From contig OZ035997.1 in assembly GCA_964035015.1 (NCBI GenBank), positions 63,153,904 to 63,217,903 of the forward strand: 64,000 bases of DNA. Direction: 5' to 3'. Of the stretch, positions 1 through 64,000 are shown in pieces. Position numbers and translations under genes: made by a program. Numbering within the stretch: position 1 is the first letter of the stretch; each line of letters begins with the position of its first letter. Below the pieces are notes generated by a model. It searched no databases. It saw only the letters and a program-made list of their open reading frames with translations, and was not told the origin of the DNA. The DNA is from Corallium rubrum (Eukaryota > Cnidaria > Anthozoa > Scleralcyonacea > Coralliidae).

Positions 1-12
1 GCGTACTTTATG

Positions 13-915
13 TTAGAAGTTACAGTACAGTTTCTTAAAGGTTTTCTTATATTTTGGCAAACGCCAAAGATAGATAAACGGATTGACAGCAAAATTACTG
101 TTTAGTAAAACAAGGAAAATTAGATCTACAACAAAGCTAATACGTCCCTCCATAAGAACATTTTTCGAAAGTGCTTTTACTAACATAATGGACAAAACTG
201 GGAGCAAAGTTAACATTAGAGTAGCACACACGATGGCAAGCGTTGAAAGAAAGCGTTTTTCATTCTCTAATCGACTTTCAATTGTCCTTAAAGTTGCTTG
301 GCTGGTGTCTTGTCTCCTCAGGAATTGTTGCCGTTGTTTCTTTAACGAAATGTAGGTAGCGAGATAGAAAAGTTGAGTGAGTAGAAACAGTGGTCCTGTG
401 TACATCACTGTAGCAAAGAGATACTTGGAGCTGTTTTGATCAAATAGACAAAAATAATTCACTAAACCCTCAATCCATAGATGAACGAGCCATATTGCAC
501 ACAGCCAGTAACGACAAACTGGAGTTGTGATCCGCACACGATGCCATAAAGGATAAGCTACAGAACAGAAGCGTTCAATGGACAGACTCAAAAAAGATAG
601 CGGAGATATGGTCATGATCACCATTAAAACTTTCCATATAATGTCACAAAAATCAGGTGTTGTGCATTTCATTGCGCATGCTGTTGTGATTATCCATACG
701 AATGACGCCAACATATCAATTACTGCAATGTTGAGGATGAATGATGACGAAGATGTTTTAAAAGTTTTGAGAGGGTCTTTAACGTGTGCGACGATCAAAA
801 GAAGATTTGCTACAAAGCCAATGAGGGGTAAAACTGACGTTATTGCAATTGATGAGTATTTTTCCGCGTCACTATATATATAACTAGTATTCGTCTGAGG
901 TAGAGTCGTATTCAT
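13..915 (-). CDS. Rhodopsin-family (class A) GPCR, single exon, intact
   Basis: Seven-transmembrane receptor of 300 aa encoded without introns, expected at the plasma membrane. Seen: a short N-terminus with two N-glycosylation sequons (NTT at residue 2, NTS at residue 9); TM1 with GFVANLLL (the conserved N1.50); TM2 with NIAVIDML (D2.50); the TM3 end carrying ERF where most family members have DRY; TM7 with NPFIY (the NPxxY motif). TM6 has TLLPV but lacks the usual CWxP tryptophan. The C-tail after TM7 is very short, about 18 residues, and ends in a cysteine-containing motif. The ATG at 915 is the only in-frame start that leaves a complete TM1. The coding frame is open throughout, unlike the related copy at 4245-5130. 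The overall look is of the large cnidarian-expanded class A receptors (melanocortin/adenosine-like group). The ligand cannot be inferred. GPCR identity is certain; the subfamily is not. Confidence 0.9.
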   Translation of the reverse strand: MNTTLPQTNTSYIYSDAEKYSSIAITSVLPLIGFVANLLLIVAHVKDPLKTFKTSSSSFILNIAVIDMLASFVWIITTACAMKCTTPDFCDIIWKVLMVIMTISPLSFLSLSIERFCSVAYPLWHRVRITTPVCRYWLCAIWLVHLWIEGLVNYFCLFDQNSSKYLFATVMYTGPLFLLTQLFYLATYISLKKQRQQFLRRQDTSQATLRTIESRLENEKRFLSTLAIVCATLMLTLLPVLSIMLVKALSKNVLMEGRISFVVDLIFLVLLNSNFAVNPFIYLWRLPKYKKTFKKLYCNF

Positions 916-1244
916 TCTTTAAATGAGTCACCGGTCTTGTTCACGATCTGTTCGCGTGTTGGGAGAAGTTTCCCCGTTTTTCGGTAACGCTATAACAGGA
1001 AAGATTTTTAAATTTTATTTTAAAATTAGTTGTTTTATTTCTTTATCCACATATTGTGCACGTTTTTGTACAATGTAATGCTTAAGTTGTGCATGTTAGT
1101 GCAGACGTATGCGATTGTTTAGGCCGTTATAGAACGTCAAACCGAAGGTTCCATGCAGGTTTGATTCCTATCTGAGGGGCAGAAAAATTTCTACCTATAT
1201 CAACTTTTGACAAACGTCAACGTCCACTACTTAATTTTCTTGAA

Positions 1245-1246
<2 letters not shown>
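916..1246. other. 5' flank of the GPCR, no gene seen
   Basis: This 330-bp stretch upstream of the receptor start (minus strand) shows no coding potential or recognisable element. Confidence 0.4.

Positions 1247-1310
<64 letters not shown>
1247..1310. repeat. (TA)n microsatellite
   Basis: Uninterrupted TA dinucleotide run of about 64 bp upstream of the GPCR. Confidence 0.95.
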
Positions 1311-1314
<4 letters not shown>

Positions 1315-1457
1315 GTCTTCTGTTTGTACAAAATATTGTAAGTTTTAGCTGTCAGGCATTAGGCCGTTTTATCTGAAGAATGCCACATCTCGTAGTACGA
1401 AACTAAATAGTAATAGATATGCCTAGTCAAATTCCTTGAGTCGTTCTACCGCCATTT

Positions 1458-1458
<1 letters not shown>

Positions 1459-1522
<64 letters not shown>

Positions 1523-1535
1523 TATATATATATAT
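1459..1535. repeat. (TA)n microsatellite
   Basis: Second TA run, with one interruption (ttcata). The matching position in the duplicated locus, 5720-5848, also carries a TA array, so the array predates or seeds the duplication. Confidence 0.95.
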
Positions 1536-1559
1536 TGCACTTTTTTTATTTACACTGTA

Positions 1560-2330
1560 TTTGTTATTTAAGTCTCACTTTGTTTTTTTTGCTCGGTATA
1601 TATAAGTACTGGTTAATTTAAACTTAAAAACATATCAACGAATACATGACAAAATGATATTTATCGTATACCTAGAGGTATATATACTTACGTGTCTTTG
1701 AAGCTATTAAATTCGTATAAATAGTAATTTCTTTGGCGTGCACCTTTTAAAAAGACCTTCGTTCTAGTATCTTGTTTTCACTCAATGATATTTTACCACG
1801 CTTGTAGTCTAGGATCTTTATTGTCATCACTATAGATCTGACTAAAGTTAATTTTAGCATGAGTGACATGTATTAATGGCTGCAAGTAATACAAGATGGA
1901 ACTTAAAAATACATAGGACAGAATTTGATGAAGTTCCAATTAAAAATGTTTTAATATAGTTGTAATTATGTTGCCAAAAAACGTCCGTCTTTTTTTTCTC
2001 TTGTTTTGTACAGGTGCTTGCATAACTTATCGCGTTTAATTGAAACTAATATGTTGGAAATACAATACAACGTTCGAACTTAACGAAAAAACTCTGTTGT
2101 ATATTCTTACCGGCTATAGTTTAATCACAGCCTCGTCCCAGGCGTCTTTTTTGTGGAGGAGAAAGTCACGAAAAAATAATAATTTCAGTGGTGGGAAATT
2201 TAGCTCAAATGAAACAGCTTGTTAAACAGTGAAGACTCGGTCTGTCGTTTCTTGCGGAAGGTTGAGGCAGTCATTGGAAGTTCGGTTGTCTTAAGACTCC
2301 ATGTTTAACCTGATCGAGAAAAAATAACAA
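1560..2330. repeat. Upstream flank of GPCR copy A, duplicated at 5575-6535
   Basis: Long stretches match 5575-6535 in the same order and orientation: the segment with gtatatac..ttacgtgt near 1680, a later one with cttgttttcactcaatgata near 1771, and ttggaaatacaat..caacgtt near 2050. Together with the homologous receptor copies this shows a tandem duplication with a period of about 4.2 kb. The short open frames inside carry no recognisable domain. Confidence 0.75.
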
Positions 2331-2365
2331 AATGTATATCGTTCATGCTCTCTATGACATTTCAT
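2222..2365. repeat. Dispersed repeat shared with 9930-10083
   Basis: About 140 bp, including the 20-bp block cgttcatgctctctatgaca, recur at 9930-10083 in the same orientation with moderate divergence. No coding function is evident. Confidence 0.65.
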
Positions 2366-3645
2366 GAGCTTCTCCAAACATTAGTATTTTTTGAATTTAA
2401 TTTACGGTACAGTCTTTACAGAGTTTTCAACAGCAAGCTTCATTAATTTTTCTGAGTAAAAGTTTAGTTGACAGTTAGTATCGGCGGAATGTAAAAAGAT
2501 TTATTGCTTTCTATGCACACATAATATAGTTTTAATAATGGTACTGTATATGTATAAATTACATAGAACATACTATATTGCAAAGCTTTTGTTAATTAAA
2601 TATATTGAAAGAATGCTTTTGCCGAAAATGCACGGACTTATTTAATTAGGTTATAAGTCTTTAAAGTGGGACTGCAATCAATCTTCACATTGATTACATC
2701 GAGACCTTTATTACTTTCTTATGTTCCACGCAGGTACTGTAGTAGCTCTTAAAGCTAAAGGGTGTTCCGTTGCTAGGCAACCGGTTGCTAAGGACTTTCC
2801 TTCCGGTCGAAGAAATCTTTTCAACGAAAACATATTTTTGTTGTAGAATGTCGTTGGCAAAAACACTTGAAGAGTTGAAGAACTTCGGTACACAGACGGC
2901 GATAGATGGAAAAATAAACGAAGGACGTCGTCACGTCGAGATATTTGGATTGAATGCCGGAATTTAGAAATCGGACGGGCTGATGAACCATAAATCAAAC
3001 ATTCTGAAGACAGTGGACATCAACTTTTAACTTTGTATGTAGAACAACACGACTTCTCGAGCATTCTTGGCTTGGAACCACGGCTAAACTCGAAATTTAG
3101 CTGGCAAGATCCGATCAGGCAGGAGGAGTGCTCGCGCATAGGTTGAGTGGCATTGAGTCGCAAACCATGAGTTCGCAAGATTCCAATAATTCCCGCGAGA
3201 ATTTATCGAATGGTTACTTTTCTTTCGTTTACACCTAGGGAAAACATGTCTCCCAAAAAAGACGCTTGGATTTTATGAATAAACCAAAAATGACAAAGAT
3301 ATTCTATTTTTTGTTGAAAATATCCCTTAAACGGCCAAAAAGTTATTAAAATTTGCTCAATTGAAAATGGCATACATACTTTTTTGCACATAACAATTCT
3401 TGTTCTAGTCAAACGTCTTTAGCTAGCAGAACGTTTATGTTGGCGGAAATTATAGGTTTTTTACTTAACTCAATGACGTCACAATGACGTCACTGTATTC
3501 ACATATACTACGTGCAGGATATCTAGCATTTCCGGCATGGGGATCAAATTTGTAAAGCTCTAGAAGCTCTGTGGTCAAATCAAGTTTTCCCTAGCAACGG
3601 GTCAAAATAAATATGTCTGAACACCCTCAATTACACAGAACATAT
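2366..3645. other. No recognised gene
   Basis: The stretch holds only short open frames without recognisable domains. Two adjacent CRE-like half palindromes (tgacgtcacaatgacgtca) occur at 3473-3491, possibly a bZIP (CREB/ATF) site. No further structure is seen. Confidence 0.35.
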
Positions 3646-4047
3646 CATAGGCGTAGAGTTTTGTTTTTGTCTAGGGGAGCTGAAGTGCTGAACGGGCCCC
3701 GGAGGCATGCCCCCCCGGAAATTTTTGAAATTTAGAGTCTTGATTTTTAAGAACACTGAAGGTCATGAAATGTCATAAAAACTAGTTAAAATACAACACA
3801 TTTCAGCAATTTTTTGATTTTGTGTTTACTGGGTTGACTTATCACTGTATATGGGTGCTTTTGGCTGAAAGGAATGAGGTTGTAACAGTTACTTTAGCCT
3901 AACGGGTAACCTATAATATATTTGTGAATGATGATTGATGAATCCGTTGCTGCAAAATTCTTGGAAGGGCTCAGCCCCCCCCCCCCCCCCCCATCGAGAT
4001 TTCTCCGGGGGCTAAACCCCCTCACCTCCCCTACTCTACGCCTATGG
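3646..4047. mobile_element. MITE-like non-autonomous element with short TIRs
   Basis: The ends are inverted: cataggcgtagagt at the left and actctacgcctatg at the right, about 400 bp apart. The interior has G/C homopolymer blocks (cccccc at about 3711 and a C17 run near 3975) and gggggctaaaccccct close to the right end. There is no coding capacity. The structure fits a DNA-transposon-derived MITE. The superfamily is not determined because no clear target-site duplication could be fixed. Confidence 0.6.
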
Positions 4048-4244
4048 AACATATTGTTTCAGGACATGAACATACTGAAACATTGATCTTATAGTTAGGC
4101 GTTTTGAGAATCTTTTCTTCGTTTATTTCATGTTTAGTTTCAATGCTAAATAATTACACAAGTCGAACAAAGCGAAGTATGTCGCCGTCTCAAACAGCAC
4201 TTCTTACGTTGGAATAGACTATTTTGTGTCTAATGTGTACTCAA

Positions 4245-5130
4245 TTTACAGTACAGTTTTTTGAAAGTTTTTCAATATTTTTGCCAATGCCACAGATTGA
4301 CAAGTGGATTTATTGAAAATTTGATCTGGAACAACACTGTTAAGATCCGATTAACTAGAGTAAAATGATTTTCTTAACTTCTGTTAACCGAGTTAATGGT
4401 ATAAGAAGCTGATAGATCATCATAGAAAAAACTGTCAAAGCTATAGAATAAACCAAACTATTGATATTGTGAAAAGAAAGCATATCTCTTTTTGTAATCG
4501 AGTCTTGATGGTCCTTGAAGTCGTTTCGTTCATTTCCTTATTTGTAAGAATTTCCTTCCTCTGGTTCCTTATAGAAATGTTTAGAAGGAAGTAAAATATC
4601 TGAGTTTCCCTAAAAATTAGTCCAACGCACAAGTTACTGAGAGACGAGTATGTATTTTCGCCTAAAGCGGTATGTCTCAATCCATATAGCAACGCTTCAA
4701 AAGAAAGGTGAACGAGCCATATTGCACCTAGTCAATAACGACAAACACGAGTTGTAATCCGCGCACGATGCCATAAAGGCTAAGTCACGGAGAAGAAGCG
4801 TTCAATGGATAGACTGAAAAAGGATGGCGAAGACATGAGTACGAATACAATTGTAAAGTCTTTTAAACATTTGTCTTCCGAGCTCTTCAAAAATCCTGGA
4901 TCTCTTACTACGAGCAAGATGGAGATTACTACAAAACCAGACACGATAAGATCAATCACAGCAATATTAAGAACGAACGTTGATGACGAAAATTGCAACA
5001 ATTTGAGAGGATCTTTGACGTACGCTATTATTAAGGGAAGGTTTGCTGCAACTCCAGCGAAGGCTATTATTAACTGTACGGAATATCTGATTGCAGGCTC
5101 TGGCTGATAAAGACTTTCTTGACTGGATAC
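4245..5130 (-). pseudogene. Decayed tandem copy of the GPCR at 13-915
   Basis: Reading the minus strand in the receptor frame gives TM1 (GVAANLPLII), TM2 (NIAVIDLIVSG) and the end of TM3 (SLSIERFFSV), clearly homologous to the intact receptor. Seen breaks: no in-frame start ATG (an ATG near 5174 is out of frame); TAG replaces the tyrosine codon of the YPLWHR motif (about 4782); TGA replaces the tryptophan codon after RVCRY (about 4732); deletions shift the frame in TM6 after WFIL (about 4440); TM7 is eroded so that NPFIY is no longer recognisable. The final codons, still alignable to the KKTF..LYC tail, end at about 4250. It is a pseudogene created by the tandem duplication. Confidence 0.88.
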
Positions 5131-5574
5131 GTTGCTTGCCTGAGATTGATTAATAGTTTTCGATTTGTTTTCATAGTTTTAAAACTGTCTTTAGGACTTA
5201 GGAGTACCGAACTGTTTAATTAAAACCTGTCTATAAATGACTTTAAACTTATATTTACTGTGCCTAACTTTTATTGCTCTCTTTCAACCGGGGGGAGTGC
5301 ATACCACATGGCTTTGGAAATGTTGAGTTTCAATGTTTCAAAATGAAAAAAAAATCGAAATGTTGTTTACAGTATCTGTAAATGGAAGGCACTGCACTAC
5401 TTTGAGAAACTGCGCAGTGTTAATACTCGGAATTTATAAACCAAAGTTTGTTATATACGTCTTTGGTAGTTATTGCATTTCTTTTGATTTTCAAGGTTAT
5501 TTTTTACGTTTTGAGTTAAGCGTTCTTCGTTAATCATCTACATGTCTGTATTTTTGTGTAATTATATAAAAAAA

Positions 5575-6535
<961 letters not shown>

Positions 6536-6810
6536 AAGACGCCTGCTCAGGCGTTCACTCGGGCTACTGATTTCTGAAAGCTTCGCGTAGTCTGTGCGTA
6601 CTCTAGGCTATATGGCAATGGCAATTCATAATTGCATAGATTTTCACAAATAGAATATATGGTCTTATATGAACTGCTGCGGTGCAGGAAGTGCCGAAGG
6701 TTTGATAATGTAGTATAAATGTAAACAAGGCCTTGTTAAAAATATGATAGCCCAGCAAATAGCTTTGAGTAAAGGCATATTAGACACATAATATTTTTGA
6801 AAAAAAATTT

Positions 6811-6856
6811 TAATACTAACGTTTCGTTACTACACGTAACACCATCAGAGTGATAA
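6811..6856 (-). ncRNA. Hammerhead-ribozyme-like motif, core mutated (left PLE arm)
   Basis: The minus strand reads CTGATGG, a 5-bp hairpin GTTAC-gtgta-GTAAC, then GAAAC. It is the counterpart of 8818-8870, but the last A of the conserved CUGANGA box is G and the hairpin top pair is lost, so cleavage activity is doubtful. Confidence 0.45.
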
Positions 6857-7087
6857 TATTTACAAAGTATAGATCGGTTTAAGTAGCAAAACTGTTACAT
6901 AAATAGAAGATGAAGAGGTGTGAAAAAGGAATGTGTTAATGAGAATTGTTAATGAGGAAAACCTAGGTGTGAGTCGAGGTGAGATGTCGAGAAAGTGGGA
7001 GAGGTAAAAAAAATTAAAGAAAAACCCCAGAACTAAAAAAGTGTCAAAGGGAAAGAACGAATGTTAACATTAAGAGATGGATTCATT

Positions 7088-7866
7088 TTAGCAATGAGAA
7101 GGCTCTCGAAGAAGAAGAACTTCGAGTGGTGAAGAAGCAGAGGTAAAAATTGAGAAATCCTCAAAAGAAACTTCATGACCAGTTGACTTAGTGTGTGCGA
7201 GAACGCTAGATAATTGTGCGTGTGAGAGAGGCTTTCCTGTGTAGGCCGAAATATCCATATGATCTGAGATTCTCCTGTGTAAAAGACGGCAAGTTTCGCC
7301 TATATACGACGCCTGGCAGCGTCGGCACTTAAATTTATAAACTACATGAGATCTCAGTTTAAAGGGTAAACGATCCTTAAAACGAAAAACGTTGGATAGG
7401 CGGCGAATGGGCCGAAAGACAACGCGAAGCTGAATATGGGGGGGAAAAGCTGACGAAATTAGTTTAGAAACCTGTTGACGAATGATTTCCAGTGTAAGGT
7501 AAAACGAAAGTGAATAAGAATTTTGAAGCTGTACTACCAATTAGAGGTGATGGCGCGGAAATTTTATTGAGAAAAGTGCGAAACAATAGTCTAAGAAACG
7601 ATCTGGATATCCGTTTTGTTTCAAAAAATGTCGAAGTTTTCCAGTTCTTGGTGAAAAATACAATAGGAAGAGCTTAGTTTAAAGTACCGAAAGATCAGTG
7701 TAAATAAGACTTTTTTTAAAAACAACAGGAAGAAAACTAGTATCAAAATTGGTAAATAATCCAGTGAAAGTAGGTTTACGATAAACCGAAGTAACGAAAG
7801 ATCCAACGGAGCGATGAATGTTAATGTCGAGAAAAGGTAGTTTGTTGTCTGATTCAATTTCACATG
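7088..7866 (-). pseudogene. PLE reverse transcriptase C-terminus + GIY-YIG endonuclease (left arm)
   Basis: The frame from 7866 downward gives LPFLDINIHRSVG...SVYRKPTFTGLF, the diagnostic late RT motif of Penelope-like elements. After frame breaks around 7550-7690 comes an open stretch of 150 codons ending at 7088, with the linker (KLISSAFP..LRVVFRP), Kd-rich KDRLPFKLRSHVVYKF, and the CxxC-YIGETCR core (CRRCQASYIGETCR) of the GIY-YIG nuclease. The EN domain would nick target DNA to prime reverse transcription. It is 5'-truncated within RT and frameshifted, so it is non-functional. Confidence 0.8.
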
Positions 7867-7897
7867 TAATCTTAATGCAATTAAATCTGATTCAATT

Positions 7898-8585
7898 GTG
7901 AAATTGAATCAGACAACAAACTACCTTTTCTCGACATTAACATTCATTTACACTCTGCTCTTTCGGTACTTTAAACTAAGCTCTTCCTATTGTATTTTTC
8001 ACCAAGTACTGGAAAAATTTTTTGAAACAAAACGGATATCCAGATCGTTTCTCAGACTAATGTTTTGGCACTTTTCTCAATAAAATTTCCGCGCCATCAC
8101 CTCTAATTGTTAGTACAGCTCCAAAATTCTTACTCACTTTCGTTTTACCTTACACTGGAAATCATAGCCTTGAAATTCGTCAACAGGTTTCTAAACTAAT
8201 TTCGTCAGCTTTTCCCCTTATTCAGCTTCGCGTTGTCTTTCGGCCCATTTGCCGCCTATCCAACTTCTTTCGTTTTAAGGATCGTTTACCCTTTAAACTG
8301 AGATCTCATGTAGTTTATAAATTTACGTGCCGACGCTGCCAGGCGTCGTATATAGGCGAAACTTGCCGTCTTTTACACACGAGAATCTCGGATCATATGG
8401 GTATTTCGGCCTACACAGGAAAGCCTCTCTCTCACACACACAATTATCTAGCGTTCCGCCGCGTTCTCGCACACATTAAGTCAACTGGTCATGAAGTTTC
8501 TTTTGAGGATTTCTCAATTTTGACCTCTGCTTCTTCACCACTCGATGGTTCTTCTTCTTCGAGAGCCTTCTCATTGCTAAAATGA
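7898..8585 (+). pseudogene. PLE RT C-terminus + GIY-YIG endonuclease (right arm)
   Basis: Begins at the same RT position as the left arm (KLPFLDINI) but lacks the YRKPT segment. From about 8142 the frame stays open to 8585: EIRQQVSKLISSAFP, then LRSHVVYKFTCRRCQ, SYIGETCRLLHTRISDHM and the STGHEVSFEDFSIL tail. The endonuclease reading frame is more complete than in the left arm and slightly longer at the THNYLAFRRVLAH region. Without the RT core it cannot mobilise itself. Confidence 0.8.
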
Positions 8586-8817
8586 ATCCATCTCTTAATG
8601 TTAACATTCGTTCTTTCCCTTTGACCCTTTTTTAGTTCTGGGGTTTTTCTTTAATTTTTTTTTTCTTTATCTTACCTCTCCCACTTTCTCGACATCTCAC
8701 CTCGACTCACACCTAGGTTTTCCTCATTAACAATTCTCATTAACATATTCCTTTCTCACACCTCATCATCTTCTATTTATGTAACAGTTTTGCTACTTAA
8801 GCCGATCTTACTTTGTA

Positions 8818-8870
8818 AATATTATCACTCTGATGATGTTACGTGTCGTAACGAAACGTTAGTATTAAAT
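8818..8870 (+). ncRNA. Hammerhead-ribozyme-like motif (right PLE arm)
   Basis: CTGATGA (8830-8836), a perfect 6-bp stem GTTACG / CGTAAC with a TGT loop (8838-8852), then GAAA (8853-8856), followed by C-GTTA-GTA, which can form the very short stem III (AC/GU) with a cleavage A at about 8864. This is the arrangement of the minimal type I hammerheads known from Penelope-like elements, where they process element RNA. Stem I pairing is weak in this copy, so activity needs testing. Confidence 0.6.
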
Positions 8871-8945
8871 TATTTTTTTTAAATATTATGTGTCTAATAT
8901 GCCTTTACTCAAAGCTATTTGCTGGGCTATTTTTAACAAGACTTC

Positions 8946-9440
8946 GCTTCCCGCCTGGTACTTCAATCCCAACGATCGTAAACAAGGCCGTTTTTCTAAA
9001 AATTAAACAACGGATCTAATATATTTAGTAGACAAAATCTATAGTGTCGGATTCGGTGGGTTCAAGCGTTCCTTTTGATATAGAATTTATTTAAACTCGG
9101 ACAAACAGAAAATATTTAAACATGTTTTGAAACACATGTAATACGACACGCGATATCTAGACGTGCACTGAACAGTTCAGCATATTGATATCTTACCGGT
9201 ATTTGCTCTATTCGGTGCTTATTATTATACTTGCATTTTGTAGTTGTCGGACTATAAAGCAGCAAGGACAGGACCAACCTGTTTTGAAATAGCTCGTCAT
9301 CTTTTACGTACTAGGTGTATCGCGATCGCCGGCGTGTGCAGTTGTAAACATTGTAAAGCCTTTGTAAGCATGTTTATGATGAATTGAAGACTATTGTCAG
9401 TACTGATCAACTATAACCCGGTCACTTGCAAAACTATTCA
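8946..9440. other. No recognised gene
   Basis: No domain, long open frame or repeat boundary recognised. Confidence 0.3.
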
Positions 9441-10290
9441 AACAAGTAAACAACTGCGAAACAGTGAAATGTCTTGCAAATATTCAAAAACATCGATAAA
9501 ATGGCAATAAGAGCTTCGTTCAAAAGAGATATACTGATCATCTGGAGACAACTCGGTCAAACCTCGGTTTCGCAATTATTGAACATGACCGTTCTCTGAC
9601 GTCCTTCACTTCACGTCCTTCAGTTTAAAGTTTCCAATTATTTTTAATGCACCTTGATTCGCTGACAGTCCGACTACTCTGACATCTTCGTTCGAGACGA
9701 CTGCTGTGTAGTGTGCCAAGAAATGTCGTGGAAATATTTAAAAACATCGATAAAATGGCAAGAAAAGCTTCGTTCAAGGGACAACTCGCCGTGATCATGA
9801 AAGTGAAATCTCGGTTTCGCAAAGCGTGTCGGAAACAAGTATCGCGACGCAAAAAAAAAAAAATAATAACACGACCGAAGCCGAAACCTACACTCGTCTA
9901 CCTGTGCTAGGCCGAGTAAAGAAACCACTTGTTGAACAGTGAAGTCTGTCCGTGGTTTCTTGCAGAAGGTTCGTGCAGGTGCAATCATCAGTGGAAGCTC
10001 GGTGTCGCCTTAAGGCGTTTGATCAAGCTGATCGAAAAAAGACAAAACAACGTGTATATCGTTCATGCTCTCTATGACATTGACAAGCAAATTTACCAAG
10101 AAGAATATGGTCACGGGTTTAGGTTCACAGTGAAATGTACCACGCACCACCATATTTTTCGTTACGGTCAATTGTAAAGTTTTAAAATCATTTGCCAAAG
10201 TTTGTTCAAAAACCTTGGCTTTGCCTCGGTTTTCAACAAATGTTTCGGTGTTTGGATATCCTGATGAAACACTCCTTCTCATGTACGATA
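9440..10290. repeat. Locally duplicated and dispersed repeat block
   Basis: A roughly 90-bp block around acatcgataaaatggcaa occurs at 9490 and again at 9743. The 9930-10083 part matches 2222-2365. Short lysine/arginine-rich open frames here have no family match and lie in repeat sequence. Confidence 0.5.
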
Positions 10291-10383
10291 TGTTGGTGAC
10301 AAAGGGTGTGTTAGTTACATGTAACGTTGAGTATACGGTTTCCCTACTTTTACGTCAGTGCGTCTATATGTAAGTATGGTATA

Positions 10384-10535
10384 GTAGGTTAATACTGCCG
10401 AAACAGAGAACGTAAGTGGTCTAACGTTTCTAGCGAAGGCCCTTCGTCAGAGTTAAACGCGTTTCCCTCTGACGAAGGGCCTTCGCTCGAAACGTTAGAC
10501 CACTTATGTTCTCTGTTTCGGCAGTATTAACCTAC
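10384..10535. repeat. Near-perfect palindrome with hammerhead-like motif in each arm
   Basis: Arms of 69 bp (10384-10452 and 10467-10535) flank a 14-bp loop and differ at only a couple of positions. Each arm carries the conserved block ctctgacgaagg..cgaaacgttag seen at Penelope-like element termini. Confidence 0.85.
10467..10502 (+). ncRNA. Hammerhead-like core in palindrome arm
   Basis: CTGACGA (10469-10475), stem GGGC / GCTC (with one G-U) closed by CTTC, then GAAA (10489-10492) and CGTTAG. This fits the conserved hammerhead core CUGANGA-stem II-GAAA. In the facing arm the last stem base before GAAA is A instead of C. The stem III/cleavage position (GTTAGA) departs from the GUH rule, so it is probably a degenerate or inactive copy. 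Confidence 0.4.
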
Positions 10536-10869
10536 TACCATATTTCGATTGTTGTTTCAACACTGCCTACGCAGCACACTACTTTTATTACACCATATGT
10601 AAGTATTACTGACTCCTGACCAGGAGTCTAGCTTGAGGATAGTTTTTCTCTTATTGTCCAGTTTTGTTCATCAGTTAAAGCAATTTCTAATTTTATTTAT
10701 CAACAGAGTCACTGACAAATTGTGGTTGTGTATACTATATTGCAGCATTTCTAATTGAAAAGCATTTTTTAACATGATCTGATGCAAACATTCTGCTCTA
10801 CAAGTTTGAAGTAATCCCTCCATGCACTGTAATCACATCACATATTGATGATTTTTATATTCATTGTAG

Positions 10870-11001
10870 GAAGACAGCAGTTTTGAAATTGCTGCTGAGG
10901 AGCATTCAGATTTATTTCTATGTATCATGGTGAAGGTTGGACTACAAGAATCACCAAAGGTTGCAGTTGTTGCTGAGAAGTTGGTGATCTGCTCTGTATA
11001 G
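10870..11001 (+). CDS. Possible host exon left of the DNA transposon
   Basis: A strong acceptor (ttcattgtag) precedes 44 codons that are open until TAG at 10999: EDSSFEIAAEEHSDLFLCIM.. then KVAVVAEKL. A donor such as gtgatc after AEKL (about 10983) would leave phase 0, which matches the short terminal exon at 15968-16030 across the transposon. No domain is recognised. It may be the tail of an otherwise unseen host gene, and the evidence is limited to splice logic and composition. Confidence 0.35.
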   Translation, partial: EDSSFEIAAEEHSDLFLCIMVKVGLQESPKVAVVAEKLVICSV

Positions 11002-11065
11002 GAGATGGAGGTGTCGTTGCAGCCGCAGTTGCATTAATGGCTGTATACTATGTTTTTATGTTTGA

Positions 11066-11363
11066 GTACCCGGGCATGGTGGCCCATGACTGCCAACACA
11101 ATAAAATGGATATAACAACATATTTTATTTTTTTATTATTTATATTTGTTATTTACTACTTTTTTTGCAATTAGAAAATATTCTATTTCTAAAAACAGAA
11201 CAAAAATAAAACAAAAATAAAACAAAAATAAAATTAAAAAATAAAAATAAAATTATTTTTATCGTTAGCAGCCCAGCGTTGCCAATAGCATACCACAGTC
11301 CTTTGCGCTAACTCATACTTGGTCTTTTGCGCTTTTACGCTATATTCAATATGGCGGCTGACA
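11066..11363 (+). repeat. Left terminal inverted repeat of the transposon
   Basis: Runs from cccgggcatggtgg to gcggctgaca. Contains an A-rich (aaataaaac)n stretch and ttgcgctaactcatacttgg, all mirrored at 15635-15923. It probably supplies the promoter of the kinase gene. Confidence 0.85.
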
Positions 11364-11438
11364 ATGTGGTCTGGCCATGGCTATATTTTTAGCATATTTT
11401 TGAGTTTTAACACTTGTTTATTCACTTTTGCTTACAAA

Positions 11439-12411
11439 ATGAGTGCCCAACTGTGGCGTAATTACGAACAAAAAATAAAAGCTAAACGAGAAACTAATAA
11501 AAGAAAGAAAACGGAAGCAGGAAACGAAAAAAAGAAGCAGCGTCTTGACTCTGATCATATTATTGTCCAGCTGTTGTCTTCTAAGGTCGAAGGTAAGGCG
11601 CAGAAATATTCGAGAATCGGCCCCCGGGAATTTGTACCATATGAGAACAGTGACCTAACTGTGGAAAACCTTAAACAAGCATGCCGTACTTACTTTTCGT
11701 CAAAAGGGTTAATGGAGAAAAGAATGGTTGTTGATATTCTTGCAGGAGAGCGAGGACCTTCCTGCACTAATTTGGCACAAATACCAGATTTGAAGATTAT
11801 TCATGTGAGATTTATCCCTCATGATAATCATAGCAGTGATAGTGATTATGCGTCTGGTAGTGTGCAAATATCCAGTCAAACCAGCTTCAGCCATGTCCGC
11901 AGTAGCAGACTGTAATTTTGCTGAGCAGATAAGAACACATGTGGCCAACCAGTGCCCAAATGAATTTGGTGTAACATTCTCTTACAACAAAGTTTACATG
12001 GGAAAGATTGTGAATTCATCAGAGTAAGTTACTATTGAAGAGTACATTGATGGCAATTTTAGAAAGTATGTTAACAATGATGGTTTCATTTGTGAGAGAG
12101 AAGAAGGTGACAACATTGAACTATCATTGAAAGAAGAATGCTTGGTTCATTTCTCATTTCACAAAAGTGATGGCAAGATCATGTTACTAGACATCCAAGG
12201 AGCAGGCACAACATTGTGCGATCCAGAGATATCATCATGTGAGCTATTATCAGAAGACCAGCAATACCTTTATTGTGCAGGTAATATGTCAATGATGGGA
12301 ATTGAGAACTTCAAGAAGAGTCACAAATGCAACAAGTATTGCAAAGCTCTTGCCTTGCCTACTGTATGGCCGGATGATGTGGAACATATTTCTAGTACCG
12401 CTTTGTCATAG
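11439..12411 (+). pseudogene. Transposon-borne alpha-kinase-domain protein (broken)
   Basis: Starts MSAQLWRNYEQ with a lysine/arginine-rich segment (residues 12-40, nuclear-localisation-like). A region of unknown function follows (LTVENLKQACRTYF..RMVVDILAGERG), then the alpha-kinase domain: EEYIDGNFRKYVNNDGF, HFSFHKSDGKIMLLDIQGAG, CDPEIS, and the zinc-binding end AGNMSMMGIENF..SHKCNKYC. These match the signature elements of atypical alpha-kinases (MHCK/eEF2K/TRPM type), which phosphorylate Ser/Thr in helical contexts. Breaks seen: a frameshift near 11830-11885 and an in-frame TAA at 12025-12027 just before the EEYIDG motif. The N-lobe with the ATP-binding lysine is not clearly visible. The protein ends at 12411. 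The gene runs convergently to the transposase and starts 75 bp inside the TIR, so it is cargo of the element. Confidence 0.8.
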
Positions 12412-12501
12412 CATACAAGACTTGCAAAACGTTAGCCAATATTTTATAGCATACAAGACTTGCAATTTGCAAAAGCTAATGTTATATTTGGGGTTTGTTC
12501 G

Positions 12502-13142
12502 TGTTACGCGCACCGTAACAAGAATAGTTTTACTCGAGGAATTATATATACAAATTTATTAAAGATATAGGAATATATAGATTAACAAAATATAGAATAT
12601 ATAGCAATACAACTTATAACTAAAAGTTCAAACTTATCTGTCGCGACACAGCTAAATATACTCTTGACAAACTGTCTTTATGCTCGTCGCCGTTTGCCAG
12701 AAGATAGTCCCACGAAATATATTAAATCTGTGACAATAGTTCGTGATCAAGTAGACGCGTTCCAGCATAAACAATTAGAATGATCCACAACGCACAACCA
12801 GATAACGTATAGTTATAAAGTATATATCTTGCAAGTAGAACTCTTAAAATCAACCAACGAACTATCAACTGACAAGGCGCTCTTATATATAGGCAAAGCC
12901 TAAAGCTGCATTTAGCAAATTACATCATTATAGTGATGTCACTCTATTTGTACAATAGCCTGAGTAAGCAAATCTGTGTTGCAACAGTATGGTGCAATAA
13001 TATATGATGCAACAATATAAAACATCAGTGGTGCAATAATATATGATGTAACAATATAAAGATATATTATATTAACGTATTAAATGTCAATAAGATTAAA
13101 GTACTCAATGTCAAGGATGTTCGTAACGCGACCGGCGTAACA
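12502..13142 (+). mobile_element. Probable solo LTR inside the transposon
   Basis: A 640-bp unit starts TGTTACGCGCACCGTAACA and ends CGCGACCGGCGTAACA (TG..CA with matching GTAACA ends). A TATA box (cttatatata at about 12890) lies in the correct relative position. Flanks gttcg / gttct would be a 5-bp target duplication with one mismatch. There are no internal genes. Orientation is inferred from the TATA position. Confidence 0.45.
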
Positions 13143-13683
13143 GTTCTGTTCAAATTTATTGTTTTGTTTGTGTTTAGTTTCTAATAAGGATGGACAGAAT
13201 GTCTTCCCAGAATAGATAAAGATTCGGGATTTTACTATAGATATTTTAAATGCTTGGAACATTCTGAGACATAATAACTTATTAGGGAAAATCTTTATTA
13301 TAAATAATTACAGACATCATGTGGCACCAGGCACATTTGCAGAAACTTGCAAGGAATGAAACTTGCTTTGCAATACCTGGTGTGACTATATGTGAGGCAA
13401 CTTTGAAAAACAGGAAATTGATGTTTTGCATGACATTATGTGTTGCTATAGTATATATAAATGCTTATTTTTCTCAGATTGTCCCAAATATAAAAATCCT
13501 TGAGAATAAGATAAGTGCATTTAGGAGTGACATTTTTGGAAAACAAACAATTAGTTAAATACAAATTTTTAAAGTTGATATTGTTGATATAGTTTATTTA
13601 CAAACTGTTGAGAAAAACAAACTGTAAACAAACTGTAAACAAAGTTATTGTACATTTGTGACTGAAAGTACTATAACATAAAG
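13143..13683. other. Transposon interior, unassigned
   Basis: A short open frame (13319-13558, plus) of 79 codons is not recognisable. Otherwise AT-rich sequence between the solo LTR and the 3' end of the transposase gene. Confidence 0.3.
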
Positions 13684-15600
13684 TTATTGTTGTTCTTTAT
13701 ACTTGTCTTTCAAGTAAGTGAATGCATCTTTGCAGTCCTTTGGTTTGACTTCACCAGGTTCTGGAATTATTTGTTCACATTGCCTTCCTCAAACTTCTTC
13801 CAAATAATCCGCTTCTTCTGGAATATCACACTGAATGCCTGCCTCCTGAAGCTGTTCATTAGTTAATTTCCAACCTATAATGTATTTGTAACTTGATAAT
13901 TACAACTATTTCAAAAGGAAATATTTTTATAATACCAAATATCACTGTATTATTCTTTGCTTATGTGTGATACAAACTGTTTCTGACTCCTGCAACAACT
14001 TACCACATTCCCCTAACCCATATTCTTCAGGGAATTCATAAACATGATTAGGTACACCATCAGGCAAATATGTGTTTTTTTGGTGTCGAATACGATGTGT
14101 ATTCAATACAGTGTCCATGAACACATTGAGTTCCTTTTGCAGCAGCGGAACATACAGATATCCAAGAAGTGACCTGTATATGATAAATAATGGTAATGAG
14201 CATTTCTGTCCGATTATTTTAAATATAATTATTCATTCATTTTAAACTCCACAGTGTAAAAATACAATCAAATTAATTCATTAAATAATCTGCAAATATG
14301 TACATTGCATCATTACAGAAAAGATCCACATCCCTCTAAAGGAGAATGAAAATGCCCCCCCCCCCCCGCCTCCTAGGATAGCAAAATAGCAAAGTCCAGC
14401 AGTTAATAAAGTAATACTGTTTCCCAGTGTCTATGCAGTGACTAATTCATTTGCTCATTGACTAATTGTTGCTGTTACCCCTAATATCACCACTTGCATT
14501 AAATAACACTAGTTTTGTCAATGGGTTTAAGGAAAAGCAGAAATTTCCTCTGGGGGAGGTGTGGATATTTTCCCATTTTGAATCTGAGTACAATCAATAC
14601 CTGTCCAAATCATCATGAGGATCATAGAAGCCTTGATCAAGCAAATATTTGAGGTGGTCCTTGTAGAATTTCTCAAGACGTTCATGTAATTCACGGCACC
14701 ATCGTTCAATCTAAATCATTTTAGAATACAAAGAAGTAGACACGTGTAAGATAGTGTAAAAACCTATGCAGATTGCAATTATATCAGTCTAGTGATTCTA
14801 GTATGCTATCATCCTTATAGATTATCACAGATGTTGTAGAGCAGAAAATTATAAATACCTGATTAGCTGTAGATGGTCCATAAATAACTTTATCCAAGGG
14901 GTCAATGCCATCTCCTTGGTGTCTTCGTAGAAAAAGCATGTAATGTTTCAAGCTTTCCTGTTTCAGTCCCCTTGTCAATGCGAATCTTGGATGATATAGT
15001 TTTAGTTTCATAAAGGTGGTCAAAGTACCATCTGCCAATCAACTTTGGGTCTGAGTGGCTTGTCCATATCTTCAACCAGAGCAGCTTACGGCTAGCTGTA
15101 TCAATGCAGCCATAAATAGCAAGAGGGAAAGTATATCTCGGATACCCCATCAGCTTGGCATGTCCATCAAGGGAATGAACAAAGTTGGGGCCTTTTGTTG
15201 TGAAATTTCCCTTAACACGTTTATTTTTTCCAAGAGCTCTGCCTTCTAGACCATCTGGATCAAGACCATACATTACATTATGAACAAGGTGTCTTGGAAC
15301 ATTAAAGTGATGTACTTGACGGATTTTTTGATGCATTGGACGATATCCGAGCAGTTTCCCAGGCCCGTCCAATTCTTCTTGAACAGCTTCTCTGACGTTT
15401 TGCAGATCCACATTTCGGTCTATGTATTGAATGTTAAAGTTGCGAAGACGTCTGTCAAGACTTTGGAGACTCCATTGATATTGTGAGTAATTTCGTGAAA
15501 CAAAACTCAAAATTTCTTCTCTCTTTAGATTCTCGCGTACATACTTGCGCAAATCATTTTCTAATTCTGTATCGTTATTCCATCCTTTATACCTACTCAT
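13684..15600 (-). pseudogene. IS3EU-like DDE transposase, four exons, broken by one frameshift and one stop
   Basis: Four exons with GT-AG borders and matching phases: 14859-15600, 14601-14710, 14004-14173 and 13684-13874. N-terminal helical DNA-binding region (residues 20-60), then an IS3-type HTH segment (GKLLGYRPMHQKIRQV, residues 81-96), then the rve core: D145 in VHSLDGHAKL, D209 in RIDKGTETG, and E in ANQIERW, about 39 residues after D209. The tail continues LHERLEKFY, FYDPHDDLDR, THRIRHQKN, YLPDGVPNHVYEFPEEYG. Damage: one extra T in a T-run (about 14937-14941) shifts the frame after LHAF, and TGA replaces an arginine codon after DYLEEV in exon 4. It would cut and join the element ends at the TIRs. 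The exact superfamily name is inferred. Confidence 0.82.
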
Positions 15601-15634
15601 TTTGTAATCAATAATACTATGTCAATTTACATAA

Positions 15635-15923
15635 TGTCAGCCGCTATGTTGAATATAGCGTAAAAGCGCAAAAGACTAAGTATGAGTTAGCGCAAAGGAT
15701 TGTGGTATGCTATTGGCAACGCTGGGCTGCTAACGATAAAAATAATTTTATTTTTTAATTTTATTTTTGTTTTATTTTTGTTTTATTTTGGGTTTTTTTA
15801 GAAATAAAATATTTTCTAATTGCAAAAATAGTAGTAAATAACAAATATAAATAATACAAGAATAAAATATGTTGTTATATCCATTTTATTGTGTTGGCAG
15901 TCATGGGCCACCATACCCGGGTT
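15635..15923 (-). repeat. Right terminal inverted repeat of the transposon
   Basis: Reverse complement of 11066-11363 with scattered substitutions and small indels in the A-rich part. Lies 35 bp upstream of the transposase ATG. Confidence 0.85.
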
Positions 15924-15967
15924 CGCTCAAAAACTATTTTTTATTTCTGCAAAAGTGTGTGTTTCAG

Positions 15968-16030
15968 GTAGATGATGGCAAAAAGTTGCCTTCATCTGTT
16001 ATTACATTTGTAAATGAAATTAACAATTAA
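15968..16030 (+). CDS. Possible terminal host exon right of the transposon
   Basis: The acceptor gtgtgtgtttcag is followed by 20 codons, VDDGKKLPSSVITFVNEINN, and TAA. Phase 0 fits the candidate exon at 10870. If real, the DNA transposon occupies the last intron of this gene. No family is recognised. Confidence 0.35.
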   Translation, partial: VDDGKKLPSSVITFVNEINN

Positions 16031-16494
16031 GTTTAATACTAAGTCTTAGATAATAGGTGTACACCTAATCATCTTTTAACCATTAAGGGGTTTTACGCTT
16101 AACCCATTAATAAAATGCGAGCCCCTTGATGGGTAACCAACTCAGCCAGCCAACCTTTGTCACAATCCAGCTATTTAAAATACTATGTGAAAAAAAGAAA
16201 AGAATCTAAGAGATATTTTGGCCGCATCAATCAAGGCTAGTTCAATATATATTGTCTAATGGTTGGCTTGCTAACATTTGCATACAACTCTATAGACCGT
16301 ACTGGCTAGAGGTCAGCTGGGTGGGAAATCAAAGTGACTTTTCTATTTGTTATATTTGCACATTAAATTGGATGTCAATAAAGACTAACACTCGCTGGTA
16401 TTGTGCGCATTTCTGCTTGTTTTCTGAGTATCCTTGCTTCTTTTACAATAAACGAATGCGTTTCGCAACCGTGGTTTCGCGTGAGTACATGTTT
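16031..16494. other. No recognised gene
   Basis: No domain or repeat boundary seen. Confidence 0.3.
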
Positions 16495-16762
16495 CTCCAG
16501 CATTGAGTAACGTTTACTCACATTTCGAGCAATTCTACACATTTCTTGAGTAGTTGTTCATCTTACTCAAAATAAGGAGTGACAGTGGGTGCAGTTGCTC
16601 TAACTCAGTTTTTTGAGTAAATATACTCAAAAATCTGAGTAAATTTACTCATGCTATTTGAGTTAGTTTAACTCGATATTTTGCGTCACTGTGGGTGCAT
16701 CGTTTTACTCAATATTTAGAGCTTATTCTACTCTGGAGTTTTTGCAGTGTGTGGTTTGTTCT
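16495..16762. repeat. Array of ACTC/GAGT motifs
   Basis: More than a dozen alternating gagtaa / ttactc words within 270 bp, plus two copies of a tgggtgca block, agtgacagtgggtgca and gcgtcactgtgggtgca, about 100 bp apart. A comparable but different array lies at 62789-63170. It probably derives from a non-autonomous transposon. Confidence 0.6.
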
Positions 16763-17013
16763 TAGGCTATTCATTTTCAGATTACGTTGCTTCAGTTCTG
16801 TGACTCTTCTGTTGGTTGTAATAAACAACATGCATGGAAGCCATTTAAAGACTGCAAGACGTATAGACTATGCTGCCTTGCTAAAAAAATCATTTTCAAA
16901 ACCTCCAATATTAATAAACAAAATATGTTTTGCAACCAGAGTTTATGCTTCGACTCTTTTCTTCAACCACTGTTATATAATTATTTTAGACTGCAAATTT
17001 TCCTTTTGGCAAC

Positions 17014-17234
17014 TGGTCATGCTATGCAAATTTTAGCTGATCAGCATAGTTTGAAATCTAGTGAAATATACTGTAAATCTGTCAAAAACGCAATTATCAC
17101 GGAATAAAAATGCAACAAATTAGACATAGCAATCTTACTAAGTGGAAATATAAATTTCCAACGAAATAAGAGTTTGTGGATATACTTTGATAAATGTCTG
17201 AATATGTAGATTACTTTAAATTTGCATAGCATGA
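17014..17234. mobile_element. Short element with 19-bp inverted ends (MITE candidate)
   Basis: ggtcatgctatgcaaattt at 17016 is repeated inverted at 17216-17234, enclosing about 200 bp without coding capacity. Confidence 0.45.
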
Positions 17235-17281
17235 CCTATAGTTAGCTTCGCTACTGAAAATTAAAAAGTTTCATATTTTAG

Positions 17282-17514
17282 GGTGTACAAGCTTGGAATG
17301 TCTTACCCGCTGATGGGATGGTAACCTCGCTAAATAGTTTTAAAAGAAAATTGTTTGTCTCTCCTCCAACAGCGATCGACACTATTGTAAATACTTAATT
17401 TTCCTTTGATGTAACATACCGTATTTTAATTTCCACAAATGTATTTTTTATACGGCTTTCATGTAAACCAGATGTATTTCCGATAAAATTCCGTGTTTAA
17501 ATAAAGGTCTCTCA
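17282..17514 (+). mobile_element. 3' end of a CR1/L2-like LINE
   Basis: 38 codons, GVQAWNVLPADGMV..LNSFKRKL.., then TAA. This is the typical C-terminal motif (AWN.LP....s...FK..L) of non-LTR RT ORFs. A short 3' UTR and the TCTG array follow directly. 5'-truncated as usual. Confidence 0.7.
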
Positions 17515-17885
<371 letters not shown>

Positions 17886-17927
17886 TGTCTGTGTCTTAGA
17901 TAATACTTATGCATTATGAAATTAAGA

Positions 17928-18156
17928 GGCTATTCATATAGGCGGGCTAGCCCCGTTATCGGGCTGATTTTATGTCACGAAAACCTTATTACGACTATTT
18001 GAGAAAGGCAGGATGATATAAAAAAGCAAAATTGGCTTCGTTTTTCTGTTAGCATAACACAAAGGGTATTCAAATTCTTTACAACAGTCAAAGAAAGATT
18101 TTCGTGACATAAAATGAACCAGGTAACCGAGCTAGCCCGCCTCATATGAACGGCCC
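17928..18156. mobile_element. MITE with ~60-bp TIRs
   Basis: Left ggctattcatataggcgggc and right gcccgcctcatatgaacggcc, with attttatgtcacgaaaa mirrored further in. 229 bp, non-coding. It lies immediately upstream of the next LINE end. Confidence 0.75.
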
Positions 18157-18157
18157 C

Positions 18158-18420
18158 AACGAAAGATCACGTGTCTTACCAGAACCACTCACTGCGTTTT
18201 TAAACAAGACATTTATTTGTAGAGTCGTACAACCCTGGAACAAATTGCCACGTCATATAAAATGCAATACTATTCAAAAAAGTTTTAAGAAATCTCTCCC
18301 ATCACTTGCTTCCTAATTAAATCTTTATTATTTTTTTTAAATATTCCCGGCTTTCTTGTGAAGCAGTTTTGTACATAACGAAAGAAATTCCGATTTTAAA
18401 TAACTATGTCTGTCTGTCTC
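18158..18420 (+). mobile_element. 3' end of a second LINE
   Basis: Codons NERSRVLPEPLTAFLNKTF.. then VVQPWNKLPRHIK and QKSFKKSLPSLAS, ending in TAA at 18314-18316: the C-terminal RT tail of a CR1/L2-type LINE different from the one at 17282. It ends in a short (TGTC)n tract. Confidence 0.68.
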
Positions 18421-18911
18421 TTTCTATTCTGGAAAGTGGAAGGACAATAGCAACAACAAACAAAACAACTTCATTTACGTTTTAATGATTTTATTTACCA
18501 AATTGAATAGAACCCACTAAGAATCGAAGGTAAAGAGATATTAAATGCACTATCCAACCTTGAATAAAAAATGAAAAAAAAAACAAAAAAAAATGGTGAA
18601 CAAAATATCTTGCTGCAGCACTTGTTCTCCAAAATGTTTTATTTTTTTTTAAATTATGAGCTCAAATATTCTATCAACTGATAACCATCATTAACTAAAT
18701 ATTCTTTGTAGACAACAACAATGATCTTTACTTTGTTGTCAACAATGACAATTTTATAGACATTACGAAACCTTTTCGTTAACAATACAATGCCACTTTT
18801 GTTGTTGAGATTATGTAAAAACATTCACCAAAAGATGTCACATTATTTAATGGAATATGTTTGTGAGAATAGAACAACTTACCACAAAGTCAAAGAAATA
18901 TTGGGTGTTTT
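18317..18911. other. 3' flank of the sushi/HYR/ShKT gene
   Basis: AT-rich sequence downstream of the stop codon, with several AATAAA-like words on the minus strand. Beyond the LINE end at its low-coordinate edge, no gene is recognised. The 3' UTR is presumed to lie here. Confidence 0.35.
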
Positions 18912-38801
<19,890 letters not shown>

Positions 38802-39090
38802 GATTAGAACAAGTTGATTGAAGATGTTGAAAAAACTGAAATAAGTGATAATTCTCACTGGGTTTTATAGAAGAAAAGTAAACATAACATGAGGCACAAA
38901 CAACAAACAGCTAAACATATATTGATAACGACCTAGAATTGCAATCATGAAGACAAACAGTTCGGTTTGTAATTAATCCCACGGCTACATGAAAATTAGA
39001 GCAGATACATTTAATTTTACATCGAACTCAACCTATGTTCAGATCATCTGAATCTCAGTAGCTCCATGGCTAGAGCGATCTCACAGGTCA
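38802..39090. other. 5' flank of the sushi/HYR/ShKT gene
   Basis: Presumed promoter and 5' UTR. No core element could be assigned with confidence. Confidence 0.3.
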
Positions 39091-39097
39091 TCAGAAT

Positions 39098-39117
39098 ATA
39101 TATATATATGTCATATG

Positions 39118-39157
<40 letters not shown>

Positions 39158-39172
39158 TTACATATGACAGTT
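39098..39172. repeat. TA/TG microsatellite with flanking inverted tcatatg words
   Basis: (TA)n in two blocks around gtcatatgtatgta, ending atatgagttacatatgac. Confidence 0.85.
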
Positions 39173-39746
39173 ACTGAGTTATCATGTATTACCATCTTGA
39201 ATACAAGACTGGAATTTATAAATATATAATCTTGCGTAAAACCTAGATAAACATATTGACAAAGGTATATAATTACTCAGGCTACTGCCGTAGTCATGTC
39301 TTTGACGTGTTAGTGTAGTTATATATTATTGGTCAGTAATGTCGCTGGCAAGTTTAATTTCTTGATATTATATATGTTACAATCTCTCCCGCCGATTTCG
39401 GCCTAGACCACACCTTACACTAAATGTCGAGCGATTTCTAACGCTAAAAGTTTCTATATATGAATGCCCAACTTACAAAACTAAACAGGCACAAATATAA
39501 ACTGCTTGAATACAATGTTATATAAAATGTCATTGAATTATTTCAATATTGTAAAGAGAACATTGATTATGACTTCCAAATGACGGCTTGACAGGCCGAA
39601 AAGATGCTGTATTGATATTTAATACCGGAAGAGTCTCGACATATAAACGCTATGTGTGGAAATACGTTAAATACAGGGGAACGCGTGTTTTGTGTATTGC
39701 GAATTGTGTTCTTACTGTTCTATTTAGGAGAATTAGATTGCGTTTT
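39173..39746. other. No recognised gene
   Basis: AT-rich, no long open frame, no repeat boundary recognised. Confidence 0.3.
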
Positions 39747-39965
39747 GACTTTTAATTTGTCTGTGATTAATGTGCTTAGACGTTAGATCTTAGCACTGCA
39801 TGTGATAACCTGTGTATGCATGCATGTGATTGCAGCTTTTTTAACACTCCAGTACCTTTTACCCAAAACACCTCCACGTAGTCACTTCAATTTTGCAGTA
39901 GCCCGAGTAAACGCCTGACCAGGCGTCTTGTTGCAATATAGAATACAAAGTTATCCAATTTCTGA
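39747..39965. repeat. Dispersed repeat, second copy of 34648-34858
   Basis: Same orientation and order as the first copy, with a few substitutions and a small tgcatgca expansion. Confidence 0.8.
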
Positions 39966-40045
39966 ATAATTACACGTTTGCATATATGTATATAATTTTA
40001 GTTTTACACACAAACATAGGTTTAATTATTTTGAAACATTCATGT

Positions 40046-40142
40046 GGTTTGGTCAGAAAAACTCTACCCGATCGTAGCTGGGATTCGACGCCGGACCTTC
40101 GGTTTACTTGTCCGACGCTCTACCAACTGAGCTACATGCATG
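40046..40142 (-). mobile_element. tRNA-like SINE head
   Basis: The minus strand contains an A box tagctcagttggtagagc and a B-box-like ggcgtcgaatccc spaced as in a tRNA. The 5' and 3' ends do not pair into an acceptor stem, so it is a SINE remnant and not a tRNA gene. Confidence 0.6.
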
Positions 40143-40673
40143 TATTGCATGATGAATGTTTAAGAGTAGAGATTGTTTTATTCACTCGCGCAATCGGTGG
40201 CCCATTGGGTTGGTTAAACAATAGGATTGTGACCAATATGGCCGCCATTTCACCATTTCTCTGCACCAAAATGGCCGTCGTGACGTCAGATGAAAGGGAA
40301 TAATTGATAGAATTTCAACATGCATCAGGAGCATTATAGAAGCATTCAGAAGATTTTAAGAGAATCTGCATGTATAAACTTTTGGTATGGACATGTATTT
40401 CGTTTATAGAAAAAAAAGGCTTTCGGTAGGAAGGTCTCTGAAATAACAAACACACGTGAACCACATGCAGTTCACATGTGATTTTGGAACAAAACATGTG
40501 GAATTTTTATAAGGCTTGCCAATTTTGAGAGTTAATAACGCAAAGAATATGCATCAGATTCTCCTTAAATGTCCAGTGAGTGCTCCCCAATCCCCTCAGC
40601 TGCATGTTTGTTAAAACAACAAAAATGCCAATATTTTTTTCTCTTCATCACTTTAAGAAAAACTAAATGATAA

Positions 40674-40788
40674 ACAATTATTGGATGAGGTTTTTGTGAT
40701 ATCTGGAATAATCAAGGTTGACGCTGATAACACTTACCGAGAGCCCTGATTATCCAGATATCACAAAAACCGAATCCGATAATTCGTT
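40674..40788. repeat. Foldback element
   Basis: aattattggatgaggttttt..gtgatatctgg is mirrored by ccagatatcac..aaaaaccgaatccgataatt around a 37-bp centre. A short MITE. Confidence 0.7.
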
Positions 40789-42690
40789 TATTATATATTG
40801 TATTCATTATACATACAAGACGAGCCATCTTTTTTTCGTCCTTCCACATAAAAATATCTCAAAACTGTTGCACCAGAAATTTGCGACATTGCAAAACCGG
40901 GTCCCCGTTGCGCAATATAAAAGAAGAGGAATCATATTTCAGTTGAGTCGCGCAAGAGACAAGAAATAAATATAGAAATGCCCACTACGCTGAACAAAAA
41001 TATCGCAGCCTCCAGTAAGATAATGTAAGAGAAAGCGCGTCGTCAGGGTTATATTTTGGTACCTTTTCGGACGAAATCCACCAAATACAACGTCGAATAT
41101 TCTACAAAGATGGATTTCTATTTCGCGCTACTTCACTTACAGCGGGCCATCTCCTCGTCCTGATAATACTGTATATTCAGGAGCAAAATGGAATGGTCAA
41201 ACAGCGCGCGACTTAGTACAACGAAGAATCATTGTGTAGTACAATACTTCTACTTTTCTACTCAAGGTACACAAATGGACTAGCGATGCTGTGTAACTCG
41301 CTACATAACCGTAAAGATCAAGGTATTCGTCATTTTCTTCTAATAAACTATGATTTGCAACGTTAGCATATGGCTAGACTAGCCCTAGAGTTCGTGTTCA
41401 GTTTGGAAAGGGTAAATTTACGAAGATAAACATCAAATATAGCTTGAACTATTCATTTAATTATGTACAGCCTAGAATGAGGTGCACAAAGTTGACTTAT
41501 CTTGCGGTTAGACTTCTGTTTCAATTCTTGTGAAATGCGTAGACTAATTACTTGTTATTGCTAGCCGCCATGTTTTTCCGATGTTGCGCATGCTCAGCAT
41601 CGCGTGTCTCGAGCCTATGGCCATGATGATACTCATAGAAGAGTTTTTTCGCAACTTTGGTCGATCTTTTGGTGTTTTCAGAGTCTTTGTCTTCAAGTAA
41701 TTTTTCGATTTCTTCTACAGTCGAAGACGAAACTCGAGCAGTCGTGGTGTTGCTTTTGCTTGTGTGGAAAGCTACCGCTCGTTAGGAAATCTCGCATTGC
41801 GGGCGCAACCTACGGATTAGTGAATTACCTGCTCACTGATTCCCATAATTAACTGTATGCGCTTAGCAAATGGGAAGACAGGAAGTGACTACAATGTATA
41901 ATAATTGATCTGCTCGCCACTGACAAATCACGATATTTTGTAAAAAACGAGTTCAATAATTGTTTTATTATTCGATTTATTTTTTATTTGACATTGTTTA
42001 CCTGTAATTATGTCCATTTATTTCTTTTCAGCTTGGCTGATCGAGCGATTTACGTTTGCCGAAATTGAGTGTAAGGCACATGAGCAGAATATTATTTGCT
42101 GCAAAACAACATCTCCGGCTAATGCGCATGAGCAGACTGTTATTTGTTGGCAATTATTTGCAGGTGACGTAGCGGTCCCTCAACCAATTAAAGGGAAGAT
42201 AAAAACAAATCGGATGATAATAAAGATTTTCCATTAAGAAAATAATCAATATAGAGTAAATATGTTACCGTGAAAATCATTTTCAACTGATTGCCAAAAA
42301 TATTGCGTGTCAATAATACTCTTCCCACTCATAACTTTGGCTGCCAAACATTTTTCTGTGATATTTTCATAAAAAACTTTAGACAAAGAATTAGTTTGAA
42401 GATATTATTCTTTGTTTTCAATTAAATATAATGAATGATCCTTCTATAACAAAAGCAAAAGACGATTATTTGTAATAGATTACCAAGCGTTAAAAATGCA
42501 ATCAACTTACCTCAAATAAAACGATATTTATTCATTCGCAAAAACAAACAAGCGCGGACTAAGGTCGTTAACCCAATTATTTTTCCCAATCCTAATTTTC
42601 ACAACAATTAATCAAAGCAAATATAACAAACGTTTGGCAGACTTCTCACATGCGCTGAGCTAATAATATATTCAAATAAAGAAAAGTGAA
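40789..42690. other. No recognised gene
   Basis: About 1.9 kb with only short open frames (for example 41604-41852 and 42010-42237), none with recognisable domains. No strong repeat found. Confidence 0.3.
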
Positions 42691-42694
42691 AAGG

Positions 42695-42770
42695 TGGCGA
42701 AACGTCGAGAAAAGTTTTCAATTGATAACAAAATACTGTTCGACGTTTCCAGCGGAGTTCTTCAGAGTAA
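42695..42770 (-). repeat. Inverted repeat with degenerate hammerhead-like block
   Basis: The minus strand reads ctctgaagaactccgctgg then aaacgtcg, and a facing gcgaaacgtcgag lies at 42697. It has the CUGANGA and GAAAC words of the PLE-associated motif, but stem II is nearly lost. Confidence 0.35.
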
Positions 42771-43080
42771 CGTTTAACAGATGAAATGCTTTTGAATCAA
42801 AAAGCTGAGTTTTTTAAAAAATTTTGTAAATTTTCTTCTACGTAACTGGATGATAAATCTCTTGGCCTATACGAGACTGACTAATATTTTAACTATATAG
42901 CAAAACGACGAACTGAATACTGACGAGAAGTTTCTTTTTACTTTAACAAAGACCTTCTCTCAGAAACGTCAAATAACGTCAGTATTTCGGTATCAAAATT
43001 ATTCCCGGCAGTTTAGCACCTTTTCAATTTGCCTCGTCGAAAACCAGCACTCTTTCACACTCTCAAATATCTTAATTGTC

Positions 43081-44187
43081 CCCGAGCCCGGGCGTAGGGT
43101 CGAAGGCCCGGAGCCCGGATGAGGGTGCTAATCTCGACGTGCGTGGAGTCCACTTTACACGCGTGTAGAAAAAGCAAGGGAGACAAAATCTGGAAATAGT
43201 TTATATATATACGTCGTAGGGTGTCACGCGGTACAAATAATATATTGGGCACTGGTGACTAGCTTTGAAGCAAACTTATAGTTATATATTTCCATATTTT
43301 GCGAAACAAAATGGTTTCAAATGGTTTCGTTTTAAACGGAAAGAAGCAGAACAACGAATAAAAGGAGGATACAAACAGCCGGTTTAATATATCTTGAAGA
43401 GAAACCAGAAAACCTGAAGAAACGAAACGTATGGTAAACAAAAACTCGATCTCAATTGTAGTGTTTGTAGTCACAGGCCACTCAGTGGTCTCAAAATGAC
43501 GGTAAGACATTTGTTTTTATTTATTTTGCTGATTGTAATCAGCATTTATTCATTAATATATTCTGTAAACGCCAAGAACGGCACTTTAAATAGAACCCTT
43601 TTAGACACTCGTCAGTTACTGTAAACTTAACCTAGCAACTATCATATAAAGTTTTATACCTTGTCCTTTAATATGTTGTTTTCAAGTTTTTGCTTTACCC
43701 ATTAAGCAGTATATACAGCTTCACGTTTCGTGCTTTCCCTTTGCTACTGTGGACGTGATGTTTTTCATTGACTTAATTGCAAGCACTTATCATAAATACT
43801 CATAGGCTTTGTCCATTTTCTTTTGTCCTGTATTATACAGACTGAAATTTATAGGTTGTCTGTTGTTTTTATCTCCTATTATAAATGTAGTTTTTGAGCT
43901 GTTAACTTTTAATCCTGCCTTTGCAAAACATAAAAGTATTTCCTTTGGAAACTTCCTAAATGGCTAAAAACAATATATTTTTACAACCAGAGTTTAATAT
44001 GAAATCTGTAAGTTTTCCTTTGATATGTTCAACTTTCATTTCAGTTATCCTAATCATAAATTCTGTAATTATCCTGAGGAGTTATATCTGGAGTGCTTAT
44101 TTTAATTGGAAGGTGGGGTTGGTGAGGTGCATTTCAAAAAGCATATAAAAGCAGACGAGGGGTTGTTGCATTTATTTATTTCTAGTT
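43081..44187 (-). repeat. 1.05-kb dispersed repeat, copy 3 (inverted)
   Basis: Reverse complement of copy 1 (35856-36903) with about 5-10% divergence. The GC-rich end is at the low-coordinate side (cgagcccgggcgtagggtcg). Confidence 0.85.
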
Positions 44188-44311
44188 TATTCAATGATCA
44201 AAAGGCATAAAGAATTCGAACTTACAACATGCCTCACGCCCTCACTCATCACACGGCTAACAACTCACCGGAAGTACGAATAGTAGCGGAAGTAAAATGT
44301 GCAAAAATGCC

Positions 44312-46252
44312 AACCTCGTTCCCAGGGCCTTTTTGAAATTGGCGGGGCGGGAAAAGGCCCTGGCATCGGCTGGATTCTGCACCCAGAATTTCAGGGTGTG
44401 ATAAATTAGCGTGGAAATTAGCATGCAAAATTATTCCGGGTAATGGCGTGACTCGTCAGAGAAGTTAGGACCTTTTGGTTGCGTTCGATAGCGGAAATAT
44501 CCCGTGTTTTTGTTTAAAACCGCTTCAAGTCAAATGTTTAGAATATTTGTTACATAGATTCGATCTCTTCATCGTCCAAGCAGCCATCAAAACGAGACAA
44601 GCGAAATCAGGTATTGCGGTAATAAATAAAGAAGCTATTAAATTCCAAGCCGCTTGTATAAGAAATTCAAGAAGTAACAACGTCAGAAGCTCCCCCGCAG
44701 TTTCTTCTACCCAGGAAGCTAATAAGTCATGTTTGTCTCTTCCTGGAATTCACGAGTTTTTGTTGACCGAAATTTAGAAGAAGAAAATATTTCCAGCGGC
44801 AAACAGTGTGCTACTGGTGCTTTCACTGTTATAAAGTCAACAATCGCATAAGAGAAGAAATCAGCCCGCAAACGTCTTTGCAAACGCTCCGATGATTCAG
44901 TGTTGTATGGCAACAGCTACGAGAATCATAATAAGAAATTTGATTTTGATAATGCGTGGAATGAAATGAAAGTAGCGTACGTTTTCTCATAGACATTTTT
45001 AACGCAGTGTCTGGCCGCAAGAATACGCACGTCAAAGCAACAAATCATGAATTAAGTGTAAAGTATATAGCTTTCTTTATTCAGTCTTCATGAATGAACG
45101 GTGGTTAATTTTAGCCATTGTATCTAAAACTGTGTTATAGATCTGTCAGGTTTTTCCTAAATCGAAGTCACATATTGACTTGTTTACGATTAACAATAGC
45201 TGTTTGGTAAAGTGAAATTGACAAAAACGTCAAAATGAACCACCATTCACCAAGCTTGCCTGGGAAATATAAAGTGAAGCGTTCTATTATATTTATTATA
45301 TGTCTATTTTATTATATTTGGCATAGATATATTTCTATTTTTATATCAAGAGAAACGACATGCTAAAAATGTAGCGTTCGTAATATTTTCCGTGCGGCTT
45401 ATGTATTTTTTGTTGACATATCCGCATTGTTTTTAAACTGAGAGATTATACTCTTAAATTTATTTAAAAACTTTATTAACCACTCTAAATATCAGCCATT
45501 GGGGACTACATTTTAACGGCGCTTCCAAGAGGTTTATTTACCACTCTTTGTTCATTTTGAATTTTTGATACAACGTCAACTTTTATACAAATTAATTGAC
45601 TCAATCAAATTCGAAATGTGATCGTTGATGGTATTAAATCATCACAACTATTTTTATCTGAACTGACTGAACATATATATAAAATGCCAAACTCGTACAT
45701 ATGTGCTCTTAAAATTAAATGATTTTGTACTGCTCTTATAACACTTTTGGTCTGGCTTTTCAACGTTGTCGTTTAATATCATAATTTGCATATTTTGGCT
45801 CTTTTGTCTAAACTCGCTCATCTTGAAAACAAATACCTCGCTCGCGCTTTCGCTTATCAACTTTGAACTCGAATCGTCCCTGGTGATCTTAATAATCCCA
45901 CAAGTATTATATATTCTGCACATTCCCACATAAATCCTACCCGAGCCATATGACAGCTTGTGTATTAACCGCCACAAAGACGGCAGATTGAACTCCGAGC
46001 GCAAATTCTTTTCTTCAAGAGTTGGTTCATCATGATTCAGTTTTTACGTCATCCGCTACTATAAGAACAGATCAAGGTATTAAACGTGCACGGACTATGA
46101 GCTACCAAATCCATTGAAACTTTGCATTAATTGTTGTTTGCGAGGAATATTTAAGAAAACCGATCAACCAATGAAAACACAGAATCCACCAGCCGATGCC
46201 AGGGCCTTTTCCCGCCCCGCCAATTTCAAAAAGGCCCTGGGAACGAGGTTGC
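44312..46252. mobile_element. DNA element with ~70-bp TIRs
   Basis: Left caacctcgttcccagggcct and its inverse at 46233-46252. The TIRs continue through ggcggggcgggaaaaggccc and ggcatcggctgg. Flanks caaaaatgc / caaaaatac could be a 9-bp (or 8-bp) target duplication with one mismatch. The interior 1.8 kb holds only short open frames. One at 44475-44777 (with CLKPLQVKCLEYLLHRFD) vaguely recalls a helicase N-terminus. No transposase identified. Confidence 0.65.
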
Positions 46253-46259
46253 AAAAATA

Positions 46260-47260
46260 CAAAATCGTGGCACCAAAAAAAAAATAAACGAGCCGAAACA
46301 TAGACTCGGTCCACCACAGATAGCCCAAGTAAAAAAAACAAAACCTACAGTACCCTAAACTTTGATTCTGGGCTTAAATAAAGAAATGCTTCATTTCAAG
46401 GAAGGGGCACTGGATTGGAAAGAACTTTTAAAGGAATTTGTGTATATAAATTACTATTAATTCTAACGATTTATTTTTGAGATTAGAAGTTTCCACCTCA
46501 TGGTGTGGACTGATGTGCGATTAAAATCGATTGAATACATTGTATTCAAAATGTATTTCAAGGGTGCAAAAATGCATTTCAAAACAATTATTGGAAAAAG
46601 TCGTCAAATTTATTATTTTATCTGCCGTGCAGTTTAGAAACCAGTACTATGCATATAGTCCAGTATATACAGTATATACAGTAGTTTCACATGTATTTAT
46701 GCAATATCAGCGCTCGAAATCACGGGCACGATGCTGTTCCTAAACTATCATCTATGTATCTCTTAACGAAATCAGGAAAGCTTCAAGTGTATCGTTCAAA
46801 GATTTGTTTTTCAACATAACCAACAAATAAGTTTGCGTAGCTAGGGCCCATTTTTGGTACCCGTTGCTACTCCACTAACTTGTTGGTAATGTTCACCATC
46901 AAATGAAACTTGTTGGGGGTAAGTACAAGTTCTGCCGAGCGAAGTAATGTAGTGGTGGATGGTTCCAAAACGGTGCGTTGACTAAAGAAAAACTTCAAAG
47001 CTTCGAGACTATCGTGGTGACGAATGACGCTGTAGAGAGACTTAATTAACATCCATAGTGAAAATGAATTTACTGGAACCGCTGAAATGTATTTGGTCGA
47101 AAATCTGTAGAGTATGTTTTGTATCTTTGATATAAGAAGGCAACTTCTTTACCAAAGGTGACATAACATTGTGTAAGAAGCTGGAAATGAGTGTAGTAGG
47201 ACAGCTGCTGCAAGCAGAAGCGATTGGCCTGTCAGGATTGTTATAAAGCTAAGAGAAAGA
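46260..47260. other. No recognised gene
   Basis: No domain or clear repeat structure seen. Confidence 0.3.
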
Positions 47261-47261
47261 T

Positions 47262-47725
47262 ACATGGAAGATAGGGAAGATAAGGAATATATGAGGAAGA
47301 TAAGAGGAAGCTAAAGAGGATAAGAAGAAGAAGATAAGGAGGTTAAGAGGAAGATTATAAGGGGCAGATAAGAGGATCGATAAGGGGAAGATAAGAGCAA
47401 GATAAAGGGAAGATAACGAAGATAAGGGGAAGATAAGGAAGATACGGGGATAATAAGGAAGATAAGGGAAAGATAAAAAAGATAAAGGGAGGTAAAAGTA
47501 AGATAAGGGGAAGATAAGGGGAACATAAGAGGAAGATAAGGGGACGATAAGGAAGATACGAAGAAGATAAGGAAGATAATGAGAAGATAAGGGAACGATA
47601 AGAGAGACTATGCGAAGATGAAGGGAAGATAAGAGGAAGATTAGGGGAAGATAAGGGGAAGATAAGGGGGTAAGGGGAAGATAAGGAGAAGATATGGAAG
47701 ATAAAGGAAATATAAGAAGATAAGC
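47262..47725. repeat. Purine-rich minisatellite (gaagataaggg-type units)
   Basis: About 460 bp of diverged 10-12-bp units on the plus strand, all purine plus T. The Ser/Leu/Pro-rich minus-strand open frame across it is an artefact. Confidence 0.9.
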
Positions 47726-47839
47726 GGTTGCTATAAGATGGCTATGCCTCTTATTATCCCCCAATGCAAATATGTACTGTGTGTGCGTTGTGCACTCAGC
47801 TATCCCATGGCCAAATAATATGTCGTTATCTATCGCCAC

Positions 47840-48710
47840 TTAAAATCGTTCTGCTTACGGCTTCGGCCAATTGATTCCTCATTAAAAGTCTTCAGTTCTT
47901 CTCACAACTTCTCGATATCTTGGTAAATCAGTTAGGTCATAAACCTAATATATTCTTGAAAGTTTCCATACTATTAACAGAATTGGAATAAATCGACGCG
48001 ACGCTAGCTATTCTCGATGGTTGTATTCTAGTTGCCCCAACATGTCTCATTGTTTTATTCGCTAATGATTTTTAAGAGGCGTTAATGGGATTTCTACAAA
48101 TGGCTTATGCATACATTACTAGCAATGCTATTATTAACCTAATGCGTCTCCTGAACACCCTCAACATCAATTAAACAATCGCCAGAAATTTAGGTCATTT
48201 GTGCAGCCGCTTTCCGTCAGCGGCTATTCGGCGTATTCGCCTAATAATATAATTATGTATTCGAATGCGTTTGATTCTATTGTACTATAGTGTTTCTCAT
48301 TATTGTGCAGGTCATTGAGTTCTTTAGAATTTTCCTAAATGTGCATGCATGTATATGTGAACAACCTGTCAACGACGGCCATAAGGATTGTGAAATCAGG
48401 CAAGTTCATTCAATGCTGGAGACAAATCAGGATCTTTATGTGCTTTCGAAGTAGACTAACGCATACCGAATGCAATTTGGCCAATTTCTAGCACATGTTT
48501 ACAAACATGCCATTATTTAGAGGAAAAATCAACTTCTATTCAATATGCAGTTTTCAAGTGGATGAAATAATCATTGAAATTAAATTTACTGCATGGTCCA
48601 CGAGCAATTGGGTTGGTTTATTCGAAGTATAATTATATCACATCCATTTGAATATTTTTACTTTAGTCTTCAGTTTAACCTAGAAAACAAGTCGTTGTTT
48701 TATAATAGCC
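47840..48710. other. No recognised gene
   Basis: No long open frame, no repeat boundary recognised. Confidence 0.3.
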
Positions 48711-48750
48711 GACCTCCGTGGTCTTCTTAAAAATAATGACTAAGCGCGTA

Positions 48751-48890
48751 GTGAGTGACTATTGAAGTCACTTATTAAAAATAGCAACTCGTTTAAAACA
48801 ATGAAAAAATGAATTAAAACATATTAATGCATTTTTTCATTGTTTTTAAACGAGTTGCTATTTTCAATAAGCGACTTAAATAGTCACTCA
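48751..48890. repeat. Foldback element, ~60-bp arms
   Basis: agtgagtgacta..aatagcaactcgtttaaaac is mirrored by gttttaaacgagttgctatt..tagtcactcact. The words agtgactagt near 49424 and gaccgagc near 49363 suggest a larger nested element from about 48710 to 49440. Confidence 0.75.
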
Positions 48891-49107
48891 CTGAAACCGA
48901 ACGGGTCTTTATTGTGGTCTTGAGGTTATTATTGCTTAATAATAACCTCCTATTCCGCCTCAATTACCCCAATAATGACCTGCTGTTCTAAAATGATTAA
49001 ACAGTGGATTTACGTGCTCGGTCATTATTTTTGAGAAGACCTTGGAGCTCGGTCATTATGCTATTGGTGGTTTGCAATCAAGCCCTTGAGATTTAGGAGA
49101 CGGCAAA

Positions 49108-49198
49108 GGTACGGCGGCCATGTTGGAGGAAAACATACTCCAAATCCAATAGCTGTTAATGAGATTCTTTTGTTAAAGTTCCTCCAACATGGCCGCCA
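49108..49198. repeat. Foldback element with ggcggccatgttggagg arms
   Basis: 19-bp perfect inverted arms around a 50-bp centre. Confidence 0.7.
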
Positions 49199-49559
49199 TG
49201 ACGTCAAGTGCAAACCAAGAATACATAAACATACGGTACAAACCTAAACGTTTCCATTGGGCGATTGCTTCACTATATATTAGAAAACACAAATATGTTC
49301 AGTAACCGTAAAAGTGCACACATTTCTGTAGACCTGAACAAAGTACAGGATAATGTCATTATGACCGAGCTCCGAGGAAATCATGACCGAGCGCGTATAA
49401 TGGCCTGTTTGGTTTCATTGAGTGACTAGTTAGCCTCCGTTGAAGACGTGTTATGTGATTTGCTTCCCTCTCACAACAACATCTGCGAACTCGAGCCAGT
49501 TTTTCTGTTTCGCAAATCGGGAACGAGCTCCCATTTTCTAGGAGCTAATTGTCAATTCA

Positions 49560-50368
49560 AGATGGCGGATGATAACAAAAATCTCTTGTATCAAAGTGGA
49601 TGCTTAGAAGTTTGTAAAACATTTGGAATCTCTGCATTAAATAACCTCCGAGATCAGGCTATAAAAGCTGTTGTATGTGAAAGAAGGGACACATTTGTAA
49701 ATCTTTCGACGGGATTTGGAAAATCTCTCATCTACCAACCATTACCGCGTTTTTATGGGGGCCTGATATGTAGATGTGCATCGCCAATTGGTAGTGTCTC
49801 CTTTAATTAATTTGATGATGGACCAAGTCAACTACTTGAACTCTGCAGGAATAAAATCTACCAATCTTAGTTTCGCTGTAACAGAAGAAGAAAAGGGAAG
49901 CATCGAAAAAGGAAAGTTCTCTGTCGTTTATGGATCTCTCGAGTCTTGAATGGCGGATAGATGGCGAAAGATGTTAGGAAATTCAACATATTCCAGTAAT
50001 ATAGTTGCTGTAGCAGTTGATGAAGCCATGTAATCAGTCACTGGTAAGTCTTAACTTCGTCAACCATAAACTTAATAATTTACATTTGCACTTACAAGTA
50101 TAATTTTTATACATATGTTTAATCTGTTTTACAATTGTTCTTAGGGGAAATTCAAAGAGTTCTAAAGAAGCAGCATTTCGGGAGAGTTTTTTCTCATCTG
50201 CACGAACTCAGATCCCTTGTTCCCTCTGCAACGCCATTTATTGCTTTGACAGCAGATGCAACAAAACATACAAAGGAAATTATTTTCAATGTTCTTCGAA
50301 GGAAAAATTGTGTTGAGATCTGTGGCAGCCCAAACAAATTGAACATTTCCTATATATATATATATATA
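49560..50368 (+). pseudogene. RecQ-like DNA helicase fragment, broken
   Basis: Exon 1 (49562 to about 50041): Walker A region NLSTGFGKSLIYQ, then in the shifted frame VVSPLINLMMDQVNYLNSAG (motif Ia), VVYGSLES and VAVAVDEAM (motif II, DEAH-like). Donor CTG|GTAAGT. Exon 2 (50144-50359): GEIQRVLKKQHF, ELRSLVPSATPFIALTADAT (motif III) and SPNKLNISY. The intron phases agree. Breaks: a frameshift near 49790, TGA after GSLES, TAA after DEAM. The copy ends in a TA run and lacks the helicase C-terminal domain. RecQ helicases unwind DNA 3'-5'. This copy is non-functional. Confidence 0.75.
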
Positions 50369-50376
50369 TATTAAAG

Positions 50377-50524
50377 ACTTATTAACCGAGTGCGAGGTCT
50401 GTGCGGGAAAATATTTGCCTGAGGTTTTCGTACAGACCGAGCGACGAAGGAGCGAGGTTTGTGCGATAAAGCCGAGGGCAAATACTTTCCAGTACAGACC
50501 GAGCAAACGAGGTTAATAAGAAAT
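50377..50524. repeat. Inverted repeat after the RecQ fragment
   Basis: cttattaaccgagtgcgagg..gaaaatatttgcc is mirrored by ggcaaatactttcc..cgaggttaataag. Probably the end of a DNA element whose other end may lie near 51490 (agccatataata words at both sites). Confidence 0.55.
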
Positions 50525-51480
50525 TTATTATATGGCTATTGGTTCATTTTATTTTTAAGCTTCAAGGGTTGTTTTCGTCTTCGGGGTATGCTGTGAACCT
50601 TACCTGTTGACTTTTTCGTGTCCGGCTTCTTGGCCTTTTTATTTACACCAGTTCGGCTTTTATTTGTAGTGTTTTTAGATAAACAGCTTTAAGGTGGCTC
50701 CCTATAGTTTCAATAAATGCGCGCTATTTCATACGCTCGTTATGTAATGTTATTCATAAGTTTAAAACATTTGTTAGATAAATACTAAGTAGACCTTACT
50801 ATAGCAGAACTATTGCAGATATAAAATATTTATTAAAAAGTTCAATTATTTGCTGTTACCGTAGTAATAATGACGTTGGAATTTTGGTATATTTTCATAT
50901 ATTGCATAACTGAAGCGGCATCTCTTCCGTTTGCTTCGGTGAATCTTCTTAAAAATTGCTGAGATGATAGATATTGTTGTAGAGAATATCCATGCAAAAA
51001 ATGACGGTAGGTTGTAGGGACAGATTTTTCGCTACAAAAATTATCGATTTAAAAAAGTCAGTTCTGTCTTATGAAATCTTTTTAAAATTATATATACTTT
51101 AGAACTTTTTATGAACTACTTATTTACAAAATTTTACCAAAATTCAACGAAGAAAATCTCTACAAGTCTAACATCCATGTCGACGCTGTCATAGAATTTC
51201 GAAACGAAAAGATCGCTGTTTACGCATGCGTAGCGATACTATTTCTAGTCACCAGTCCCCTATTAAAATTACCGTTGGGAGCCACATTTTATTGTTCAGA
51301 TATTTGAATAAAGATATCTGTTTCTATTTTATTTGTATTCAAATCAACTCAGAAATGTTCCCGCCAAAACTTACAGGGCCGGGAAAAAAGCGTATTGACC
51401 CCGAGGTCAATATCGTAAAATCCCGACCTCTCAGGAACCAATCAGCGTGCGTCGTTTTGCGCACGGACTGGAAATCAAAC
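50525..51480. other. No recognised gene
   Basis: Bounded by inverted attatatggct / agccatataata words. No coding domain seen. Confidence 0.35.
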
Positions 51481-51486
51481 CCAGCC

Positions 51487-51489
<3 letters not shown>

Positions 51490-51519
<30 letters not shown>
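51490..51519. repeat. (TA)n microsatellite
   Basis: Short TA run. Confidence 0.85.
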
Positions 51520-51523
<4 letters not shown>

Positions 51524-51537
51524 ATATATTCAAACAA

Positions 51538-51703
51538 ACAAAGTGTTGTTCGCGAAATGTCGAAAAGTGCTCAATACCGTAAAGTGGGCTAACATTGACG
51601 TAAGCAACCCAACCAATTTAAAATCTTCCGAATCGAAAATCTTCACTCGCCTGAAGATCGCCCAGCGTGAAACTGACAGTAGCGACCATCAAGATTTGAG
51701 GTA
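51538..51703 (+). CDS. Possible exon, unrecognised
   Basis: Open frame NKVLFAKCRKVLNTVKW.. to SSDHQDL ending at a GTAAGC donor near 51702. No family recognised. Kept only for its codon-like composition and donor site. Confidence 0.25.
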
Positions 51704-51728
51704 AGCTCACTTATTGTATATGTATATC

Positions 51729-51747
51729 ATATATATATATATATAGG

Positions 51748-51805
<58 letters not shown>
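51729..51805. repeat. (TA)n microsatellite
   Basis: Two TA blocks around ggctata. Confidence 0.95.
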
Positions 51806-51806
<1 letters not shown>

Positions 51807-51885
51807 TGAGTTTTGGTTCACGAAATGTTAGAGTGCTCAATACAATATAGATAGAGCAAAGTATAAAGCATGAAGTTTAGTTACT

Positions 51886-52272
51886 TTAAAGTGATCCTCC
51901 TGTGTAAGAAATTGAGTGTTTTAGTATAGACCAGGTTATGTCGAAACTTTGATTTTTTTTTACTTTTAGATTCCAAATGTATTTCGAAAGTTCCGTCTCG
52001 TTTGAATACTTTTTATTCTGGAAAGATTTAGTATGGTTACGATATCGCTCTTTGAATGTACTTGCTGTCATGCCAATGTATTGCTTAGTGATGTTCGTGT
52101 TGCTTGTGGAAATAGATGCCTTGTATACTATGTTGTTTGTCATGCATTGCCCACGTAAGGGGCAATAGTCCTTAATCCTGCAATTGTAACTGCTTGTAAT
52201 TGTGCTTAGTGGCTTGTTTTTCTTGATTGTGCGTGAATTATGTTTCGTGATAATAGCCTTGACGTTGTTCAT
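51886..52272 (-). pseudogene. GIY-YIG endonuclease fragment of a second PLE family
   Basis: Residues 30-110: CRIKDYCPLRGQC, NNIVYKASIS, KQYIGMTASTFKERYRNH and ELSKYIWNLK. This is the CCPL..C-VYKA..YIG-T...R...H layout of PLE GIY-YIG nucleases of a different family from the 7-8.6 kb copy. It ends after SYTGGS without the terminal cysteine motif, and no RT is attached. A truncated remnant. Confidence 0.7.
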
Positions 52273-52384
52273 GCAACTATACGTTGTTCAGAAACGTAAC
52301 CAATCCATAACTACGTGCATGTGAATGTATATATTGTTTAACGAGATTTCTTCTTACCTCCTTAATCTCTATTCTCTTTTCGTT

Positions 52385-52927
<543 letters not shown>

Positions 52928-52929
52928 TC

Positions 52930-53575
52930 AAAATCACAAAATCTGAACAATTTTCTACAGTGGAAAATAAAATTCGCTATTAAATATCATTATTGATATG
53001 CGCGCGAACGGCAGCGAATGTCGCGAGATGTTATATAATTATATTTATATTGATCGTCATATTCGTCGAGATAGTCCTTACGTACACATGTTTTATAACT
53101 ACGAAAATAATCTGTCTGAGCTTTCTGTAGCCCACTCGACATAAATTGTTTAATTATTTAAAAGATCTTGCAGTGAACACTATTAACCGTAAACCAGACA
53201 AGATATAGCAACAGCAGAATAGTATAATGTTGTCAGACGCTGACACAGCGAACATATACCACACAAATTCCTGAATCAAGAAAGCACTTTGATACACATA
53301 GTTAATTCTAGATACGTGTTTTCCAAACGGAGTAAATAATCGATCAACTTCCAAATTAATTAAGCTAAATATTTAGCTCAGGTTTTTGGGCGGCACGAAA
53401 AATAACAATAGGCGCCTGCAGGCGCTCCCTTCCCCAGTCATCCCAGTGCCGGCTACTCAGGCTAAAAAATAATGGGATACTTTTTTTCGCGAGTCCGACT
53501 TCTGGTTGATCCCAACCAGCCAACCAGGCCCCTCCTGCAGCGCCGCGTTGAGAGATCCTGCTCGCAGGCTAGGTT
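52930..53575. other. No recognised gene
   Basis: Only short frames. A cgcctgcaggcgctccc block near 53410 resembles the cgcctgaccaggcg words of other repeats in the window. Confidence 0.3.
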
Positions 53576-53582
53576 GATCCTT

Positions 53583-53723
53583 AAGGCCCATTTCTACTCA
53601 GGAGAATTTTCCTCGGACAGGAAATTTCCCTTTGTCTTATGAGCTCTTGGGCAGAACTTATGAGTTTGAGACAAAAGAAAATGTCCTGTCCGAGGAAAAT
53701 TTTCCTGAGTGGAAATGGGCCTT
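53583..53723. mobile_element. Short MITE with ~40-bp TIRs
   Basis: aaggcccatttctactcagg..ggaaatttccc is mirrored by acaaaagaaaatgtcc..ccactt-type sequence ending atgggcctt. TTA/TAA words flank it, compatible with a 3-bp target duplication. Confidence 0.7.
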
Positions 53724-54025
53724 TATTCTGACAGAAATCTGTTCAGATATCACGCTTGTCCACGCGTGTAAAATGACTCCACGCGTGTCGAGATTAACAC
53801 CCTCATAAGGATCATCTGTGGTCCGGTGTGGTGGTCTCAACAGTCCCCCGGTCTCAACGTTCCCCAAAACAACGTGCGCATGCGTGCGCAATCGTGACAG
53901 CTGTCCTGGTCTGAGTGTTCCCCTAGTTTCTCAGCTTTCCTCAAGCGAAGTTGCCTCTTTTGAATCTCTCTTAGAAAATCTTTTTTTATTTAAGTAGATA
54001 ATAAATTAATAATTACACATTTATC

Positions 54026-54217
54026 ATGAACATGGTTCCAAATATTGACGGTAAAGACAACGCTAGTGCAAGAGAAGTTCGAATAGGATTATTAAAGGAG
54101 AAATGCGACCGTGTAACACACTATCTTCGCCATTGGAAATACGTGTCAGGTCTCGCCAAGAATTTGCAGCGAACTGTCCGTGCACAGGCTAAAAGCTACA
54201 CCCGGGATGAATCAAGT
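54026..54217 (+). CDS. Possible first exon, unrecognised
   Basis: ATG followed by 64 codons rich in charged residues (GKDNASAREVRIGLLKEKCD.., HYLRHWKYVSGLAKNLQR), closed by a strong donor A|GTAAGT at 54217. The phase (1) does not fit the next seen exon at 55377. No family recognised. Confidence 0.4.
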
Positions 54218-54237
54218 AAGTTATTAATTAGTATAGG

Positions 54238-54352
54238 TAATAGCATGGTTTCGAGTGCAATTTGGAAAAAACATGCAGGAGTGACTTTTTCAAAGACTAT
54301 CAAAATTGTAAGTAAGTGTTTTTTTTCAAAATTGCACTCGAAACCATGCTAT
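54238..54352. repeat. Inverted repeat, 28-bp arms
   Basis: taatagcatggtttcgagtg is mirrored by cactcgaaaccatgctatta around a 60-bp centre. Confidence 0.75.
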
Positions 54353-54465
54353 TACTTGTTAATAATATATATGAAAATGTTAGACAAAATGTTAGACACA
54401 TTGCTCCACTTCTCGAAGCTTTAATGGTTGAAAACTGTAGCGATAGACACACCAGGCGGAAAACG

Positions 54466-54820
54466 CAATTTAAAAATGAATATCAGAGCCCAGCAAATGA
54501 CTTTGAAACAAGACATAATAAAAAGAAAAGAAAATTTATTTACTGACGTTTCGTTGTTACATCACAACATCTTCAGAGCATTTAAACTATATTACATTTG
54601 GTTCACTATATATACTACAAAGATATACTGGTTTAAAATTACAAGAACGGTTACAAAATTTAAAGTTCAAACGGACAACTGTCAAGAACAGACAACAGAG
54701 ATTGAATAACAATAACAGACAACATACTTAAAATAGATCAAGAGGAGTTGATCTATTTTTCTTTTTATTATGTCTTGTTTCAAAGTCATTTGCTGGGCTC
54801 TGATATTCATTTTTAAATTG
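54466..54820. mobile_element. Inverted repeat with PLE-type ends and a hammerhead-like core
   Basis: Arms of about 65 bp (caatttaaaaatgaatatca.. and inverse) contain agcccagcaaatgactttga, the same end motif as the Penelope pair at 6733-8945. A 12-bp direct repeat ggttgaaaactg lies outside at 54426 and 54820. No coding content. It appears to be a short non-autonomous derivative of a PLE. Confidence 0.65.
54541..54580 (-). ncRNA. Hammerhead-ribozyme-like motif
   Basis: The minus strand has CTGAAGA, a 5-bp stem GTTGT / ACAAC, GAAA, then C-GTCA-GTA as the minimal stem III and cleavage A. It fits the CUGANGA-II-GAAA-III consensus; stem I is only partly paired. Confidence 0.5.
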
Positions 54821-55079
54821 GTTGAAAACTGCTTCATTTTGTTCACTAAATACGTCAAACGTTTTACTCATAGCGTATAACCTCTTCTAGTCTTCTTGTA
54901 GGAACTTTTATGACAATATTAAAGCAAAATTCACTCTGAATTTCACCGAAATGTTCTTCGACAACTTTATGTTTTGGTCGCCATACTGGATTTTCTCGTG
55001 AAGGAAAAACCATCCTTCCAAATCCGCATAGGCATTTCATTGGCTTTCCGGTAGTTTCCGGTTGTTTATTAGCCAATCA

Positions 55080-55376
55080 GAATGCTTAATACTCATTGAA
55101 ATTTGCACTGCATTTCATTTTTCTGCACTGTATTACACCTTTTCTGCACTGTATTACATTGAAATTGCACTCCTCTCGACCAATCAGGATGCAGTAATTT
55201 TGTCATGTATATTATTAACAATGTTATCAAATCTACATTCCTAAGGGAATCTAATACAACGTGATTCGGTGATTGATATCATACTCGAATAACGTTTTGG
55301 AGCTTATGAGCTTATCACACTAGAACAAATTAATTACCTTGCCCACTAGAACATGTAATCATTTTATCTTAGGGTA
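55080..55376. other. No recognised gene
   Basis: Contains a duplicated ttctgcactgtattacac / tttctgcactgtattacatt word pair near 55125-55160. Otherwise unassigned. Confidence 0.35.
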
Positions 55377-55813
55377 TGTATGAGCTTTACTATACTGGTG
55401 GGAAAGCTGATGCAAGAAAAAAAATAGTACTTACTCTACTGTGATGGAAGTATCAGAAGTTTTGCAACAATATCACAGCAATCCAATGGGGGGACATAGT
55501 GGAGTGATTGCCACACTTGGCAAGGTATCAACATTGTATTATTGGAATGGGATGAAAGAAGATATTCAGGAATATGTAAGTTACAATCTCAAATGTGTTT
55601 TAAATGTGAGGAAATTATGACATTAATTTTGATTTAGAGAAACAGTGTTCTATGCATGTTCCATTTGACTTATGTTTTCCACTTAATGTTTTTGTCAGAT
55701 AGAATCATGCCATTGCTGCCAAACGCTGAGCAAGATAAAAATTCAAGCACCTGAACTAATACCAATTAAAGTTCATGAACCTTTAGGGTTAGTTGGGATT
55801 GACTTGATTGGTG
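55377..55813 (+). pseudogene. Integrase-derived gene exons (H2C2 zinc-binding, start of rve core)
   Basis: Exon a (55377-55577): GMYELYYTGGKADARKKIVLT, then in a shifted frame EVSEVLQQYHSNPMGGHSGV..TLYYWNGMKEDIQEY, donor GTAAGT. Exon b (55699-55812): IESCHCCQTLSKIKIQ.. VHEPLGLVGIDLIG, donor GTGAGT. This is the H2C2 zinc finger (H..H..C..C) and the first Asp region of a retroviral-type integrase in an intron-containing gene, like the domesticated GIN1/KRBA2-type integrases of animals. One base slip near 55443 separates the two halves of exon a, so this copy may be broken. Downstream exons are not seen; a LINE follows. Confidence 0.6.
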
Positions 55814-56101
55814 AGTATTTTTTTATGAACTACTAGTGCTGGTTGGATGACCACCTTTTTGATGATCAGCCTACTTTGCAGAGAGGTCCATTTTACCATG
55901 TCTATAGCTCTATCACTGTCAGATATCCTAGTTACAATCCTCGCAACACGCCGTTGGAGTTTCTCTAAACTTGTATAGCATTGCCTACTCCACAGCAATC
56001 CCATACTGTGTCACAATATTCAACAATAGGGCGAATAAAAGACACATAAATAATATTTGCACAGTGAGATGTTATATCATTTCTAATACGCCCTAACACC
56101 C

Positions 56102-57997
56102 CTAACCTCTTACCAGCTCTAGATAAAATATATTTAACATTGATTCAGTTTTGGAGGTATTCAAAAACATATTGTTATCACGTAGCCACATTCCAATTAA
56201 CTCGAGCTCTTCATTCAATTTTTCTTGGATTACAGAAACAGCAGACTCAGAGTAGAATAAAACGGTATCGTCTGCATACAACAGTATGCTGCATTTACGA
56301 ACAACATTCGGTAGATCATTAACGTGTAGAACAAACAACAGGGGACCGAGTATTGAGCCCTGTGGAACACCTGATGTAAGAGGCTCAGGGTCCGAGAACA
56401 CGCCTTAAAATCCAACAACCTGGGTTCTATCGTGCAGGTAATTCTCAAACCAAACATGCTCCTGATCCACGATTCCTAAAGCAGAAAGCTTATCTAGTAA
56501 CACAGAGTGGTCAATGCTATCGAAAGCTTTCCGGAAATCGATAAATATTGCCCCGGTTATTTGACCTTGTTCGATGTTTCTCCGTATAGAGTCTGCAAAA
56601 GATAGAGCGGCAAATTCTGTTGAGTGGGCCTTTCGAAATCCACACTGTTATGGGCTTAAGATATTATGTTGCCTTAAATATTCACAGCGCTGCTTGTGAA
56701 CCGCTCTTTCCAATAGCTTAGAAACTGTAGGGAGGATGGAAATCGGTCTATAATTATCCAAATCCTCGACCTTGCCTTTCTTAAATAATGGAATTATTCG
56801 TGCAGCCTTCCAGTCGTTTGGTACTTTATATACCCTGACGTAAAGAAGCATTAATGAGAATTGTCAATGGTCTAGTAACAATATCTGCAGAATCTTTTAA
56901 TAGACGTGGCGGAATATTATCCAGGCCAACTGCTTTCCTGTCTTGAGTCCACGAAGTTGTGTTAGAGTGAAATTCTCCGGAACCTCTTTAAACTGAAATG
57001 GGCGACGTTGTGCTTGAGATGGATTAAAGGGCCTCGCAGTAAGCTTATGACAAACTGAGACCACATAGGCCCCAACAGAATCTAAGAGATGGGTCACAGC
57101 GCCGAAAAAATACTTGTTGAAGGCAGTGGCAATGGTACGTTTATCGCTGCAGAGATTTTCTCCAATTTTAATATTCGGAGATACCTCCTTACTCTCACCA
57201 GGTATGATCTTTTTAACTGTTCTCCAGAATGCCGTATTATCATCACTGTTATCCTCCAATAGACGTCTATTATACGCTCCCTTGGCTTTTTTGATCTTAT
57301 TAGTAACGCGGTTCCTAAGGCTACGATAATTTGCCCAGTCCTCAGAGCTTGCTGTTTTACGTGCTATTTTAAGCAGATACTCTCGTTGTCGAATGCTACT
57401 TTTAATATCGCTATTCAACCAAGTACAATTATCTATTCCCCGGACACGTTTCTGTATAACAGGGGCGTGATGTTCAGCGACGGGAACAAAGGCAGACTTA
57501 AACACATTCCACAATTTGATCGCACAAATCTCCGTCGTAAATATTCACAGGGCTCAAATTAACACTTCTTAATTCATCACAGAATTTTTTCGGGTCGTAA
57601 TTCACATAGTTCCTGAATGTTTTAATTTGGGATATACCATTTCGTGGTCACTCAAACTAGCACTTATCACTCCAGAGCTACTGATATTCTATGGATTATT
57701 AGTAGCTATCAAATCTAACAGTGTACTGGAATCCAATGTAATTCTAGTAGCTTCCTTAATCACTTGTTTAGTATGAAGGCTTTTAAAAAGTGCTTTTAAT
57801 TGTTTGCATTCAGGAAGGCTTGCTCTCTTGGCTAAAAAGTCACAGTTGAAATCTCCCAGCATAAACATCTCCTTACCTTCAGATACAACATTATCCAAAC
57901 TGTTATCCAGTCTAGCCATAAAATCATTATCGTGGTATTTAGAAGAGTTAGGAGGTCTGTAAAAAGTGCCCACCAGGAACCCGCAGGTTTTTGGCAA
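56102..57997 (-). pseudogene. CR1 ORF, APE remainder and reverse transcriptase fragments
   Basis: 57689-57997: FLVGTFYRPPNSSKYHDND.., MLGDFNCDF, LLDLIATN (APE). 56897-57514: linker and RT N-terminus. 56648-56851: DWKAARIIPLFKKGK, NYRPISILP. 56102-56401: GVPQGSILGPLLF, YADDTVLFYS. Separated by frameshifts. Confidence 0.75.
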
Positions 57998-58025
57998 GGA
58001 TATCTCAAGCCAAAGTCCCTCGATC

Positions 58026-58592
58026 TTAGGTCGGATCTTCTAAATCGCTTCTCCTTAAGGCCACAATCTCGCTCTTAACATAGACTGCTACTCCACCACC
58101 TCTAGAGCTTCTATCCCGCCTAAACAGCTTGTAACCTGGAATCTCGAATTCGCTATCGAGCATATCACCTTCAGCCCAAGTTTCTGTGAGAGTTAGTGAG
58201 TGAATACCCGACTTAAGCTCATGCAAAATAAGACGCAACTGATCGATTTTACTTCTTAGGCTCCGAATATTCTGGTGAACGATTTTAAAGCCACGTAATT
58301 TCATATCTCTCGGCTTGGAAGGTAGATACTCGTATTCTCCTGTTCTAATGTCAGAGTTCTCGTCGGTCGATTGCTCAGCACTGCATCCTTGACAATAACC
58401 ATTCATATCGTGATCAGCACCAAGACATTTAAGATGGAAATTCAAGTTACATAGTTTGCACTGTAAACGGGATTGATTTCGCCGAATAACTTTGCAACAC
58501 GAAGGACACATCTGAGCATTGACAGTCACCATCGAAGGCCCAGGATTTAAACTCACATCACCTGATAACAGTAACAGATACCCAACACACAT
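58026..58592 (-). pseudogene. CR1 ORF N-terminus: 2A-like peptide, zinc finger, APE endonuclease start
   Basis: MCVGYLLLLSGDVSLNPGP is a hydrophobic leader ending in a 2A-like motif (canonical D-V/I-E-x-N-P-G-P, here Ser in place of Glu). A cysteine/histidine-rich segment follows (MCPSCCKVI..CKLCNLNFHLKCLG..GYCQGC), then APE motifs HQNIRSLRSKIDQL, LTETW and GGGVAVYVK. 2A-like sequences at this position are known in non-LTR retrotransposons and cause ribosome skipping or act as signal sequences. The frame breaks after DLEDPT. Confidence 0.78.
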
Positions 58593-58860
58593 GGACAATA
58601 TAATTTAACCAGGTAGATTCCTCTCTTGGCTTTTTGACACGTTGGCACGCTTGTAGTTGTAATTGTAGAACGTCGAGGCAGTCCCGAGTTACGGCTTGGG
58701 TATAAACGTGTGTCCAACTTAGACACGACAAAAATGGACGTAATGTCCTTAGCTGTACCATCGTATGGTTTTGTAGATGTAATATACGATAAGAACAACA
58801 GTAATATCAAAAAGAATGAGAGCTCAAACAGAGCACCTCTCGCCATGACACACGGATATA

Positions 58861-59430
58861 AAAGGATTTAATGAGCTTACTGTTGTAAAACATCAGTATT
58901 TCTCGTTGTAAAACATATACCAAATCTTGCGAAAAATTCTGTCCTTATGTTGAAATGTTCCAGTGAGTAATGAGTTTGAAATCTGAATCTGGGCCAGTGA
59001 AGGCAAATACGAAGTAAACATAACTGTTAAGCTTATTAAAACTTAAACCCAAAACATCAATCATATACTGAAAAACGTACGATGTAAAACATTTATTTTG
59101 TATTTCGACAGACTACATTGAAAATTTTAACTGCACTTACTATAAACTGGTGTTCTCAAGGTGTCAATAGTTGCCAACAACGGAGCGTAAAAATGTATTA
59201 AACTGAAAAAACATAGCCAGTTTAGATCAACAGAGAAAAAAAAGTTTTACGAAAAGAACATAACATAGCATAAAACGCCTACAGACCAGTGTCAAGCACT
59301 GGTCAGTGGCTGCTCCCATGAGCAGAAGGACCCAAATTCGCCATTTGACGCCATGTTCAAATGGCCACACTTTTTTGGCAAAAGCAAGCGGTACAGTTAT
59401 ATACAGGTCAGCGGTTGAAGCCATAGCTCG
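58861..59430. other. No recognised gene
   Basis: Between the LINE and the gypsy fragment. No domain seen. Confidence 0.3.
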
Positions 59431-59513
59431 ACCGTTTCGACGCCGTAATCGAAGCCGAAGGAAAGGCGAGTAAAGCGGCTATTCGCACTTGTTTAAAAGG
59501 GGATGTAGCGCAA

Positions 59514-60243
59514 GTGGTAAGAGTAATGTCAGACGACGACAGGAAAGACCTCGACAAGATCAAAGCTGAACTTCTTAAGCAGTTTGACAGACGAGATAAA
59601 ACGCAGATTCAGCGTGAGTTTTACAACAGAAGGCTTGAAAGTGGGGAGTCTGTTGGAAAATTCGTTCGAAGTCTTCGACAACTTGCTGAAGAAGGATTGC
59701 CTGGTTGGGAAACTGCAGCTCGCGATCAAATCGTGAAGAGCCACTTTTTGCATGGAATACCTAACGACCTTCGTACCCAGTTATCCGTGGCTTTTCAGTA
59801 CAAAGTGGATGACGCCTCGTTGAAAGATCTTGAGGAATTTACTACCAATTGGGAAAGAAATGAAGGAAGGGCGACTGCTTCCATACAGCAAGTAACCATG
59901 GCTTTACCAACACAAGATTCGTCGGAAACCGTTCAAACCGCAGCGGAGACAGCCCTTGGTAATCTGGAAGGGAAACTTTCCAAAATAGAAGCAAAAGTAA
60001 ACCGTGTTTTTACTAGACAAGACAAGTATACAGCAGACAAGATAAGTCCACCAGATCAAGCCAACGAAGAAACCAACCACGCAGTGAAACAAACGGTGGG
60101 TGCTATCAGTGTGGCTCGTTTGGTCATTTCAAGAGAGACTGCCCCCAGATAAAATCCCAAGTTGTTTGTTACCGCTGTGAGAAACAGGGACACAAGGTTA
60201 GTGAATGTCCTGATTTACCTTCATGGTTACGCCCAAACTTCTA
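59514..60243 (+). pseudogene. Gypsy gag with two CCHC knuckles, one frameshift
   Basis: Retrotransposon gag domain (REFYNRRLESGESVGKFVRS.. HFLHGIPNDLRTQL). In the next frame come zinc knuckles CYQCGSFGHFKRDC and CYRCEKQGHKVSEC (60109-60212). A single-base slip just upstream of 60103 separates the two. Confidence 0.82.
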
Positions 60244-60329
60244 AGAGGTGGGAGGACCAGCCCCCCTGTCACCTCACCTAGAATGAGGCTAACCTTGAAT
60301 TTAATGGAACTGTAAATAAACCTGGAGTT

Positions 60330-61026
60330 TCTACTACCTTTGCCACTGGTGTATGTGGGGATGAAGTAACTGTACAAGGAGTGGTTAATCATAGGAACAT
60401 TTGCATGCTACTGGACTCAGGTTCACAGATTACCATTATTAGGAGTGACATTTACTATTCGTTTTCTGTAGCCTGTAGGGACTTGTCTGCAACCTATTTC
60501 ACTAAAACCATCCGCAGTTAATGGATCACCAATAATATTCCTAGGGCAAGCACTACTAGAAATTACTGTAATGGGAACTTATGTTGGAAAATCATGGGTA
60601 TTTGTTATGAGTCCTGAGCACATGACGAATCAGGTGATACTGGGGACAGATGTACTGGCAAGACTGGGTTGTTTGTCCATTGATTTTCACTCTCAGATTG
60701 TCGACTTTGATCCAAGACCTATTACAGAGACACCCAACTCAGATTGTCACCTTAATCCAGTCAGATGCTGTAGGGTACAACTTAAAACTACTCAAGTTAT
60801 TCCAGCTATGCATGAACAATTATATAAAGTTGTGGTAAGGGATGCCCAGCCAGACCAAGAAGGTTTAATCGATGCCTATGACCAGTTGATCGATGAAAAG
60901 TTTGTTGCTTGTGCACATTCACTTAATGTTATTGGGATAGATAACACAACTTGGGTCAGGCCGTGCAATCCCAATAACCATCCAGTCAAGTTATACAAGG
61001 GATCCAACCTATATAGGCTCCTTTGA
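60330..61026 (+). pseudogene. Gypsy aspartic protease
   Basis: The protease active site reads CMLLDSGSQITII (D-S-G) near 60410 and, after a break, VILGTDVLARLGCLSIDF near 60640. The domain is split between frames. Confidence 0.75.
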
Positions 61027-61033
61027 ACCAGTT

Positions 61034-62515
61034 ATGTCCAATGTTGCAACTGTGGGCCAGGTTTGCTCAACAACAACGCCAAAAGACAACCCAGCACTGA
61101 TAAAACTTGTGGAAACAGCAGAGCTCACGGGACGTCCCAAAGCTGACTTAGAGAAACTACTGGTTGAATTTCAGGATGTATATTTTTGTGAAGGGGAACT
61201 GGGAGTAACAAGTAAGATTAAGCATGAGATACCTACAACCTCTGCTCATCCAGTGAGATCAGCAGCTCGAAGGACAGGGTACCATGAGAAAGCAGAAGTT
61301 GATCGAATTATCAAAGAAATGCTGGAAAATGATGTGATCGAAAAGAGTACAAGCCCATGGGCAAGTCCAATAGTTCTTGTATCAAAGAAAGATGGGTCTA
61401 CTCGGTTTTGTATTGACTATCGCCGTGTCAATGCAGTGACAGAAGATGTCGCTTATCCACTCCCTAGAATCGACGACGCGCTTGACTGTTTAGGAGATAG
61501 CCAGTGGTTTTCTGAACTGGATTTGGCAAGTGGATACTGGCAGGTCTAAGTAAAGGAGGAAGACCGACCCAAAACTGCATTTGTTAGTCACCGTGGTCTC
61601 CACCAGTTTAAAGTTATGCCATTTGGGTTGAAAGGAGCTCCAGCCACCTTCCAGCGGCCAATGTCCTCCATTTTTGGTCCGTTTCTCTGGCTTATCCTGC
61701 TGATCTACCTTGATGACATCCTCGTTTTCTCGTCTTCAGTCGACCAACATTTGGAACGCTTACGTTTGGTGTTCTCCAAGCTACGAGAAAACAACCTGAA
61801 GCTTAAACCCAGTAAATATCAGCTATTCCAAGCATCGATCGAGTGCACTGGGCACTTGGTCGGTGCAAGTGGTATTTCCCATCTCCACATCTGGTTACAG
61901 CAGTATCCGAGTTTCCCCAACCACGATCAGCTCAAGAGGTGAAACGGTTTCTTGGACTCGCATCATATTACCGACATTTTATCGCGGGATTCGCTGACCT
62001 TGCATACCCACTCAATCAGCTGACGCACAAAGAGGTTCAATTTGTGTGGAGCAACGAATGTGAACAAGCCTTCCAGACGTTGAAGAGAAAGTTGACTACA
62101 GCGCCAATCCTGGCCCATCCGAACTTTAATTGCCCATTTAAACTTACCACTGATGCAAGTGGGACAGGAGGCATGGGTGCTGTGTTGGAGCAAAAGGTGG
62201 ATGGCGTTACCCGACCCGTGGCATGTATCAGTGCGACTTTAAACAAGGCTCAACGTAACTACTCTGCTACAGACCGGGAGTGCTACGCGGTAATGTGGGC
62301 GGTTACAAAATTGCGTCACTATTTGTATGGCACTAAGTTTAAGATCAAAACAGACCACCAAGCACTATCATACTTGATGTCGATGAAAGAACCTCTTGGG
62401 ATGATGACAAGATGTCAAGCTGCACTTCAAGCCTACGATTTTGAGATTGCCGACCGTGCTGGAAGGCAATCCCTCATGCTGACGCTCTGTCCCGAGCTCC
62501 TCTGGTAGCTGCTTT
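61034..62515 (+). pseudogene. Gypsy reverse transcriptase and RNase H
   Basis: RT: SPWASPIVLVSKKDGSTRFC, FSELDLASGYWQV, then in-frame TAA (61547-61549) where Glu is expected, VKEEDRPKTAF, MPFGLKGAPATFQR, LIYLDDILVFS. A slip near 61880-61940 leads to FLGLASYYRHFI and RNase H TTDASGTGGMGAVL, ATDRECYAVMWAV, KTDHQAL, RAGRQ. A further slip breaks HADALSRAPL. Confidence 0.85.
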
Positions 62516-62788
62516 GGCTTTCCCGGGCAAGTGGTCAGCCGTCACAGCCTTCGTCACAGCCTTCAGGTGAATGACCTTGACATTTCAACCAATCGTGCCC
62601 GAAGAATGCTTCTACTCGAGTGAAACGTTTGATGTCGCTTGCAAAAGGTCTCCATATTGACGGGAATTCTGGATTACTTTCCTGTCGGTATAGAATCGGT
62701 CGACGGGAATATATACAAGTGGTCTTTCCGGACTCTCATGCTTCAGAAATCCTCCACTTGGTCCATGATCAACTTGCACTGTTAATTT

Positions 62789-63170
62789 TAAGGAGTTGAT
62801 ACTACTCCAAAAAAGGAGTAAAAAAAAAAGGTACCAGTTGACTCTATTTTGGGAGTATATTTTACTCCATCATTTTAACTCCATTTTTAGAGTACTTTCT
62901 ACCTCACTAATGGAGTAATATTTACCTTTGAAAGAGTAAAAAATACTCTAGTTTAAAACTTCACTCTCATTTTGGAGTAAAAAATAATCCAAAAGTGGAG
63001 TAAATTTTATTCCTATGGGGATCAAAAATACTCTGATTTAATTTTACTCTCATTTTGGAGTAAAAAATATACCAAAACTGGAGTAAATTTTATTCCTCAT
63101 GGGGGTGAAAATTACTCTAATTTAGAATTTTACTTTCATTTTGGAGTCAAAAATATACCAAAAGGGGGGT
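62789..63170. repeat. ACTCC/GGAGT motif array with ~103-bp tandem units
   Basis: At least 15 alternating ggagta/tactcc words. From 62960 a unit of about 103 bp (cattttggagtaaaaaata..) repeats roughly 2.3 times. It truncates the gypsy integrase at 62779. Confidence 0.8.
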
Positions 63171-63855
63171 TGGTTGCAATCAAACTTAAAACACGATCAA
63201 GTCGGTTTTCTTTGTTCTTTGCAGGTTTATATATGGCTAATAAACCTATCAAGAACAATAGAAGATTTTGAAAGCAGGCGGCGGCTTTTGAATTGTCTCG
63301 GGGGAAAATGGGGTTTATGTGCTGATTAGCTGATTTACATCTGCTGTCGGGACTATATATATAATCCCGGGGATTACAATATATAATCCCTATGAATTGA
63401 TAATTGCCCAATTGATAGGGAGCCTGCTACAACTATCTCGTATGGTAACGCCGGTAGCGCCCACATACGAGAAGGAGAGCAAGGGTTTGCTTTTCGCTCA
63501 CGTAATTTACGAGAGGAAGGCAAACCAATGAAAATCATCAAAATCTGCTGGTTGAGTCAGCACTTTATTCCACTGAACGTTGAGCATAAAATGTGGGGTT
63601 GATACTGCATCAATACGCATGCCCAATGCTATAATGATATGTGGTACTAATTATTCATCTGACTAATTATTCAAACAAGCTTGTAGAAGTCTGTGTATGT
63701 GTTCAATGAACCATTACGTACTTCTCAAGTTTGTTTAATAAACTGCTTTGGAGTCTTATTATTTCATAAAATATCGTTAACATTCGACATAACAATGTCC
63801 TTCGACACTCGGTAAAGGCTATTTTTTTAGAAAACCTTCTTCAATTGTGTTTTAA
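63171..63855. other. No recognised gene
   Basis: A small palindrome, tataatcccggggatta, lies near 63361. No domains. Confidence 0.3.
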
Positions 63856-63856
63856 G

Positions 63857-63964
63857 TAGGTTAAAAACCTCGAACCTCGGCTTTAAGCCAGATTAATCCC
63901 TCGGGGCCTGCGGCCCCTCGGGTTATATCTGGCTTAAAGCCTCGGTTCTCGGTTTTTAACCTAT
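63857..63964. repeat. Near-perfect hairpin (foldback MITE)
   Basis: aggttaaaaacctcgaacct..ggctttaagccaga is mirrored by tctggcttaaagcc..ggtttttaacct around cggggcctgcggcccctcg. 108 bp overall. Confidence 0.8.
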
Positions 63965-64000
63965 ACATAACGTGAGATGCAATGTATATTAAAGTAAAAT

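What the first reader, a model, noticed from the sequence alone, without database searches (positions are those of the whole stretch)
11066..15923. DNA transposon that carries an alpha-kinase gene
Seen: long TIRs enclose an IS3EU-like DDE transposase and, convergent to it, a gene whose C-terminus has the alpha-kinase hallmarks (DIQGAG, CDPEI, GNMSMMGIENF..HKCNKYC). Each gene starts less than 100 bp inside a TIR, so both look like native components and not chance flanking sequence. Known: alpha-kinases are a small atypical kinase family (MHCK, eEF2K, TRPM6/7). I know of no described transposon that encodes one. Inference: the kinase may regulate transposition or host response, or the element may be the vehicle behind alpha-kinase spread in cnidarians.
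Basis: partly seen in the sequence, partly recalled or inferred. Interest (0 to 1): 0.88.

Follow-up and report, generated by a model that had tools for sequence, protein, structure and literature searches.

The report
Jumping gene carrying its own kinase
A dead copy of a cut-and-paste mobile element whose relatives in the same genome usually carry a second gene, for an unusual protein kinase that natural selection has preserved, suggesting that the element needs the kinase.

Summary
It holds a PF24764-type transposase and, convergent to it, an alpha-kinase gene (PF02816, E 2.7e-25). Both genes are broken here; the kinase lacks its N-lobe.

The kinase is a native part. In the window's own genome the 20 best kinase loci (window included) all have the transposase convergent beside them. 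By coordinates, 81 of 98 close transposase matches have a convergent kinase within 6 kb, against 0 of 52 divergent ones. Near-identical copies sit in unrelated flanks with different target duplications, so both genes move together. Kinase dN/dS between families is 0.08-0.18, like the transposase; kinase and transposase distances correlate (Mantel r 0.91).

It is not unprecedented: Kojima 2025 states that TET+ IS3EU elements of fungi carry an alpha-kinase opposite to the transposase. Added here: a lineage, with relatives in corals and other animals, in which the kinase is a selected second gene with its own N-terminal (ubiquitin-like?) domain. The kinase's target is unknown.

The parts
11069..11074 (.). 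left target-site duplication CCCGGG (6 bp)
   Evidence: identical to 15916-15921
11075..11363 (+). left terminal inverted repeat, starts CATGGTGGCCC
   Evidence: 288 columns, 93.4% to the right TIR
11439..11912 (+). alpha-kinase gene, first part: basic N-terminus and conserved N-terminal domain (ubiquitin-like by prediction)
   Evidence: tblastn of P0001 residues 1-161, 75% identity; AlphaFold model and Foldseek
11912..11914 (+). junction of an internal deletion (391 bp missing relative to sibling L010; kinase N-lobe lost)
11914..12411 (+). alpha-kinase gene, second part: C-lobe (DIQGAG, CDPEI, HKCNKYC), interrupted by a stop at 12025-12027
   Evidence: Pfam PF02816 E 2.7e-25 on 12028-12411; tblastn residues 299-447, 72%
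12506..13142 (.). about 637-bp insertion absent from sibling copy L010 (possibly a nested element)
13702..14175 (-). transposase, last exons (C-terminal part, with an in-frame stop)
   Evidence: tblastn P0121 residues 288-403; reading
14600..14710 (-). transposase exon with the catalytic-E motif (IERW)
   Evidence: tblastn P0121 residues 252-288, 59%
14856..15600 (-). transposase first exon; frame change at 14932/14933; the two catalytic D (GCID, RIDKGTE)
   Evidence: tblastn P0121 residues 5-252; rva_4 E 2.2e-5
15635..15915 (-). right terminal inverted repeat, ends CCACCATA
15916..15921 (.). right target-site duplication CCCGGG

Best explanation
This is a dead copy of a two-gene IS3EU DNA transposon. 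SHOWN: related copies have the order TIR - alpha-kinase (+) - transposase (-) - TIR and move as one unit, leaving a 6-bp (once 7-bp) target duplication. The transposase is a DDE/rve-type enzyme. In intact copies the kinase is a full alpha-kinase catalytic domain behind a conserved N-terminal domain and a lysine/arginine-rich start; it is under purifying selection comparable to the transposase and diverges in step with it. INFERRED: the kinase serves the element rather than the host; it acts in the nucleus in trans, phosphorylating the transposase or chromatin/host factors at the transposition site, and so licenses transposition or shields it from host control. The transposase or its complex as main target is about an even bet; the shielding version overlaps with the first rival below. 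In the window copy neither gene can make a full protein, so it could move only with help from another copy.
For: Co-localisation in the own genome: 20 of 20 fetched loci, L009 being the window itself; 81 of 98 close transposase matches with a convergent kinase within 6 kb, random expectation about 0.3%; 0 of 52 divergent ones; Fisher p 8e-26, rows not fully independent. Controls: 5 of 5 fetched host-like alpha-kinase loci without this transposase. TSD/TIR: 14 of 20 with exact 6-bp TSDs, all different, one with 1 mismatch, one 7-bp, 4 unresolved. Unit transposition: L011/L012 99.1% over 6.6 kb and L015/L016 99.9% over 5.6 kb, in unrelated flanks. Selection: kinase between families w 0.08-0.18, transposase 0.09-0.19. 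Mantel r 0.91 (20 loci) and 0.79 (14 representatives), 0 of 9999 permutations each. Catalytic positions kept, e.g. Lys 168 of 170, Asp389 159 of 159, His433 154 of 154 rows with a residue there. Fold: Foldseek TRPM7 1ia9 E 1.2e-18. Basic N-terminus: 28% K/R in the first 35 residues against 12% in the rest, 131 proteins. Open frame of 380 aa or more in 44 of 123 kinase matches; three of these are host-like and six of the 44 rows also list a stop inside the match.
Against: No result identifies the kinase's substrate, so the mechanism is inference. 17 of 98 close transposase matches lack a convergent kinase within 6 kb; one fetched example (L037) has an intact 418-codon transposase frame and no kinase-domain match in about 3.8 kb downstream (the only hit of 182 kinase queries was P0244, a database protein whose start is itself transposase-like, to the transposase's own start), and no TIR pair was found there. 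Four of 20 loci gave no resolved TIR/TSD. By coordinates the link is weaker for lower-ranked kinases: 70 of the best 100 within 6 kb; 35 of 123 had no listed transposase within 10 kb, although only 150 of 636 transposase candidates were scored, and one of the 35 (the L019 locus) did show a transposase once fetched. dS between families is high (0.9-1.8), so omega values are rough. The NLS reading is weak: motif in 82 of 131 N-termini against 40 of 131 in a control stretch.
Confidence: 0.8

Rival explanations
1. The kinase is a native gene, but its work is counter-defence: it modifies host silencing, DNA-damage or stress proteins so that the host tolerates transposition, rather than acting on the transposase or its complex.
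For: Native and selected. In fungi the same element type adds a TET/JBP dioxygenase, read by Kojima as an anti-silencing gene, between transposase and alpha-kinase (section 25 and passages of PMC12730594). TRPM6/7 alpha-kinase fragments are reported to phosphorylate histones in the nucleus (passage of PMC13143021).
Against: No substrate data; divergence in step with the transposase is at least as easily explained by a partner inside the element, though common descent alone would also give it.
Confidence: 0.35
2. The kinase is passive cargo, a host gene captured once and carried along without benefit to the element.
For: The window copy and many others have broken kinase frames. Sibling copies L009/L010 and L022/L027 show kinase omega near 1 with one reference (0.74 and 0.56 with the other).
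Against: Between-family dN/dS 0.08-0.18, catalytic positions nearly invariant, 44 of 123 matches with long open frames, 81 of 98 association. Omega near 1 between dead siblings is expected and is also seen for the transposase of L009/L010 (1.06).
Confidence: 0.03
3. Chance neighbourhood: a transposon beside, or inserted near, a host alpha-kinase gene.
Against: 20 of 20 loci with the same convergent order, TSDs outside both genes, near-identical units in different flanks, 0 of 5 host-like kinase loci with the transposase.
Confidence: 0.005

Closest known systems
TET+ IS3EU transposons of Pucciniales and Tuber (Kojima 2025, PMC12730594; section 25 and passages read)
   Same: 6-bp TSD, TAYGG..CCRTA ends (stated for the Pucciniales families), IS3EU transposase, alpha-kinase gene in the opposite orientation
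   Different: They also carry a TET/JBP dioxygenase between the two genes; eight ORFs of the window element's interior gave no Pfam match above cut-off, TET/JBP or other. Whether the fungal kinases share the N-terminal domain was not tested (no sequences at hand).
Styx of Zymoseptoria (PMC10853768; passages read)
   Same: IS3EU-related transposase, 6-bp TSD, further genes in the element
   Different: Styx has two genes with DNA-binding motifs and a DUF3577 gene; no alpha-kinase is mentioned in the passages seen.
GingerRoot / IS481EU (PMC10045372; passages read)
   Same: rve-type transposases grouped with IS3EU; GingerRoot also has 6-bp TSD and mostly TA..TA ends
   Different: The word kinase does not occur in that text.
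Host alpha-kinases (TRPM6/7, MHCK A, eEF2K, ALPK1)
   Same: Same catalytic domain and fold
   Different: In a tree of 24 sequences the transposon-type kinases split from TRPM7, MHCK A and five own-genome host-like kinases (FastTree support 0.70, UFBoot 82); they have their own N-terminal domain and lie between TIRs. eEF2K and ALPKs were not in the tree.

Membership tests
IS3EU DNA transposon | 6-bp target-site duplication | tested here: met
   CCCGGG/CCCGGG; 14 of 20 own-genome copies, window included, with exact 6-bp TSDs, one with a mismatch, one 7-bp, 4 unresolved. The candidate end pairs were ranked partly by TSD match.
IS3EU DNA transposon | Termini TA..TA, TAYGG..CCRTA in the fungal families | tested here: met
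   Right end matches; the left end of this copy has one mismatch (CATGG); relatives have TATGG or TACGG, one more a CATGG. Definition from passages of PMC12730594 and PMC10045372.
IS3EU DNA transposon | DDD/E rve-type transposase related to IS3 | tested here: met
   rva_4 PF24764 in relatives, below cut-off in the broken window ORF; D172 invariant, D214 and E253 nearly so in 21 relatives (A2); HTH_21 (IS3-type) only below its cut-off. No Repbase IS3EU sequence was available for direct comparison.
IS3EU DNA transposon | Transposase clusters with Repbase IS3EU in a tree | not tested
   Repbase is not held here.
Alpha-kinase family (PF02816) | Sequence profile and fold | tested here: met
   2.7e-25 in the window piece, 2.4e-35 in relative P0001; Foldseek of the P0001 model, 1ia9 E 1.2e-18.
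Alpha-kinase family (PF02816) | Complete catalytic apparatus in this copy | tested here: not met
   Glycine loop and ATP lysine deleted in the window copy; copies with a full kinase frame exist elsewhere.
Alpha-kinase family (PF02816) | Kinase activity | not testable with these tools
   Needs biochemistry.

The most novel reading that the evidence does not exclude
Eukaryotic rve/IS3-like transposons include two-gene systems built on one plan: a transposase plus a convergent protein-modifying enzyme that acts for the element. One lineage keeps an alpha-kinase; a sister lineage in the same genome keeps a HECT ubiquitin-ligase-like gene in the same convergent slot (Pfam HECT in 2 of 3 loci fetched). 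Genome-wide expansions of alpha-kinases and orphan 'TRPM6-like' kinases in invertebrates would then be transposon genes, and some host alpha-kinases may be domesticated ones.
Probability: 0.35. Interest if true: 0.82.

Novelty: new member of a known kind. Interest (0 to 1): 0.6.

Why it matters
A DNA transposon that must keep its own protein kinase would be an unusual case of a mobile element bringing signalling enzymology to transposition, and it is testable because copies with full-length frames for both genes exist (for example L017). It also offers a likely explanation for kinase-only 'TRPM6-like' proteins in cnidarians, which a 2026 study set aside as misannotated (PMC13143021, passage; I did not check that they are the same records), and possibly for the alpha-kinase expansion reported in rust fungi (PMC4469406, passages). 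Annotators should treat such kinases as candidate transposon genes.

Tried and rejected
Chance neighbourhood and passive cargo were tested and rejected. Searches for the kinase in viral contigs, and for the transposase in viral contigs and prokaryote genome contigs, found no relatives. An early idea that the stop at 12025 could be a splice site was dropped, because the homologous protein runs on in the same frame. Same-contig association outside this genome was only read by eye from longest-contig lengths shared by listed hits (374,143 Exaiptasia LOC110237033 and LOC110237035; 4,408,652 Dendronephthya; 196,530; 1,143,789); this is suggestive, not proof, and only 120 of 123, 120 of 436 and 120 of 252 hits were listed. 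Searches of the own genome with the TIR DNA, with PF02816 and with the HECT-type genes did not complete, so TIR-only copies and the genome-wide HECT association were not counted. The host species was not identified. Prior art was looked for in the held open-access library only; PMC12730594 is the only paper there that holds both 'alpha-kinase' and 'IS3EU'. Repbase entries and papers outside that library were not seen.
Full report
WHAT IS THERE. The window holds a transposon at 11075-15915 (4,841 bp). Its TIRs align over 288 columns at 93.4%. Because CCCGGG is a palindrome it could not be told from TIR in one copy; related copies have similar TIR starts (mostly TATGGTGGCC or TACGGTGGCC) and different duplications, which settles it. 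The end motif occurs at only these two places in the window.

THE TWO GENES IN THIS COPY. The kinase gene runs on the plus strand from 11439; its C-lobe scores E 2.7e-25 against PF02816. A full-length relative (P0001, 447 aa) matches with residues 1-161 up to 11912 and 299-447 from 11914 on, in another frame; the N-lobe is absent from the window. Against the sibling copy L010, 96% identical in aligned parts, the window copy lacks 391 bp there and has about 637 bp more at 12506-13142. An in-frame stop lies at 12025-12027. The transposase is on the minus strand in several exons from 15600 to about 13702, with a frame change at 14932/14933 and a stop in the last exon. So neither gene can make a full protein here. 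Eight further ORFs of the interior gave no Pfam match above cut-off.

THE FAMILY. A database search gave 123 kinase and 436 transposase relatives at E <= 1e-3, 120 of each listed. The full kinase is about 440 aa: basic start, conserved N-terminal domain (IGPREFV..LAGEQGPSC..HVRF), linker, PKSLS..MLKLGK motif, alpha-kinase domain. Among 182 listed kinase relatives aligned, catalytic and zinc-site positions are nearly invariant where a residue is present, e.g. Lys 168 of 170, Asp389 159 of 159, Asp399 157 of 159, His433 154 of 154, Cys439 154 of 160. The model of P0001 (mean pLDDT 78.8) matches TRPM7 kinase 1ia9 (E 1.2e-18), MHCK A and eEF2K. The N-terminal domain alone (pLDDT 80.9) matches no fold at E <= 0.001, but its top hits are mostly ubiquitin-like, PB1 or Ras-binding folds (best E 5.7e-3); I read it as a probable beta-grasp domain.

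OWN GENOME. The window lies in a 474-Mb assembly of 312 contigs. The kinase C-lobe gives 123 matches. I fetched the 20 best (L009 is the window itself): 20 of 20 have the transposase on the opposite strand, convergent. In 14 of 20 I found both TIRs and an exact 6-bp TSD, one more has a mismatch (L010), one has a 7-bp TSD (L015), and four (L014, L019, L025, L028) were not resolved in the stretch fetched. The transposase N-half gives 154 matches, 150 listed and 150 of 636 candidates scored. The listed ones fall into a close class (identity at least 44%, n 98) and a divergent class (at most 38%, n 52); a few genes are split over two rows, and some rows are near-identical copies. A convergent kinase lies within 6 kb in 81 of 98 and in 0 of 52; a random place would have a kinase within 6 kb in about 0.3%. 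At 10 kb it is 85 of 98 and 1 of 52. Seen from the kinases, 70 of the best 100 matches have a convergent listed transposase within 6 kb and 75 within 10 kb.

EXCEPTIONS AND CONTROLS. 17 of 98 close transposase matches have no convergent kinase within 6 kb, 12 of 98 no kinase match within 10 kb; 35 of 123 kinase matches have no listed transposase within 10 kb. These 35 include five of six host-like kinases, and also the L019 locus, where fetching did reveal a transposase, so the coordinate counts are lower bounds. L037 has an intact transposase frame and no kinase-domain match in about 3.8 kb beyond it; no TIR pair was found, so a kinase-free autonomous element is possible. Five host-like alpha-kinase loci have no such transposase in the 9.8 kb fetched; one of them (C295) has a divergent-class transposase 8.3 kb away, not convergent.

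CO-MOBILISATION, CO-EVOLUTION AND SELECTION. Pairs of near-identical elements (L011/L012 99.1% over 6.6 kb, L015/L016 99.9% over 5.6 kb) have no similarity in flanks of up to 1.1 kb and different TSDs: the two genes jump together. Kinase and transposase distances correlate, Mantel r 0.91 for 20 loci and 0.79 for 14 representatives, 0 of 9999 permutations as high. Between families kinase omega is 0.11, 0.15 and 0.18 (P0001 projection; 0.08, 0.13 and 0.17 on P0010) for L009/L011, L010/L011 and L021/L026; the transposase gives 0.11, 0.09 and 0.19 for the same pairs. Five sibling pairs range from 0.28 to 1.04 for the kinase and from 0.22 to 2.2 for the transposase, on few changes; the window pair L009/L010 gives 1.04 or 0.74 for the kinase and 1.06 for the transposase, as expected when dead copies decay. 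dS of 0.9-1.8 makes the between-family values rough. Deeper comparisons are saturated at synonymous sites.

MECHANISM. Shown: anatomy, joint mobility, selection. Inferred: a kinase kept this way most likely serves the element; with its basic N-terminus (28% K/R in 35 residues against 12%; an NLS-like motif in 82 of 131, control stretch 40 of 131) it most likely works in the nucleus, on the transposase or on chromatin. TRPM6/7 alpha-kinases are reported to phosphorylate histones after cleavage (PMC13143021, passage). The main rival is counter-defence, for which the fungal TET/JBP partner gene is an analogy.

KNOWN AND NEW. Kojima 2025 (PMC12730594; [quoted passage not shown] So an alpha-kinase in IS3EU is known in fungi. 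My searches of the held open-access library found no paper on it in animals or on its selection. Rust fungi have an expanded alpha-kinase family (PMC4469406, passages), and a 2026 study noted cnidarian 'TRPM6-like' proteins with only a kinase domain (PMC13143021, passage); the present family includes proteins so named (P0016 Saccoglossus, P0267 Paramuricea), so transposon origin is a likely explanation of such proteins, although I did not check that they are the same records. In a small tree (24 sequences) transposon-type kinases separate from five own-genome host-like kinases, TRPM7 and MHCK A (FastTree support 0.70, UFBoot 82).

SIDE FINDING. Three loci of the divergent transposase class were fetched (L034, L035, L036). 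Two have a HECT ubiquitin-ligase domain on the opposite strand downstream (Pfam E 6.2e-8 and 8.8e-14); the third has a convergent 543-codon frame that resembles HECT by eye but has no Pfam HECT match. Their TIRs were not resolved. One paper search for such a combination found none.

Noticed in passing
L034, L035, L036 (own genome, divergent rva_4 transposase class): A HECT ubiquitin-ligase domain lies convergent to the transposase in 2 of 3 fetched loci: a sister lineage may carry HECT in the slot where this one has the alpha-kinase.
   Followed up: partly
window 12506-13142: About 637 bp present in this copy but not in sibling L010, perhaps a nested non-autonomous element.
   Followed up: partly
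window 6871-8808: Large inverted repeat (pieces 94-99% complementary) around about 480 bp, possibly another TIR element.
   Followed up: no
window 35855-44186: Long inverted repeat arms (91-98% complementary) about 6-8 kb apart.
   Followed up: no
window 10382-10537: Palindrome of two 78-bp arms without spacer, 95% complementary, about 530 bp left of the element.
   Followed up: no
P0016, P0267 (database proteins): Proteins named 'TRPM6-like' in Saccoglossus and Paramuricea belong to the transposon-type kinase family, a likely misannotation.
   Followed up: partly
P0244 (database protein): A predicted protein whose first residues resemble the transposase start and which continues as the kinase: probably a gene model fused across parts of such an element.
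   Followed up: no
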